The position numbers and the translations under genes are program-made. A DNA stretch of 64,000 bases from Bartonella bovis 91-4 (GTDB lineage: Bacteria > Pseudomonadota > Alphaproteobacteria > Rhizobiales > Rhizobiaceae), in assembly GCF_000384965.1 (NCBI RefSeq), contig NZ_CM001844.1, positions 1,094,042 to 1,158,041 of the forward strand, given 5' to 3'. The notes beneath the pieces were generated by a model that was not told the origin of the DNA, ran no database searches, and was given only the letters and a program-made list of their open reading frames with translations. This document shows positions 1 through 64,000 of this stretch, in pieces (the stretch's first letter is position 1; every line of letters starts with the position of its first letter).

Positions 1-54
1 AAACTGTAGTCATAAAATCCAATAATTCGCTTTTTATGCAACATCTTTAGTAGC

Positions 55-83
55 TTGCTGCTTTTGTATTTCTACACTATAAT
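55..83 (+). promoter_or_regulatory. Probable ubiC promoter
   Basis: A perfect -10 box TATAAT (78-83) lies 17 bases downstream of TTGCTG (55-60), a half-matching -35 that keeps the TTG core. Transcription would start near 90, leaving a leader of about 58 bases before the ubiC ATG. It is the only good sigma-70-like pair in the first 147 bases. Inference from motif and spacing only. Confidence 0.5.
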
Positions 84-147
84 TAGAAAGCTTTATAATA
101 GGCATTTAACAATCTGTATTATCTAGCACAACATACAGTTTTAAATC

Positions 148-666
148 ATGTCGAGTACTAGAACGAGCAATTCCATTTTACCACCGCTCAAGTGGTTATC
201 TGATCGAGATCGTTCAGTGCCTATTAATGTCAAAGATTGGTTGATGGAACCAGGCTCTATGACCCGTCGTTTTGAACGTCATTGTGCTCAAATACACATT
301 GACCCGCAACGTGAATGCTTCATTACTTATGATAAACTAGAGGAAGAGGCTGAGCATTTACCTAAAACCTCCCGTTATTGGCTACGCGAAATTGTACTGA
401 GAGGAGACAATCAGCCGTGGCTTTTGGGGCGCACAGTGATCCCACAAGAAACTCTAGATGACCACAATCAACTAACAAACTTGGGGAAATTACCCCTGGG
501 GCGTTATTTGTTCAACAGTAAAGAGCTAACCCGTGATTACATTCATATTGGTCGAAAAGATGCACTGTGGGCGCGTCGTTCTCGTTTGCGGTTAGCAGAC
601 AAACCATTATTACTGACTGAGCTGTTTTTAATTGCTTCACCAATATACAAAACTGATCCTATATAA
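148..666 (+). CDS. ubiC: Chorismate pyruvate-lyase UbiC
   Basis: Cleaves chorismate to 4-hydroxybenzoate and pyruvate, the entry step of ubiquinone synthesis in the cytoplasm. The 172-residue product matches the length of E. coli UbiC (165) and shares its blocks almost word for word: DWL..(G)SMT.RFE (30-43), SRYWLREI (75-82), LGRYLF (117-122), LTRD.I.IGR (127-136), W.RRSRLRL (141-149) and the C-terminal [12 protein letters not shown]. Arg80 and Glu158 align with the substrate-binding Arg76 and Glu155 of E. coli. The ATG at 148 has no clear ribosome site, but the distance to DWL fits the family. The gene stands alone, flanked by AT-rich DNA. The strong likeness to the gammaproteobacterial form is unusual for this group and suggests transfer; identity of the enzyme is secure. 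Confidence 0.93.
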
Positions 667-1224
667 ATTAGAAGAATCAATGTATTGAAAAATATAGTGT
701 ACAATAAATAACAAATATCTTATTCGTTGTCCTCTATCAATAAAAATCACTAATTTGACTAACTCCTACCGAGTCTCCCGTAATATTTTATAGCCTAGTA
801 TTGATTTCTAATAACGTTCCATCATTTTTGTTAAAATAGAATGTTTCTGGCTATCATCCACTTTTAGTTTTTCTTCACCATCATTAAATACTTTGATAAT
901 CCTTAATCACATAATATCCATTAAATGAAATAGAATAAAATGCGTTGTCTCTTTCTTCTACAAAATTATTTGGAAGTACTCTATTAAGCTAATCAACAAT
1001 ATAAATTTATCTAATTTTTTCAAATGGATACATATTTTTTCAGCATTCTTTAATATCTTATAATGCATAATAATAACAAAAGTATTAGAAAATCTAAAAA
1101 TGGGGCTTTACCTATCTATGGAATAGACTTATACCTTTTTAATTAAGCAAAACATTGCAAGAGTAATATACAGCGTCTGCTATAGCTGCGGTTTTCGTAT
1201 GACGTCGAACTGTGAGCGCACACT
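667..1224. other. Gene-free stretch with possible decayed ORF
   Basis: About 560 AT-rich bases between ubiC and carA. On the minus strand, roughly 1000 to 735, three frames in succession give protein-like pieces: a first one containing NGYYVIKDYQS, a second containing VFNDGEEKLKVDDSQ and a third containing NKNDGTLLEIN, each ended by stops or frame changes. This looks like an eroded gene rather than random AT-rich sequence, but no family is recognised. The last 80 bases before carA should hold its promoter; no clear -35/-10 pair was found. Confidence 0.3.
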
Positions 1225-2424
1225 ATGACACAGCCCACCCTATCTCCCAAACCTTGGTGTACGAGCAAGCCTACAGCTCTTTTAATATTAGCTGATGGGA
1301 CCGTTATTGAAGGAAAAGGTGCAGGGGCTACAGGTATTGTTGAAGCAGAAATATGTTTTAACACTGCCATGACAGGTTATGAAGAAATTCTCACCGATCC
1401 ATCATACACTAAACAAATCGTTAATTTTACCTTTCCTCATATAGGCAATGTAGGTATAAATAGTGAAGATATTGAAGATCTTATACCAATCAATCACCAT
1501 GGTGCAGTTGGTGCTGTTTTTAAAGCAGACATTACTCATCCCTCTAATTACCGTGCAAACGAAAATCTAAATCAGTGGCTTAAAGCGCGTCAAATCATTG
1601 CAATTTGCGGTGTCGATACACGTGCACTAACCGTCCTCATCCGTGAAAAAGGTGCGCAAAATGCCATTATTGCGCATAACCTAAATAGCAATTTTGATCT
1701 CAATGCTTTAAAGAAACGTATGCAAAAATGGTCAGGAATCACCAATCTCGACCTTACAAAAAAAGTGACATCACAGCAGTTGATGGAATGGAATGAAAAA
1801 GCATGGACTTGGAATCAAGGTTACAGTGCAAACAGTAAATGCAATTTTCATATTGTTGCGATTGATTATGGCATTAAGCGCAATATACTCCGCCTTATGG
1901 CAACACAAGGTGCACGCGTTACTATTGTTCCAGCACATACAAATGCAGAAGAAATTCTGGCAATGAATCCTGATGGCGTTTTTCTTTCCAATGGGCCAGG
2001 AGATCCGTCTGCCACAGCCGCATATGCAGTCCCGACTATAAAAAAGCTAATTGACTGTAATGTCCCACTTTTTGGCATATGCCTTGGCCATCAGCTCCTT
2101 GCTCTTTCTGTTGGAGCTAAAACCATAAAAATGCATCAAGGACATCATGGAGCAAACCATCCTGTAAAAGACCTTACCACTGGAAAAGTGGAAATTACGT
2201 CAATGAATCATAGTTTTACCGTAGATGCAGCATCTCTACCAAAACATGTTGAAGAAACACATATCTCTCTCTTTGATGGCTCAAATTGTGGTATTCAGAT
2301 TATTGGAAAACCTGTTTTTTCTGTTCAGCATCATCCTGAAGCTTCTCCTGGACCACAAGACAGTCAATATCTCTTTCAACGTTTTCATAATCTAATCGTA
2401 GAGTATAAAAAACAGCCTAATTAA
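1225..2424 (+). CDS. carA: Carbamoyl-phosphate synthase small subunit
   Basis: Glutaminase subunit that releases ammonia from glutamine and passes it to CarB for carbamoyl phosphate, the precursor of pyrimidines and arginine. The 399-residue protein has the N-terminal CarA domain (about 16-150, with FNTAMTGYEEILTDPSY) and a C-terminal class I amidotransferase domain with the nucleophile Cys286 in GICLGHQ and the partners His370 and Glu372 in HHPEA. SNGPGDPS (255-262) is the usual oxyanion strand. Length is normal for alphaproteobacterial CarA. It is not directly joined to carB: an MFS gene on the opposite strand and two spacers, about 2 kb in all, lie between them, so the two subunits need separate promoters. 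Confidence 0.97.
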   Translation: MTQPTLSPKPWCTSKPTALLILADGTVIEGKGAGATGIVEAEICFNTAMTGYEEILTDPSYTKQIVNFTFPHIGNVGINSEDIEDLIPINHHGAVGAVFKADITHPSNYRANENLNQWLKARQIIAICGVDTRALTVLIREKGAQNAIIAHNLNSNFDLNALKKRMQKWSGITNLDLTKKVTSQQLMEWNEKAWTWNQGYSANSKCNFHIVAIDYGIKRNILRLMATQGARVTIVPAHTNAEEILAMNPDGVFLSNGPGDPSATAAYAVPTIKKLIDCNVPLFGICLGHQLLALSVGAKTIKMHQGHHGANHPVKDLTTGKVEITSMNHSFTVDAASLPKHVEETHISLFDGSNCGIQIIGKPVFSVQHHPEASPGPQDSQYLFQRFHNLIVEYKKQPN

Positions 2425-2522
2425 TTTGAATTTTCTGACAAATATTTTGCTTTTTTACTGCATTCAAATACATCAGCTCTTAAAATAACAAAATGGTTAG
2501 ATTCGTTTATAGAGTACAAGAA

Positions 2523-3806
2523 TTATATTTTATCGAATTGTCTCGGTAAAATATTTTCAGGAAGCTCTTTTAGAGACTGTCTCACCCAAAAAGCAAACAC
2601 TAAAATTGCTAAAAAAAGTACACAGAAACTCCCCGCAAAAGGTGCACCAGAAAAATGAAATACTGCACCTTTATGTGTAAATTGTTCAAAAAGAAATGTA
2701 TAAAAAATGGGCCCAATTATCAAGCTTAACGAAGTAATAGATGTCATTGCTCCCTGTAATTCCCCTTGTGCATTCGCCGGCACCTGTGCTGCAGCAATAG
2801 AACGCATAGGTGCATGAACAAGATATTCAAGCGCCGTACACACAAAAACGACATAAACCATCCACCCTTGCGCCGCAAACATATAGCCAAGCATAGCAAT
2901 TAACGCAAAAAGGAGTCCTACCATAGTCATGCGCCAATCACTCCAGCGCTTAGAAAGATACGGTAAAATAAGAACCATTACACAAATCTGACCTACACCG
3001 AAAACACTGTAAGATAATCCAATAGAAAATGTGCTCCAATCATAACGTTCTTTAGCAATAAATGCCCAAACACTCGGCCATACGGCTTCTGCAAGCCAAT
3101 AAAGAAAAAAAGCTAATAATACCCAAATAACCGCTGGATATTGTCTAAGTTGCAAAAATGCACCTAAAGGATTAGCACGTTTTATATCAAAGCAGCGTCT
3201 ATCACCCACAGCAAGAGTTTCTGGAAGCATAAACCATGCAAAAACAAAATTAACAAATGAACAAGCAGCTGCAAAATAAAAAGGCAACCGCAACTCAAAT
3301 TGGCCCAGAAAACCACCAATAAGAGAACCTATAATAAATCCTACCCCAAATGCCATTCCTATCATACCAAAATTACGTGTACGAGTTTTTTCATCTGATA
3401 TATCTGCTAAATAAGCTGAACAAGTTGCAAAGCTAGCACCACTTATCCCCGACAAAAGACGACCAATAAACAGCATAGAATAGCTCCATGCTATAGCGCA
3501 TATAAAATTATCAATAGCAAAACTAATAATAGAGATAAGCAAAATAGGACGCCTACCATAACGGTCAGAAAGGTTACCAATCAAGGGAGCAAACAAAAAT
3601 TGCATTGCTGAATAGACTACCAGCAATACACCCCCATTTATGGAAACCTTACTAAGATCCTCTCCAGTCAAATGCCGAAGATATTCAGGCAAAACAGGAC
3701 TAACAATTGCAATACCAATAATATCTAATAACAAAGTAATAAAAACTAAAATGAGCCCACGATGGATAAATTTCGGATCGAGCTTTCGATCTTTTACAGC
3801 CTGCAT
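2523..3806 (-). CDS. Tet-type MFS drug exporter
   Basis: Inner-membrane proton antiporter of the major facilitator superfamily, 427 residues with about 12 hydrophobic helices. It carries the TCR/TetA signature LDIIGIAIVSPVLPEYL in helix 1 (28-43) and motif A, GNLSDRYGRRP (77-87), in the loop between helices 2 and 3. Both are typical of the 12-helix tetracycline/multidrug exporters found widely in rhizobia. The substrate cannot be read from sequence. It sits between carA and carB on the opposite strand, with no TetR-type regulator next to it. The start is supported by a GAGG-like site upstream on the minus strand. Confidence 0.88.
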   Translation of the reverse strand: MQAVKDRKLDPKFIHRGLILVFITLLLDIIGIAIVSPVLPEYLRHLTGEDLSKVSINGGVLLVVYSAMQFLFAPLIGNLSDRYGRRPILLISIISFAIDNFICAIAWSYSMLFIGRLLSGISGASFATCSAYLADISDEKTRTRNFGMIGMAFGVGFIIGSLIGGFLGQFELRLPFYFAAACSFVNFVFAWFMLPETLAVGDRRCFDIKRANPLGAFLQLRQYPAVIWVLLAFFLYWLAEAVWPSVWAFIAKERYDWSTFSIGLSYSVFGVGQICVMVLILPYLSKRWSDWRMTMVGLLFALIAMLGYMFAAQGWMVYVVFVCTALEYLVHAPMRSIAAAQVPANAQGELQGAMTSITSLSLIIGPIFYTFLFEQFTHKGAVFHFSGAPFAGSFCVLFLAILVFAFWVRQSLKELPENILPRQFDKI

Positions 3807-4431
3807 ATTTCTTCGCCTCTGTTTTCTAGACCTTACCTATTTTTAGATCCGCTCAAAAGTATAACTTAGTCTCATATATAATAATAACAAAATAAAAAAA
3901 GGTTACACAAAACAATGAAGAAATATGATAACTATTATTATTGTTAAATTTTACAGTCATATTTAAGCTATTTTCCTATACGGAGGAATCTGAACAAATT
4001 TCGAAATTTCAGTAGCCATGCATGTACTTTGAAAATATTACCATTTAAAAACTTAAACAATGATAATCATCACATAAGCATGCTACAGCTCTTGCTGTAT
4101 ACAAACAACCTATCTCTATCTATCTCAGTTCTATTTACTATCAACAGTTATTTATAGCTTGTCAAACTCAACAGCCTCCAACACACTGATTTAATAACGT
4201 GCTTTTTCCAATGCATTATTGTCTCTTTTGTCAAAAACCACACTCTCATAGCGATATGAAGTTTATCAGCAATAAAAAAGGTATAGATTTTCAATTTTAT
4301 AAAAAAAGCATGGAAAAAGCATTTTATGGATTACTTTCGCCATTTATTAACCTATAAAGTGAGTTTAGCCTTAAAATGTTCAATATTCTGCCTGCCACAA
4401 CTGCGCACAGAAATTTGTGATAGGAAAAAAC
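3807..4431. other. Gene-free spacer upstream of carB
   Basis: About 620 AT-rich bases between the divergent MFS gene and carB. It holds a perfect 14-base palindrome AAATTTCGAAATTT (3996-4009), a small hairpin TACAGC-TCTT-GCTGTA (4084-4099) and the sequence TGATAATCATCA near 4060, which resembles half of an iron-regulator box. No ORF of note is present. These could be control sites for the MFS gene or carB; no regulator can be named. Confidence 0.35.
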
Positions 4432-7400
4432 ATGCCCAAACGTACAGATATAAAATCTATTCTTATTATTGGAGCAGGACCTATTATTATTGGTCAGGCA
4501 TGTGAATTTGACTATTCGGGCACACAAGCTTGTAAAGCTTTAAAAGAGGAAGGCTATCGAATTATTCTAGTTAATTCTAATCCTGCCACCATTATGACCG
4601 ATCCAGATTTAGCTAACGCAACTTATATTGAACCCATCACTCCAGAAGTAGTTGCTAAAATTATTGCTTATGAGCGCCCCGATGCTCTTTTACCTACTAT
4701 GGGAGGACAAACAGCACTCAATACAGCTTTATCATTAAAGCGTATGGGAATTTTAGATCGCTATAACGTTGAAATGATTGGAGCTAATGCAGACGTTATT
4801 GATAAAGCTGAAGATCGCGCTTTATTTCGCAAATCAATGGCAAAAATTGGTTTAGAAACACCGCGTTCTATGTTAGCTAATGCAACTGAACTCAAAGAAG
4901 AAGATCGTCGGTTATACGAAAAAAAACGTAATGAACTGAAAACTGACCTTTCCGGTGACGTACTTGAGCAAGAATTAGAAAAACTTGATTACAATTGGTA
5001 TCATACAGAAACCGATCGTAAACAACGTTATATAGCACACGCTACAGCAAAAGCAGTTCAAGCCCTTGATATTATTGGGCTTCCAGTTATCATTCGCCCC
5101 TCATTCACGCTTGGTGGTACAGGCGGTGGTATCGCTTATAACCGCTCTGAATTTTATGAAATCATTGAACGTGGCCTTGAAGCATCTCCCACAACGGAAG
5201 TTCTGATTGAAGAAAGTGTTTTGGGGTGGAAAGAATATGAAATGGAAATTGTCCGCGATAAACAAGATAATTGTATTATCGTCTGTTCCATTGAAAATAT
5301 TGATCCTATGGGTGTCCACACTGGCGATTCTATTACCGTTGCCCCTGCTCTTACCTTAACCGATAAAGAATACCAAATTATGCGTAATGCTTCAATTGCT
5401 GTATTGCGTGAAATTGGTGTCGAAACCGGTGGAGCTAATGTACAGTTTGCTGTCAATCCTGAAAATGGTCGTTTAGTTGTTATTGAAATGAACCCACGTG
5501 TTTCACGTTCTTCAGCACTCGCTTCAAAAGCAACAGGTTTTCCAATTGCCAAGGTGGCAGCTAAATTAGCGGTTGGCTATACACTTGATGAGTTAAAAAA
5601 TGATATCACGGGTGGTATAACGCCAGCGTCATTTGAGCCTTCTATAGATTATATTGTCACCAAGATCCCTCGTTTTGCTTTTGAAAAATTTCCTGGTTCA
5701 TCACCTATCTTAACTACTGCAATGAAATCTGTAGGGGAAGTTATGGCAATTGGCCGTACTTTTCAAGAATCATTGCAAAAAGCACTCCGTGGACTTGAAA
5801 CAGGTCTTACCGGCTTTGATGAAATTGAACTTCCTGAACATGCTGAAGGTGATGAAAACAATTCTATACGTTCAGCCATCGCAATACCAAGCCCTAATCG
5901 TTTACGTTATGTGGCTCAAGCAATGCGCATGGGCTTACCTTTAAACGAAATCCACCAAATAAGTAAAATTGACCCATGGTTTTTAGAACAAATAGCTTCC
6001 ATTATTGAAATGGAACAGCGCATTCGCACTCATGGTCTTCCTCAAGATGTAGATAATCTACGTATGTTAAAAGCCATGGGCTTTTCGGATATGCGTTTAG
6101 CAAACCTTACAGGACAAGAGCCAGATAATATTACTACTTTACGTAAATCGCTTAATGTTAAACATGTATTTAAACGGATTGACACCTGTGCTGCTGAATT
6201 TGCTTCACCTACAGCTTATATGTATTCAACCTATGAAACACCTTTTGCAGAGGTAGCACACTCAGAAGCACATGTTTCTAAACGCAAAAAAATTGTCATT
6301 TTGGGCGGAGGTCCAAACCGTATCGGCCAAGGAATTGAATTTGACTATTGCTGTTGCCACGCTGCTTTTGCATTGCGCGATGCAGGCTTTGAAGCCATCA
6401 TGATTAACTGCAACCCTGAAACTGTTTCGACAGACTATGATACATCTGACCGCCTTTATTTTGAACCTTTAACAACAGAAGATGTTTTAGCTGTTTTAGA
6501 AACGGAACAGGAAAAAGGTGAGTTGATTGGTGTTATTGTTCAATTTGGTGGACAAACACCGTTGAAATTGGCAAGTGTGTTAGAAAAAAATAACATTCCC
6601 ATTCTAGGTACTTCACCTGATGCTATTGACTTAGCAGAAGATAGAGATCGCTTTCAACAATTATTGTTTAAGCTTAATTTAAAACAACCCAAAAATGGCA
6701 TTGCCCATTCAATTGAACAAGCACGCCTTGTTGCTCATGACCTAGGATTTCCATTAGTTGTACGCCCTTCTTATGTTTTAGGCGGACGTGCCATGCAAAT
6801 TATCCGCGATGAACGTAGCTTGCAAAATTATCTGCTTGAAATAGTTCCGGAATTAATTTCAGAAGATATCAAAGCCTGTCACCCTAATAATACAACAGGT
6901 CAGATCAACACATTACTTGGTAAAAACCCACTTTTATTTGATACCTATCTAACACAAGCTATTGAAGTTGATGTTGATTGTCTGTGTGATGGTCAAGAAA
7001 CGCTAATTGTTGGCATCATGGAACATATTGAAGAAGCAGGTATCCATTCTGGCGATTCAGCTTGTTCTTTACCTGTAAACACACTTTCACGTGAATTAGT
7101 TTCTGAATTACAACGTCAAACCAAAGCTTTAGCACAAGCACTCCATGTTGTGGGCTTAATGAATGTACAATATGCTATCAAAGATGAAGTGATTTATATC
7201 TTAGAAGTCAATCCCCGTGCTTCACGTACTGTTCCATTCGTTGCAAAAACTATTGGCAGACCAATTGCCAAAATTGCTGCACGTATTATGGCAGGAGAAA
7301 AGCTGCATAGTGCACTTCAAGCTTATGGTGGATTACCTTCTGTATCACAAAAACCGCATATCGCCGTCAAAGAAGCAGTTTTTCCTTTTGATCGTTTTCC

Positions 7401-7917
7401 AGGTGTAGATACGCTGCTTGGTCCAGAAATGCGTTCAACCGGAGAAGTTATGGGGATCGATTACGAATTTGCACTTGCTTTTGCTAAAGCACAACTTGGA
7501 GCTGGTGTTGATCTTCCATATGAAGGAACTGTATTTGTTTCTGTAAGAGATGAAGATAAAAAATATATCCTTAATTGTGTCAAACGCTTAACTGAGCTTG
7601 GTTTTTCTGTTTTAGCAACAAGCGGAACGCAAAAATTTCTTGACTTTCATGGTGTTAAAGCCCAAAAAATTAATAAAGTACTAGAAGGTCATCCTCATAT
7701 TGAAGATGCCATTCGTAACCGACAAATCCAATTGATTTTCAACACAACCAATACGGCTAGTGCCATTTCAGACTCTAAATCATTGCGCCAAGCAGCACTC
7801 ATGCAAAAAGTACCCTATTATACAACAATAGCCGGAGCTGAAACTGCAGCAAAAGCCATTGAAGCCCTCAAATCCAACCACTTGGAAGTGCGTCCATTAC
7901 AAAGCTATTTTTCTTAA
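4432..7917 (+). CDS. carB: Carbamoyl-phosphate synthase large subunit
   Basis: Uses bicarbonate, two ATP and ammonia from CarA to make carbamoyl phosphate. The 1161-residue protein has two ATP-grasp halves, each with a [18 protein letters not shown] opening ([17 protein letters not shown] near the start, [16 protein letters not shown] near 623), and a C-terminal MGS-like regulatory domain (about 1025-1150). It is some 90 residues longer than E. coli CarB. Part of this is an acidic/basic insertion at about 160-215 ([18 protein letters not shown] region), which is usual in alphaproteobacteria. The ATG at 4432 is chosen because AGGA lies 6 bases ahead and the protein then begins [14 protein letters not shown]; a GTG at 4417 in frame has no site. 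Confidence 0.97.
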
Positions 7918-8170
7918 GATTTGAACTGCACCTACAAAACATAATACTTTTTATTTCTTATTCACCTTTTTCTTTATATAAAAACACTGATTAGACTTGT
8001 TTCTTATTCAAAAGTCTTTTATCATTATTACAATCGAATTTTCGGTTACGTGACTTTTTTCCTGTGCATACGCATTTTTGACAAAACTTCTCCTGCCTAA
8101 TTTCGATTTAAAGCCATATTGAAAGCTTTAAGCTTCAATAGATGATAATTTTATATATAAGGAGTTTCCT

Positions 8171-8380
8171 ATGTCTACAGGAACAGTTAAGTGGTTTAAC
8201 ACAACGAAAGGTTTTGGTTTTATCCAACCTAATGATGGAAGTGCAGATGTGTTTGTACATATTTCTGCTATTGAACGCTCTGGTTTAAGTAACCTTAATG
8301 AAGGGCAGAAAATTTCTTATGACGTTGTTCAAGACCGTCGTTCAGGAAAATTTTCTGCTGGAAATCTTGCAATTCTTTAA
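8171..8380 (+). CDS. Cold-shock domain protein (CspA family)
   Basis: A 69-residue single cold-shock domain, a small OB-fold RNA chaperone that melts mRNA structure. RNP1 (KGFGFI, 13-18) and RNP2 (DVFVHI, 26-31) are intact, as is the opening GTVKWFN. AAGGAG (8159-8164) sits 6 bases ahead of the ATG. The spacer from carB is 250 bases, consistent with a long structured leader of the kind that controls cold-shock genes, but no specific element could be proven. A strong terminator follows directly, so the gene is monocistronic. Which Csp paralogue this is cannot be told. Confidence 0.95.
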   Translation: MSTGTVKWFNTTKGFGFIQPNDGSADVFVHISAIERSGLSNLNEGQKISYDVVQDRRSGKFSAGNLAIL

Positions 8381-8403
8381 ATTTAAGCTCATTTTGCTCA
8401 AAC

Positions 8404-8433
8404 AAATCTCGCCTTCATAGGCGAGATTTTTTT
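8404..8433 (+). terminator. Rho-independent terminator of the csp gene
   Basis: Perfect 10-bp stem AAATCTCGCC / GGCGAGATTT (8404-8413 with 8420-8429), 6-base loop, followed by a T run. It lies 24 bases after the cold-shock stop codon. Confidence 0.93.
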
Positions 8434-9999
<1,566 letters not shown>

Positions 10000-10276
10000 A
10001 AAGTTCTGAATCATTGTTCATATCTAAAAGCAAAAACTGGACATACGCTTAAACTAATTTGCCAGACCTGTAGAAATAAAATCAATCTAACAGATCTTGG
10101 GAGATATATCAAAAAAACATAATAGAAGTAGATATAATCAAGAAGTCATAGATTTATACCATTTTACAAAAAATGAAAAGCAATAAAAGCTTAAAGAAAA
10201 CTGCTATGTAATAAATACATAGTTTACTAAAACTTTTTTGACTTTAAATTCAACAGTTTATAAAAACATCACTCTA

Positions 10277-11182
10277 TTAAAAAGACCATTGACGAGCTTT
10301 TAGAAAAATATAATCTCGAAAAGCATTGAGTTTTGCCGAATTTTTCAAAGCATCAGGATAACAAAAGAAGGTATCAAAGGAAGGAATATCAATCATATCA
10401 GGAAAAAGGCGTACAAGTCTCTCATTGTTATTTACGATATAATCGGGAAGCACAGCAATACCAAAATCACGCATAAGTGCGTTCTTGATTGAAATAATAT
10501 TATTAATTTGTAAAACTGAAATACGCAAAGAGCCATCACTTCTCCCTGCTTTTTCCAACCAATTCAAACCAGACAAATAAGAGGGAACAGGTTCACCAAA
10601 TGAAATAATGCGGTGTTTATCTAGTTCAGATAATTTCTCTGGCTTTCCATAAGTTGCAACATAATTTACTGAAGCATAAACATGCATATGAACCGTAAAT
10701 AATTTTCTTTGTATAAGACCGGGTTGTTGGGGTTGACGTAAGCGAACTGCGCAATCTGCATGACGCATTGTTAAATCAATCTCTTTATCATCAAGCAAGA
10801 GTTGTACCTGCATATCGGGATAAAGGCTAAGAAATTCATGCACACGCTCTGCAAGCCACCCTGCCCCCATTCCAAAAGTTGATGTAACGCGTAAACGCCC
10901 TGTTGGTTTTTTGCTACTTTCGTTTAATTGTGAACGCGCATTTTCAAGCTTCATTAAAACATCATAAGCAGTACGATAGAGAATTTCACCCTGCTCTGTT
11001 AAAATTAAACCACGCGCATGACGTTGAAACAAGGGAACGCCAACATCCTGCTCTAAAGCAGCGACTTGTCGTGAAATTGCTGATTGAGACAAATGAAGCT
11101 TTTCAGCTGCATGCGTAAAAGAGCCCGCCTCTGCTGCAGCATGAAAAACTCTTAATTTATCCCAATCCAATGGTGAAGTCAC
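10277..11182 (-). CDS. vtlR: LysR-family regulator, VtlR/LsrB type
   Basis: DNA-binding regulator of 301 residues with an N-terminal winged helix-turn-helix (about 5-64; AGSFTHAAEKLHLSQSAISR is the recognition part) and a C-terminal periplasmic-binding-like effector domain (about 95-295). It begins with GTG. The opening PLDWDKLRVFHAAAEAGSF and its place directly downstream of trxB match Brucella VtlR and Sinorhizobium LsrB. In those organisms the regulator is known to switch on the AbcR2 small RNA, small DUF1127 proteins and redox or envelope genes needed in the host. The 52-base gap to trxB suggests co-transcription. The assignment as orthologue is inferred from synteny and similarity; targets in this organism are unknown. 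Confidence 0.85.
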   Translation of the reverse strand: MTSPLDWDKLRVFHAAAEAGSFTHAAEKLHLSQSAISRQVAALEQDVGVPLFQRHARGLILTEQGEILYRTAYDVLMKLENARSQLNESSKKPTGRLRVTSTFGMGAGWLAERVHEFLSLYPDMQVQLLLDDKEIDLTMRHADCAVRLRQPQQPGLIQRKLFTVHMHVYASVNYVATYGKPEKLSELDKHRIISFGEPVPSYLSGLNWLEKAGRSDGSLRISVLQINNIISIKNALMRDFGIAVLPDYIVNNNERLVRLFPDMIDIPSFDTFFCYPDALKNSAKLNAFRDYIFLKARQWSF

Positions 11183-11234
11183 AATTTTTTCTCTAATCTT
11201 TTTTACTAATTAAACAACTATTTTTTAAAAACTC

Positions 11235-12188
11235 TTATGTCTGTGAAGCTAAAAATCGTTCTGCCTCTAACGCAGCCATACATCCCCTTCCAGCAGCAGT
11301 CACGGCTTGACGAAATACATCATCTGCAACATCTCCTGCAGCAAAAACACCAGAAATGCTTGTAGCTGTTGAATCTGGTGCCGTCCATAAATAGCCCCCT
11401 GGTTTTTGTTTCAATTGTCCTTCAAATAAAGAAACTGCAGGCTCATGCCCTATAGCAATAAATATTCCATCCGCATCCACTTTAAGTTCTTGACCCGTTT
11501 TAATACTTTTAAGACGCGCTCCTGTCACAACAGCACCCATTGATGAATTAGCTGGTAAACCAACAATTTCTTCCACTATATGATCCCAAATAACACGCAC
11601 ATTATCACGAGAAAATAATCTATCTTGCAAAATTTTTTCCGCACGAAAATGGTCTCGCCGGTGAACTATACTAACACTTTTAGCCAATTGTGATAAATAA
11701 AGAGCCTCTTCAACAGCTGTATTTCCACCACCTACAACAATAACGTCTTTATCACGATAAAAAAAACCATCACACGTAGCACAAGCAGAAACACCACCGC
11801 CCATAAAGGTTTGTTCGCTTTCCAAGCCCAACCAGCGAGCTTGTGCTCCCGTTGCAATAATCAACGCATCACAACAATATTGTGTTTCTGAATCCCCGTA
11901 TAAAATGAAAGGACGTTTTGATAAATCAGCTTTTATAATACTATCATAAACAATTTTCGTACCCATATGCTCAGCTTGTTTTGCCATTTGTTCCATCAAC
12001 CATGGCCCTTGAATTGCATCAGAAAAACCTGGATAATTTTCAACATCAGTTGTAATTGTTAACTGTCCTCCCTGCTGCACCCCTGTAACCAAAACAGGTC
12101 TAAGCATTGCTCTTGCCGCATAGATTGCAGCTGTATAACCAGCTGGCCCCGAACCAATAATAAGAACGCGAATACGCGATTTTGCCAT
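11235..12188 (-). CDS. trxB: Thioredoxin reductase
   Basis: Flavoenzyme that uses NADPH to reduce thioredoxin in the cytoplasm. The 317-residue protein has the FAD motif GSGPAGYTAAIYAARA (12-27), the redox pair Cys136/Cys139 in CATCDG, the NADPH-binding GGGNTAVEEA (153-162) with HRRDHFRAE (176-184), and the C-terminal GVFAAGDV flavin motif. Length is standard. GGAAGGGA on the minus strand precedes the ATG. It is followed by the LysR gene on the same strand. Confidence 0.97.
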   Translation of the reverse strand: MAKSRIRVLIIGSGPAGYTAAIYAARAMLRPVLVTGVQQGGQLTITTDVENYPGFSDAIQGPWLMEQMAKQAEHMGTKIVYDSIIKADLSKRPFILYGDSETQYCCDALIIATGAQARWLGLESEQTFMGGGVSACATCDGFFYRDKDVIVVGGGNTAVEEALYLSQLAKSVSIVHRRDHFRAEKILQDRLFSRDNVRVIWDHIVEEIVGLPANSSMGAVVTGARLKSIKTGQELKVDADGIFIAIGHEPAVSLFEGQLKQKPGGYLWTAPDSTATSISGVFAAGDVADDVFRQAVTAAGRGCMAALEAERFLASQT

Positions 12189-12428
12189 AAAATCCCTTCC
12201 TCTTTTAATCCTCTTTGAGATCGATAAATTATGATGAAAAATGTAGCCTTTTAAAAATATTTCTCTTACAATTCAAATTATGATTTACTTGTATTTTTTT
12301 CAAGGTTTATTAAAAGTTGATTACCAATTTATCATAGCTTACTTACTATAGAGACTAACTGCATCTTATAAACGTTACGTATATACACACTAATAAGTAC
12401 AAAACCATAAACAAAATAAAAAAGAGAC

Positions 12429-12442
12429 AGGAAACGGCCATT
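12429..12442 (+). promoter_or_regulatory. Ribosome site before a possible ATT start of trkH
   Basis: AGGAAA (12429-12434) is followed after 5 bases by ATT (12440-12442), in frame with trkH and with no stop between. The first in-frame ATG (12485) has no purine-rich site ahead of it. This supports ATT as the true start, a rare codon known from infC and pcnB of E. coli. Confidence 0.5.
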
Positions 12443-13885
12443 TTTCAATTTATTATCAATATCTGTGCACGTTTTGCATTAATTATGGGAGCAACCATGT
12501 TTTTGCCTGCTCTTGCAGATCTGCGCGATGGAAACCACAATTGGGCAGCCTTTCTTTATTCTTGCACCATAACTACCATGCTAGCAACGTTGATTCTTTT
12601 AGCAACCAGAGGTGCTAAATGTCGTTTTTCAGCGCGCTTTGGTTTCACACTGACTATTTGCCTTTGGTTAACAGGTAGTATAGTGGGTGCTCTTCCTCTT
12701 TATCTCTCTCCACTCCCAATTTCTTTAGCAGGAGCAATTTTTGAATCTGTCTCTGGAATTACAACCACAGGTTCCACTGTAATCACAGAACTTGATAAGC
12801 TACCACGAAGCATTTTGTTATGGCGTTCTCTCATCTGCTGGATCGGGGGTATTGGTTTTATCGGATTAGCTTTATTACTTCTGCCTTCACTTCGTGTTGG
12901 GGGAGTACAGCTTTTCCATATGGAATCATCAGATAAATCTGAAAAAATATTACCTCGTATTAATCAAATCGCTAATGGAATTATCATTGCTTACATTGGA
13001 CTAACGCTTGCTTGCATGCTCTCTTATTTTGCTGCTGGCATGACCTTATTTGATGCCATCAACCATGCAATGAGTACAGTAGCAACGGCTGGGTTCTCAA
13101 CCCATGATGCCTCATTTGGTTATTTTTCTGATAAACCAGCTATCCTGGTTGTTTCCACAATCTTCATGTTACTTTCTGCTTTACCCTTTGTGCTTTATGT
13201 AAAACTAGTGCTTCCTGGCCACTCAAAACGCTCTATTGATCCACAAGTTATCGTTTTTCTAAACATTGTTTTTCTTCTCAGCTTCATTTTAGCTGCATGG
13301 TTGCGATCTCAGAATCATCTTACCTTTCATCAGGCTTTTCTTGATGTTATTTTTCACCTTGCATCTGTTATTAGTACCACCGGCTATAGTGCTGAAAACT
13401 ATCAGCTTTGGGGACCTTTTGCATTTGGTATTTTCTTTATTGTTTCTTTTACAGGTGGGTGCGCTGGTTCTACGTCTGGTGGTATAAAAATCAATCGTTT
13501 AATTATTCTTTGGCGTATTGCACAAACAAATATGGCAAAACTCCTTTCCCCTAATGCAGTTGTAAAAATTCGCTATGATCATTCAAATATATCTAGTGAT
13601 ATTGCTCAGTCTGTCTTACTTTTTGTATGCCTTTATATGTTTTGCCTTCTTATAGGTACTACACTTTTACTCACCACCGGACTTGACTTTACTTCCGCTT
13701 TTACAGGCGTTTTAACCGCACTTTCAAATATAGGTCCAGGTTTTGGAGAAATTATCGGCCCTTCTGGTAATTTCGCGACAATTAATGACAATGCTTTATG
13801 GACTTTAAGCTTTCTCATGCTAGCTGGTCGCCTTGAAATTATAACCATATTTGTATTTTTCATCCCCACTTTTTGGCGTGAATAG
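12440..13885 (+). CDS. trkH: Potassium uptake membrane protein TrkH
   Basis: Ion-conducting subunit of the Trk potassium system in the inner membrane, normally gated by TrkA bound to NAD(H). The protein has the four-repeat channel layout, with pore loops seen as ESVSGITTTGSTVI, MSTVATAGFSTHD, SVISTTGYSAENY and ALSNIGPGFGEIIG, plus the glycine-rich GGCAGSTSGGIK. From the ATG at 12485 it has 466 residues and would lack the first half of helix 1. Reading from ATT at 12440 adds 15 residues (IFQFIINICARFALI), which complete that helix and give 481 residues, the usual length. A ribosome site fits only the ATT. trkA is not in the window. Identity is firm; the start is inferred. Confidence 0.9.
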   Translation: MFQFIINICARFALIMGATMFLPALADLRDGNHNWAAFLYSCTITTMLATLILLATRGAKCRFSARFGFTLTICLWLTGSIVGALPLYLSPLPISLAGAIFESVSGITTTGSTVITELDKLPRSILLWRSLICWIGGIGFIGLALLLLPSLRVGGVQLFHMESSDKSEKILPRINQIANGIIIAYIGLTLACMLSYFAAGMTLFDAINHAMSTVATAGFSTHDASFGYFSDKPAILVVSTIFMLLSALPFVLYVKLVLPGHSKRSIDPQVIVFLNIVFLLSFILAAWLRSQNHLTFHQAFLDVIFHLASVISTTGYSAENYQLWGPFAFGIFFIVSFTGGCAGSTSGGIKINRLIILWRIAQTNMAKLLSPNAVVKIRYDHSNISSDIAQSVLLFVCLYMFCLLIGTTLLLTTGLDFTSAFTGVLTALSNIGPGFGEIIGPSGNFATINDNALWTLSFLMLAGRLEIITIFVFFIPTFWRE

Positions 13886-14490
13886 TTTTTATGCTTAACA
13901 CCTAACTTTGTAATAAAAGAAACTTACAAGTCTAAGCAAAAAAAATAAACAACATGCACGTTAAGGTTAATCCTAAAAAGACAAAAATACAAAGCAGCAT
14001 TATTAAAAAATCTTAAGCATTGGTACAACGACTTTTCATATTGATTAAAATTTATAGCATTTTGTTTTATAGGTCTTTTTTACCAATCCAAAACTGATCT
14101 ACACCATTTTTCTGTTATGATGTGTAAACAGCCCTTAATCTGTAAGCATAGTAAGTTCTACTGAATTTGATTTGTCTATATTATGTTATGCTTGATATCA
14201 AAATTTTTCAAAGCTTTGTTTGTTTACAAGTCGTCTTTGCTTCTTGTATTGAATCAGTACCAAAAAGCCTTCATTAACTGCACCTTCAAAGAAGAACTAC
14301 CCTATATCCTTAATTAAAACTATAAGAAATAAGACGATAATTCTAATACAACCTTTCCTGATATAAACAATCTAAATTAGATACTAATGAACAATATCTA
14401 AAATCACTCTGCAAACGGTATACGACACTTCTTTTAAGGTACCTATTTTCCCTTTTTCAAAATAATTATTCTAAAGACTTTAGGGTATAT
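13886..14490. other. Gene-free spacer between trkH and lpcC
   Basis: About 600 AT-rich bases between convergent genes. No ORF, tRNA or clear terminator hairpin was recognised. Both flanking genes end here, so the length is unexplained and may be eroded sequence. Confidence 0.4.
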
Positions 14491-15549
14491 TTAAAATATC
14501 TTTCCCTCAAACATCATCTTATAGACATTCCCAATCGCAGCTGCTTCCTTCTCCAAAGGAAAATGAGTGCGAACGTGGGCTAAAGCCTTTTTCCCTGCAG
14601 CTAATGTTTTATCTAAATCAGCAAAATAAGACTCAATTGCAGCAGTTAAAGCTAATCCATCTCCTGCTTTAACAACTGTTCCTGTTCCTTCTACTACTAA
14701 TTCTTCATAAGCACCTGCATTACTGGTCACTACAGCTGTTTGCGATGCCATTGCCTCTAATGGTGTTAAACCAAAACCTTCCACACGAGAAGGTGCCACA
14801 TAAAGTGATAGACGGCGGTACCATAAAGGTACATCCAACACCTCACCAAGAATAATAATGCGATCACTCAAACCAGCACGAGCAATTTTCTGACGTAATT
14901 TCCTTTCAAAAGAATAATGTTGCGCTGTAGTGCGACCAGCGATAATTGCCGTCCAATCAGGATAGTGTGGTAATAATTTTAACATTGCATCCACAAATAA
15001 ATCAGTGCCCTTAAAATAGCGCACACGCCCAAAACACCCTACTGCATACTTTCCTGGTAATCCTGTTGCTACAAAACAATCATTAACAGTTTTTGGTGGT
15101 GAAAAACGCTCAAGATCCACCCCATGCATAATAACTTGATAAGGAACTTCTAGATAAGTTCCAGCACGTGCACTAGTAGCAATAACTTTATCCATGCAAC
15201 GAATTAGCCATTTTGTAAAAGGTTTATGCTGACGTTGAGATGCAGACGTAAAGATGAGTTTAAGCTTCATACGTAAAACATCGCGAAAAAAGATACCACA
15301 AAGCATTTCAATATTGCGCCGCGCATGCCAGATACGAAATGGCTTACTTGCTGGATTTTTCCAAAGCCTAAAAAGATCTTTAAATGAAAGAGCCGGAAAA
15401 TTTTGCGGCAATCCCCATCCTAAAGTAGATATATGTATGCCCTGTTTTCGTTGCAATGGAATCAGTTGAATAACTGTAGATGTTACTCCTGACATACGTC
15501 TTTTAAAGTGAGGAGTAATAATATCAATTTCTTCCAAAGACGTATACAT
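14491..15549 (-). CDS. lpcC: LPS core mannosyltransferase LpcC (GT4)
   Basis: Glycosyltransferase of 352 residues with the GT-B fold and the GT4 signature PSRVEGFGLTPLEAMA (about 255-270; the E-x7-E pair binds the nucleotide sugar). The opening TPHFKRRMSGVTSTVIQLIP is typical of the rhizobial LpcC group, which adds a mannose to the inner lipopolysaccharide core at the cytoplasmic face of the inner membrane. The gene starts 5 bases after the greA stop, so the two are co-transcribed; this greA-lpcC order is familiar from Brucella and Rhizobium. The exact sugar added here is inferred from the group. Confidence 0.85.
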   Translation of the reverse strand: MYTSLEEIDIITPHFKRRMSGVTSTVIQLIPLQRKQGIHISTLGWGLPQNFPALSFKDLFRLWKNPASKPFRIWHARRNIEMLCGIFFRDVLRMKLKLIFTSASQRQHKPFTKWLIRCMDKVIATSARAGTYLEVPYQVIMHGVDLERFSPPKTVNDCFVATGLPGKYAVGCFGRVRYFKGTDLFVDAMLKLLPHYPDWTAIIAGRTTAQHYSFERKLRQKIARAGLSDRIIILGEVLDVPLWYRRLSLYVAPSRVEGFGLTPLEAMASQTAVVTSNAGAYEELVVEGTGTVVKAGDGLALTAAIESYFADLDKTLAAGKKALAHVRTHFPLEKEAAAIGNVYKMMFEGKIF

Positions 15550-15554
15550 AACAA

Positions 15555-16028
15555 TTAGATATATTGAATTTTAATAATTTCATAATTATGTGCTCCACCT
15601 GGAGCATTGACTTCAATTACATCACCCTCTTGCTTACCAATAAGCGCACGTGCAATAGGTGAAGAAATAGAAATTTTACCAGTTTTTACATCGGCTTCTT
15701 GATCACCAACGATCTGATAAATCTTTTTTTCTTCAGTATCTTCATTCAAAAGTTTTATAGTAGCCCCAAATTTAATTCTATCACCTGAAAGGCGAGAAAC
15801 ATCTATAACTTCTGCCCGCGCAATGTAATCTTCAAGTTCATTTATACGCCCCTCATTATGACTTTGCGCTTCTTTAGCAGCATGATATTCAGCATTCTCT
15901 GACAGGTCACCATGCGCACGCGCTTCAGAAATTGCTTCAATAATCCGTGGACGTTCTTGCTGTTGGCGCCAACGCAACTCCTCTTTGAGATTTTCAAAAC
16001 CGGTTGTAGTCATCGGAACTTTTTCCAT
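15555..16028 (-). CDS. greA: Transcription elongation factor GreA
   Basis: Rescues stalled RNA polymerase by stimulating cleavage of backtracked RNA. The 157-residue protein has the N-terminal coiled-coil finger (about 1-75) with the acidic tip [15 protein letters not shown], whose Asp and Glu reach the polymerase active site, and the C-terminal FKBP-like domain (about 80-157) with [20 protein letters not shown] precedes the ATG. First gene of the greA-lpcC unit. Confidence 0.97.
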
Positions 16029-16353
16029 GATCCGTCCTTTCTTTTATACAGAAGGCCTTATAAAAAACAAAAACGGCTTCCAAAATTACCTTTGGAACCC
16101 GAGCATTACAATCATTCTTATTATATAGGACAATAACCTCGTTTTCCATATAAAAAATAAAATAACATATAGATATCTGGGATTCTTTCAGATAAAATTT
16201 ATATTTTTGGCTTTAATACTCCCCCCAATACCTATCATGATGGACACATCAAAGGAACAATTATAGTTTTCTATTTTATCATTAACTTAAACAAAAAAGA
16301 CATTGTATAAAATTAGAAGAATAGAACCATATAAGAATTCCATGAGGTCAATA
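16029..16353. other. Spacer between greA and the SH3 gene
   Basis: About 325 AT-rich bases between divergent genes, which must hold both promoters. No clear box pair, RNA gene or repeat was recognised. Confidence 0.35.
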
Positions 16354-16665
16354 ATGAAAAAATTGATTGTTTTTTTTGTGCTCAACTTTTTCTTCCTGAC
16401 TACAACAGCAAGCCAAGCTACAAACGCCATAGTAACAAGAAATCTTAATCTTAGAGCAGGACCAAGTACTCATTATGCACTTCGAAGCCTCATCCCCGCG
16501 GGAAATTTAATAACCGTCTATAGCTGCAGAAACAACTGGTGCCAAATTAATTATGACTCACAAACTGGTTGGGTGTCATCTCGTTATCTATCATTTAAAA
16601 ATGGAAATGATCTCTACCATACATATACAATACCATCATCTCCAACCGTTTACCATTATTATTGA
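16354..16665 (+). CDS. Secreted SH3-domain protein
   Basis: Small exported protein of 103 residues. An N-terminal signal peptide (MKKLIVFFVLNFFFLTTTASQA, cut at about ASQA/TN) is followed by one bacterial SH3 domain (about 25-85) with the typical NLNLRAGPSTHY and GWVSSRYL. Such domains often bind peptidoglycan or its peptides in the periplasm. Two cysteines (SCRNNWC) may form a disulfide. The ATG at 16354 is preferred over in-frame starts at 16303 and 16342 because GAGGT lies 5 bases ahead and the signal peptide then begins correctly. It stands alone between greA and uvrB. No specific role can be given. Confidence 0.85.
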   Translation: MKKLIVFFVLNFFFLTTTASQATNAIVTRNLNLRAGPSTHYALRSLIPAGNLITVYSCRNNWCQINYDSQTGWVSSRYLSFKNGNDLYHTYTIPSSPTVYHYY

Positions 16666-16980
16666 TAGCAGTTGGGTGAATTCAAACAATCTCCACACCT
16701 TATATTCTTAACCACTCATCCCACTACCGGCTATAGCGCTTTAATCTTTCTAAGCTAACTGTATTTCTATCAAAACGATAACTATCAGTTAAGTACCATA
16801 GTCATAAAAACCAAATACAACCATCACCCACAACAAATACACGTGAGGTACAAGCAACTCTAGTGTTATCAAATTAAAAATGCTACAACCCTCTTACAAT
16901 AGGTGGAATACAAGCTGATGATCACAGTGAAGCCTCTTTCACCTTATTCTTACGATAAAAACTCATAAAATGTTCCTATA
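16666..16980. other. Spacer upstream of uvrB
   Basis: About 315 bases without an ORF or strong hairpin. It should contain the uvrB promoter. No LexA-type box could be picked out with confidence. Confidence 0.3.
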
Positions 16981-19446
16981 ATGTCGTACCAAAAAACTAA
17001 AAGACCTGCCCAAAAATCTAATAAAACATCCTGTAAGATAAAAACAGGCCATGCTGCAATTGCTAAACAACCTTCTGCTACTAGTCCTAGCTCAGCAATA
17101 GAGCCTGATATTTCCTTTAAAACTGCAAGTAATTTTACATCTCAGAATGCCACAATAAATGGTGTTACAGCAACAGTTGAAGCTCTTTCTACACTTATTG
17201 CTTCGGATAATCCCCTTTTTAAAAATGGTACAGTATGGACACCTCATCGCCCTATTCGTCCTGAAAAATCTGAAGGTGGAATTCCATTTCAAATAAACAC
17301 ACCTTTTGAACCTGCAGGAGATCAACCAGCAGCAATTAAAGCTTTGGTCGAAGGCATTGAGAGAAACGAGCGCACTCAAGTACTTTTAGGCATTACCGGT
17401 TCAGGTAAAACCTACACAATGGCTAAAATCATTGAAAAGACACAGCGCCCTGCTTTAATTCTCGCACCAAATAAAACTTTAGCTGCACAGCTTTATGGAG
17501 AATTTAAAAGCTTCTTTCCCCACAACGCTGTCGAATATTTTGTTTCTTATTATGACTATTACCAACCAGAAGCCTATGTTGCACGCTCTGATACTTATAT
17601 AGAAAAAGAATCATCTATTAATGAACAAATTGATCGTATGCGCCACGCCGCAACACGTGCCGTACTTGAACGTGATGACGTCATTATCATTGCATCTGTA
17701 TCCTGTATCTATGGAATTGGTTCAGTAGAAACTTATACCGCTATGACCTTCCAAATGCAAAAAGGTGATAAGTTAAATCATCGACAATTATTAGCTGATT
17801 TAGTTACCCAACAATATCGCCGACAAGATATAAATTTTACGCGCGGTTCTTTTCGTGTACGAGGTGATACAATCGAAATATTTCCTTCTCACCTTGAAGA
17901 TCGTGCTTGGAGAATTTCGCTATTTGGTGATGAAATTGAAACAATTACTGAATTTGATCCTTTAACAGGACAAAAAACTGGAGATCTTCAATCTATTAAA
18001 ATTTATGCAAATTCACACTATGTCACACCACGACCAACATTAAATCAAGCAATAAAAGCAATTAAAATGGAATTAGCTCAACGCCTTGATGAATTAAATT
18101 CTGTTGGTCGCCTTTTAGAAGCACAACGTTTAGAACAGCGCACAATATTTGATTTAGAAATGTTAGAGACGACTGGTTCTTGCGCCGGAATTGAAAATTA
18201 TTCACGCTATTTAACGGGCCGTAATCCTGGTGAACCACCTCCAACTATGTTCGAATATATTCCCAACAATGCTCTTATTTTTATAGATGAAAGCCATGTA
18301 ACAATTCCCCAAATTGGTGGGATGTATCGGGGTGACTTCCGACGAAAAGCAACCCTAGCTGAATATGGATTTCGCCTACCCTCTTGTATGGACAATCGTC
18401 CCTTACGTTTTGAAGAATGGGATGCTATGCGTCCGCAAACAATTGCCGTTTCTGCAACACCTGGACGCTGGGAAATAGAACAAACATGCGGCGTTTTTGT
18501 TGAACAGATCATTCGTCCAACAGGGCTCATTGACCCACTAACACAAGTGCGTCCCGCATGCACACAAGTTGATGACGTTATGAATGAAATTCGCAAAACA
18601 ATCAAAAAGGGCTATCGGACATTAGTAACTGTTCTAACCAAACGTATGGCTGAAGATTTGACAGAATATCTCCATGAACATAACATTCGTGTGCGCTATA
18701 TGCATTCTGACATTGATACATTAGAGCGTATTGAAATTCTTCGCGATTTGCGACTTGGCACTTTTGATGTTTTAATTGGCATTAATCTTCTGCGAGAAGG
18801 ATTGGATATTCCAGAATGCGGCTTTGTTGCTATTCTAGACGCTGACAAAGAAGGTTTTTTACGCTCAGAGACCTCTCTTATTCAAACAATTGGGCGAGCT
18901 GCGCGTAATGTAGATGGCCACGTTATTCTTTATGCCGACACAATCACCAACTCCATAGAACGAGCCTTGCAAGAAACTACACGACGCCGACAAAAACAAA
19001 TAGCTTACAATGAAGAGCATCATATTACACCTACCAGTATCAAAAAAAATATCGGCGATGTCCTCAATTCAGTTTACGAAAATAATTATCATGCAGATAT
19101 TCCTGATTTTGTCACACAAAATAATAAAGTAGACAATAATTTAGCCAATCATATTCAACATCTCGAAAAATCAATGCGTGAAGCAGCTGCGAATCTTAAC
19201 TTTGAAGAAGCAGCTCGACTTCGTGATGAGATAAAACGGCTACAAAAAATAGAATTAACAATTGCTGATGACTTTTTAACACATAATGATGAATATTCCA
19301 CTAATGAGACCATAACACAGTCAAGTCTTTTCTCTAAACCCGATCTTGACCATATGGAGCCAACTATGGATGTTGGTCTTTTAGAAAGTCATCAAATTAA
19401 AAAAAAGATTCACAAAAAAACTTTTGATAAAAAAATAATAAAATAA
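16981..19446 (+). CDS. uvrB: Excinuclease ABC subunit UvrB
   Basis: Damage-verifying helicase-like subunit of nucleotide excision repair, working with UvrA and UvrC. The 821-residue protein has Walker A GITGSGKT (137-144), the beta-hairpin [11 protein letters not shown] that slips between DNA strands, [10 protein letters not shown] as the DEAD-like box, helicase motif [10 protein letters not shown], and a C-terminal UVR coiled coil ([12 protein letters not shown]) that binds UvrC. It is about 150 residues longer than E. coli UvrB. Roughly 105 of these form a Ser/Thr/Lys-rich N-terminal extension before [12 protein letters not shown], a feature of rhizobial UvrB, and about 50 form a Lys-rich tail. 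No ribosome site precedes the ATG at 16981, so the start is less certain than the identity. Confidence 0.95.
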
Positions 19447-20225
19447 GTAGAAGCCTCTTCAACTAATAGTTCAAAAAATAATTCATCTTCAAATAAATTC
19501 TAGCACTTTTACAAATACCCCTCATATAACTAGAAAACGCAAGCGCTTTATAAAAAATGGTTGCCCAAAACATCAGTAAGCTATCTTAACTGAAACAACG
19601 ATATAAGAAGGTGGATTGTACGGATAAAACTCTTACTAAAATATTTTTTTAAAAAACTTTGCTGCATTTAAAGTTATAAGCATCAAACAATTATAAAAGA
19701 GCTATTCTCCAATTTTGAAACAAGCAAAAAATAATAAAGAGAGAGTTTTATATATCAGAAGCTACTCTAATATACTAATTTGTATATAAGTATTAGGACA
19801 TAAGTTTATTATCTACCTTTTAAAAAATAACATAAAAACACTCTATGCTTTAAACCGACAGGTAAAATTTAAAATAATAATAAGAGTTTTAATTTCATTA
19901 ACTTCAATAATAGTAACGTTGATATTTTTACTATATATCTATTGTCTAAACTTCAGATATTATCAGATAAAGGATGTATAAAATATGTTCGACAGTAAAT
20001 GACCACCATAGTAAAAAACAAAACTTTAAATATTAGCTCTATAATGTTAATCTGAGTGTAATATGTTTTATGCATATCAGATTTTCAGCGTAATTTTATT
20101 TTGTAATTTATTCTCAACCAAATGGTTTCTTTATCCGTTCTATTAAAAAATTTAAAATCGTTCAGGTTACATTCAGCTTAATACATATAAAGTATGAATA
20201 ATATAAATTTTAAAGGGAGTATGTT
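19447..20225. other. Long gene-free spacer
   Basis: About 780 very AT-rich bases between uvrB and the BA14K gene, the longest gap in the window. Apart from a weak CGC-AA-GCG hairpin near 19540, which could end the uvrB transcript, and the ribosome site AAGGGAG (20213-20219) of the next gene, nothing specific was seen. Confidence 0.35.
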
Positions 20226-20798
20226 ATGAAAAAATTGACCCAATCAGCAGTATTATTAGCAATAACAACTGCAACCATCTCAACACCACTAACTACAGCA
20301 CTTGCCCATAATGATTATGTGTACATTCAGCAAAATGTAAATAGCATCCCTCAACACCATACTCAATATCATCGTGAACAACGGCACATTCATCACAAAA
20401 ACCCAACACGCTACTATCATCATCACGAACAAACAATACATCACAATATTCACCAATATCATGTGAATCGCCCTAATAACACGAGTGATGCTTTAGCGGC
20501 AGGTGTTCTCGGCCTTGCTACAGGCGCAATTCTTGGTAATGTTTTAACGAAACCTGCGCAGCCACAAATCATCTATCAGGCTCCATACCCTCAAAACCAG
20601 GTGATTTATCAAGAAATACCACAACCTCAAGTAGTCTACCAAGTATATCCAACAGTGACCTATCAACCCACCTACCAACCATGGACATCACAATGGCTTC
20701 AATATTGCACCCAAAAATACCGCTCATTTAATCCTAAAACAGGTACTTTTCGTGGTTACGACGGCTTAGACCATTTCTGTCATGCTCCATTACAATGA
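20226..20798 (+). CDS. BA14K-family envelope protein
   Basis: Exported protein of 190 residues. A signal peptide (1-28, ending ALA) is followed by a His/Gln/Tyr-rich stretch (about 30-85), a glycine-zipper hydrophobic segment (AAGVLGLATGAILGNVL, about 90-108), a Gln/Tyr/Pro-rich linker and a C-terminal BA14K motif: W..YC..KYRSFNPKTGTFRGYDGL.HFC (about 157-186), with its two cysteines. The family is named after a 14-kDa immunoreactive Brucella protein reported to have lectin-like properties. The His-rich part could bind metal, which is inference. AAGGGAG lies 6 bases ahead of the ATG, and a strong terminator follows. Confidence 0.85.
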   Translation: MKKLTQSAVLLAITTATISTPLTTALAHNDYVYIQQNVNSIPQHHTQYHREQRHIHHKNPTRYYHHHEQTIHHNIHQYHVNRPNNTSDALAAGVLGLATGAILGNVLTKPAQPQIIYQAPYPQNQVIYQEIPQPQVVYQVYPTVTYQPTYQPWTSQWLQYCTQKYRSFNPKTGTFRGYDGLDHFCHAPLQ

Positions 20799-20814
20799 CC
20801 TTTAAGCGATATTG

Positions 20815-20844
20815 AAAAAACCCCGTTTTAAAGCGGGGTTTTTT
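20815..20844. terminator. Bidirectional terminator
   Basis: AAAAAACCCCG (20815-20825) pairs with CGGGGTTTTTT (20834-20844) around an 8-base loop. It has a T run on either strand, so it can end both the BA14K gene (+) and the convergent hydrolase gene (-). Confidence 0.93.
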
Positions 20845-20858
20845 CTTTTACTCAATTA

Positions 20859-21503
20859 TTAAATTCCTTGAAGAAAAGGATTGAAGCGGCGTTCATAGCC
20901 TATTGTGCTTCCTGGTCCATGGCCAGAAATAAAGCTGACGTCATCACCTAAGGGTAAAATTTTTTCTTTAATGGATTTCATCAATTCCTCGTGAGAAGAT
21001 AATGGAAAATCAGTACGCCCAATAGAACCACGAAAGAGAACATCACCCATCAAAGCCAAACGCTCTTTCTTGTTGAAATAAATAACATGTCCAGGGGTGT
21101 GGCCAGGGATATGCAGAACATCATATACATATCCAGCACAATCAACGCTGTCACCATCCTCTAACCATTGATCGGGTACACAAATACGCACATCCGGCAT
21201 ACAATAGGCTTTTGCCCTTTCAACTACGTCTTCCATAACTGGTTTATCACTACAATGTGAACCAATAATTTTAACATTAAGCTCCTCTCTAGCTTGCATC
21301 GCTGCTCCTACATGATCAACATGACCATGTGTTATCCAAATAGCCTCAATACTAACACCTATCTCTTGAATTGCTGCTTGAATTTTAGGCCAGTCACCAC
21401 CCGGATCAACTATAACTCCCTTTTTACTTTCATCATCAAAAAGTAAAGTACAATTTTGTTGGAAAGATGTGACTGGAACAATATGTGCCTTCAGATTACT
21501 CAT
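20859..21503 (-). CDS. Metallo-beta-lactamase-fold hydrolase (GloB-like)
   Basis: Binuclear metal hydrolase of 214 residues. The metal ligands are all visible: THGHVDH (His59, His61, Asp63, His64), His135 in HIPGHTPGH, Asp154 in GDVLFRGSIGR and His195 in SGHGPGS. This arrangement is the short glyoxalase-II-like group (YcbL type), which lacks the C-terminal helical domain of true glyoxalase II. Likely substrates are small thioesters such as S-lactoylglutathione, but that cannot be settled from sequence. AAGGATA precedes the ATG. Single gene, convergent with the BA14K gene. Confidence 0.88.
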   Translation of the reverse strand: MSNLKAHIVPVTSFQQNCTLLFDDESKKGVIVDPGGDWPKIQAAIQEIGVSIEAIWITHGHVDHVGAAMQAREELNVKIIGSHCSDKPVMEDVVERAKAYCMPDVRICVPDQWLEDGDSVDCAGYVYDVLHIPGHTPGHVIYFNKKERLALMGDVLFRGSIGRTDFPLSSHEELMKSIKEKILPLGDDVSFISGHGPGSTIGYERRFNPFLQGI

Positions 21504-21649
21504 AATATCCTTAAAAAAATAAAATATTTATCAAATAAATAACATTTTTCATGCATTTATAAAATCAAAAATTGCCTGCTCGACAGCTTGACACAACTTA
21601 TGTAGATTGGATCTTATTGGAAATTGAATTTTCGTCAAGGTTTTAAATA

Positions 21650-22354
21650 ATGACCGACCACGTTCATGTCTTATGTGATGATGCCCCTCATCTCCTTGTT
21701 ATTGATGATGACACGCGCATTCGTAGCCTCTTATCTCAATTTCTTATTAAAAATGGATTTCGTGTTTCAGTTTCTGCTAATGCTGATGAAGCCAGACGTC
21801 AACTCACAAGTATAGATTTTGACCTTCTTATTGTTGATGTGATGATGCCTGGTGAAAATGGTATTGACCTTACCCTTTCACTGCGCCAAACAAAAAATGT
21901 CCCCATTTTAATGTTAACGGCTTTGTCAGAAATAGATAACCGTATCCATGGGTTAGAAGCAGGAGCAGATGATTATCTAGCCAAACCCTTTGATCCTCGA
22001 GAACTCTTACTTCGTATTAACGCCATTTTACGGCGTGGTCTCTCACCTAACCAACCCAAAATCGAACAAATTGTTTTTGGGCCCTATATGTTTTCAATTT
22101 TACGACGCGAATTGAAAAAAGGAGGAGAAATCATCAAATTGACAGATAAAGAGCAAGAAATGATGGTTATTTTTGCCCAACATGCAGGTAATACAATTCC
22201 ACGCCATAAACTCGCAACAGGTGATTGTGAAATAAGTGAACGTGCCATTGACGTACAAATCAATCGTTTACGCCGCAAAATAGAAAAAGACCCGGCAACT
22301 CCTATATGGCTTCAAACTGTGCGAGGGGTTGGTTATAAACTCTCAATTGAATAG
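21650..22354 (+). CDS. OmpR-family response regulator
   Basis: Cytoplasmic transcription regulator of 234 residues: receiver domain (about 14-125) with phosphorylation site Asp63 (LIVDVMMPGENG), acidic pocket DD19-20, Thr90 and Lys112 (AKPFDP), then a winged-helix DNA-binding domain (about 140-232) ending VRGVGYKLS. The next gene, 8 bases downstream, is its sensor kinase. The pair resembles the EnvZ/OmpR-like (PetR/PetP-type) system of alphaproteobacteria. It is not CtrA or the BatR/BvrR regulator, whose flanking genes differ. Signal and targets are unknown. Confidence 0.93.
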   Translation: MTDHVHVLCDDAPHLLVIDDDTRIRSLLSQFLIKNGFRVSVSANADEARRQLTSIDFDLLIVDVMMPGENGIDLTLSLRQTKNVPILMLTALSEIDNRIHGLEAGADDYLAKPFDPRELLLRINAILRRGLSPNQPKIEQIVFGPYMFSILRRELKKGGEIIKLTDKEQEMMVIFAQHAGNTIPRHKLATGDCEISERAIDVQINRLRRKIEKDPATPIWLQTVRGVGYKLSIE

Positions 22355-22362
22355 ACGTAATA

Positions 22363-23703
22363 ATGATTAAACTCGCAAGACAATTTGCTCGGTGGTTAAC
22401 GAGGCAAATGCCTAAACGCCTTTACGCCCGCTCTTTGATTATTATTATCGCTCCCATGGTACTCCTGCAAACAGTGATTGGTTATGTCTTTATGGAGCGC
22501 CACTGGCAAATGGTAACTAAACGTCTCTCAACTGCCATTGTCCATGATATTGCTGCCATTATTGATATAATTGAAACATATCCGCAACAACACAACTATG
22601 AAGATATCAAACGCATTACACAACAACGCATGGGGTTAAATATTTCTATCCTACCCCCTGATCCCCTGCCCCCTCCAGGCCCTAAACCATTTTTTGCAAT
22701 TCTTGATTATTTTCTTAGTGAAGAAATCACTCATCAAATTAACCGCCCTTTTTGGATTGATACAGTAGGCGATTCTAATCTTGTTGAAATCCGTATCCGT
22801 CTTGATAACAGTATTTTGCGTGTCTTTGCTATGCGTAGTCAAGCTTATGCCTCCAACACCGGTATTTTTTTAAGCTGGATGGTAGGAACAGCTCTTGTTT
22901 TATTATTGATAGCCATTTACTTCTTACGTAATCAAATCAAACCTATCCAACAACTTGCTGAAGCAGCTGAAAGTTTTGGACGGGGACGTCCCTTACCAAA
23001 AGATTTTCAACCACAAGGAGCTGATGAAGTGCGTCGTGCTGGTATAGCCTTTTTACGTATGCGTGAACGCATTGAGCGCCAAATTGAACAACGCACTATG
23101 ATGCTCTCAGGTGTAAGTCATGATTTAAGAACGATTCTTACACGTTTTAAGCTTCAACTGGCCTTAGCAAGTACAGATTTTGATATCAGTCCGCTTGAGC
23201 AAGATGTTAGTGATATGCAAAATATGTTAGAAGATTATCTCGCTTTTGCACGCGGAGAAAATGGTGAAAATGTTAGTTCTCTTGATTTAAATGCCCTTAT
23301 GCAAAAATTCTCTACCGAAGCTCAGCTTCACAAACGTCAATTCTCTTACACAATTGAAGGCCCCACACAGATACAAGTACGCCCCCATGCTTTTACGCGT
23401 TTGGTTAGCAACCTTGTATCAAATGCATTTCATTATGCAAACACTATCACGCTAATAGCTACATCCCAACAAGAATCGTTTATTATCATTATTGATGATA
23501 ATGGACCCGGCATTCACAAAGACATGCGTACAGAAGTATTTAAACCATTTTTTAGGCTTGATAAAGCACGTAATCAAGATGCAAGTGGAACAGGTCTTGG
23601 TCTTGCTATTGCTCAAGATATCGCTCGTAGCCACGGAGGAAATATTCAATTAGACAACAGCCCATTAGGAGGCTTACGCGCTATTATTGATATTCCTCTA
23701 TAA
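22363..23703 (+). CDS. EnvZ-like sensor histidine kinase
   Basis: Inner-membrane sensor kinase of 446 residues: helix 1 (about 25-44), a periplasmic loop of about 120 residues with a Pro-rich patch (PPDPLPPPGPKP, 98-109), helix 2 (about 168-188), a HAMP linker (190-243), a HisKA domain with phosphorylated His253 in SHDLRTIL, and a HATPase domain with LVSNAFHYA, DDNGPGI and GTGLGLAI. The H box reads HDLRTILTR where E. coli EnvZ has HDLRTPLTR. It pairs with the regulator just upstream. The periplasmic signal is unknown. Confidence 0.92.
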   Translation: MIKLARQFARWLTRQMPKRLYARSLIIIIAPMVLLQTVIGYVFMERHWQMVTKRLSTAIVHDIAAIIDIIETYPQQHNYEDIKRITQQRMGLNISILPPDPLPPPGPKPFFAILDYFLSEEITHQINRPFWIDTVGDSNLVEIRIRLDNSILRVFAMRSQAYASNTGIFLSWMVGTALVLLLIAIYFLRNQIKPIQQLAEAAESFGRGRPLPKDFQPQGADEVRRAGIAFLRMRERIERQIEQRTMMLSGVSHDLRTILTRFKLQLALASTDFDISPLEQDVSDMQNMLEDYLAFARGENGENVSSLDLNALMQKFSTEAQLHKRQFSYTIEGPTQIQVRPHAFTRLVSNLVSNAFHYANTITLIATSQQESFIIIIDDNGPGIHKDMRTEVFKPFFRLDKARNQDASGTGLGLAIAQDIARSHGGNIQLDNSPLGGLRAIIDIPL

Positions 23704-23756
23704 AATATATCCAAAAAAGCCTTGATAAAAATTAATCAGAAAATAAATTGAATTAT

Positions 23757-24260
23757 TTAAGCGTTTCCTACAGTTTCAAATAAAGCATATTGCAATGCCT
23801 TATAAGCACTTTCACCCATCCAAGCTACCATTTGAAAAGCAGTATAATGACTTTCACAAACTTTAAGCGCGTGAATTAACAATGTTTCAACTTGTACACG
23901 GGATGGATGCACCCCACCAGCTAAAAGAAGACCTTGCCGATAAATAACTGAATTGTCTCCTTGCCAATAATCAAAATGCCCTAATAATAATTTCTCATTA
24001 ATTGCCAGTAATAAGCGGTGCATTTCCGCTGTTCGAGTACTTTCAATAGAAAGATCAAATGCACAAGCTAAATGAAGAGCTTCTTGTTCTCCCATCCATG
24101 AAAAAGCAAGACTATAATTAGCCCATTTTCCTTCTACACAAACATTAATTTCATCTTCTGCACTCCGCTCAAAAGACCAGTCGTACTTATAGGCAATCTG
24201 TTCGATAAAATCTACTGGATGCTCTTCTCTTTCCGCGGCGCTAAAGGCAAGCCTCATCAT
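23757..24260 (-). CDS. YbjN-domain protein
   Basis: Cytoplasmic 167-residue protein of the YbjN family, whose fold is like type III secretion chaperones. Visible family features are the opening HPVDFIEQIAYKYDWSFER, the strand EGKWANYSLAFSW and the helix RTAEMHRLLLAINEKLLLGHFDYW. In rhizobia a gene of this kind is conserved but its job is not established; E. coli YbjN affects motility and stress. A palindrome TTACAATTGTAA (24305-24316) lies about 45 bases upstream of its start. It stands alone on the minus strand, convergent with the sensor kinase gene. Confidence 0.75.
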   Translation of the reverse strand: MMRLAFSAAEREEHPVDFIEQIAYKYDWSFERSAEDEINVCVEGKWANYSLAFSWMGEQEALHLACAFDLSIESTRTAEMHRLLLAINEKLLLGHFDYWQGDNSVIYRQGLLLAGGVHPSRVQVETLLIHALKVCESHYTAFQMVAWMGESAYKALQYALFETVGNA

Positions 24261-24666
24261 TAATCCCCAAAATTTAAGAATGTTATCAATACAGCGTAAA
24301 ACGCTTACAATTGTAATATTTACTACAATTAAACCTTTACACTAAACAAATACACACTAGAACGTAGACAACACACGATACCTAGAAATACAACAAGTGA
24401 TATTTTCCATGATACATAGCCTGATAAAGACAAAACGAATCATCAAGCCTTTTCAGTGTATTGATACAATCTCATAGTGCCAGCCCCCTGATTCAAAAAA
24501 AATGCTTTTTTATAAAAAACGAATCCAACAATAAATTAACGATTTGCTTTAACAGATTCAGAATTAAGCATTTTTCAGCTTCGTGTATACTATTGAAAAA
24601 TTGGGGATTATTTTTTTGAGAATATAATTTTTGTACTAAAATTATTTTAGTTTCTATTCATGGGTT
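24261..24666. other. Spacer between ybjN-like gene and ubiK
   Basis: About 400 AT-rich bases. The 12-base palindrome TTACAATTGTAA (24305-24316) lies near the ybjN-like start. Nothing else was recognised. Confidence 0.35.
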
Positions 24667-24906
24667 TTATTTCTCTAAATCATCAAGACGTTTTGCCAAA
24701 TTAGCGCTTTCCGCACGCGTTTTAAGTACCATTTCCTTAACCACTTCAAATTCCTCACGTGAAACAAGATTAAGCTTATTGACTAACTTCTCAGCTTGCG
24801 AACGAAAAACTGTTTCAGCTTCATGCCGTACACCTTGCGCAACACCAGCTGCATCTGTCATTAATTTTGCTAATTCGTCAAGAATACGGTTGGACCCATC
24901 ATGCAT
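24667..24906 (-). CDS. ubiK: Ubiquinone accessory factor UbiK family
   Basis: Small 79-residue protein of the UbiK/YqiC (BMFP) family. It has an amphipathic N-terminal helix (NRILDELAKLMTDAAGVAQG, 5-24) and a C-terminal coiled coil (about 45-79, SREEFEVVKEMVLKTRAESANL), the layout that forms membrane-associated trimers. In E. coli UbiK assists the Ubi complex in aerobic ubiquinone synthesis. AAGGAAA precedes the ATG on the minus strand. It is divergent from lgt. The function in alphaproteobacteria is inferred from the family. Confidence 0.85.
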   Translation of the reverse strand: MHDGSNRILDELAKLMTDAAGVAQGVRHEAETVFRSQAEKLVNKLNLVSREEFEVVKEMVLKTRAESANLAKRLDDLEK

Positions 24907-25127
24907 GAAATTTTTCCTTAATTTTAATCAACTACGTATGCATTATACGTGCATTTTTAATACACAGACATTGTATTTGTTTCTTTTACAAAATCCACCG
25001 TAATTTTTCTATCCTCCTCTCACACCTCTAAACAATAGCAATCTATTTCTCTTCTTACCTTGACCATTGTGTATTCATCTGTCATGCTTAAACAATTTAT
25101 AGCTTCATAAATGTAAAGCGCTTCCTA

Positions 25128-25985
25128 ATGAACGACTTTCTTTTTTGTCCTGCCATTAATTTTCCTTCCTTTCTTGATCCTGTTATTATCCATTTAGGCC
25201 CCATAGCACTACACTGGTATGGGCTTGGTTATGTCGTAGGTATCCTTTTTTCTTGGTGGTATGCACAAAAATTATTGACAAAAAAATTCTTGTGGCATGC
25301 AAACCAGCCTCCTATGGATCAACATAAAATAAGTGATTTTGTTATCTGGGCTACTATAGGTATTGTTGTTGGCGGTCGTTTGGGACAAGTGTTTATCTGG
25401 GATCCCACTTATTATTTTAACCACCCCAGTGCCATTATCGCAGTGTGGACTGGGGGAATGTCTTTTCATGGCGGTCTTATTGGCACCACCATTGCAATGA
25501 TCTGGTTTGCTCGCAAAAATAACATTAATATCTGGGCAATGTTTGATACAATTGCCGTAGGTGCCCCTGTTGGCATCGGTATTGTGCGGGTGTGTAATTT
25601 TATTAACCAAGAATTATGGGGTAATATTACCACTGTCCCTTGGGCTATTTGCTTCAACAATGATCCCCAATATCTACCACGCCACCCAAGCCAACTTTAC
25701 GAAGCACTGATGGAAGGACTTCTTCTTTTTATTATATTAGCTATTGCTATTTTCACTTTTAAAGCATTAAAACGCCCTGGAACAGCAACTGGAATATTTA
25801 TTTTAGGTTATGGAGTAGCGCGTAGTGTTTCAGAAATTTTTCGTGTTCCTCAAGAAGATCCAGAATGGTTTTCTTTCCTCTTTTATTCTACTGGATTTAC
25901 CTATGGAATGGCATTATCTTTTCCCATGATTCTTTTTGGCTTTTATGCACTTTTTCAAGCTTTTAGAAATCATTCTATAAAATAA
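25128..25985 (+). CDS. lgt: Prolipoprotein diacylglyceryl transferase
   Basis: Inner-membrane enzyme that moves diacylglycerol from phosphatidylglycerol onto the lipobox cysteine, the first step of lipoprotein maturation. The 285-residue protein has about seven helices, the motif [10 protein letters not shown] (110-119, with essential His114), Arg154 in [15 protein letters not shown] and RHPSQLYE (185-192). It opens a three-gene run: its TAA overlaps the ATG of the methyltransferase by one base. A lipoprotein client, the L,D-transpeptidase, is encoded about 5 kb away. Confidence 0.96.
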
Positions 25986-27073
25986 TGGCCACTCTAAGAG
26001 AGAAAATTAAAGAAATTATTGCTGTCAATGGACCAATAACTGTCAGTCAATATATGACATTAGCCCTCACAGATCCACAATTTGGCTACTATCAAACAAA
26101 AACACCTTTTGGATCCACTGGTGATTTCATCACCGCACCTGAAATAAGTCAATTATTTGGAGAGATGATTGCTATTTGGGTCCTTGCAAGCTGGAAAGCT
26201 CAAGGAAATCCCAATCCTTTTATTCTGGCTGAAATAGGTCCAGGACGTGGAACACTTATGAATGATGTTTTACGTACCATTCAAAAATTATGTAAAACAG
26301 CTTTCAATGCTGCTGAAATTTTTCTTGTTGAAATAAGTCAACGCCTTGCAATAGAGCAAAAAAAGCGCCTTTCATCTTATCAAAAACACATTCACAATAT
26401 TGAATATTTTAATCAAATACCTTCAGGACATCTCTTTCTCATTGCTAATGAGCTCTTTGATGCACTCCCCATCCACCAATATATCAAAATCAACGGAGAA
26501 TGGAGAGAGCGCTGCATTACACTTGATCAAGATGGTCATTTCACCTTTATAGCTGGGGTGCATAAATTTTCTGCTGATGACTTACCAGCCTATTGTGCTA
26601 AAATGCCTAACGGAACGATTTGGGAACACGCCCCCTTACGTAACCAACTGATGCAACAAATTAGTAATCGCTTAATACAAACTAAAGGATCTGCTTTGCT
26701 TATTGATTATGGTGCTTCTGATTGTGCATTTGGAGATACACTGCAAGCTATTTCAAAACATAAATTCCGTGATGTTTTTGCAAACCCAGGTGAACATGAT
26801 TTAACATCACATGTTGATTTTTTCTCTTTAAAAACAATAGCTCTTCAACAAGGTTGTTTTGCTGAAATTCTAGAACAAGGAGATTTCCTTTTTAAAATGG
26901 GAATTCTTGAACGTGCAAAACAGCTTAGTATTAACAAAGCTATCTCAATCCAAAATAAAATTCGTCAAGACATCGAACGACTTGTTAGCTCAGATCAAAT
27001 GGGTAAACTTTTCAAAGTTCTCCATGTCAGTGATCAACCTACTACTATCTCTAACTTTCTTGACTCACAATAA
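25985..27073 (+). CDS. MidA/NDUFAF7-like SAM methyltransferase
   Basis: Class I methyltransferase-like protein of 362 residues (former DUF185). It shows the family marks SVSQYM-type opening (TVSQYMTLAL), YYQTKTPFGSTGDFITAPEIS (35-55), the SAM loop EIGPGRGTLMNDVLR (83-97) and ANELFDALP. The eukaryotic relative NDUFAF7 dimethylates an arginine of complex I subunit NDUFS2, so a role in NADH dehydrogenase assembly is plausible but inferred. The ATG overlaps the lgt stop (TAATG), so translation is coupled. The order lgt, this gene, pgeF is common in alphaproteobacteria. Confidence 0.9.
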   Translation: MATLREKIKEIIAVNGPITVSQYMTLALTDPQFGYYQTKTPFGSTGDFITAPEISQLFGEMIAIWVLASWKAQGNPNPFILAEIGPGRGTLMNDVLRTIQKLCKTAFNAAEIFLVEISQRLAIEQKKRLSSYQKHIHNIEYFNQIPSGHLFLIANELFDALPIHQYIKINGEWRERCITLDQDGHFTFIAGVHKFSADDLPAYCAKMPNGTIWEHAPLRNQLMQQISNRLIQTKGSALLIDYGASDCAFGDTLQAISKHKFRDVFANPGEHDLTSHVDFFSLKTIALQQGCFAEILEQGDFLFKMGILERAKQLSINKAISIQNKIRQDIERLVSSDQMGKLFKVLHVSDQPTTISNFLDSQ

Positions 27074-27144
27074 TGATAAAGAATTGACAAGCGCTGCTGT
27101 CTCTTAAACACCATTGCCTACCCAAATAATTATGTGGAGCTTTC

Positions 27145-27930
27145 ATGAATCCTGTTCTTAAGCCTATCCTTGCAAAAGATCTTCTCGCTTTACATAAATA
27201 CGGGATAAAACATGGTTTTTTTACGCGTCAAGGCGGAGTTTCACAAAACCTTTATCACAGCCTTAATGTCGGCCAAGGCTCAAATGATCATCCTAAACAT
27301 ATTGTGCAAAACCGCACATTAATCGCAAATTATTTTGACATTGAGATAAAAAATTTAATCACTGTCAATCAAGTACACTCATGTGATGTAGTAGTAATTG
27401 ATCAAGCTTTCATCGGTAAACGTCCTAAAGCTGACGCTCTTGTTACAACTACAAAAGGTTTAGCAATCGGCATTCTTACAGCCGATTGCGGACCAGTTCT
27501 TTTGGCTGATCCGCATGCAGGTGTCATTGGTGCTGCGCACGCTGGTTGGCGAGGAAGCTTGAATGGAATTTTGGAAAAAACAATTTTAGCTATGGAAGAA
27601 CAAGGTGCCAAACGACAATCAATAACAGCAGTGCTAGGACCTTGTATTGGTCCTAGTCATTATGAAGTAACAAACGAATTCTATAATCAATTTATGAAGC
27701 GTAATAATCAGTTTCAAAAATATTTTTTAAAAACAGATAAAACAAACTGTTTTCATTTTAATCTATGGGCATTCATTATCAACCAATTAGAACAAGCAGG
27801 CCTGAGTGCTTCTTGTCTAAAACTTTGCACTTATCAAGATGAACAACGCTTTTTTTCCTACCGTCGTGCAACACATCGCAATGAATCTGATTACGGGCGA
27901 CAAATTTCCGTTCTTATGCTAGAAGCATAA
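27145..27930 (+). CDS. pgeF: YfiH/PgeF-family multicopper-like protein
   Basis: Protein of 261 residues of the YfiH (DUF152) family. The metal or catalytic residues are seen as His78 in NQVHS, Cys115 in TADCGPVL and His132 in AHAGWRG. Members have been described as polyphenol oxidases, as purine nucleoside phosphorylases, and as editing enzymes that remove wrongly placed serine from peptidoglycan precursors (PgeF). GGAG lies 6 bases ahead of the ATG. It follows the MidA-like gene by 71 bases and closes the lgt run. The physiological substrate here is not certain. Confidence 0.88.
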   Translation: MNPVLKPILAKDLLALHKYGIKHGFFTRQGGVSQNLYHSLNVGQGSNDHPKHIVQNRTLIANYFDIEIKNLITVNQVHSCDVVVIDQAFIGKRPKADALVTTTKGLAIGILTADCGPVLLADPHAGVIGAAHAGWRGSLNGILEKTILAMEEQGAKRQSITAVLGPCIGPSHYEVTNEFYNQFMKRNNQFQKYFLKTDKTNCFHFNLWAFIINQLEQAGLSASCLKLCTYQDEQRFFSYRRATHRNESDYGRQISVLMLEA

Positions 27931-28230
27931 AAAATAAGTTTTTACCTCAGAAACATATTGTACACTGCAAAATAAAATTTCTTATCCAAATGAAAAAATA
28001 CGCTCGATCATGTTTTTTTCTTTCATGAAATAAGCTATAGGTTCGTAGGTTATAGTAATTTATAGAATCTTGTTTGTGAATACTTGACTTGCCATAACCA
28101 ATAGCAAAATAATTATTTTTAACCCACACTAGATAAAATTATAATGCTTTGGTAATTGTTCCTTTGCAATCTGATAATAACAAGTTAAAAGCTGTATCAA
28201 ATTTTATCATGATTATTCAGGGGTTCTATC
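27931..28230. other. Spacer upstream of prs
   Basis: About 300 AT-rich bases. AGGGG near 28219 is the ribosome site of prs. No further element was recognised. Confidence 0.35.
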
Positions 28231-29163
28231 ATGAAACTTTTCTATGGCAATTCTAACCCACATCTTTCTGAAAATATTGCAAATTATTTAAACATCTCTC
28301 TAGGTGAAGCAACCGTCAAACGTTTTGCTGATCAAGAAATTTTCGTAGAATTGCATGAAAATGTGCGCGGAGAAGATGTATTTGTACTGCAATCAACCTC
28401 TTATCCAGCCAATGATCATTTGATGGAATTACTCATCATGATTGATGCACTACGTCGTTCTTCAGCACGTCGTATTACAGCTGTTATACCTTATTTTGGG
28501 TATGCTCGCCAAGATCGTAAACCTGGACCACGTACCCCTATTTCCGCAAAACTTGTTGCCAATCTGATTACTCAAGCGGGTGCCCATCGCGTTTTAACAT
28601 TAGATCTCCATGCAGGACAAATCCAAGGTTTTTTTGATATTCCTACCGACAATCTCTATGCTGTTCCTGTCATTTCTCGTGATGTCAAAACGCGTTATTC
28701 TCTTGAAAATGTTATTGTTGTTTCACCGGATGTTGGTGGTGTGGTACGTGCACGCTCCTTAGCCAAGCGCTTAAACAGTCTACTTGCCATTGTTGATAAA
28801 CGTCGTGAACAACCAGGTGAATCAGAAGTGATGAACATTATTGGAAATGTAGCCGGAAAAGATTGCCTTTTATTAGATGATATTGTTGATTCAGGTGGCA
28901 CTCTATGCAATGCAGCAAGCGCTCTTCTTAAGCATGGAGCAAATAGTGTCACTGCTTATATTACACATGGCGTTCTTTCTGGAAACGCTATTGAACGCAT
29001 TACCAACTCAGAAATGAAAGAACTAGTCATTACCGATTCGATTATGCCAACAACAAAAATTGAACAAGCACATAATATACGCGTTTTGACTATTGCCGAC
29101 TTAATTGGGGAAGCAATCGCAAGAACAGCAGCAGAACAGTCTGTTTCAAGCTTATTTGACTAA
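28231..29163 (+). CDS. prs: Ribose-phosphate pyrophosphokinase
   Basis: Makes PRPP from ribose 5-phosphate and ATP, feeding purine, pyrimidine, histidine, tryptophan and NAD synthesis. The 310-residue class I enzyme has the flexible loop [18 protein letters not shown] (90-107), the metal-binding [14 protein letters not shown] (123-136) and the PRPP loop [10 protein letters not shown] (215-224). Length is standard. Monocistronic; the ribosomal L25 gene lies 310 bases downstream. Confidence 0.97.
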
Positions 29164-29476
29164 AATAGTGCCTTTAGATTTCCTGCTACCCTATCTAAAT
29201 TTAAACTAGAAAACATCTGATGTGTTTACTGATAAATCAATACGCACAACGCAAAATTCACACTTTCCAAAATAAATTAAAAATTAGATGAACGGATTTT
29301 TCTACAACTCTTGCATCTCCAAAGGGTTTGAATTATAGAATAAGCTTCTGCGTAGACACCCTTGGAGGCAACGCAGAATGGAGCTAATTGCTGCTTTGCA
29401 GTGCATATCTTCATATTCATGTAAAAACTATTAGTTGTTTTTGATGAATCTCCAATCATGTAAGAAGGATTTAACC
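29164..29476 (+). promoter_or_regulatory. Structured leader region of rplY
   Basis: About 310 bases without a gene. From 29317 it holds two overlapping pairings: CTCCAA-A-GGGT (29317-29327) with ACCCTTGGAG (29358-29367), 10 bp with one bulge, and TTCTGCGT (29346-29353) with ACGCAGAA (29371-29378), 8 bp perfect. The segments interleave, so they would form a pseudoknot or exclude each other. A third small hairpin, CTGC-TTT-GCAG, follows at 29391. AAGGA (29465-29469) is the rplY ribosome site. This suggests an mRNA control element; no known riboswitch class was recognised. Confidence 0.45.
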
Positions 29477-30091
29477 ATGAGCAAGAGTTATACTCTTAAG
29501 GCCGAAATACGCGAGCGGGTTGGTAAGGGGTCCTCCCGTGAACTTCGCCGTAACGGTCTTATTCCAGCAGTCATTTACGGTGACAAACAGCCTCCTTTGG
29601 CAATTGCAGTTTCTTATAAGGAAATTTTCTACAAAATTTATGCCGGTGGTTTTCGCACTACTGTTGCTACCATTGAAATTGACAAAGACAGAATTCAAGT
29701 TCTACCAAAAGATTATCAGCTTGATCCGGTTCGTGATTTTCCTATGCACGTAGATTTTTTACGTATTTCAGAAAAATCAGTTGTGCATGTAAACATTCCT
29801 GTGCATTTCCTCAATGAAGATACAGCTCCAGGTATTAAACGAGGTGGTGTTTTAAATATTGTTCGCCATGAAATTGAATGTACTGCACCAGCAAATGCTA
29901 TCCCTGAAGCAATTAACATTGATCTTTCGAGTTATTCTATTGGTGACTCTATCCATATTTCGGCCGTGCAGTTACCAGAAGGTGTAACCCCGGTTATTCA
30001 AGATCGAGACTTTACCATTGCAACCATCGCAGCTCCTGCGAGTGCAAATGTGAGCGATAACTCAGAACAAGAGAATGATGAAAATAATTAA
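29477..30091 (+). CDS. rplY: Ribosomal protein L25/CTC
   Basis: 5S rRNA-binding protein of the large ribosomal subunit, in the long CTC form: an N-terminal L25 domain (about 1-95, [21 protein letters not shown]) and a C-terminal beta-rich domain (about 97-190), 204 residues in all, with an acidic Asn/Glu tail. The ATG at 29477 is chosen over an in-frame start at 29435 because AAGGA lies 7 bases ahead and [10 protein letters not shown] is the family's usual opening. A hairpin terminator separates it from pth, although the two genes are commonly neighbours. Confidence 0.96.
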
Positions 30092-30109
30092 AACCTTATA
30101 AATTTCAGT

Positions 30110-30134
30110 AGGTGGGAAAAACTTCCCACCTATT
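30110..30134 (+). terminator. Hairpin terminator after rplY
   Basis: AGGTGGGAA (30110-30118) pairs perfectly with TTCCCACCT (30123-30131) around AAAC. The T tract after it is short (TATTTT), so some read-through into pth is possible. Confidence 0.75.
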
Positions 30135-30177
30135 TTAAGGTATTTTGTTAATCATTTATATTTTATTGAAAGTGCAT

Positions 30178-30753
30178 ATGTTGCTCATTGCTGGTCTTGG
30201 CAACCCTGGTTTATCCTACCAAAATAATCGCCATAATATTGGTTTTATGGTTGTCGATACTATTCATCAGTCCTTTTCTTTTTCTCCATGGTCAAAAAAA
30301 TTTCAGGCTGAAATCTCTAATGGCCTCATAAATGGTGAAAAAATTCTTCTTATCAAACCTCAAACTTTTATGAATTTATCTGGTCAAGCCATTAGCCAAA
30401 CCTTGCGATTTTATAAATTAGAATTGAACAATCTTATTGTTTTTTACGATGAACTAGATTTACCTCCTGGAAAAGTGCGTATAAAAATTGGAGGTGGAAG
30501 TGGAGGACATAACGGTATAAAATCTATTGATAGTCATTGCAGTAATAATTATTGCCATGTACGTTTAGGGATTGGACATCCCGGTTCTAAAGAATTGGTT
30601 CATCAACATGTTTTAGGCAATTTTACAAAATCTGATCAAGAATGGTTATCTATTTTATTAGATACAATCGCGAATAATATTGCTACTCTAATAAAGGGAG
30701 ATGCTAATCAATTTATGAACAAAATTTCATTGGTAATGGAGAAAAAAGCTTAA
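30178..30753 (+). CDS. pth: Peptidyl-tRNA hydrolase
   Basis: Releases tRNA from prematurely dropped peptidyl-tRNA. The 191-residue protein begins [11 protein letters not shown]; Asn9, catalytic His19 (NNRHNIG) and Asp91 ([11 protein letters not shown]) match Asn10, His20 and Asp93 of E. coli Pth, and [12 protein letters not shown] is intact. The ATG at 30178 is preferred over an in-frame start at 30145, because the conserved core begins right after it. The ribosome site is weak. In many relatives pth is followed by ychF; here an L,D-transpeptidase gene on the other strand lies between. Confidence 0.95.
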
Positions 30754-30958
30754 CAATAAAACATACTCTCCTTTAAGAAGATGAAGTAACAAACAGTTTT
30801 TTATGATTTTTTTAATGACCTTTACATATAATATACTCTCTTTTTAAAGAGAATGTTAATATAGAGTTCATCAGACAAAACCATCCAAGTCTATATTGGC
30901 CATTTGGAATTACAAAGAAGTTATCTGATGAAAATTTATAGTACAGTTTATTATGGAG

Positions 30959-31627
30959 CTATAAAACCACCACCCGTGAACCATTAGGAACACGGTCATA
31001 AAGATCAATAATATCTTGATTGAGCAAACGGATACACCCACTTGAAATAGCCTGACCAATTGACCATTCTTCATATGAACCATGAATACGGAAAAGCGTA
31101 TCCTGACCATTTTTAAAGAGATATAATGCCCGTGCACCTAATGGATTATCAGGTCCTGGCGGCAACCCTTTCCCCAAATGACCGTATCGTTCTGGTTCAC
31201 GAGTCATCATTGCCGCAGTTGGAGTCCAAGACGGCCACCGACGCTTATATTGTACAACTGCTTCACCTTTAAATTCTAAACCTTCCTTGCCAATGCCAAT
31301 GCCATAACGCATAGCTTTTCCATTTTCACCAACAAGATAAAGAAAGCACTCCTCAATATCCACAACTAACGTACCAGCCGGATAAGAAGTATCATAATCT
31401 ACTTGTTTGCGTAAAAATTTTGGATCAATTTCTGCAAGATCGATTGCAGGTAATAAATAAGGCTCATTCGTTACAGGGCCATATAAAGCCCGTACTTCCT
31501 CTGGAATGAAGCGAACTTGTTGAGAAGAAATAAAAGACTCACTTGGCTGATGTGTAGCACAACCAACCAATATTAGAGAAACAACAATTAAAAAAGTACA
31601 ACGAGACAACAACTTACATTCCTGCAA
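30959..31627 (-). CDS. L,D-transpeptidase lipoprotein (YkuD family)
   Basis: Cell-wall enzyme of 222 residues that cross-links peptidoglycan 3-3 or attaches proteins to it. A lipoprotein signal ends in the lipobox LVGC (Cys23). The YkuD domain (about 85-222) has the catalytic pair His182 (HGSYEEWSIG) and Cys198 (SSGCIRL). It therefore acts in the periplasm, anchored to a membrane by a lipid added by Lgt. It lies alone between pth and ychF on the opposite strand. Rhizobia carry many such paralogues; the exact role of this one is not known. Confidence 0.92.
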   Translation of the reverse strand: MQECKLLSRCTFLIVVSLILVGCATHQPSESFISSQQVRFIPEEVRALYGPVTNEPYLLPAIDLAEIDPKFLRKQVDYDTSYPAGTLVVDIEECFLYLVGENGKAMRYGIGIGKEGLEFKGEAVVQYKRRWPSWTPTAAMMTREPERYGHLGKGLPPGPDNPLGARALYLFKNGQDTLFRIHGSYEEWSIGQAISSGCIRLLNQDIIDLYDRVPNGSRVVVL

Positions 31628-31919
31628 TTATTTGATTTGATATAATTATTTGATTCTACCGCTTTCTATACTATAAAAAACTTAGCACACTGTTAACATT
31701 GATTTATAATTTCATAATTATTAAAATAAGGAATGTTTAGGATTTGTCGATTAAAAAATAACAACAATTAGCTAAAATCATCATAATTGTTTTGGTTTAT
31801 CTTTTTTACCACCACAAAAGCTAAAAACTAGAACTCTTCTTCAACATGCTATAAAAACACCAATAAAATATATTTTGGTCATTATAAATAAATCAAAAGT
31901 CTAATAAGAAAGATAACCT

Positions 31920-33023
31920 ATGGGTTTTAAATGTGGTATCGTCGGGCTGCCCAATGTTGGTAAATCAACCCTTTTTAACGCGTTAACAAAAACAGCTACA
32001 GCACAAGCAGCTAATTATCCTTTTTGTACAATCGAGCCTAATACCGGTGAAGTTGCTGTACCAGATCCACGAATAGAAAAAATCGCCTCTATTGTTGGTT
32101 CAAAAGAAATCATCCCTACACGTATCAATTTTGTTGATATTGCAGGACTTGTTCGTGGAGCTTCAAAGGGTGAAGGTTTAGGCAATAAATTTTTAGCCAA
32201 TATTCGCGAAGTCGATGCCATTATCCATGTACTACGGTGTTTTAAAGATGAAGATATTACCCATGTAGAAGGAAGAATCGATCCTGTTTCTGACGCTATA
32301 ACTGTTGATACAGAACTTATGCTCGCAGACCTTGAAAGTCTTGAACGACGAATCATACAAGTTCGTAAACGTGCAATTGGAAAAGACAAAGAAGCTTTAG
32401 CAATTCTTCCTATAATGGAAGCAGCATTAGAATTATTACAAAAAGGAGAGCCTGTACGGTTATTGCTTAAAAATATTTCCTCTGATGAACGACGTATTCT
32501 TCATGGTTTAAATCTTTTAACCTCAAAGCCTGTGCTTTATGTTTGTAATGTCAGCGAAAATGAAATTTCTCATGGCAATGATTTTACTAAAGCAGTGGAG
32601 AAAATAGCTGCAGAGCAAAAAGCGCAAAGTATTACTATTTCTGTTTCCATTGAATCTGAGATTGCTCAACTTTCTGACGAAGAAGCTATAGAATATCTCC
32701 ATGTATTAGGATTATCTGAGCCTAGTTTGAATCGACTCATTCATGCTGGTTATCATCTGCTTGATTTAATTACTTATTTTACTTGTGGGCCTAAGGAAAC
32801 ACGAGCCTGGACAATCACCCGTGGTACCAAAGCACCTCAAGCAGCTGGTGTTATTCACTCAGACTTTGAACGTGGCTTTATTCGCGCACAAACTATTAGT
32901 TACAAAGATTATATTACCTTAGGTGGAGAAAACGCAGCAAAAGAAGCAGGAAAAGCCCGTGATGAAGGTAAAGAATATATAGTACAAGATGGTGATATTA
33001 TGTTATTTAAACACAATACTTAA
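31920..33023 (+). CDS. ychF: YchF/OLA1-type P-loop ATPase
   Basis: Translation-linked P-loop protein of the Obg family that prefers ATP and is sensitive to redox state. The 367-residue protein has GLPNVGKS (9-16, Walker A), the G3-like DIAGLVRGASKGEGLGN, a coiled-coil insertion (about 125-200) and a C-terminal TGS domain (about 280-365, ending VQDGDIMLFKHN). The G4 motif is the altered NVSE type that lowers GTP specificity. Length is normal. Confidence 0.96.
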   Translation: MGFKCGIVGLPNVGKSTLFNALTKTATAQAANYPFCTIEPNTGEVAVPDPRIEKIASIVGSKEIIPTRINFVDIAGLVRGASKGEGLGNKFLANIREVDAIIHVLRCFKDEDITHVEGRIDPVSDAITVDTELMLADLESLERRIIQVRKRAIGKDKEALAILPIMEAALELLQKGEPVRLLLKNISSDERRILHGLNLLTSKPVLYVCNVSENEISHGNDFTKAVEKIAAEQKAQSITISVSIESEIAQLSDEEAIEYLHVLGLSEPSLNRLIHAGYHLLDLITYFTCGPKETRAWTITRGTKAPQAAGVIHSDFERGFIRAQTISYKDYITLGGENAAKEAGKARDEGKEYIVQDGDIMLFKHNT

Positions 33024-33086
33024 TATCATTATCTTTTTACATATTTTTGCATAAAACTGTTTCCGTATTCTCAAAGAGCACTATTC

Positions 33087-33125
33087 AACAAAAACAGCCG
33101 CATTATGAGAGCGACTGCTTTGTTT
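33087..33125. terminator. Possible bidirectional terminator
   Basis: An imperfect hairpin between convergent ychF and the PRC-barrel gene: CGC/GCG and CAG/CTG pairs extended by an A-rich arm (33087-33101) and a T-rich arm (33111-33125). The stem has several mismatches, so the call is moderate. Confidence 0.4.
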
Positions 33126-33147
33126 ATCAAAGATAGAAATACAAAAA

Positions 33148-33585
33148 CTAACGTATCAAATAGTCTTCATATTTAAACTTTGGAGCTTCTTTCAAAGCAT
33201 TCTTTGTCACATTGACCATAAGCCTCCACTTACCATCATCACGTTTCATCTGGAGTTTTTCTGGAGAAATGGCAACATAATGCTCACCCATACCGAAAAA
33301 ACCGCCAATACTAACAACAATCCCATCAATCTTATTCTGACGTAAAATAATATCTTTTACCTCACCAATTTCTTCATTTTCTATATTATATATATTCACA
33401 CCTATAAGGTTTGAAGCAACGAAATCAGTTGTTAAAGGTGTAGCATCACCTGCAACCATATCTGCCTTAACTCGTACAATACCTTCTGCTAAAACCTTTT
33501 CATGTTCAGAAGACAACGAAAATTGGGCATAAGCACTAGAAACCATTAAAATTGACGTAAGAGCAGTGATAGCAATTTTTTTCAT
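33148..33585 (-). CDS. Exported PRC-barrel protein
   Basis: A 145-residue protein with a clear signal peptide (MKKIAITALTSILMVSSAYA) and one PRC-barrel domain (about 48-130: NLIGVNIYNIENEEIGEVKDI, then VSIGGFFGMGEHYVAI). Exported PRC-barrel proteins of this form are frequent in rhizobia; their job in the periplasm is not known. The ATG at 33585 is preferred over 33621 because GGAGA lies just ahead and the signal peptide begins correctly. Single gene, convergent with ychF. Confidence 0.85.
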   Translation of the reverse strand: MKKIAITALTSILMVSSAYAQFSLSSEHEKVLAEGIVRVKADMVAGDATPLTTDFVASNLIGVNIYNIENEEIGEVKDIILRQNKIDGIVVSIGGFFGMGEHYVAISPEKLQMKRDDGKWRLMVNVTKNALKEAPKFKYEDYLIR

Positions 33586-34189
33586 TTTACATTCTCCATT
33601 TTTACTTTTACATGCTCTCAATGCACAATAATTTGATTTGTTCCCTATGTGCTTTAAGATTAGCTACTCTCTCTTTGTGTATTCCCTCAATTATATGGTT
33701 TTTTCGAATTTCTTATCTCAATCATGCAAAATTAGTTTTTATAAGACAACAACGCCCCAAATATTGACCAGTTTTAAAAGAACATGTACCTGTTATAAAA
33801 CTTGTATAAAAATCATAACTCAGCAGAATTTATGTGTATTACAAACACCGTGCACAAATAATGGTCAACAGTGTTGAAATAAGCCAAAATTAAATCTTTT
33901 TATTAGTAAAGATAATAAAAACTAATCTTTTTGAAAAAATACCAAGCATTCATTGAAACAATGTATTTTAGATCATTTTGATATGCGTAATACCTCTACG
34001 TTCTTTGAGACATAAATATATTTAAAATATATACTTCCTCTATTTATTGCATATAAATAAAAGCCTGTGTAAATAACCCTCTCTCAATTTCAAAATAAAC
34101 AGCTACAAAAAACAACACCTTTATTCTCTAGGGAGAGAATTATATAGATCCTCTTACAAAGAAATATGTAAAGCTATACGGAATAATAT
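33586..34189. other. Gene-free spacer upstream of trmL
   Basis: About 600 AT-rich bases between divergent genes. An open frame of 79 codons (33638-33877, +) gives a Cys- and Tyr-rich peptide without domain or ribosome site and is treated as chance. No RNA gene was recognised. Confidence 0.35.
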
Positions 34190-34666
34190 ATGACACTTCA
34201 CATTGCTCTTTTTCAACCAGATATTGCTGGTAATACTGGAACAATTTTACGCCTCAGCGCTTGTTTTGGTATACACGTGCATATTATTGAACCAGCAGGC
34301 TTTAACTTATCAGATCGTAACCTTAAACGAGCAGGTATGGATTATCTTGAATATGTTTCGTTGGAACGTCACATTGATTGGCAGCACTTTATTGAAACTA
34401 TGAGACATTTTAATCGCCGTCTTTTGCTTTTGAGCACAAAAGCAAAAACATGCTATACAGATATACACTATCAAAAAAACGATGTTTTACTTTTCGGTCG
34501 TGAATCAGCCGGTGTTCCTAATTATGTTTATGAAACAGTTGATCATGCATTAACAATTCCTATGCAGCCATACGCACGTTCTTTGAATCTCGCAATGAGT
34601 GTAGCCATAACAACCGGAGAAGCCCTTCGCCAAATTGGTTATAATGAGATAGAAAATATCGTCTAA
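34190..34666 (+). CDS. trmL: tRNA (cytidine/uridine-34-2'-O)-methyltransferase TrmL
   Basis: SPOUT-fold enzyme that methylates the wobble ribose in tRNA-Leu isoacceptors. The 158-residue protein has the opening IALFQPDIAGNTGTILR, FGRESAGVP as motif II, and the knot-forming IPMQPYARSLNLAMSVAI at the C-terminus. This short form without an extra RNA-binding domain is typical of TrmL. It is convergent with cca. Confidence 0.93.
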   Translation: MTLHIALFQPDIAGNTGTILRLSACFGIHVHIIEPAGFNLSDRNLKRAGMDYLEYVSLERHIDWQHFIETMRHFNRRLLLLSTKAKTCYTDIHYQKNDVLLFGRESAGVPNYVYETVDHALTIPMQPYARSLNLAMSVAITTGEALRQIGYNEIENIV

Positions 34667-34702
34667 ACAAAGAAATAGAAAGTTGCGTATAAAAACTTAG
34701 TA

Positions 34703-35956
34703 TTATTGTTCAATTTTTTCTAATAACTCGTTACGATCCATTAAAAATCCGCTTTTAACCCAGGTATTTTCTAGCTCTTTAAGCTTTTGACCTAAAAGTA
34801 CTCCATGAACTAAACCTTTTTTCATCAAATCTTTACCACTTATAGGAAAAGTTGGAATCTGCCATTGTTGAGCCAAGTGATAAAGTTGAAGATAATATTC
34901 TGCTTTTTGCAAAATTTCGTTTTCATCTAAAATACCAACACAGACAGATGCTAAGGATAAAGATAATTGATCTAAAACGGGTTGTCGTCCATGAAAATAA
35001 ATCAATTTTTTCACACAAACATCTGAACAGTTTGATTTGATCATCTCCAACTTTGCCCATTCCTGTAATCGCTTTTTCTCTTCATTAGATAAACGCAAAC
35101 GATGAGCCATATCATGAAGACGTACGCAATCAGGAGGTAGTAAACTTTCTAACCGTAGCAATGGGTCTGCTTTCCAACCAAGGATACGCTCTATTTTCAC
35201 AAGTGGGTGGATTACATCAATACCCCATTTTTCTGTTTCAGGTAAAATGAGTGTTAAAATACCACTTTGACGCATCCATAAAAGAGCACGCGTTGGATCT
35301 GAAGCAGTAAGAAGTTTTTTCATTTCTCCCCAAATACGCTCAGATGAAAGTTTGTGCAGACCTTGTTTCAAAGAAATGCATGCTTTCAACCCTTGCGTAT
35401 CAGGTCGCCCTTCCCCATACCAAGCAAAAAAACGAAAAAAACGTAAAATACGTAAATAATCTTCACAAATACGATCCTTCGCAACACCTATAAAACGTAT
35501 CGTTTTGCTTTCAATATCATTCAAGCCTCCCACTTCATCATAAAGTTGACCAGATGCATCACAATAAAGCGCATTGATGGTAAAATCTCGTCGTTGAGCG
35601 TCCTTTTTCCAATCGCGACAAAAGGAAACTTTTGCATAACGACCATCTGTTTCAATGTCAGAGCGAAGCGTTGTAACTTCATAGCAACGAGATTCGATGA
35701 CGACTGTCACTGTACCAAAATCAACACCTGTAGGAATAGCTTTAAATCCTTCTTGTTCTACACGCTTTATAACCTGCTGCGGCAAACAGGTCGTAGCAAT
35801 ATCAATATCGCTAATGGGTTGATTCAAGAGTTGATTACGTACTGCACCACCAACAATACGTGCCTCTTCACCATCCAATGATAAAATGCAAAGAAGTGTT
35901 TGGATATGGTCATTCTGCAACCAACCAACTTGTCTGAAATTTTGTGGTATGCTCAT
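34703..35956 (-). CDS. cca: CCA-adding tRNA nucleotidyltransferase
   Basis: Adds or repairs the 3'-CCA of tRNAs. The 417-residue class II enzyme has GGAVRN (36-41) and the metal-binding pair Asp50/Asp52 (ISDIDIATT), RRDFTINALYCD, and RILRFFRFFAWYG in the neck. The N-terminal head is followed by a helical body of the alphaproteobacterial type. Identity as CCA-adding rather than poly(A) polymerase is supported by the short N-terminus and the lack of a basic C-terminal tail. The only tRNA in the window already encodes its own CCA. Confidence 0.93.
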   Translation of the reverse strand: MSIPQNFRQVGWLQNDHIQTLLCILSLDGEEARIVGGAVRNQLLNQPISDIDIATTCLPQQVIKRVEQEGFKAIPTGVDFGTVTVVIESRCYEVTTLRSDIETDGRYAKVSFCRDWKKDAQRRDFTINALYCDASGQLYDEVGGLNDIESKTIRFIGVAKDRICEDYLRILRFFRFFAWYGEGRPDTQGLKACISLKQGLHKLSSERIWGEMKKLLTASDPTRALLWMRQSGILTLILPETEKWGIDVIHPLVKIERILGWKADPLLRLESLLPPDCVRLHDMAHRLRLSNEEKKRLQEWAKLEMIKSNCSDVCVKKLIYFHGRQPVLDQLSLSLASVCVGILDENEILQKAEYYLQLYHLAQQWQIPTFPISGKDLMKKGLVHGVLLGQKLKELENTWVKSGFLMDRNELLEKIEQ

Positions 35957-36204
35957 CCACTTAACCTTTTGAACAAATTCTTAACACTTCTCTCTATTTA
36001 GTAATCTTATCGCACAATAATTTGTAACACGTTTCTTATGAGCTATAACTCCTCCTTCATTAATACACTTCTCCATCTGTGCACGAATAAAAAAAACATC
36101 TTACCATACTTCTTTTCTCTTCATTTTCTGTTACAAATTATACAATATTTATTATCGTATAAAAGAAATCACTACTTTGCGACAACTGTCTTTAAGGAAA
36201 CAAT

Positions 36205-37236
36205 ATGAGTCAAGATGATACGTTATCTAATTCCACCGAAAAGATTAATATAAATAAAGATATCAAATCGATCGTTGATGATATTGATGCGGCCTATAAA
36301 AAATTAGTCACCCTACAAAAAACGATTGACAAAGTTATTTTCGGTCAAAGTCACGTGATTGAATATACTTTAACAGCCATTTTGGCTGGGGGGCACGCCC
36401 TTCTTGTTGGTGTTCCAGGGCTGGCTAAAACACGCCTTGTTGAAACATTAAGCCTTGTTCTAGGGCTTGATGGAAAACGTATCCAATTCACACCAGATTT
36501 AATGCCATCAGATATTATCGGTTCTGAAATTATGGACTTAGATAAAAACGGTAAACGCTTTTTTCGTTACATCCAAGGCCCTGTTTTTGCACAACTTCTT
36601 ATGGCAGATGAAATTAACCGTGCTTCTCCTCGTACTCAATCAGCTCTTTTGCAAGCCATGCAAGAATATCACGTCACTATTGCCGGTACTCGTTATGATT
36701 TGCCAAAACCTTTTCATGTATTTGCAACACAAAATCCTCTCGAACAAGAAGGAACCTACCCACTTCCTGAAGCACAACTTGATCGCTTTTTGATGCAAAT
36801 TGATATTGATTATCCTGATCTTACTACGGAACGGCGCATTATTTTAGAAACAACAGGTCAAAAAAGCCAAACTGTAAAACCAGTTTTATCAACCCAAAAA
36901 TTACAAACAATTCAAACAATCGTCCGCAAAATACCTATTTCTGAAAATATTGTTGAAGCCATTTTGAAACTAGTGCGTTCAGCTCGTCCAAACGAGGACA
37001 ATCCCTTTGCAAATACTTATATTGCTTGGGGACCTGGACCTCGAGCTTCACAAGCTCTTTCACTTTGTGCTCGCGCCCGTGCTCTTTATCACGGACGTTT
37101 ATCCCCCTCACTTGACGATATTAAAGCATTAGCTTATCCTGTATTACAACACCGCATGGCACTTAATTTTTCTGCACGTGCTGATAATATAGCTGTCAAA
37201 GATATTATTGCTAAGCTTGTGAAAGATACTCTTTAA
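36205..37236 (+). CDS. MoxR-family AAA+ ATPase
   Basis: AAA+ chaperone-like ATPase of 343 residues: Walker A GVPGLAKT (69-76), Walker B LLMADEIN (131-138), sensor 1 ATQNP and a C-terminal lid domain (about 245-340, with GPGPRASQALSL). MoxR proteins usually work with VWA-domain proteins to mature or load partner complexes. AAGGAAA precedes the ATG. It is the first of four genes that overlap one another: its stop TAA shares a base with the next ATG. The partner set (DUF58, BatA-DUF4159, VWA-like) is typical of a MoxR block in rhizobia. Its client is not known. Confidence 0.95.
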   Translation: MSQDDTLSNSTEKININKDIKSIVDDIDAAYKKLVTLQKTIDKVIFGQSHVIEYTLTAILAGGHALLVGVPGLAKTRLVETLSLVLGLDGKRIQFTPDLMPSDIIGSEIMDLDKNGKRFFRYIQGPVFAQLLMADEINRASPRTQSALLQAMQEYHVTIAGTRYDLPKPFHVFATQNPLEQEGTYPLPEAQLDRFLMQIDIDYPDLTTERRIILETTGQKSQTVKPVLSTQKLQTIQTIVRKIPISENIVEAILKLVRSARPNEDNPFANTYIAWGPGPRASQALSLCARARALYHGRLSPSLDDIKALAYPVLQHRMALNFSARADNIAVKDIIAKLVKDTL

Positions 37237-38147
37237 TGGCTATTGGCAAAAAAGTTTCTAAGAAAGACCCACTATCGTTTATTGCAAAACTGCATAAAGA
37301 TGTAGGAAATATGCCTCATCTTCTTTTACAAGCACGCCTTATTGCTAATACACTAATGGCTGGTTACTATAGCCAACGTAAACGTGGTAATGGAGATAAT
37401 TTCTGGCAATTTCGTCTGTATGTCGAAGGAGAATCCACAACACATATCGATTGGCGTCGTTCTGCACGTGATGAACACACTTACTTACGTGAACGCGAAT
37501 GGGAAACAGCACAAACAGTTTGGATTTGGCCAGATCAAAGTGCTTCTATGCATTATTGTTCACGCTTTTCTAAAATTTCCAAAGGCAATTATGCGATTAT
37601 TCTTTCCCTTGCACTGGCAACACTTCTTGCACGAGATGGTCAATATATAGCTATTCCTGATCTAATGGCTCCCACCATAACATCTAATGTAGCAGAACGC
37701 ATGGCAATGGCTTTAACAAATCATCAAGTTGAAAATTCATTTCCAGATTTCTCGGCTATTAACCGCTTTTCACAAGTCATCATAATTAGCGATTTTCTTG
37801 ATCAGTCTGAAAAAATCATTCAACATTTAAGAATTTTGGTGGCAAAACAAGTGAATGTGCATTTAATTGAAGTTGCAGATCCTGCAGAAGAGAGCTTTCC
37901 CTACAAAGGACGTACAGAATTTTTCGACCCTGAAACTAAGCAAAAGCTTCTTTTAGGAAAAGCAGAAAGCTTCCGTAAACATTATTGCAAACTCTACCAA
38001 AAAAGACGGGAAAAATTAATAAATTTCTGCTCACACCAAGGGTGGAGTTACCATGTAAACACAACTGACCGACCTTTAAAAGAAACTATCTTGCAACTTA
38101 CAAATAGAATGAATGCCTCTGTACCTTATACAGGGAGGGCACTTTGA
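37236..38147 (+). CDS. DUF58 protein of the MoxR operon
   Basis: Protein of 303 residues. The DUF58 signature lies at about 50-90 (RKRGNGDNFWQFRLYVEGES, then HIDWRRSARDEH). After it comes a VWA-like fold with a MIDAS-type DQSAS (100-104). No signal peptide or membrane helix is evident, so it should be cytoplasmic. In related systems the DUF58 protein is the direct partner of the MoxR ATPase. The start overlaps the MoxR stop (TAATG), and its own stop overlaps the TTG start of the next gene. Confidence 0.93.
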   Translation: MAIGKKVSKKDPLSFIAKLHKDVGNMPHLLLQARLIANTLMAGYYSQRKRGNGDNFWQFRLYVEGESTTHIDWRRSARDEHTYLREREWETAQTVWIWPDQSASMHYCSRFSKISKGNYAIILSLALATLLARDGQYIAIPDLMAPTITSNVAERMAMALTNHQVENSFPDFSAINRFSQVIIISDFLDQSEKIIQHLRILVAKQVNVHLIEVADPAEESFPYKGRTEFFDPETKQKLLLGKAESFRKHYCKLYQKRREKLINFCSHQGWSYHVNTTDRPLKETILQLTNRMNASVPYTGRAL

Positions 38148-40948
38148 GTTTTGAAGCTCCCTTAGTTTTGCTCGGGCTTTTGGCCTTACCATTTATTTGG
38201 TGGTTGTTGCGGACAACACCTTCCACGCCTCATAAAGAGCTTTTTCCTCCTTTGCGCCTCTTGCTTAAACGAACTAATCAGCAAGAAACAGCCAACCATA
38301 CACCTTGGTGGTTGTTATTGCTACGGCTCATTATAATAGCATTAATTACTATCGCCTTAGCACTCCCTATATGGAACAAAAATCCTGTTATTCTTTCGGG
38401 ATCTCAACCGTTGGCACTTATTATTGATAATGGGTGGGCTTCTGCTGAAGAATGGAAAAAACGTATTACCGTTGCAAAATCCCTACTTGTACAAGCAGAA
38501 AAACATAAAAAAGATATTTATTTACTTGCAACAGCTGAAAACAACACCCAAGAAATTGGCCCCCTTTCTGTAGAAGTTGCAAGGCAACATTTAATGCATT
38601 TGCAACCTCACCCCTGGCCTGTCAATCGTGTGCAAGCATTTAAAAAGCTTATTGAAAAAACTGGCAAAAAACCTCTTGATATTGCTTACTTAAGTGATGG
38701 TTTACAAACAAATGAAGATAAACAAATCTTCACTTTCATTGAACAATTAAAGCCTAAAACACTCCTATGGTATTCAGCTGATATTTCTAACTTGATTGGC
38801 ATAACAGGCATAATCAATAACGATGGAAATATGGCAGCACGCGTTATTCGTGCAGCCACTCATGATAAGTCTATGACAACATTAAGCCTTTATGATTTCA
38901 AAAGTCAGCTTCTTGGGCGTTTTACGGTAAACTTTCATGAAGGAGAAACAACAGCCCTTGTTCCTCTCAACTTACCGCTTGAATTACGTAATGACATTGC
39001 ATGGATAAAAATTGATAACCACGCTCAAGCTGCTGCGACTTTTTTAATTGATAGCCGTAACCAAATAAGTCGTGTTGCTCTTCTGTCACCAAATATTAAT
39101 GAAATGGTGCAGCCTTTACTGTCTCCACTTTACTATGTCATAAAAGCATTGCAGGAACATGCACAGATTATAACAGCTGGCGGAAGAGAACTTTCAATTG
39201 ATATTGATCATTTACTCAAACAAAATCCGTCTGTTTTCATTATGGGTGACATTGCTAATATGTCAAAAACAGCAGAAAAAAAGCTATCTAATTTTGTGAA
39301 TAAAGGGGGGGTGCTTATCCGTTTTGCTGGAGAGAATCTAAGTTCTGCAGAACAATATGACAGCTTACTACCTGTGCCATTACGTTCTGGTGAACGTTAT
39401 CTTGGAAGTACTATGTCGTGGGCAAAACCACAAAAATTAGCACCTTTTGCAAAAAATAGCTTTTTCTTTGATCTTCCTTTTCCAGAAGAAGTCACTGTTT
39501 CACGTCAAATCTTAGCAGAACCAAGTTCAGATCTTTTTGAAAAAACATGGCTCAGCCTTGCTGATGGAACCCCCCTTCTCACAGCTGCTAACTATGGAAA
39601 AGGCGTACTTATTTTTGTCCATATTGCACCTGATCCTACATGGTCAAATCTTCCGCTTTCTGGATTTTTTGCACAAATGTTGCAAAAACTTACCACACTT
39701 AGTGCATATGACCAAGAAGCCCCTATACAAACACAGACCATAACTGCACAAAGCCCTTGGCGAACATTAAATGCTGATGGTCAACTACAAATACCCTCCC
39801 CCCGTATCGCTCCACTTGTCATTGATGTACAAAAACCACCCCTTCCATCCTATGATACCCCACCTGGATTTTATGGTTCTAAAAATAATCTTTATGCATT
39901 GAATTTATTAAATCATTCATCAAATTTAATGAAACAATTGTCACTACCCGCCTCCTCAGGTAATGATCTGTTATCTTACGATACACAAGAGAAACATCTT
40001 GTTGGACCACTTTTAGGGCTAGCTAGCTTATTTTTAGCTCTAGACAGTTTTTTAGTTTTATGGATAGGAGGAGCTTTTCTTTTTAATAGACGAAGTAATA
40101 TGTTCTTCCTACTTCTATTAATAGCAAGCTTCATTACCTTATTATCCCATCTACCAACCACTCATGCACAAACTATGGAAAAGCATGATGAAATCATGGT
40201 GCAAGCAGCTGGTGTCACCCATCTTGCTTATGTTGTAACTAATAATCATGAAATTGATACAACAAGTAAAAGTGGATTAGAAGCACTCAGTCAGTTTATT
40301 GCAGAGCGTACAATGCTTTCGCCTGGTTCTGTTGTAGCACTTGATCTTGATAAAGATGAACTTTCTTTCTATCCTCTTATTTACTGGCCTATTGACGCTG
40401 ATAGCCCTATGCCAACGCAAAAAAGTCTTGAAAAAATAAATGCTTTTATGAAACATGGTGGTACAGTTTTATTTGACACCCGTGATCAAATAAGTACCAA
40501 CCTTAACCTTGAAGAAACTGCTACCCCAGCTACACAAAGATTGCGTGCTATTTTAAGCGGATTAAATATTCCAGCCATTGAACCGGTATCAGCTGATCAT
40601 GTTGTTACTCGTTCTTTTTATATTATGCCTGATTTTCCTGGACGCTATCGTGGTTCACCTTTATGGGTTGAATCATCATCAATAAATAAAAAAAATAAAA
40701 ACTCTATTGCCACTGGAGATAATGTTAGTTCTCTTCTTATCACTGCCAATAACTTCGCTGGTGCTTGGGCACTAGACGAGAAAGGTACATGGAAATACCC
40801 ACTTATTCCCAATGACCCTATGCAACGCCTATGGGCATTTCGCGCAGGACTCAATATTGTCATCTACATGCTTACAGGCAATTACAAGGCCGATCAGATT
40901 CATGTGCCTGCATTGTTAGAGAGTTTTAACAGAAAAAAAAGCCAATGA
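38144..40948 (+). CDS. BatA-like / DUF4159 membrane protein
   Basis: Inner-membrane protein of 934 residues. Two N-terminal helices (about 6-24 and 55-76) form a BatA-type membrane module with the opening APLVLLGLLALPFIWWLLR. A large non-cytoplasmic or VWA-like middle part follows, with an amidotransferase-like stretch near 360-510. Then come two more helices (about 623-645 and 651-668), and a C-terminal DUF4159 domain (about 685-900, HLAYVVTNN...LIYWPIDAD...HGGTVLFDTRD). The start is TTG, overlapping the DUF58 stop, and is supported by GGGAGG at 38133-38138. It overlaps the next gene by four bases (ATGA). Role unknown; presumed part of a membrane complex served by the MoxR ATPase. Confidence 0.88.
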   Translation: MSFEAPLVLLGLLALPFIWWLLRTTPSTPHKELFPPLRLLLKRTNQQETANHTPWWLLLLRLIIIALITIALALPIWNKNPVILSGSQPLALIIDNGWASAEEWKKRITVAKSLLVQAEKHKKDIYLLATAENNTQEIGPLSVEVARQHLMHLQPHPWPVNRVQAFKKLIEKTGKKPLDIAYLSDGLQTNEDKQIFTFIEQLKPKTLLWYSADISNLIGITGIINNDGNMAARVIRAATHDKSMTTLSLYDFKSQLLGRFTVNFHEGETTALVPLNLPLELRNDIAWIKIDNHAQAAATFLIDSRNQISRVALLSPNINEMVQPLLSPLYYVIKALQEHAQIITAGGRELSIDIDHLLKQNPSVFIMGDIANMSKTAEKKLSNFVNKGGVLIRFAGENLSSAEQYDSLLPVPLRSGERYLGSTMSWAKPQKLAPFAKNSFFFDLPFPEEVTVSRQILAEPSSDLFEKTWLSLADGTPLLTAANYGKGVLIFVHIAPDPTWSNLPLSGFFAQMLQKLTTLSAYDQEAPIQTQTITAQSPWRTLNADGQLQIPSPRIAPLVIDVQKPPLPSYDTPPGFYGSKNNLYALNLLNHSSNLMKQLSLPASSGNDLLSYDTQEKHLVGPLLGLASLFLALDSFLVLWIGGAFLFNRRSNMFFLLLLIASFITLLSHLPTTHAQTMEKHDEIMVQAAGVTHLAYVVTNNHEIDTTSKSGLEALSQFIAERTMLSPGSVVALDLDKDELSFYPLIYWPIDADSPMPTQKSLEKINAFMKHGGTVLFDTRDQISTNLNLEETATPATQRLRAILSGLNIPAIEPVSADHVVTRSFYIMPDFPGRYRGSPLWVESSSINKKNKNSIATGDNVSSLLITANNFAGAWALDEKGTWKYPLIPNDPMQRLWAFRAGLNIVIYMLTGNYKADQIHVPALLESFNRKKSQ

Positions 40949-43041
40949 TACCATCGATCACTTTTCAGTCTCTTCTACCCATCCCCTGGCTTCTTTTTTT
41001 AGCGGGTCTTTCTACCTTTTTTATCATTATCGGCATCATTACGCAACGCCCCGGAGCCTTGTTGCGTCTTATCGCATTAAGCTCAATTATTCTTGCTTTG
41101 CTTAATCCAATGATAATAAAAGAACAGCGTCAACCTGTTAAAAGCACTGTGGGTATTGTAATTGACCAAAGCGAAAGTCAAACATTTGGTACACGTGCAC
41201 ATGATAGTCATAAAGCACGTGTACAATTAATAAATGAGCTATCCCGCTATCCACAATTTGATCTGCGTTTTATTGAAGCTGGAAAACTTTCTGAAAACCA
41301 TTATGCGCCATCAACAAATTTATTTAATGCTCTAACACAAGCTATAGCTGATATACCCCCATCTCGTTATGCAGGAACAATTTTGATCACAGATGGACAA
41401 GTGCACGATATTCCAAAATTATCAGAACTTCATGATAGTGCACCAATCAATGCTCTTATCACAGGAAGAGCCAATGAATTTGACCGACAAATTAAGTTTA
41501 TTTCTCCTCCTCGCTTTGCTCTTATCAATAAACCACAAGTACTTTCCATCTTGGTAGAAGATAAAGGCCAACCTAAAGAATCTATACCAGCACAAGCAAA
41601 TATTTCTATAACCGTTAATGGCCAAGAAGTTGGTCGTTATTCTGTAACCCCTGGTACTATTTTCCAAACTGAAATCACTCTTCCTCATGCTGAAAAAAAT
41701 ATCATTCAGGCTACAACCGATACTTACGAAGATGAATTAAGCTTTGATAATAATCGTGCCATTGCTGTCATTGAAGGAATTAGAGAAAACTTGCGTGTTC
41801 TTCTCATCTCAGGTGCACCTTATAATGGTGAACGTACATGGCGTGATCTTTTAAAAAGTGATTCTAATATTGATCTTGTTCATTTTACTATTTTGCGCCC
41901 CCCTGAAAAAGCAGACAATACACCTTTAAGCCAATTGTCACTTGTTGTTTTTCCTACAACCCAGTTATTTGTTGAAGAAATCAATAATTTTGATCTCATT
42001 ATTCTTGACGGTTTCCAACACTCTAATGTGTTACCATTGATTTATTATGATTACATTACTCAATATGTACAAAAAGGTGGTGCATTACTCATAGTAACAG
42101 GGCCTGAATTTGCTAATGAACAGTCACTTGCTAAAACACCTTTAATAAGTGTCTTACCAGCATTACCCAATGGTATTATTATTCAAAAGCCTTTCCGCCC
42201 TACTTTAACTAAAGAAGGTGAACGTCATCCAGTTACGCGAGGTCTTGCCACAGCCACCCACCCAGCTTCTCAATGGGGGCGATGGTTACGACAAATTGCA
42301 ATTCAAAACACAGACAAAAGTGTTCCAATTATGAAAGGAGCTGATGAGCAACCACTTTTGCTTCTCTCCCATATGGGTAAAGGTCGAGTAGGCATGTTGC
42401 TTTCTGACGAAAGTTGGCTGTGGGCTCGAGGTTTTGAAGGAGGGGGACCTTACGCTGCTCTTTATCGTCGAATTGCTCATTGGCTTATGAAAGAGCCAGA
42501 ACTTGAAGAAGAAAGATTAAGTACTATAAATGATCATCATCATTTAACAGTTCGTAGACAAACACTTAAAGAGCAGCCAGAGCCAGCCGAAGTAATCTTC
42601 CCCTCTGGCAAGAAACAAAAGATCATTCTTACAAAAGAGCAAGAAGGTGTTTTTACAGGAACTGTAAATACTGACGAAACAGGAATCTTTACCATTCACA
42701 ATGGTGATCAAACGGTATTTTCTCCTATAGGCGCAATTGATAGTCTTGAATTTTCTGATTTAATTTCAACAGAAGAAAAACTAGCCCCTATCAGCCAACA
42801 TACTGGCGGCCACGTAATACGTCTGCATCATGAGAAAAAAGATAGTATTCACCTTCCTCCTATTAAATTGATTCAAACGAAAACAAAATCAATATCTCCT
42901 CGTACTCAATCAATTGTTTTGAAAGAAGCAACAGAAACTTGTTTGGTTAATGCTTCCTATTTTCCAATCTTTTCCGGATTTTTAGCTCTGATCACATGCT
43001 TTTTACTACTCAGCAGCATGTGGTATCGTGAAAATCACTAA
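40945..43041 (+). CDS. VWA-like membrane protein of the MoxR operon
   Basis: Membrane protein of 698 residues with two N-terminal helices (about 12-31 and 38-56), one C-terminal helix (about 670-692) and a large domain between. A MIDAS-like DQSES (74-78) follows helix 2, as in VWA proteins. Further on, ILDGFQHS...YVQKGGALLIVTGPEF and the stretch SHMGKGRVGMLLSDESWLWARGFEG resemble the class I amidotransferase-like domain seen in related MoxR-operon proteins; no catalytic Cys triad is evident. ATGA overlap with the gene before. Last gene of the unit; function unknown. Confidence 0.85.
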   Translation: MIPSITFQSLLPIPWLLFLAGLSTFFIIIGIITQRPGALLRLIALSSIILALLNPMIIKEQRQPVKSTVGIVIDQSESQTFGTRAHDSHKARVQLINELSRYPQFDLRFIEAGKLSENHYAPSTNLFNALTQAIADIPPSRYAGTILITDGQVHDIPKLSELHDSAPINALITGRANEFDRQIKFISPPRFALINKPQVLSILVEDKGQPKESIPAQANISITVNGQEVGRYSVTPGTIFQTEITLPHAEKNIIQATTDTYEDELSFDNNRAIAVIEGIRENLRVLLISGAPYNGERTWRDLLKSDSNIDLVHFTILRPPEKADNTPLSQLSLVVFPTTQLFVEEINNFDLIILDGFQHSNVLPLIYYDYITQYVQKGGALLIVTGPEFANEQSLAKTPLISVLPALPNGIIIQKPFRPTLTKEGERHPVTRGLATATHPASQWGRWLRQIAIQNTDKSVPIMKGADEQPLLLLSHMGKGRVGMLLSDESWLWARGFEGGGPYAALYRRIAHWLMKEPELEEERLSTINDHHHLTVRRQTLKEQPEPAEVIFPSGKKQKIILTKEQEGVFTGTVNTDETGIFTIHNGDQTVFSPIGAIDSLEFSDLISTEEKLAPISQHTGGHVIRLHHEKKDSIHLPPIKLIQTKTKSISPRTQSIVLKEATETCLVNASYFPIFSGFLALITCFLLLSSMWYRENH

Positions 43042-43049
43042 AAAATTCT

Positions 43050-43068
43050 AAGCGACTTTTAATCGCTT
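43050..43068. terminator. Weak terminator after the MoxR operon
   Basis: AAGCGA (43050-43055) pairs with TCGCTT (43063-43068) around 7 bases, between the convergent VWA-like and GNAT genes. The following T tract is poor. Confidence 0.5.
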
Positions 43069-43106
43069 TAAAATAAGTTAAATCTATTTTACAGAAAAAA
43101 TATATA

Positions 43107-43658
43107 TTAGCTACATGAACGATAATGTACTTTACCATGTGCTGTTTTTAACGTATCTTTTTGTAATTCCAAAACTAGCAATCGGTGTGGGTTCACTGGC
43201 GCAGGCATTTGTATTTGCTTATGTTGTACATTTTTAAAATTGAAACGGCCATAATAATCTTTATCCCCAATCAAAATAACCAAAGGAACATTGCAATTTT
43301 CTGCCGCTTGTAATGCCATACGTACTAATTTGCTACCTATACCAACATTTGTATGATCAGGTAGAACAACAAGAGGACCTAGCAGATAAGCAGTTTGTAT
43401 ACCAATGTATATAGGAGTCATCCTCACAGAACCAATAACATAGTCTCCCAAACAAGCAACAAAAGAAAGTTGACGATCATGCTTACTATCTTCTCGTAGT
43501 AAATAACTTGCACGCACAAAACGACCAGGACCAAAAACTACTTGATTGATTTGCTTAATTTGAACATCATGATCAACTGTTTCAGATACATAACTTATCA
43601 TATTATCAGCTGTAGAAAAAGGAGCGCAAAATTGAGAAGTAGAGGATGAGTTTACCAT
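43107..43658 (-). CDS. GNAT N-acetyltransferase
   Basis: Acetyl-CoA-dependent acetyltransferase of 183 residues. The core shows the strand YLLGPLVVLPDHTNVGIGSKLVRMAL (about 113-138), in which NVGIGSK is the pyrophosphate-binding R/Q-x-x-G-x-G/A loop in a slightly altered form. It resembles the predicted-acetyltransferase YhbS group. The substrate cannot be predicted. Single gene, convergent with the MoxR unit. Confidence 0.85.
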   Translation of the reverse strand: MVNSSSTSQFCAPFSTADNMISYVSETVDHDVQIKQINQVVFGPGRFVRASYLLREDSKHDRQLSFVACLGDYVIGSVRMTPIYIGIQTAYLLGPLVVLPDHTNVGIGSKLVRMALQAAENCNVPLVILIGDKDYYGRFNFKNVQHKQIQMPAPVNPHRLLVLELQKDTLKTAHGKVHYRSCS

Positions 43659-43928
43659 AGATCGTTCCTAAAAATTAATATGCAAATAAAAAGCTAATTA
43701 TTTTAGTTTAAAAAGTTTTGATTCATTATCACTAATTTTTTCACACATTATCCACCCCACTTGAACAATGCTCGCTTTTAGCACTCTTTTCTAACATCGT
43801 AAATGCTTGAAGTTTTCTTAAAACTTTCTGAGAAAACTGTTTTTACCTTATATCTCTCTATAGTTTCCAACAATAAAGCGGTTCATTTTTCTATTGCTTA
43901 AATTGTTTTCAGCACTATGCTAACATTT

Positions 43929-44813
43929 ATGTTTTATCTTGCCCATATATCGGATGTGCACCTGTCACCTCTCCCACAACCTTCTTTATCTGAACTGTTT
44001 GGAAAGCGCCTTACTGGCTATTTTAATTGGCAAAAAAAACGCAAAAGCCAAATGACAACCAATGCTTTAGATGCTTTAATGCATGCACTGAAAAAAGAAA
44101 AACCTGATCATCTTGTGATCTCTGGTGATCTCGTCAATCTTTCTCTAGATAAAGAATTCGAACAAGCGTGCCGTTGGTTGCATACACAAGGCCATCCTAA
44201 AAATATTTCTTTAACACTTGGTAATCATGATGCTTATGTTCGCGGAGCATTTCAAAAAGCCTGTGTCGCCTTTCAACCCTGGATCACAGGTGATCTTCCT
44301 CAAAATAATGCTTTTCCTTATATGCGCGTTCGTGATAACATAGCCATTATCAGTGCTTCTTCAGCTATTGCTACACCATTTTTCCAAGCCGCCGGTTATT
44401 TTGATAAAATGCAAGCACAGACTTTATCTCAACTTTTAAATGAAGCTGCAGCATGTGATCTGTTCCGTATCGTGATGATACACCATCCCCCCTTTCGCAA
44501 TGCAACTTCTTGGTACAAAAAATTATGGGGTATAGAAAAATTTCTAGACGTTATAAAACACCACGGCTGCGAACTTATTCTCCATGGCCATACCCATTTA
44601 CCTACATTAAACTTCATTGAAGGAACAATGAAAAAAATTCCTATTGTCGGTGTTTCTTCTGCATCACAAGCCTTTGGAAACAAAAAAACACCCGCTAATT
44701 TCAACTTGTTTGCTATTGAGCGCTCTCATAAACAATGGTACTGCCAATTACAACGTTATAGTATTATTAATCAAAACAATGAAATAACGTGCACTGAAAA
44801 AACTGATCTTTAG
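43929..44813 (+). CDS. Calcineurin-like metallophosphoesterase
   Basis: Binuclear metal phosphoesterase of 294 residues with all family motifs in order: AHISDVHL (DxH), SGDLVN (GDxx), LGNHDAY (GNHD), MIHHPP and LHGHTH. The best match in layout is the group of 3',5'-cyclic nucleotide phosphodiesterase-like proteins (CpdA-like) and lipid A-type hydrolases, but the substrate is not decidable from sequence. The ATG at 43929 (MFYLAHISD) is preferred over 43917 by the usual short N-terminus. Single gene. Confidence 0.9.
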   Translation: MFYLAHISDVHLSPLPQPSLSELFGKRLTGYFNWQKKRKSQMTTNALDALMHALKKEKPDHLVISGDLVNLSLDKEFEQACRWLHTQGHPKNISLTLGNHDAYVRGAFQKACVAFQPWITGDLPQNNAFPYMRVRDNIAIISASSAIATPFFQAAGYFDKMQAQTLSQLLNEAAACDLFRIVMIHHPPFRNATSWYKKLWGIEKFLDVIKHHGCELILHGHTHLPTLNFIEGTMKKIPIVGVSSASQAFGNKKTPANFNLFAIERSHKQWYCQLQRYSIINQNNEITCTEKTDL

Positions 44814-45091
44814 CATTTTAAAAACTACTAATCCCAAGCATATTCTGTAGTTCGCACTTTCTAAAACAATACTATAATCAACTACAAAACTCACAGTTGT
44901 CAATATAACAACTATGATATCCTTATCAATTATAAGATCTAATATTTTACTGATGCGTTACTGTTATATAACACCTCGTGATTACAGCAAATCCCTGCTA
45001 GAATAAATATTTATAATAACCCATAATTGACTATTTCTATACTTAAAAATTCAATCATGCATTGTTCATGGAAAAAATAAAAGAAAATCTC

Positions 45092-46006
45092 TTATGTAAA
45101 AGGAATAGTCATTGTACCAGGAAGAAACTTGGCCTCATTTTCAGGTTCTATATGAATAGTAATGCGTGCATTTTCAAATTCTACTTTAAGCGCTTCCTCA
45201 ATTTTATTACAAATCTGATGCGCTTCTCCCACCTGCATCATAGTTGGTACAACTAAATGAAACTCTATAAAAATAACCCTACCAGCAACACGCGTCCGTA
45301 AATCATGTATTTCAATAGCACCACACGCATTTGCTAAAATAAGATCACTAATCTGCATGGTTTCATTTAATTCAACTCCAACATCCATTAACCCTTGAAC
45401 AGAATTATGAATCACTTTCCAACCTTGCACAAAAATATGAATAGCAACAATGATTGCCAAAATCGGATCTAAAACAGCCCATCCACTTACGAAAGCAGTA
45501 ACGAGCCCTATTAAAATACCAAAGGAGGTAAAAACATCCATCATTACATGTGCTCCATCAGCCTTAAGAGCCGGTGAATGATGAATTTTCCCTTGTCGAA
45601 TAAGAAGCAAACCCCATAAATAATTTATGATACAGACTGAAAGATTAATACCAATCCATATTCCAGGTTGCTGCGGTAATTCAACGGTTGAAAAAGAGAA
45701 CAACGCTTTTCTTAAAATCATAATTGCCGCAACAATAATCAATATACCTTCAAGAATAGCAGAAAAATATTCTGCCTTATGATGCCCAAAAGGATGATTT
45801 TGATCAGCTGGCTTTAAACTTATTTTAACAGCCCACCATGCCGCTAATGCAGCAATTATATTTACAATTGATTCCAAAGCATCAGAATACAGTGCAACCG
45901 AACCGGTAATCTGATAAGCCCAATATTTCAAAGTAAAAACGATACAAGCCACTAAAATAGACCATAGTGTTAATTTTTGTATCTTTATTTTTGTACTCAT
46001 AACCAC
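45092..46006 (-). CDS. Cation diffusion facilitator metal exporter
   Basis: Inner-membrane divalent metal/proton antiporter of 304 residues, FieF-like: six helices (about 12-210) and a cytoplasmic ferredoxin-like C-terminal domain (about 213-290). The helix-5 site HVMMD matches the His-x3-Asp of YiiP. The helix-2 site reads DALESIVN (42-49), so the usual second Asp is replaced. Metal preference may thus differ from zinc/iron. HPFGHHKAEY (71-80) lies in the loop after helix 2. An operator-like palindrome sits in its promoter region. Which metal it moves is unknown. Confidence 0.92.
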   Translation of the reverse strand: MVMSTKIKIQKLTLWSILVACIVFTLKYWAYQITGSVALYSDALESIVNIIAALAAWWAVKISLKPADQNHPFGHHKAEYFSAILEGILIIVAAIMILRKALFSFSTVELPQQPGIWIGINLSVCIINYLWGLLLIRQGKIHHSPALKADGAHVMMDVFTSFGILIGLVTAFVSGWAVLDPILAIIVAIHIFVQGWKVIHNSVQGLMDVGVELNETMQISDLILANACGAIEIHDLRTRVAGRVIFIEFHLVVPTMMQVGEAHQICNKIEEALKVEFENARITIHIEPENEAKFLPGTMTIPFT

Positions 46007-46056
46007 ACACCATTCTTCGTTAAATGAGTCACAACATTTTGAGTTGCATACCTATA

Positions 46057-46070
46057 ACATACCGGTATGT
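46057..46070 (-). promoter_or_regulatory. Perfect operator-like palindrome upstream of the CDF gene
   Basis: ACATACCGGTATGT is a perfect 14-base palindrome 50 bases ahead of the exporter start codon. On the minus strand it exactly fills the gap between TTGGAA (46077-46072) and TATAGG (46056-46051), a possible -35/-10 pair, as a repressor site would. The form is like many TetR-family operators. No regulator gene lies nearby. Confidence 0.55.
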
Positions 46071-46582
46071 CTTCCAATATTTTCTCAATATCAAATGGCG
46101 TCAGGATAAAATAAAACAATTATTGCAGACTTATTATTTGCGCAACAATCGTCGCACAACAAATCATACTATATCAACTACAACGGCTTGAATTTCTTCC
46201 ATAAAAGAAAATACAACTCTCAAGAGAGTCAAATATGTATCAACTCAACCGTTATAATTGCTTATTGAGTAGATTTAACGTTCTTGCTACCTTATAATTG
46301 AGAAACAATCTTCTCAAACACACTTTATGCTTATGTATTTCTTATTGCCATTTTTATTTATCATAACATTACTGTATAAAGCACAAAAAAGCCAATTAAT
46401 ATTTCTGTTGTGATTTTATTCCTAAATATATCGAAGTCTTATGATTGCTATAAATAACTCCATCAAAAAATAATCGTAAACTGACAGAATACTCATCAAA
46501 ATTTTTATTTTGTGGTCTATATGCTTGCAACCTAAAAATCATTTTTAGCAACGGAAAAAGTTTTTTATAAATGCCATTCCAT
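46071..46582. other. Spacer between CDF gene and small RNA
   Basis: About 510 AT-rich bases. No gene was recognised; an open frame on the minus strand (46396-46602) runs into the RNA terminator and is treated as chance. Confidence 0.35.
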
Positions 46583-46617
46583 AAAAAAAAGAATCTGGGC
46601 ATTGGGGACCCAGATTC
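46583..46617 (-). terminator. Strong terminator of the small RNA
   Basis: GAATCTGGG (46591-46599) pairs perfectly with CCCAGATTC (46609-46617). On the minus strand eight Ts follow (A run 46583-46590), a model rho-independent terminator. On the plus strand only four Ts follow. Confidence 0.9.
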
Positions 46618-46710
46618 TTTTCCCCTAAAAAGGGACTACAGTCTTAGAAAATAGCGGGGACCTAAGATCCTGTACCCGAATAAAACACTCTCGTGTGCTG
46701 CATTCGGTAT
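46583..46710 (-). ncRNA. Probable small regulatory RNA (unassigned)
   Basis: A minus-strand transcript of about 128 nt bounded by a strong promoter and a strong terminator. From its 5' end it folds into three units. (1) A hairpin with CCGAAT/ATTCGG (46676-46681 with 46702-46707) and an inner ACAC-GAGA-GTGT, that is a GNRA tetraloop on this strand. (2) A long stem with TACAG/CTGTA (46637-46641 with 46670-46674) and TCTTAG/CTAAGA (46642-46647 with 46662-46667), whose 14-base loop reads GUCCCCGCUAUUUU. (3) The terminator hairpin, whose loop again shows UCCCC after G. The repeated C-rich loops are like those of alphaproteobacterial sRNAs that bind ribosome sites. The plan does not fit 6S RNA, tmRNA or SRP RNA. 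Family unknown. Confidence 0.7.
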
Positions 46711-46716
46711 TCATGT

Positions 46717-46743
46717 TTTATACCTAAGGTTGTACAATGTCAA
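46717..46743 (-). promoter_or_regulatory. Promoter of the small RNA
   Basis: On the minus strand a perfect TTGACA (46743-46738) is followed after 15 bases by TATAAA (46722-46717); shifting two bases gives TAAAAC at the standard 17. Predicted start about 46710, just before the first hairpin. Confidence 0.7.
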
Positions 46744-46854
46744 TATATATTCTACTTTAAATTTAAAAAATAATTCATCTTTTTTACCCATTCAATAACG
46801 AAGACAGTATTCACTATGCTGGTGATTTAGAAAAAATAATGTTAGAAGCTCCAC

Positions 46855-47670
46855 ATGACTCTGAATATCACCACAATCCACGAAACTGATGACCCACGCT
46901 TGGAAGCTTATCGTAATATTCGTGAAAAAGATCTCGTTGGACGACAACATCAATTTATTGCCGAAGGTAAAGTAGTATTGTCAGCATTGCTACATTCAAA
47001 AGATTTTTCTGCTTTGTCATTACTTATTGTCGCAGCACGTCTTCTTGGAATTATGCCCATTTTAAAAGCAACAAAGCCAACCTGCCCCATTTATTGCGTT
47101 CCACAAAAAGTCATGGATGATATTGCTGGTTTTCATGTTCACCGTGGTATGCTCGGTATTGGTAAACGTAAAACTTTACCATCATTAAAAAAGTTCTTAC
47201 AAAATATTCCAGAAAAAGCTTTGATTCCAGTTTTATGTGGCATTTCTAATCATGATAATATGGGAGCCATTTTTCGCAATGCGGCCGCTTTTGCTAGTAA
47301 TGGCATTATTGTTGATAAAACTTCATGCGATCCACTATATCGAAAAGCAATCAGAGTTTCCGTTGGTGCTGCGCTAAAAATACCTTATACACAAGGTGCT
47401 AACATTGATAGCATTATTGAAGCTTTAAATGATGCGGATTTTCACCTTTATGCCCTTTCTCCTTCTGCTCCGCGCTATCTCAAAGAAGCAAAATCAACAA
47501 AACGCACTGCAATTATTTTGGGAGCGGAAGGTGATGGTTTACCAACTCATATTTTGCAAAAATCAGAAACCTTACGCATTCCCATGGCTTATGGTTTCGA
47601 TAGCCTCAATGTTGCAACAGCATCGGGCATTGCATTAGCACATTTTGCTGATTTTGATAAACTCAACTAA
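46855..47670 (+). CDS. SpoU/TrmH-family RNA 2'-O-methyltransferase
   Basis: SPOUT methyltransferase of 271 residues: an N-terminal substrate-binding domain (about 20-105, IREKDLVGRQHQFIAEGKVV) and a C-terminal knot domain with NHDNMGAIFRNAAAF (130-144), IILGAEGDGLP and IPMAYGFDSLNVATASGIALAHF. It adds a methyl to a ribose in rRNA or tRNA; the exact site is not clear. The start at 46855 gives a normal N-terminus. Its stop codon lies inside the hairpin that follows. Confidence 0.92.
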   Translation: MTLNITTIHETDDPRLEAYRNIREKDLVGRQHQFIAEGKVVLSALLHSKDFSALSLLIVAARLLGIMPILKATKPTCPIYCVPQKVMDDIAGFHVHRGMLGIGKRKTLPSLKKFLQNIPEKALIPVLCGISNHDNMGAIFRNAAAFASNGIIVDKTSCDPLYRKAIRVSVGAALKIPYTQGANIDSIIEALNDADFHLYALSPSAPRYLKEAKSTKRTAIILGAEGDGLPTHILQKSETLRIPMAYGFDSLNVATASGIALAHFADFDKLN

Positions 47671-47690
47671 AAGTGAGAACACTTTTAGTT
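47665..47690. terminator. Convergent hairpin terminator
   Basis: AACTAAAAGTG (47665-47675) pairs perfectly over 11 bp with CACTTTTAGTT (47680-47690), loop AGAA. It contains the methyltransferase stop and lies between that gene and mnmA, so it can serve both strands. Confidence 0.7.
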
Positions 47691-47722
47691 ATAAATACAC
47701 AACCTTTATCAGCTTCCCTATT

Positions 47723-48952
47723 TTATTTGCACGCAATAGCTTCTTTCGTCTGAGGGAAAGTAATAGTTTTTGTTTCTAAATTATGCAAAACTTTCTTCAA
47801 CATTGCCTCAGCACCTGCAGAACGTTCTGAATGTGTAATAAACCCACCCCCAAGGACACGCGCCTCATTACTATTTTCATTATAAAAAACACAGGCCTGC
47901 CCAGGAGCAACCCCACTCTCGCTTTCTAATAAATCAACGGAAAAGACACCCTTTTGATAATACAAACGAGCTGGACGTGGAGGACGTGTTGAACGAATTT
48001 TGACCACCACATCAATACCATTAGGAGGAAAATTTTCTAATTTCTCATCACCGAGCCAATTTACATCACGCAAAAAGAGTTTATGCGTTTCTAACATCTC
48101 ACGCGGACCAACAATAACGCGCGCATTTTCCGCGTCAAGATGAACCACATAAAGTGCCTCACCAGTTGCAACACCAATGCCGCGACGTTGACCAACAGTA
48201 TAATTGATAATTCCTGAGTGTTCGCCCAAAACCTGCCCATTGATATGCATAATAATTCCAGGATTTGTGGATTCTGGACGCAATTTTGTGATAACATCAG
48301 AATATTTTCCTTGCGGAACAAAACAAATATCTTGGCTATCATGCTTATCGGCAACAACAAAACCCATTTCTGCGGCTATTTCACGAACACGTACTTTTGG
48401 AAGATCTCCAAGTGGAAAACGCAAATAATCAATTTGCTCCTGCGTTGTGGCAAAAAGAAAATAACTCTGATCACGATCAGTATCAAGAGGGCGAAACAAT
48501 GCTCGGTGCGCACCACGAGAACGGCTGCGAATATAATGACCTGTTGCCAAAGCATCTGCACCTAATTGGCGTGCAGTTACTAATAAATCAGAAAATTTAA
48601 CAGTTTGATTGCAAGCCACACATGGAACAGGTGTTTCTCCATGTGTGTAGCTTTCTGTAAAAGGATCAATTACAGCCTCGCGAAATCGTTCTTCATAATC
48701 AAGAACATAATGAGGTATCTCTAATGTTTCTGCTATACGACGCGCATCTTCAATATCTTGTCCCGCACAACACGCCCCCACACGATGCGTTGCAACACCA
48801 TGATCATAAAGTTGCAATGTAATGCCAACTACATCATAACCTTCTTTTTTTAAGAGGCCTGCCACAACAGACGAATCAACCCCTCCAGACATTGCAACAA
48901 CAATACGAGAGTTTCCTGGCTGTCCTGGTAAATCAAGACTATTTAAAGACAT
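47723..48952 (-). CDS. mnmA: tRNA 2-thiouridylase MnmA
   Basis: Places sulfur on U34 of tRNA-Lys, -Glu and -Gln. The 409-residue protein has the PP-loop MSGGVDSS (21-28) and the two sulfur-carrying cysteines Cys114 ([11 protein letters not shown]) and Cys210 ([11 protein letters not shown]). [10 protein letters not shown] and [12 protein letters not shown] are also conserved. An N-terminal extension of about 15 residues and a C-terminal tail of about 20 are normal in rhizobia. Single gene, convergent with the SpoU-family gene. Confidence 0.96.
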
Positions 48953-49303
48953 ATACTCATTCTCTACTTAAAATATGCGTTAGTGAGTGAATATTTCATA
49001 TACACACTATCCATTATCTCTTTATATTGTTTTTTTATCCTTCCTACAACTAATAGTATTAGATTTTTAAAGAAGTGATTCAAAACGTAAAGGAAATGGA
49101 TAAAAAACAAAGAAACCAGATTTTTTGCATTTTTTGAAATAAAAAACTTTATAGAAAACATTATAATATACTGTTTTATTATTTTTTATCCATCCTTTTG
49201 CATTTGAATCTATTTCATTAATTTTTTTTCAACGTGTTTAGTTCTTTTTTAAAGCTCACGCTTTATAAGCACTTCAGGTCCTTGAACAAAAGTAGAGAAT
49301 ACA
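48953..49303. other. Spacer between mnmA and sciP
   Basis: About 350 very AT-rich bases between divergent genes, holding both promoters. No clear CtrA half-site pair was found. A 65-codon open frame (48964-49161, -) is low-complexity and without ribosome site. Confidence 0.35.
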
Positions 49304-49579
49304 ATGACCGATTCAATAAAAACACAAATAAAATATGTGATTGGTCCGGATGGCAGTCCACTTACAATCACCGACCTACCATCCCCAACAACAAGGCGCT
49401 GGGTTATCCGCCGTAAAGCTGAAGTTGTTGCAGCTGTCAGAGGTGGATTGTTAAGTCTTGATGAGGCGTGTCAACGCTATACTTTGACTGTAGAAGAATT
49501 TCTCTCATGGCAAAGTTCGATTGATGAACACGGCTTAGCTGGATTACGAACAACAAAAATCCAACAATACAGGTATTAA
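49304..49579 (+). CDS. sciP: CtrA inhibitor SciP (DUF1153)
   Basis: Small helix-turn-helix protein of 91 residues that binds CtrA on DNA and blocks transcription of CtrA targets, as shown in Caulobacter. The match is strong over the whole length: IKYVIGPDGSPLTITDLPSP, RWVIRRKAEVVAAVRGGLLS and ACQRYTLTVEEFLSWQ form the core. GAGA precedes the ATG, and a strong terminator follows. ctrA lies 1.1 kb downstream, with a FliJ-like gene on the other strand between them. Confidence 0.95.
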   Translation: MTDSIKTQIKYVIGPDGSPLTITDLPSPTTRRWVIRRKAEVVAAVRGGLLSLDEACQRYTLTVEEFLSWQSSIDEHGLAGLRTTKIQQYRY

Positions 49580-49617
49580 TTGCTATTGATAATGTAGATT
49601 TTCGAGCGCTATATTTA

Positions 49618-49653
49618 AAAACAGCCAGATCTTCTTTTAATCTGGCTGTTTTC
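49618..49653. terminator. Strong bidirectional terminator
   Basis: AAAACAGCCAGAT (49618-49630) pairs over 13 bp with ATCTGGCTGTTTT (49640-49652). T runs flank it on both strands, so it can end sciP (+) and the convergent FliJ-like gene (-). Confidence 0.93.
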
Positions 49654-49745
49654 TATTATAGCCCACAAACAAAAATTTATAAAAAATCCACAGTCTGTAT
49701 TATTCAATTATAGAGCAAGACAGCAGATTGATAAAAACATAACCA

Positions 49746-50096
49746 TCACTCACCCACTGCTTTCTTATTTTCTCGCACTTCAAGAAATTGTATACGTTGC
49801 AATTCCGTTTCAACTTCATGTAAAGTGATCTCAGCATTTTCTTTCTGACGCTGTAAATCACGAATTGAATCTGTTAAATTATCTTGCCGTTTGCGCGCTG
49901 CACGAGCAATAGTTGAATAAGCAAAATGATAAATATCATCATTTCCAGATTTACGTTCTTCACTGGCAATTTGCGCTTCTAGCTCTAGCACCATTTGTTT
50001 AAATTCTTTGATCATTATTTCAAGCTGTGCAATTTCACGACGCTTCTCGCGTACTTGAAACATTTTTAATCTTACCATACTCTGCCGTGGCTTCAT
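49746..50096 (-). CDS. fliJ: FliJ-like flagellar export chaperone
   Basis: Protein of 116 residues that is almost entirely coiled coil (two long helices, about 1-58 and 65-110), as in the flagellar export protein FliJ, which assists the FliI ATPase. Marks of the alphaproteobacterial group are MKPRQSMVRLKMFQVREKRR at the start and HFAYSTIARAARKRQDNL in the middle. No other flagellar gene is in the window. If the organism has lost its flagella, as many Bartonella have, this would be a remnant or a recruited protein. Weak primary motifs limit confidence; any coiled-coil protein could look alike. Confidence 0.7.
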   Translation of the reverse strand: MKPRQSMVRLKMFQVREKRREIAQLEIMIKEFKQMVLELEAQIASEERKSGNDDIYHFAYSTIARAARKRQDNLTDSIRDLQRQKENAEITLHEVETELQRIQFLEVRENKKAVGE

Positions 50097-50678
50097 TACT
50101 TGCTACTCCTTGATTACGCTAACACAAAACGCACATTTCCCCTCTGATACAAACTTCTAGCACCATCCTTTCAACAAGAAAAGTAAACCATCCTTTTTAA
50201 GTTGAAAAATAACTCTCTTTTGCCTTTTTTTAAACACTTAATAAACACAATATGTTCACAAAAAAACATCAATGACTTATTCATTTTTCATTTCTATTAT
50301 AAAATCAAAGAAACTTAAAACATAATAAATAAACATCATAATTTTGAATAAAAATAATTTTAATAATCTATTATAAGAGTTTTTTTAAGTAAAAAATTAA
50401 TAAAATAGGTAGTTAATTTTTCTGCTTAATTAAGAAAAGTAAAATTCTTATAAAATAATTTTATTAACCTCTTCCAAAAATAAAAATATTTTGTTAACCA
50501 TTATTTCAGATAGTGGGGAGAAAACAGTGGTGATTGTTACGCGTACCACTGCATTACTCACAAACACTTCAATAATTAAGTGTTTGATTTCATGATTTCT
50601 TTATCAATGGTAGTTCTACCAGTTGTATAAATAAAAAGCTCCATTTGATTCGGAGGGAGCAAAACGAGGAATTTTAAA
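50097..50678 (+). promoter_or_regulatory. ctrA upstream control region
   Basis: About 580 very AT-rich bases between the divergent FliJ-like gene and ctrA. It contains TTAACC (50464-50469) and TTAACCAT (50494-50501), both like CtrA half-sites, further TTAA pairs with 8-9 base spacing near 50388-50435, and one GANTC site (GATTC, 50647-50651), which CcrM would methylate, about 30 bases before the start codon. GAGGA (50666-50670) is the ribosome site. In Caulobacter and rhizobia ctrA is controlled by itself and by methylation, so such elements are expected; binding is inferred. Confidence 0.5.
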
Positions 50679-51380
50679 ATGCGCGTATTATTAATTGAAG
50701 ATGACAAAACAACCTCTCAAAGTATCGAATTGATGCTAAAATCAGGAAATTTTAATGTCTATATTACTGATTTAGGTGAAGAAGGTGTCGATTTAGGCAA
50801 GCTTTATGATTATGATATTATTTTGCTTGATTTAAATTTACCTGATATGTCAGGTTATGATGTTTTGCGGACTCTACGATTAGCAAAAATAAAAACCCCC
50901 ATTCTTATTCTTTCAGGTATGAGTAGCATTGAAGATAAAGTGCGTGGTTTTGGTTTTGGGGCTGATGATTATATGACTAAGCCTTTCCATAAAGATGAGT
51001 TAATCGCCCGTATTCACGCTGTTGTGCGTCGTTCTAAAGGCCATGCACAATCAGTTATTGTCACAGGTGATCTTACTGTTAATCTTGACAATAAAACAGT
51101 TGAGATTGCTGGACGTCCCGTTCATTTGACTGGTAAAGAATATCAAATGCTAGAGCTTCTTTCCCTACGCAAAGGAACCACGCTCACCAAAGAAATGTTT
51201 CTCAATCACCTTTACGGTGGGATGGATGAACCAGAGCTTAAAATTATTGATGTTTTCATCTGCAAACTGCGTAAGAAATTAGATGCTGTATCCTCGGGAG
51301 TTAATTATATCGACACAGTTTGGGGACGTGGCTATGTATTACGTGATCCAGTTGAAGAAAATATACGTAAAACCGCTTAA
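50679..51380 (+). CDS. ctrA: Cell-cycle master regulator CtrA
   Basis: OmpR-type response regulator of 233 residues that controls cell division, DNA methylation and, in many species, replication start and motility. It matches Caulobacter CtrA nearly word for word through the receiver (Asp51 in [32 protein letters not shown]) and the DNA-binding domain ([20 protein letters not shown] and [20 protein letters not shown]). In Caulobacter the C-terminal Ala-Ala is the ClpXP degradation signal; here the end is RKTA. Asp51 should be phosphorylated by the CckA-ChpT relay, and ChpT is encoded next door. Confidence 0.97.
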
Positions 51381-51482
51381 ATAGTTTAAGACCCATAAAC
51401 ATAATTTTGGAATGTTAGGTGTGAAGTTTTCGTTTTTTTTTAATAAATTTTACATGAGGTTTCTTTTACACAAAAAAATGCT

Positions 51483-51520
51483 TGTGGGTTAAAATAAATC
51501 AAAGTCATTATTAACCCACA
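51483..51520. repeat. Inverted repeat between ctrA and chpT
   Basis: TGTGGGTTAA (51483-51492) and TTAACCCACA (51511-51520) form a perfect 10-bp inverted repeat with an 18-base centre, between the convergent ctrA and chpT genes. It could be a terminator without a T run. It also contains the TTAACC core of CtrA half-sites in both arms. Confidence 0.55.
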
Positions 51521-51559
51521 GGATTTAGGGTATTTTTTAATAGTATAAAGAAGTTTTAC

Positions 51560-52198
51560 TTAAAGTTTCTTTGTGCTTTCTAAAATAACATGACCATCAG
51601 TTTCATATATATTTATTGTCATAGTTGTCATCTCAGCAAGTAACACTGTATAATAGAATTGAATTGTGTGAGCATCAATTGTTTCTTTCGGTTTTTTTTT
51701 ATTGTATAATTCAGTAAAACGAGTGGGAATACGTAAAACTTGACCGCAAATTTCGAACCGGAAAAAGCGTGTATTTATATCTTGTACAATCGTCACAACT
51801 ATTTCACCATCACGGGAAATGGTTGCATTTGCAATTAATAATAAATTAAGTAAAAGCTTAACTTCATTTTTTGGTAGAAGCAAAGCAGGAGCTTGCCATT
51901 TCAAAATTGCCTTTTCTTCTGCCATATACTGTTGAGCGATCTGCTCAGCAAAACGAGTGTCGATCTGACTATCTACTGACCCCGCAGTACCAAAAGCTAA
52001 TCGGCAAAACTGTAAGCATGCAGAAGCTTTTGAGACAGACGAACGTACCAATTGCAAAGCATCTTCCTCAACTCCTCCTTCATCATAAAGTTCCATCGCA
52101 TTTTGAATGGCACCAATAGGTGAAATTAAATCATGGCAAATACGGCTACAAAGCAGCGCAGTAAGATCGGCAAACTTCAAAGAAACAGCTGACGTCAT
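51560..52198 (-). CDS. chpT: Histidine phosphotransferase ChpT
   Basis: Carries phosphate from the hybrid kinase CckA to CtrA and CpdR. The 212-residue protein begins with a DHp-like helical hairpin; the phosphorylated residue is His22 in ALLCSRICHDLISPIGAIQN. The second half (about 95-205) is a degenerate ATPase-like domain that lacks the N, G1 and G2 boxes, as in ChpT of Caulobacter and Brucella. It is convergent with ctrA. CckA and CpdR are not in the window. Confidence 0.92.
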   Translation of the reverse strand: MTSAVSLKFADLTALLCSRICHDLISPIGAIQNAMELYDEGGVEEDALQLVRSSVSKASACLQFCRLAFGTAGSVDSQIDTRFAEQIAQQYMAEEKAILKWQAPALLLPKNEVKLLLNLLLIANATISRDGEIVVTIVQDINTRFFRFEICGQVLRIPTRFTELYNKKKPKETIDAHTIQFYYTVLLAEMTTMTINIYETDGHVILESTKKL

Positions 52199-52405
52199 AA
52201 TTTATTAATAACTCCCGAACTTAAAAATTTAAGACTCATTTTATGCTAGAAATTTTAACATTCAGTACATAAGTGAAAATTTAAATAACCGTTTAAATTT
52301 TATGAGACAAATTTAAGAATTTAAACAGTTTTATGCCTTATTTTCTATTTAAATTGAATAAAAACTTTAATATCCTTTTATTATGACAACTAAAAAGAAA
52401 ATCCC

Positions 52406-52999
52406 ATGACTCTCTCTTTTTTATCACGCTGGACTACAAATATTGCACTTTTGATAGCTCTTTTATTTGTAACGGTAGGTTCTGCAAATGCTGAACTTCA
52501 ACCAATGAGTAAAAATAAATATTATTCAATGCAAGAAATTATTGCTTCTGGCCATAATTTTTTTGGACAAACTACAAATAATTTAGCAACTGCAATTGAA
52601 AATATCTTTTCGCGATACGGTCTTCCAAACGCTTATATTTTAGGAGAAGAAGCTTCCGGTGCTTTTTTTGCTGGATTAACTTATGGTGAAGGGCAAATCT
52701 TTACTAAAAATTATGGTCAACATAAAGTCTTTTGGCAAGGTCCTTCTGTAGGGTGGGACTTTGGTGGTCAAGGCTCCCGTTTAATGATTCTAATTTATGA
52801 TCTCAATGATATAAACACTTTATGGGGACGCTATGGTGGTATTTCAGGTTCAGCTTATTTAATTGCAGGAGTTGGTTTTCACGCTCTTAAACGTAATAAT
52901 ACTTTATTGATTCCAGTACGTACAGGAGTTGGTGCGCGTCTCGGCATTAATATGGGATATTTAAAATTAACACCCATGCCAACATGGAACCCGTTTTAA
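52406..52999 (+). CDS. Exported DUF1134 protein
   Basis: Protein of 197 residues with a signal peptide (about 1-30, VTVGSANA) and a DUF1134 domain covering the rest: NNLATAIENIFSRYGLPNAY, GEEASGAFFAGLTYGEG, GPSVGWDFGGQGSRLM and a C-terminal GVGARLGINMGYLKLTP. The Gly-rich beta-like second half suggests an envelope protein. Found throughout alphaproteobacteria, often near cell-cycle or envelope genes; function unknown. Divergent from chpT, followed by a terminator. Confidence 0.9.
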   Translation: MTLSFLSRWTTNIALLIALLFVTVGSANAELQPMSKNKYYSMQEIIASGHNFFGQTTNNLATAIENIFSRYGLPNAYILGEEASGAFFAGLTYGEGQIFTKNYGQHKVFWQGPSVGWDFGGQGSRLMILIYDLNDINTLWGRYGGISGSAYLIAGVGFHALKRNNTLLIPVRTGVGARLGINMGYLKLTPMPTWNPF

Positions 53000-53066
53000 A
53001 CAATTGCTATTGAAAAAAGAAATTATGCTAATTTAATCAAGTCTTCTTTTATTCTTGGCATTTCTA

Positions 53067-53099
53067 CCGTTTCCGAGTTAGGGAAACGGAGTGTTTTGT
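53067..53099 (+). terminator. Terminator after the DUF1134 gene
   Basis: CCGTTTCC (53067-53074) pairs perfectly with GGAAACGG (53082-53089), 7-base loop, then a T-rich tract. Confidence 0.8.
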
Positions 53100-53294
53100 T
53101 GGGTTAAATGTTCTATAAAATTGATATACAATAATAAAATACGATTTTTCAAAGATAAAAATTCAATTCAATCAAGTAAAAAACAATTTTATTAATTGGC
53201 CTCTACTTATATAGTGAGGTCCATATCCCTTTCCTAAAACAGGAGCTAACACAATAAACAAGTAGCATATTTTTGTGATAAATCTCTTATTATA

Positions 53295-53558
53295 ATGGAA
53301 ACTAACGCTATGCATAAAAAAATACAAGATTATCAACAACGCTTATTAAAGATTCAAATTGATGATCTTAACAGTGATTCTAGCAATCAACTCCTCAATG
53401 AATTGCGTAAAGAAATAAAAGAATTAGCAGCTACATTAGCTGCCCAAATAGCTTTAAAAGAAGGTAAAGATTCCCCCATCAATACATTGATAAAAAATTC
53501 TAAAAATAAAAGTGATCTTGCATCTTGTATTCGTAAAAAAATAGCCCATACTAAATAA
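53295..53558 (+). CDS. Small hypothetical protein
   Basis: An open frame of 87 codons that I do not recognise. The product is hydrophilic, mostly helical and likely coiled coil in its first half (KIQDYQQRLLKIQIDDL and LLNELRKEIKELAATLAAQIAL), with a basic end. No signal peptide or membrane helix. A second in-frame ATG lies at 53310. The ribosome site is poor. It stands alone between DUF1134 and an amino-sugar gene. Regular helix periodicity supports a real gene. Confidence 0.5.
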   Translation: METNAMHKKIQDYQQRLLKIQIDDLNSDSSNQLLNELRKEIKELAATLAAQIALKEGKDSPINTLIKNSKNKSDLASCIRKKIAHTK

Positions 53559-53898
53559 ACATTTCCTACATAAACTGTCTTTAAAAACAATTAGTTAACA
53601 ATTTGTGTTAAGAAATTTCTGAAGCAGCTTATAATCATAGTAACAACTGAATTATAAATCAATATTCATTTTGAATAATTTTAAAATTCTATTTCTTCTT
53701 GGCTTTTTATATTGATTCTATAAAGTATTACTATTCAAACGATAATCATCTCGTCTTTTTTAAAAGCCCTTATTAATAAGACATTTTCATATAATTATAA
53801 TTTTTATAAAATTATAGCGTAAAAAATTCTCTTTAAAAACGATGCATTCAAAAAAACAAGAGAATGTAATAACTAGTTTTAAGGGAGCAAATATCTTC
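53559..53898. other. Spacer between small ORF and aminotransferase
   Basis: About 340 AT-rich bases between convergent genes; no feature recognised. Confidence 0.35.
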
Positions 53899-55017
53899 TT
53901 AAGAATGATAAAAATTTTTTATGTGTTGAATAATCATATCCTGATCACTTTGTGATAAATAAGGATGCATAGGCAAACTTAAAACACAATCTGCTAAAGC
54001 TTCAGAAAAGCAAAGAGAATCCTTCACATAGGGAAAATGTTTATAAGCTGGTTGTAAATGCAATGGAGTATTATAATAAACCATTGTAGGAATGCCGTTT
54101 TTTTGTAAATACATCTTTAATTGATCGCGATTTTCCACTTTAATAGTGTATTGCGCATAAGCAGAACGAATATCCTCTCCTACTTCTGGGACTATCACAA
54201 TATCCTTTAAACCATCAGAATAACGCTGAGCAATTGCTACACGTTTTTCCATCTCGTCTTCAATGATTGTAAGTTTTTCTAGTAAAATTGCAGCTTGAAT
54301 TGTATCCAACCGTGAATTTAAACCAATACGAACATTATCATATTGCGTTTTACCTTTACCATGAAACAAAATCGAACGTAAAAGTGCTGCCAAACCATCA
54401 TCATTGGTCATCATAGCGCCTCCGTCACCATAACACCCTAGTGGTTTTGCTGGATAAAAGCTTGTTGCTGCAACATCACCAAAAGCTCCGCACATAACAT
54501 TACCTATTTTACCACCTATTGCTTGAGCAGTATCTTCAATAACAAAAAGATTTTCTCTCGTAGCTATTGCAGAAATTTTTGTATAATCAGCAGGTAGTCC
54601 AAACAAATCGACAGAAATAATTGCTTTTGGTTTGAATTTTCCCTCTTTTTTTATCATTTCGATTGCTTCACCAAGTTTATCAACGTCAATATTGAATGTG
54701 TTTGGCAAAACATCCACAAAAACAGGTTTTGCTCCTACTAAAGCAACAACCTCAGCTGTTGCAGAAAACGTAAAGCTGGGACAAAAAACAGCATCACCTG
54801 GACCAATATTTTTAGCCATAAGGGGCATCATCAATGCATCAGTTCCATTGGCACATGCAACCACATGTTTAACGCCAAGATAATCCGCCAATCGTTCTTC
54901 AAACTCTGTTACTTGCGGCCCTAAAACATACTGACCACTGGCCACCACACGCGCAATTGCGGCATTAATTTTCTTTTCAATACGCGTGCGTTGCGCTCCA
55001 AGGTCGATAAATTGCAT
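53899..55017 (-). CDS. DegT/DnrJ-family sugar aminotransferase (WbpE-like)
   Basis: PLP-dependent sugar aminotransferase of 372 residues. The PLP lysine is Lys191 in SFYPAKPLGCYGDGGAM, with ANGTDAL (57-63) and EDTAQAIGG (161-169) as cofactor loops. Overall it is very like Pseudomonas WbpE, including GLNSRLDTIQAAILLEKL and LSLPMHPYL; WbpE makes the 3-amino group of UDP-GlcNAc(3NH2)A for surface polysaccharide. The oxidoreductase gene just upstream in transcription (46 bases away) resembles WbpB, which supplies its 3-keto substrate, so the pair likely works in sequence. The sugar itself is inferred. Confidence 0.88.
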   Translation of the reverse strand: MQFIDLGAQRTRIEKKINAAIARVVASGQYVLGPQVTEFEERLADYLGVKHVVACANGTDALMMPLMAKNIGPGDAVFCPSFTFSATAEVVALVGAKPVFVDVLPNTFNIDVDKLGEAIEMIKKEGKFKPKAIISVDLFGLPADYTKISAIATRENLFVIEDTAQAIGGKIGNVMCGAFGDVAATSFYPAKPLGCYGDGGAMMTNDDGLAALLRSILFHGKGKTQYDNVRIGLNSRLDTIQAAILLEKLTIIEDEMEKRVAIAQRYSDGLKDIVIVPEVGEDIRSAYAQYTIKVENRDQLKMYLQKNGIPTMVYYNTPLHLQPAYKHFPYVKDSLCFSEALADCVLSLPMHPYLSQSDQDMIIQHIKNFYHS

Positions 55018-55063
55018 ATTAACTCCATTGATAACTACAAAAATATGAAAATACTTTTATTTT

Positions 55064-56020
55064 TCATCTCCGATGATCAATATTAGCAGCGATTAAAGTT
55101 CGTAAAACAGCAAGAGCATCATCACCATTCGTACGAGGTGTTTGACGCGTTTCAATACAATGAAGAAAATGTTGCAACTCATAAGTAAGCGGTAAACCTT
55201 CACAAATATCAATGTAATTTAATTCATCAGCATGAAAAGCCCACTCTTTATTCTCCTGCCAAACAGAAAAGTGACGAAACGCTAATTTACGGCTCCATGG
55301 TTCCATATCATCAAATACAAGCATAGCTTTTGTACCAACAACTGTTAAACGCCTTTCACGATAAGGACTAAGGCGTGAAGTAAAAAGATGACTATGTATA
55401 CCATTTGGAAACGTCATATGAATATGTGCAAAATCAGAAAGTTGGTCAATCACTGCAGCACCCTCTCCGCGAACTTCAGAAGGTTCACACCCTGTCAAAG
55501 CTAAAATCATTGAAATATCATGAGGAGCAAGATCCCATAGGGCATCACTTTGCATATGAAATTTTCCAAAACCTAATCGATGAGAATAAATATAACGCAC
55601 ATCTCCCAATTCTTTATTTACCACTAATTTACATATTTTTTCAAAAACAGGGTGAAAACGTAAAACATGGCCTACCATAAAAATCCGCCCGTATTCACTA
55701 GCCACCTGAACTTGGTGCTTAGCATCAGCCATATTTAAAGCAATTGGTTTTTCAACCAAAACATCTTTACCATTTTTTAGAGCACGTAGCGCATTGTCTG
55801 TATGAAATTGTGGAGGGAGTGCTAACACAATCGCATCGATATCGGTATGAACAAAAAGTTCATCAGGTGCTATAGCTTCAACGTTATATGCCTTTGCAAA
55901 ACTCATAGCCCGATCAGAATCAATATCAGAAACTGCTGCTAAAGCCCCAAGACTTTGGAGTGTTCGTATATGATTTCCACCCCAATAACCGCATCCTAAA
56001 ACCGCTACACGTGGTGTCAT
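55064..56020 (-). CDS. Gfo/Idh/MocA oxidoreductase (WbpB-like)
   Basis: NAD(P)-dependent sugar dehydrogenase of 318 residues: N-terminal Rossmann fold with AVLGCGYWGGNH (6-17), the EKPIA motif (about 91-95) that contacts nicotinamide and sugar, and a C-terminal substrate domain with WDLAPHDISM. Next to a WbpE-like aminotransferase this fits the WbpB role, oxidising C3 of a UDP-HexNAc uronate. First gene of a two-gene unit. The other steps (UDP-GlcNAc 6-dehydrogenase, N-acetyltransferase) are not in the window. Confidence 0.82.
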   Translation of the reverse strand: MTPRVAVLGCGYWGGNHIRTLQSLGALAAVSDIDSDRAMSFAKAYNVEAIAPDELFVHTDIDAIVLALPPQFHTDNALRALKNGKDVLVEKPIALNMADAKHQVQVASEYGRIFMVGHVLRFHPVFEKICKLVVNKELGDVRYIYSHRLGFGKFHMQSDALWDLAPHDISMILALTGCEPSEVRGEGAAVIDQLSDFAHIHMTFPNGIHSHLFTSRLSPYRERRLTVVGTKAMLVFDDMEPWSRKLAFRHFSVWQENKEWAFHADELNYIDICEGLPLTYELQHFLHCIETRQTPRTNGDDALAVLRTLIAANIDHRR

Positions 56021-56118
56021 TTTTACACCTTATTCTGCTAACTTATGAAAATTATATTTACGTTCATTCCATATCGGGGATGAAATAGAATGACAAGAGA
56101 AAAGCTTAAAAACGATGC

Positions 56119-56147
56119 TTGACATCTTACTATTCTACCTCTTATAT
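56119..56147 (+). promoter_or_regulatory. Promoter of the tRNA gene
   Basis: Perfect -35 TTGACA (56119-56124) and -10 TTATAT (56142-56147) at a 17-base spacing, 41 bases before the mature tRNA. Confidence 0.8.
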
Positions 56148-56187
56148 CCGCCAGAGATAAAATTGTTTCATAATATCTTTCTATTTT

Positions 56188-56264
56188 GGCGGAGTAGCTC
56201 AGTAGGTTAGAGCAGAGGAATCATAATCCTTGTGTCGGGGGTTCGAATCCCTCCTCCGCTACCA
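56188..56264 (+). tRNA. tRNA-Met (CAT), elongator type
   Basis: A 77-base cloverleaf with acceptor GGCGGAG/CTCCGCT, D-loop AGCTCAGTAGGTTAGAGC, anticodon CAT at 56222-56224 in the loop ATCATAA, T-loop GTTCGAATC and encoded CCA. It lacks the initiator marks (its first pair is a normal G-C and it has no run of three G-C pairs in the anticodon stem). Elongator Met is preferred over tRNA-Ile2 from resemblance to rhizobial elongator tRNA-Met, but a CAT anticodon alone cannot exclude Ile2. Confidence 0.93.
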
Positions 56265-56535
56265 GTTCTTTTTTGTATACTTCTAAAAAGAATTCTGTAC
56301 TATTGGTTTTTGACTAATTCTATTAGATAATCATAAACAACTTTTAGAGAAGGATAATAGTAAAGCTTGTAAATCAGCACGCGATTATCCTGTTAAAATT
56401 TTAAGTATCAAACCCATATTTATAAAATATTTTATACTAAAAGTATAAAAAATCGAAAGGTAAAAAAATTTTTTTATTTTAGTACAAAAGATCTAAAATA
56501 AAGACCACCCTCCTTTCCATTTCCTGTAAAGCCAA
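56265..56535. other. Spacer after the tRNA
   Basis: About 270 AT-rich bases. A T run follows the CCA directly (near 56268) and may end the tRNA transcript. The ABC operon ends here from the other side. Confidence 0.35.
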
Positions 56536-57318
56536 TTATGTTTTTTCTTCATTATAAGAAATGGGCCGAGTACTCGCTTTAAGAAACATTTTTGTATAAT
56601 CATGCCGCGCACGCAAATGACGCAAATCACTATTACTTAACTCTTCCAAAATAACCCCTTGATGCATAATTCCAATACGTTCACATATATGAGCAACAAC
56701 AGGAAGGTCATGAGATACCATCAAATAGGTTAATTGCTTTTCTTCTCGTAGTGACTTCAATAAATTCAAAATTTCAGCTTGCACAGATACATCCAATGCA
56801 GATGTTGGCTCATCTAGCAACAAAACTTCCGGCTCAATAATCAAAGCACGTGCAAGAGCAATACGTTGACGCTGCCCTCCTGATAACTCATGTGGATAAC
56901 GATAAAGAAATGAAGAATCTAAACCGACAGAATTCAAAATATCGTGCACCCTTGTCTTGTGATTATCCATGTCATGGATCGTAAGAGATTCCGAAAGAAC
57001 CGTATGCACCATCTTTCTTGGATGAAGTGAAGCATAAGGATCTTGAAAGACCATTTGAATACGACGTAAAAAAGTTTTACTTTTTTTCTTTAATACTTCC
57101 TTTCCATCGAAGATAAAATGCCCCCTATAATCGGGAATAAGCCCAACTAATGCATTCAAAATGGTTGATTTTCCACATCCTGATTCACCAATCAAACCAT
57201 AAGATTCACCACGTTTAATATGAAAATTAACTTCTTTAACAACCTCTATTGCCTTGTGCCCACGCCCAAAGGTTACAGACAAATCAAAAACATCAATAAT
57301 ATTTTTACAATTGGTCAT
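56536..57318 (-). CDS. Peptide ABC transporter ATPase (DppF-like)
   Basis: Cytoplasmic ATPase of 260 residues: Walker A GESGCGKST (44-52), Q-loop FQDPYASLHP, signature LSGGQRQRIALARAL, Walker B VLLLDEPTSALD and H-loop SHD. It belongs to the Dpp/Opp family. The start at 57318 (MTNCKNIIDVFDL) is preferred over a 32-codon longer frame because it fits the family; it overlaps the previous gene by 14 bases. The usual C-terminal oligopeptide motif is short. Last gene of the transporter unit. Confidence 0.93.
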   Translation of the reverse strand: MTNCKNIIDVFDLSVTFGRGHKAIEVVKEVNFHIKRGESYGLIGESGCGKSTILNALVGLIPDYRGHFIFDGKEVLKKKSKTFLRRIQMVFQDPYASLHPRKMVHTVLSESLTIHDMDNHKTRVHDILNSVGLDSSFLYRYPHELSGGQRQRIALARALIIEPEVLLLDEPTSALDVSVQAEILNLLKSLREEKQLTYLMVSHDLPVVAHICERIGIMHQGVILEELSNSDLRHLRARHDYTKMFLKASTRPISYNEEKT

Positions 57319-58189
57319 GGTAAGTTCCTTCAACCCCATTAACAATTGTTGGACCATGTAACCAATCAGGGTTCCGCTCAGGGACCGATAAAACATTAAC
57401 TGGCTTATCAAGGCGTGGTAAACTTTCTAAAAGAACTTTAGTATAAGGATGACATGCACGAGATAAATCACGTGCAGGCAATTCTTCCAATATACGACCA
57501 GCATACATCACCAAAACACGATCACAAAAATCAGCAATCAGATTTAAATCATGACTAATGAAAATCAGTCCTGCTCCAGACTTTGCTACAAGCTCATCCA
57601 ATATGGCTAAAACCTGACATCTCACAGTTACATCAAGTGCAGATGTTGGCTCATCTGCAATAATCAAATCAGGCTTAGGAATAAGCATCATGGCAATCAT
57701 AACACGTTGCCCCATTCCACCTGATATTTCATGAGGAAATAACCGCATAATACGCTCAGGATCACGAATATGAACAGATTCCAATACAGAAATCGTTCTC
57801 TCCCACGCCTCCATCTTTGAAACACGATAATGAATCCGGTAAGCTTCCATGATTTGATTTCCGATTCGCATTAATGGATTAAGCGAATATTTGGGATCTT
57901 GTAAAATCATTGAAATACGTCCTCCCCGAATAGAGCGCATCTGATGTTCACTGGCAGATAATAAATCTACCTCGCTGAAGCACATTTTTTGAGCTTTGAT
58001 AATTGCTGATCTTGGATTTAGTTTTAAGACTGCACGTCCAGTTGTTGATTTTCCTGATCCAGATTCTCCAACAATTCCAATTTTTTCTTTTCCTACAGAA
58101 AAACTAACGCCACGTACAACGTCTAACATACCACGCGTAGTAGGAAATGAAATACGTAAATCTTTTATCTCTAATAATTTTTTATCCAT
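57305..58189 (-). CDS. Peptide ABC transporter ATPase (DppD-like)
   Basis: Second ATPase, 294 residues: Walker A GESGSGKST (41-49), FQDP-type Q loop seen as LQDPKYSLNP, signature ISGGMGQRVMIAMML, Walker B LIIADEPTSALD. The C-terminal extension (CHPYTKVLLESLPRLD) is the oligopeptide-transport motif. MDKKLLEIKDL is taken as the start (58189), 11 codons inside the open frame; it overlaps the permease gene by 8 bases. Works as a heterodimer with the DppF-like protein. Confidence 0.93.
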   Translation of the reverse strand: MDKKLLEIKDLRISFPTTRGMLDVVRGVSFSVGKEKIGIVGESGSGKSTTGRAVLKLNPRSAIIKAQKMCFSEVDLLSASEHQMRSIRGGRISMILQDPKYSLNPLMRIGNQIMEAYRIHYRVSKMEAWERTISVLESVHIRDPERIMRLFPHEISGGMGQRVMIAMMLIPKPDLIIADEPTSALDVTVRCQVLAILDELVAKSGAGLIFISHDLNLIADFCDRVLVMYAGRILEELPARDLSRACHPYTKVLLESLPRLDKPVNVLSVPERNPDWLHGPTIVNGVEGTYHDQL

Positions 58190-59117
58190 TGCGTGGATCC
58201 AATATATCACGAAGCCCATCACCTAAAAGATTGAAGGCAAGACTTGTAAGCAATATTGCACAACCTGGTACCACCGCCAACCACCAACTTGTCATCATAA
58301 ATTCACGACCAGTCGAAAGCATAACGCCCCATTCAGGAGTTGGTGGTTGAGCACCCAATCCCAAAAAACCAAGACCAGCAGCTGTTAAAATAATCGCAGA
58401 CATATTTAATGTTAACCGTACAATTACTGAAGGAATACACATCGGTGCTATATGAAAAAAAATAATTCGCCACATTGATGCACCTTGTAGAAAAACTGCT
58501 GCTACATAATCAGATGAACGTATAGTCAAAGTTTCTGCGCGTGCTAAACGTGCTATTGGTGGCCATGATGCCATTGAAATTGCGATTGCCGCATTTTCAA
58601 TACCAGGCCCTAAAGCTGCTGAAAAAGCAAGTGCTAAAATCAAACTTGGGAAAGCAAGAAAAATATCTACAATACGCATCAAAACCGTATCAACACACCC
58701 CCCTATATAGCCAGATACAGTGCCTACAATCAGCCCTATCGGACCTACAATAATTGTTGTTAAAAAAACAATATAAAGAGTAATACGTGCCCCAAAAATT
58801 AATCGACTAAAAATATCACGTCCCAACTCATCAGTCCCCAAATAATGTAGCATAGACGGTGGTTGTAATCGATGAGCAAGATCATTGCTGGCAATATCAT
58901 AAGTAGCAACCCAAGGTGCAAAAATCGCACAAAAAAGAATAACAAGGATAATAGCCAATCCCAATACAGCTGAAAAATTACTAAAAAAAATAGTTAATGA
59001 GTAATAAATTTTTTGTATATTTGCCTGGATTGTTGACTGTGAAACAGATCTTTTCAACCAATAACTCAAAGAAAATGACGATCGTGGATTATTATGATTA
59101 GTCATTGTCATATTCAA
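58182..59117 (-). CDS. Peptide ABC transporter permease (DppC-like)
   Basis: Inner-membrane permease of 311 residues with six helices, the first at about 48-70 after a long hydrophilic N-terminus typical of DppC/OppC, and the ATPase-coupling EAA loop at about 200 (RAETLTIRSSDYV AAVFLQG). LGTDELGRDIFSRLIFGAR (91-109) is the OppC_N/DppC hallmark. ATGA overlap of 4 bases with the DppB-like gene. Confidence 0.93.
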   Translation of the reverse strand: MNMTMTNHNNPRSSFSLSYWLKRSVSQSTIQANIQKIYYSLTIFFSNFSAVLGLAIILVILFCAIFAPWVATYDIASNDLAHRLQPPSMLHYLGTDELGRDIFSRLIFGARITLYIVFLTTIIVGPIGLIVGTVSGYIGGCVDTVLMRIVDIFLAFPSLILALAFSAALGPGIENAAIAISMASWPPIARLARAETLTIRSSDYVAAVFLQGASMWRIIFFHIAPMCIPSVIVRLTLNMSAIILTAAGLGFLGLGAQPPTPEWGVMLSTGREFMMTSWWLAVVPGCAILLTSLAFNLLGDGLRDILDPRNG

Positions 59118-60205
59118 CGTGTCCTTGGATCAAAAAGCTGATAAAGTAAATCAGAAAGTAAATTAATAATGACAAAAAAACATCCTATAAGTAGCGTACA
59201 ACCTATAACTGCATTCATGTCTCCTGCAAAAAGCGCATTAGTTAAATAACGCCCGAAACCAGGCCAAGCGAAAACTGTTTCCGTCAACACAGCACCTTCC
59301 AACAAAAACGCATAAGAAAGGCCAACTACAGTAATAATCTGAACAGCAGAATTACGAAAAGCATGCCCCCAAACTGTTCGAGCCCATGATAATCCTTTAA
59401 CACGTGCTGTAAGAATATATTCCTGATTAAGCTGTTCAATCATAAATCCACGAGTCATACGGCTAATATAAGCCATAGCACCAAAAGCTAGAATTAAGGC
59501 AGGCATAATAATGTGACTAAAAACGTTACTAAAGACTTCCCATTGACCTTGCACAGCAGAATCCCAAAGAAATAAACCTGTTTTGGGCTCAAAAGAATAT
59601 TCATAAAGAAAATCAATACGCCCTGGCCCACCAATCCAACCAAGTTTAGCGTAAAATACCAATAATGCCATCAATCCAAGCCAAAAAGCTGGTGTCGAAT
59701 AACTTATCAATGTAAAAATACGAACGAAATAATCAATAAATGAATTACGATACATTGCTGCAAAAACCCCCAATGGAATACCCAAACTCGTGCCAATAAT
59801 AATAGCAACCGTTGCAAGCTCCAGCGTTGCAGGAAACACACGTAAAATATCTTCCAAAACAGGGCGCCCCGATGTCAAAGCATCCCCAAAATTAAAAAGA
59901 ACAATATTTTGAAGATAACTCCAATATTGTATAATCAATGGCTGATCGAGACCTAATTTATAGAACATTGTATCATAAGCTTCCTGACTAACATTATCAC
60001 CCAGGATAGCAATAACAGGATCTAAAGGTAAAAGACGTCCAATAAAAAAAGTGATTGTTACTAAACCAAATAATGTAATTAACACCGAAATTAATAGCTT
60101 AAATAACCTAAAGAAAAAAGGCCATACACGCAAATTTCTCTGTTTTTGTGCTAATGTTACATCAGCTTTTGAATCCGATAAAACCATTATGGTAGTTCCC
60201 CACAC
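59114..60205 (-). CDS. Peptide ABC transporter permease (DppB-like)
   Basis: Inner-membrane permease of 363 residues, six helices, with the DppB signature GRLLPLDPVIAILG near helix 1, a large periplasmic loop, and the EAA-type coupling loop at about 265-285 (YILTARVKGLSWARTVWGHA). It has an N-terminal cytoplasmic extension of about 30 residues. 98 bases separate it from the binding-protein gene upstream. Confidence 0.93.
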   Translation of the reverse strand: MWGTTIMVLSDSKADVTLAQKQRNLRVWPFFFRLFKLLISVLITLFGLVTITFFIGRLLPLDPVIAILGDNVSQEAYDTMFYKLGLDQPLIIQYWSYLQNIVLFNFGDALTSGRPVLEDILRVFPATLELATVAIIIGTSLGIPLGVFAAMYRNSFIDYFVRIFTLISYSTPAFWLGLMALLVFYAKLGWIGGPGRIDFLYEYSFEPKTGLFLWDSAVQGQWEVFSNVFSHIIMPALILAFGAMAYISRMTRGFMIEQLNQEYILTARVKGLSWARTVWGHAFRNSAVQIITVVGLSYAFLLEGAVLTETVFAWPGFGRYLTNALFAGDMNAVIGCTLLIGCFFVIINLLSDLLYQLFDPRTR

Positions 60206-60303
60206 ATTTATAAAAATCTATGCTTTGCGATCTTTCCCAACCATACAGTAAAACACATCGCACTCACACACCCAATGATCATTATTTGCAATAGAATTAC
60301 AAC

Positions 60304-61905
60304 TTATTTTTCTGCTTCACTATAGCGAATCTCAAAACTATTCCAAAACCATTTTTTCACCTCAGGCCCCATACCAATGATATAATAGGTCTGAAATAAA
60401 TAAGCCATAGGACCATGATAAAGAACATAACGCTGCAAATTGCGATATTGTTCAACGCGTTTATCTTGATCTTTCTCAGATAAAGCATCCATTATCATTT
60501 TATTGACTTTTACATCATAATAGCCAGCCCGCCAAGCTAAATACATGCTGTGCTTTTGAGTAAATGTTGGATCAGGATTAAAAACATGACGTATTGAAGA
60601 CAAATGTCCATCGGGAACTGTTGTATGCCACCCCATTATAGCAATATCATAATTTCCCCCACGAACCCGGCTTAATAATTGAGTTTGTGTCATTTTTTCA
60701 ATTGTAAGATCAATCCCAATTTTGTGTGCATTTTCCTGAATAGACTGTGCAACAGATGACATATAGGAAAGGCTACCAATTAAAAGATTAGCTTTAAATC
60801 CATTTGGATAACCGGCTTCACTTATTAACTGTTTTGCCTTTCTTAAATCCAGCTCAAATGGCATTCCCTCTTTTTCATCCAAAGCACCTGGCATACCTAA
60901 TGGCATATAGCTTGCACGAGGAATTGCAATACCTTTCAAAACTGTTTTCCCAAGATTGTCATAATCAACAAGATAACGCAGCGCCAACCTCACCTTTTCA
61001 TGAGCCAAAGTTTCTCTCTTATTATTCAACGATAGATAAACAGATTGTGGACGCAAAATACGATTAATCTTGACATCCCCCCCTTGCTTTTCAATGTCTA
61101 AAACATCTTCCGCAGAAAGATCACGTGCTATATCTACATCACCCTTTTCCAAAAGTAATCTTTGGCTTGTTGATTCAGCCACATGAAGCACCAAGATTTG
61201 TTTAATTTTTGGCGCCTCTCCCCAATAATATTGGGTGGCTTGTAAAACAACCCGCTCTCCAGGAAACCAACGTACCAATTTATAAGGACCAACACAAGCT
61301 GAACGAGTAGCTAAATACTTATTCCCCATATCACCATTAACACTATTTATTTCAAGTGTTTTCCGGTCAAGCAAAGCAGAAGTATAAGTTTGCCCAATTG
61401 TAGTCAATATAAGGTGAACAGGATAAGGCTTATCAAAGTCTAACTGTAAAGTTGTATCATCAAGAGCTTGAATACTCGTTTCAATATTTTCTTTGGTAAA
61501 TCCAAAATCTCCCAAAGATTGAGAAAAACCCAGATTTAATTTAATGATTCGCTGCATTGACCAAGCAAGATCTTTCGCAGTTGCCGCCCTTCCATCATTA
61601 AACTTTAAATCATCACGAAGATGGAAAACAATTCTCTTCCCATCATCTAAAACATCCCAAGATCGAGCCATAGCAGGACGAATTTTCGTAGAATCATGCT
61701 TATCAAACTGCACCAAAGAACTACAAATATTGCTCAATAATTCACTTGTTACAATTTCAACAGATTGAGCAGGATCAAAATTACTGATTGAATCAATATT
61801 CCATGCCATCACTAATGTATTTTTAGGTGGTGCACTTAATGCTATTGGCATTAAACTGCTAAAAAAAACGATTAATCCTAATAAAGCACCAAAACTCTTA
61901 AACAT
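60304..61905 (-). CDS. Peptide-binding protein (DppA/OppA-like)
   Basis: Periplasmic solute-binding protein of family 5, 533 residues, with a signal peptide (about 1-25, IALSAPP). The body shows SWDVLDDGKRIVFHLRDDLKFNDGR (about 84-108), the family signature, and GPYKLVRWFPGERVVL in the middle. No lipobox, so it is soluble. It delivers peptides to the permease encoded downstream. Its closest relative in the window is the broken paralogue just upstream, which implies tandem duplication. Substrate range unknown; some relatives carry haem or nickel. Confidence 0.92.
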   Translation of the reverse strand: MFKSFGALLGLIVFFSSLMPIALSAPPKNTLVMAWNIDSISNFDPAQSVEIVTSELLSNICSSLVQFDKHDSTKIRPAMARSWDVLDDGKRIVFHLRDDLKFNDGRAATAKDLAWSMQRIIKLNLGFSQSLGDFGFTKENIETSIQALDDTTLQLDFDKPYPVHLILTTIGQTYTSALLDRKTLEINSVNGDMGNKYLATRSACVGPYKLVRWFPGERVVLQATQYYWGEAPKIKQILVLHVAESTSQRLLLEKGDVDIARDLSAEDVLDIEKQGGDVKINRILRPQSVYLSLNNKRETLAHEKVRLALRYLVDYDNLGKTVLKGIAIPRASYMPLGMPGALDEKEGMPFELDLRKAKQLISEAGYPNGFKANLLIGSLSYMSSVAQSIQENAHKIGIDLTIEKMTQTQLLSRVRGGNYDIAIMGWHTTVPDGHLSSIRHVFNPDPTFTQKHSMYLAWRAGYYDVKVNKMIMDALSEKDQDKRVEQYRNLQRYVLYHGPMAYLFQTYYIIGMGPEVKKWFWNSFEIRYSEAEK

Positions 61906-62274
61906 TATCTTTTAATTCCCCTTACTCCCTTTTTCGATGTTTTACTGTTTTTAAATAAAGTGATTACGATTTCTTTATTTACTTTTTTTCATGGTATATC
62001 GCACTTACTTTATTATCTAACTTAAACTTAAAAACACCCTCACATCTCTTCCCATAACTAAAATTATAAATTACACCTAATATAGGAACAAGTGTACCGG
62101 GTAATATTACTTACCACGTGTTATCAATGTTGATCAAATACACATAAATTGAACTTTTATGAATGAGCTACCCTTACGGCTTAGTATCGTAAATTAAGCC
62201 ATTTTATGCAAGGGGCTATTGCTCATTACTAATATAACTATTCACCCTTTGTATTTTTATTACCTAAAATACGC
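61906..62274. other. Spacer between the two binding-protein genes
   Basis: About 370 AT-rich bases. It probably holds a promoter for the intact transporter genes; no clear box pair or strong hairpin was identified. Confidence 0.35.
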
Positions 62275-63898
62275 TTATTTCTCAATTGAACTATAAAAAA
62301 CACGCGGCATACTATTCCAAACCCATTTTTTTATAACAGGTGAAACAGCTACAGTATTATATTTTTGAAATAAAAAAGCATAAGGCCCTTTTTGCATAAG
62401 TTGACGCTGCAACTCAGCATATCGTTGCGCTCTTTTTTCTAAATCCTTTTCAAATAGAGCATCTTCAACTTGCTGATTCATATTCGCATCAAAATATCCT
62501 TGCTGCCAACTAGGGTAAGCTGTATTTTTAGCTTCAAAACGATTATCGGGGTTATAAACAATGCGCAAAGCCATCGTATGAGGGTCAGCGGACTCATTAA
62601 TCCATCCTAAAAAAGCTGTATCAAAAGCACGTGCAGAAACTTTTGAAAACAATTGTGCTCCCGCTACACGTTCAATTTTAAGGCGCACACCCACCTTTGC
62701 TGCATTATCTTGGATAGACTGAACAATCGGTAAAGTATAAGGAGTCCCTCCCACAATGACATGTGCTTCAAACCCATCTGGATATCCCGGCATCGATTAA
62801 AAGCTGCTTAGCTTTTTGGATATCAAGTTTGAAAGGTAACCCCTCTTTTTCATCCAAAGCACCAAAAACACCGATAGGTATAAAACTAGCACGTGGAATA
62901 CCAATACCTTTCAAAACTGTTTTACCAAGATTGTCATAATCAATAAGATAACGCATAGCCAAACGCACTTTTTCATTAGCAAAAATAGGGTTTGTCATAT
63001 TAAAACCCCAATACATCATTGCCGGCTGTAATATTCTTTCAATCCTGACATCTGTTGTTTTTTCAAGATCTTCCAAAGCTTCAGGCGTTAAGTCACGCGC
63101 TACATCAATATCGTTTTTTTGTAACAATAAGCGTTGTGTACCCGATTCAGAAACATGACGAATGAGAACTTGTTTAAGTTTAGGTGCCTTCCCCCAATAA
63201 TTGGAATGAGAACGTAGTAAAATAGCTTCTCCAGGGCGCCAACTGACTAACTGATAAGGCCCAACACAAGCAGCATGAGTCGCTAAATAGCGGTTTCCCA
63301 TATCATTATCTTTTTCGTGTTTCATAATCGTTTCACGATCGAGCAATACAGTAACACGATTAGCAGCAATATTATTAAGAATAAGTTCAGCTGGATAAGG
63401 CTTATCAAATTTCATTACCACAGTTTTCTCATCCGGCGCGTAAATAGCGGAATCAACTGTTTGCGCTGTAATACCATATTCATTAAGTGTTGCTGCATTA
63501 GCCATATTCAACTGAATAACACGTTTCATACTCCAAACAAGATCACTAGCACTGGCAAGCCGACCATCAGCAAACTTTAAATTATCACGCAAACGAAAAG
63601 TAATCACTGTATTATGATCACTTGTAATATCCCAACTCTTTGCTAAATGCGGAATCATTTTGGTTGCATCATTTGGATCAGTATCAACCAAACTATCACA
63701 AACGTTGTGAATAATTTCACTACTGTAAGAATCATTGATTTGAGCTGGATCAAATGTACTGATCGCATCAAGATTCCAAGCCATCACAAGTGTATCTGCA
63801 GGTGTTTTTGCTGACACTTGTTGCGATAACATGCCTACAGTCATAAGAACAGAAACAAAAGAACAGCTCCCCTTTAATATCTTCTTTTTCATATTCAT
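62275..63898 (-). pseudogene. Peptide-binding protein gene broken by a frameshift
   Basis: A second family 5 binding-protein gene with signal peptide (about 1-30) that aligns throughout with the intact neighbour. Frame 1 (63898-62768) runs normally to KAKQLLIDAG and then ends ISRWV-stop. The other frame (from 62793) continues YPDGFEAHVIVGGTPYTLP to the normal C-terminus SSIEK. The intact paralogue reads KAKQLISEAGYPNGF at this point, so one extra base is present in the CCC run at 62786-62788 (GGG on the coding strand). Without it the product would be about 540 residues. Either a recent pseudogene, a phase-variable run (unlikely at 3 bases) or a sequencing error. Confidence 0.88.
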
Positions 63899-64000
63899 AG
63901 ATCTTCCCTTTAAACTCTTACTTTTATAAATCAGCTATTCTAGCTAAAATGGTAAGTTTATATCAGTAAAAACTGAATAAACATAACGCAAACATTCTTT

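Follow-up and report, generated by a model that had tools for sequence, protein, structure and literature searches.

A conserved small-RNA gene of Bartonella bovis with a nearly invariant C-rich loop, probably orthologous to BbsR9

The window, that is the whole 64,000-nucleotide stretch of Bartonella bovis 91-4 DNA that was analysed, carries on its minus strand a real and well-conserved small-RNA gene with its own promoter and its own terminator (Table 1). Its product is read here, at a probability of roughly 85%, as a trans-acting small RNA and as this species' orthologue of BbsR9 of Bartonella bacilliformis. This reading links an element that all the examined Bartonella genomes carry to the small RNA with the most target work that we found in the genus. 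Moreover, evolution protects mainly one part of the RNA, the loop of its second hairpin. The genus-wide extent and the definition of this conserved loop are new here, and so are the two genomic homes of the gene, one on the side of a cation efflux (CDF) gene and one on the side of trpE. Also new is the finding that four other genera of the family have relatives of the RNA, most of them directly upstream of trpE.

The coordinates and the minus strand given in the preliminary description were right, and TTGACA (46743-46738) and TATAAA (46722-46717) were present as described. The 5' end of the RNA was placed from the position of the -10 element. In folding, the minus strand of 46584-46714 reached -49.5 kcal/mol (z -5.54), which was equalled by 0 of 200 shuffles; the values for the plus strand were -40.8 kcal/mol, z -3.14 and 2 of 200. 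The terminator hairpin at 46584-46618 gave -15.8 kcal/mol with a z of -5.89. A simple promoter scan did not report this promoter, as its rule needs a spacer of 16-18 nt and the spacer here is 15 nt, and the simple scan also omitted the terminator hairpin, reporting another nearby stem. The direction of the RNA follows from the promoter (TTGAC in 61/61 genomes), the T tract and the conserved loops. It had been derived earlier from a GNRA loop forming on this strand, and the direction was correct, but the argument was not, since a C-GNRA-G apex occurs in 1 of 61 genomes. Furthermore, the GAGA tetraloop described for hairpin 1 was not found, because the minimum free energy structure leaves CGAGAG as a 6-nt loop with no closed GNRA.

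Table 1. Positions of the small-RNA gene, its parts and its neighbours in the window
Feature	Position	Strand	Evidence
-35 element, TTGACA	46738..46743	minus	sequence; TTGAC present in 61/61 Bartonella genomes
-10 element, TATAAA	46717..46722	minus	sequence; spacer 15 nt
AACCTTAGGTA, ACC-N3-GGT palindrome between -35 and -10, candidate operator	46721..46731	minus	sequence
Predicted small RNA, ~130 nt	46583..46712	minus	fold z -5.54; matches in 61/61; covariation
Hairpin 1, sequence-variable	46676..46707	minus	fold; mean pairwise identity 0.58; 3 basal pairs with compensatory changes
Hairpin 2, bearing the main C-rich loop	46637..46674	minus	fold, covariation
Conserved loop motif GGUCCCCGCUAUUU, putative seed	46649..46662	minus	mean identity 0.97
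Hairpin 3 (CCCU/AGGG), short	46623..46634	minus	fold, covariation; mean identity 0.64
Rho-independent terminator hairpin and T tract, loop UCCCCAAUG at 46600-46608	46583..46622	minus	fold, covariation
SpoU/TrmH-type RNA methyltransferase, divergent neighbour	46855..47670	plus	Pfam PF00588; in 45/61 stretches
Cation efflux (CDF) transporter, downstream	45092..46006	minus	Pfam PF01545; in 47/61 stretches

The small RNA folds as four hairpins, the last of which is the Rho-independent terminator. The two C-rich loops of the window RNA, UCCCCGCUAUUU in hairpin 2 and UCCCCAAUG in the terminator, were as the preliminary description had them. The hairpin at 46623-46634, which lies between hairpin 2 and the terminator, was absent from that description. 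The hairpin-2 loop was nearly invariant in the genus, with the form GGUCCCC(C)GCUAUUU: GGUCCCCGCUAUUU was exact in 46 of 61 genomes, had one more C in 13, and carried a one-base insertion or was one base shorter in one genome each. The terminator loop (mean identity 0.94) was UCCCCAAU in 46/61, UUCCCAAU in 13 and different in 2. A repeated GUCCCC in the two loops had been proposed as the seed. This was not supported, since near-invariance was seen in the hairpin-2 loop but not in the terminator loop, and GUCCCC alone does not account for the best predicted pairings, which involve all or part of CCCCGCUAUUUCC.

The DNA of the locus, used as a BLAST query, matched 61 of 61 sampled Bartonella genomes. 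In distant Bartonella the match spanned hairpin 2 to the terminator only, and two genomes had a second, short and marginal match. All 61 Bartonella were aligned, with the duplicate locus L002 left out, and five named Bartonella records were linked to sampled genomes through their sequence. Covariation was measured in 27 sequences (24 of the 61 Bartonella and three copies from two other genera), in which 95.7% of 807 cells were standard pairs and 20 of 30 pairs had changed on both sides, against 8.0 after shuffling. In 24 more diverse sequences (13 Bartonella and 11 from other genera), standard pairs made up 94.2% of 709 cells, and two-sided changes were seen in 24 of 30 pairs (14.8 after shuffling). 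In both sets, whose alignments were fitted to earlier models and are biased towards the structure, 0 of 500 shuffles did as well on any measure, and pairing fell to 28-63% with slid partners. A plain MAFFT alignment of all 61 sequences had two-sided changes in 14 of 25 pairs. Among the 13 terminator pairs, such changes were found in 9 with the 27 sequences and in 11 with the 24 sequences. These results bore out the earlier view of a free-standing small-RNA gene whose stems covary in related genomes. The work also yields covariance models and alignments for a family without an Rfam entry.

At gathering scores, cmscan with Rfam found only a tRNA in the whole window, and a low-threshold scan of the locus found nothing above any family cut-off. 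These two scans, which gave no match to 6S, tmRNA, SRP or RNase P RNA, agreed with the earlier exclusion of these classes. The RNA had also been called unassigned; it has no Rfam family, but it is very probably the orthologue of the published BbsR9. BbsR9 (BB092) is a B. bacilliformis small RNA (Wachter et al. 2020, PMC7717549), which, in the accessible part of that paper, is intergenic, sigma-70 promoted, Rho-terminated and one of five small RNAs widespread in Bartonella. It is expressed and binds the ftsH, nuoF and gcvT mRNAs in vitro (EMSA); trmD, hflK and RS02100 were predicted targets without binding, and rplX was also predicted. The same source gives BbsR9 one 'large' stem-loop, several GC-rich seeds and a folding energy of -46.9, and this part of it does not name BbsR9 among the small RNAs found in further alphaproteobacteria. 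BbsR9 and the window RNA are alike in being Bartonella-wide (61/61 here) and in having their own promoter and terminator. Against the one large stem-loop published for BbsR9, four hairpins are predicted for the window RNA. The two differ in that BbsR9 is described there as conserved in Bartonella, whereas the window RNA also has relatives in four other genera; the divergence of these distant relatives probably put them beyond the reach of the discontinuous megaBLAST search in PMC7717549. In the literature searched, which was mostly open-access, no other paper on the small RNA of the window was found.

Genome G050, which we take to be B. bacilliformis KC583, was used for target prediction with its orthologue of the RNA, L031. 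The folding energy of L031 was -46.9 at 2 of 8 tried 5' ends (135 and 137 nt) and -43.4 to -48.1 at the others, and with a shortened 3' end it rose to as much as -42.6. Pairing of L031 was predicted with positions -100 to +100 of gcvT, nuoF, ftsH and 104 background genes, which were called mechanically (at least 100 aa) from 140 kb of G050. An unrestricted duplex calculation gave whole-molecule hybrids, in which 2, 30 and 5 of the 104 genes scored at least as well as gcvT, nuoF and ftsH, respectively, and 20-nt windows with accessibility were used instead. With these, gcvT and nuoF outscored 104 of 104 background genes, and ftsH outscored all but 3 (all but 2 on a coarser grid). These top predictions are exactly the three EMSA-positive BbsR9 targets in the accessible part of PMC7717549, and the second-best background gene was rplX (Pfam ribosomal L24), which is on the prediction list there. 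On the coarser grid, 0, 0 and 2 genes stood above gcvT, nuoF and ftsH, with a joint rank product of 2.6e-6; the best of 24 genomic slices had 8.5e-4. Base composition contributes to the pairing signal, because the single shuffled RNA that was scored reached 7.4e-5 and likewise put gcvT and nuoF first.

The predicted sites in G050 comprised 14 continuous pairs over -15 to -2 of nuoF and 9 nt at -56 to -48 of gcvT, both with the hairpin-2 loop, and 19 nt at -25 to -7 of ftsH with the junction of hairpins 1 and 2. The RNA of G009 was identical to that of B. bacilliformis Ver097. In Ver097 the nuoF site was unchanged, the gcvT site had one base changed, and the long ftsH pairing was weakened by changes in the RNA. 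In the genome of the window, ftsH ranked above all 50 window genes, nuoF below 4 and gcvT, whose start is possibly wrong, below 21. The gcvT starts were set at a later ATG for the window genome, G013 and G055, and nuoF of G055 was not found in the cross-genome pairing comparison. The ftsH of the window's genome pairs at GGCGGGGAC (L146/L111, G000 1457768-1457776), a leader site located elsewhere than that of G050. The predicted pairings in G050 and other genomes agreed with the earlier suggestion that the C-rich loop is complementary to G-rich leaders and to a Shine-Dalgarno site.

GGTGGGG was present at nuoF in 22 of 29 readable loci (35 nuoF loci examined), and its conservation is no proof of targeting because it is also the nuoF Shine-Dalgarno site. 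The pattern RGYGGGGAC showed no excess in the window's genome, with 22 matches against 25 for the reversed control. Many of its matches sit in large repetitive ORFs, which are presumably autotransporter-like. A 12-nt perfect complement of the loop, AATAGCGGGGAC (L147, G000 1491973-1491981), precedes an apparently decayed small lipoprotein gene.

In the mechanism proposed, hairpin 2 would display its nearly invariant unpaired loop, CCCCGCUAUUU(C/U)C, and this loop would pair with several mRNAs at G-rich stretches of their leaders. In the case of nuoF, the loop would mask the Shine-Dalgarno site beside the start codon and should block ribosome binding. The sign of regulation is most likely translational repression of the classical antisense kind, which is suggested by the near-invariance of the unpaired loop and by the way it covers the whole nuoF Shine-Dalgarno site. 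By analogy, the sign may alternatively be activation, as for GsrN on katG (PMC5869019, accessible part).

The surroundings of the gene fall into two kinds. At least one of the two neighbours seen in the window flanked the small RNA in 48 of 61 Bartonella genomes. The SpoU/TrmH-type neighbour was undetected in 3 of these 48 and had 41%, 41% and 29% identity in three others (loci L012, L028, L034, L030, L050 and L016), with the small RNA intact. In the other 13 Bartonella, a deep clade with named records that include B. apis, B. choladocola, B. apihabitans and B. tamiae, two of which were matched through their sequence, an Rsm22-type gene lay upstream and trpE downstream on the same strand (13/13 vs 0/48 of the others).

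Covariance models were searched over 247 family genomes (first model), 297 order genomes (second) and 394 family genomes (third, built with G248 and G304 among its sequences). Above 40 genomes the filters were stricter and weak matches are lost, so absence elsewhere is provisional. The first model matched G132 and G065 and gave some weak matches. With a G132 copy as the query, BLAST over 297 family genomes recovered the tandem sister of that copy and one copy in G065. G132 and G065, from two other genera, each carry two tandem copies; the pairs are L074 1268-1596 and L075 1504-1892. The matches listed for the second model were in Bartonella itself (G000, G015), with one false positive; G132, G065 and the g17 and g51 genomes did not appear among them and may not have been drawn for that search. 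The third model matched 20 genomes of 7 genera, including two that were rejected (G294, G662). Eight of the 20 are Bartonella, and the others are G132, G065, four of genus g17 (G248, G304, G676, G706) and four of genus g51 (G110, G201, G265, G686). The match in G676 is weak alone (E 0.0077), and its inclusion relies on the neighbour gene. G248 and G304, which are without the exact CCCCGCTATTT loop, had second-model E values of 3e-7 and 7e-7, the hairpin CAGGCAAGG-CACCCCGCUU-CCUUGUCUG and trpE downstream, and they were taken as relatives on these grounds; this makes the wider reading slightly likelier. The relatives in g17 and g51 (L076, L254-L259, L261) have the loop CCCCGCUU(AU) or similar instead of CCCCGCUAUUU, and their second loop is without UCCCC. 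The core CCCCGC was kept in 22 of 24 rows, the exceptions being the downstream copies of G132 and G065, and this core of the hairpin-2 loop is, to judge from the alignment, older than the genus.

The relatives had neighbours of the same two kinds by Pfam: G132 has Rsm22 and trpE, G065 has the cation efflux gene as in the window, and trpE lies downstream of the RNA in all eight g17 and g51 relatives. These shared neighbours across genera support a common descent of the small RNA, and the trpE home is probably the older of the two. In G132, g17 and g51, an element like RcsR1, which is presumably a trp attenuator, lies between the small RNA and trpE with a score below the gathering score; in L074 this sub-threshold match (E 8e-4) follows the tandem pair and stands just before trpE. 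The trpE-side relatives belong to larger-genome genera, in which the small RNA is perhaps easier to study.

Several other candidates were rejected. The exact pattern of the Bartonella-type loop occurred in 73 named-genome records, of which 46 were Bartonella, and none of the 27 others was convincing. The best of them, L233, had E 0.0015 and 0.0003 in two calculations, and by eye its loop letters seem to lie at the end of a coding frame. The matches in G182 (L078, L081), G096 (L079), G606 (L092), G294 (L260) and G662 (L262) covered a terminator-like stem only, with the loop missing, and there was no trpE, Rsm22, CDF or TrmH homologue in their stretches. The BLAST matches L084-L090 were coding-looking or without the hairpin by eye; the most similar, L087, had E 0.14.

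Three other explanations of the locus were weighed against the orthology with BbsR9. The RNA might be a conserved Bartonella small RNA that is separate from BbsR9 and has its own other targets. BbsR9 is only one of the five widespread Bartonella small RNAs and is not named in the accessible part of PMC7717549 as occurring outside the genus, whereas the window RNA has relatives in four other genera; moreover, the target pairing is only partly conserved, and a shuffled RNA also ranked gcvT and nuoF first. However, the three proven BbsR9 targets came out jointly at the top, a result matched by 0 of 24 genomic slices, the folding energy of BbsR9 can be matched, and the distant relatives probably escaped the published search by their divergence. 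A separate RNA is considered unlikely.

The RNA could also act in cis on the downstream gene, as a leader or attenuator whose conditional terminator controls read-through. In either home it shares its strand with the next gene, the CDF gene in 47/61 genomes and G065, and trpE in 13/13 deep-clade genomes, G132 and 8/8 of g17 and g51. Against this, the structure and the loop are kept though the downstream gene differs between the homes, the CDF gene of the window is ~577 nt away, and in G132, g17 and g51 a separate RcsR1-like element lies between the RNA and trpE. What is conserved, furthermore, is the loops and not an alternative anti-terminator stem, and this explanation is very improbable. 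A sponge function, in which the two C-rich loops would titrate a protein or another RNA, would be in line with two similar loops per RNA and with the tandem copies in two genera, but the second loop is less conserved (UCCCCAAU in 46/61) and lacks UCCCC in g17 and g51, and the mRNA complementarity is extensive and agrees with the proven targets. The chance of a sponge is put slightly lower still.

The promoter of the small RNA holds an element that is open to testing. The palindrome AACCTTAGGTA was the sole match in the window, where chance would give 0.75 matches and 39 of 100 shuffles contained one or more. Of the 61 genomes, 18 had an exact ACC-N3-GGT between -35 and -10, 23 had one upstream of -35, and 4 had both. 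In the deep Bartonella clade the upstream copy is nearly perfect, reading AACCTWAGGTT in most rows. The arrangement of these palindromes suggests a candidate site for a regulator of the small-RNA promoter. A wider scenario is offered tentatively and is rather doubtful as a whole. An ancient riboregulator family, undescribed outside Bartonella in the literature searched, would have arisen upstream of a trpE attenuator in larger-genome relatives, been tandem-duplicated in two lineages and moved beside a cation exporter in most Bartonella; there its frozen CCCCGC loop would set the levels of complex I (nuoF) and a protease (ftsH) between vector and host, and a regulator acting through the ACC-N3-GGT promoter palindromes would perhaps switch it.

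The window RNA, as the probable orthologue of BbsR9, can be compared with other known small RNAs. The AbcR RNAs (alpha-r15) have their own sequence motifs and are usually tandem small RNAs beside a LysR-type gene; the low-threshold Rfam scan of the locus gave no match to AbcR. Alpha-r45 (RF02347) is a Rhizobiales small RNA that is also expressed in B. bacilliformis. It gave no match at the locus up to E 10, and its model matches elsewhere in this genome, at G000:C1 1197823-1197969 (L069; E 4e-38). A match like Bacillus ncr1015 had E 0.048, below the gathering score, and was rejected. SmelA075 and SmelA099 are akin to the cuckoo or alpha-r14 RNAs. According to the accessible part of PMC3927594, RFM SmelA075/SmelA099 have several hairpins with anti-Shine-Dalgarno-like loops, CCUCCUCCC, and several copies per genome. 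The window RNA has C-rich hairpin loops like these, but without CCUCCUCCC in either of them, and has one match in its genome; a cuckoo or alpha-r14-like RNA was rejected for its loops. EcpR1 (SmelC291) was likewise rejected, as its loop UCCGCCGCAUCU is absent from the alignment. The Brt1-9 RNAs of B. henselae are described in the accessible part of PMC5387305 as genus-specific, 194-203 nt long, present in nine copies with a helix-turn-helix gene after each, and absent from B. bacilliformis; the window RNA is ~130 nt long, and the next same-strand gene encodes a cation efflux protein, not a helix-turn-helix protein. GsrN of Caulobacter, as far as the accessible part of PMC5869019 goes, has an exposed C-rich loop that pairs with G-rich mRNA, activates katG and has BLAST homologs limited to the Caulobacteraceae. 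The lineages of GsrN and the window RNA differ, and in both of them the C-rich loop is the best conserved part.
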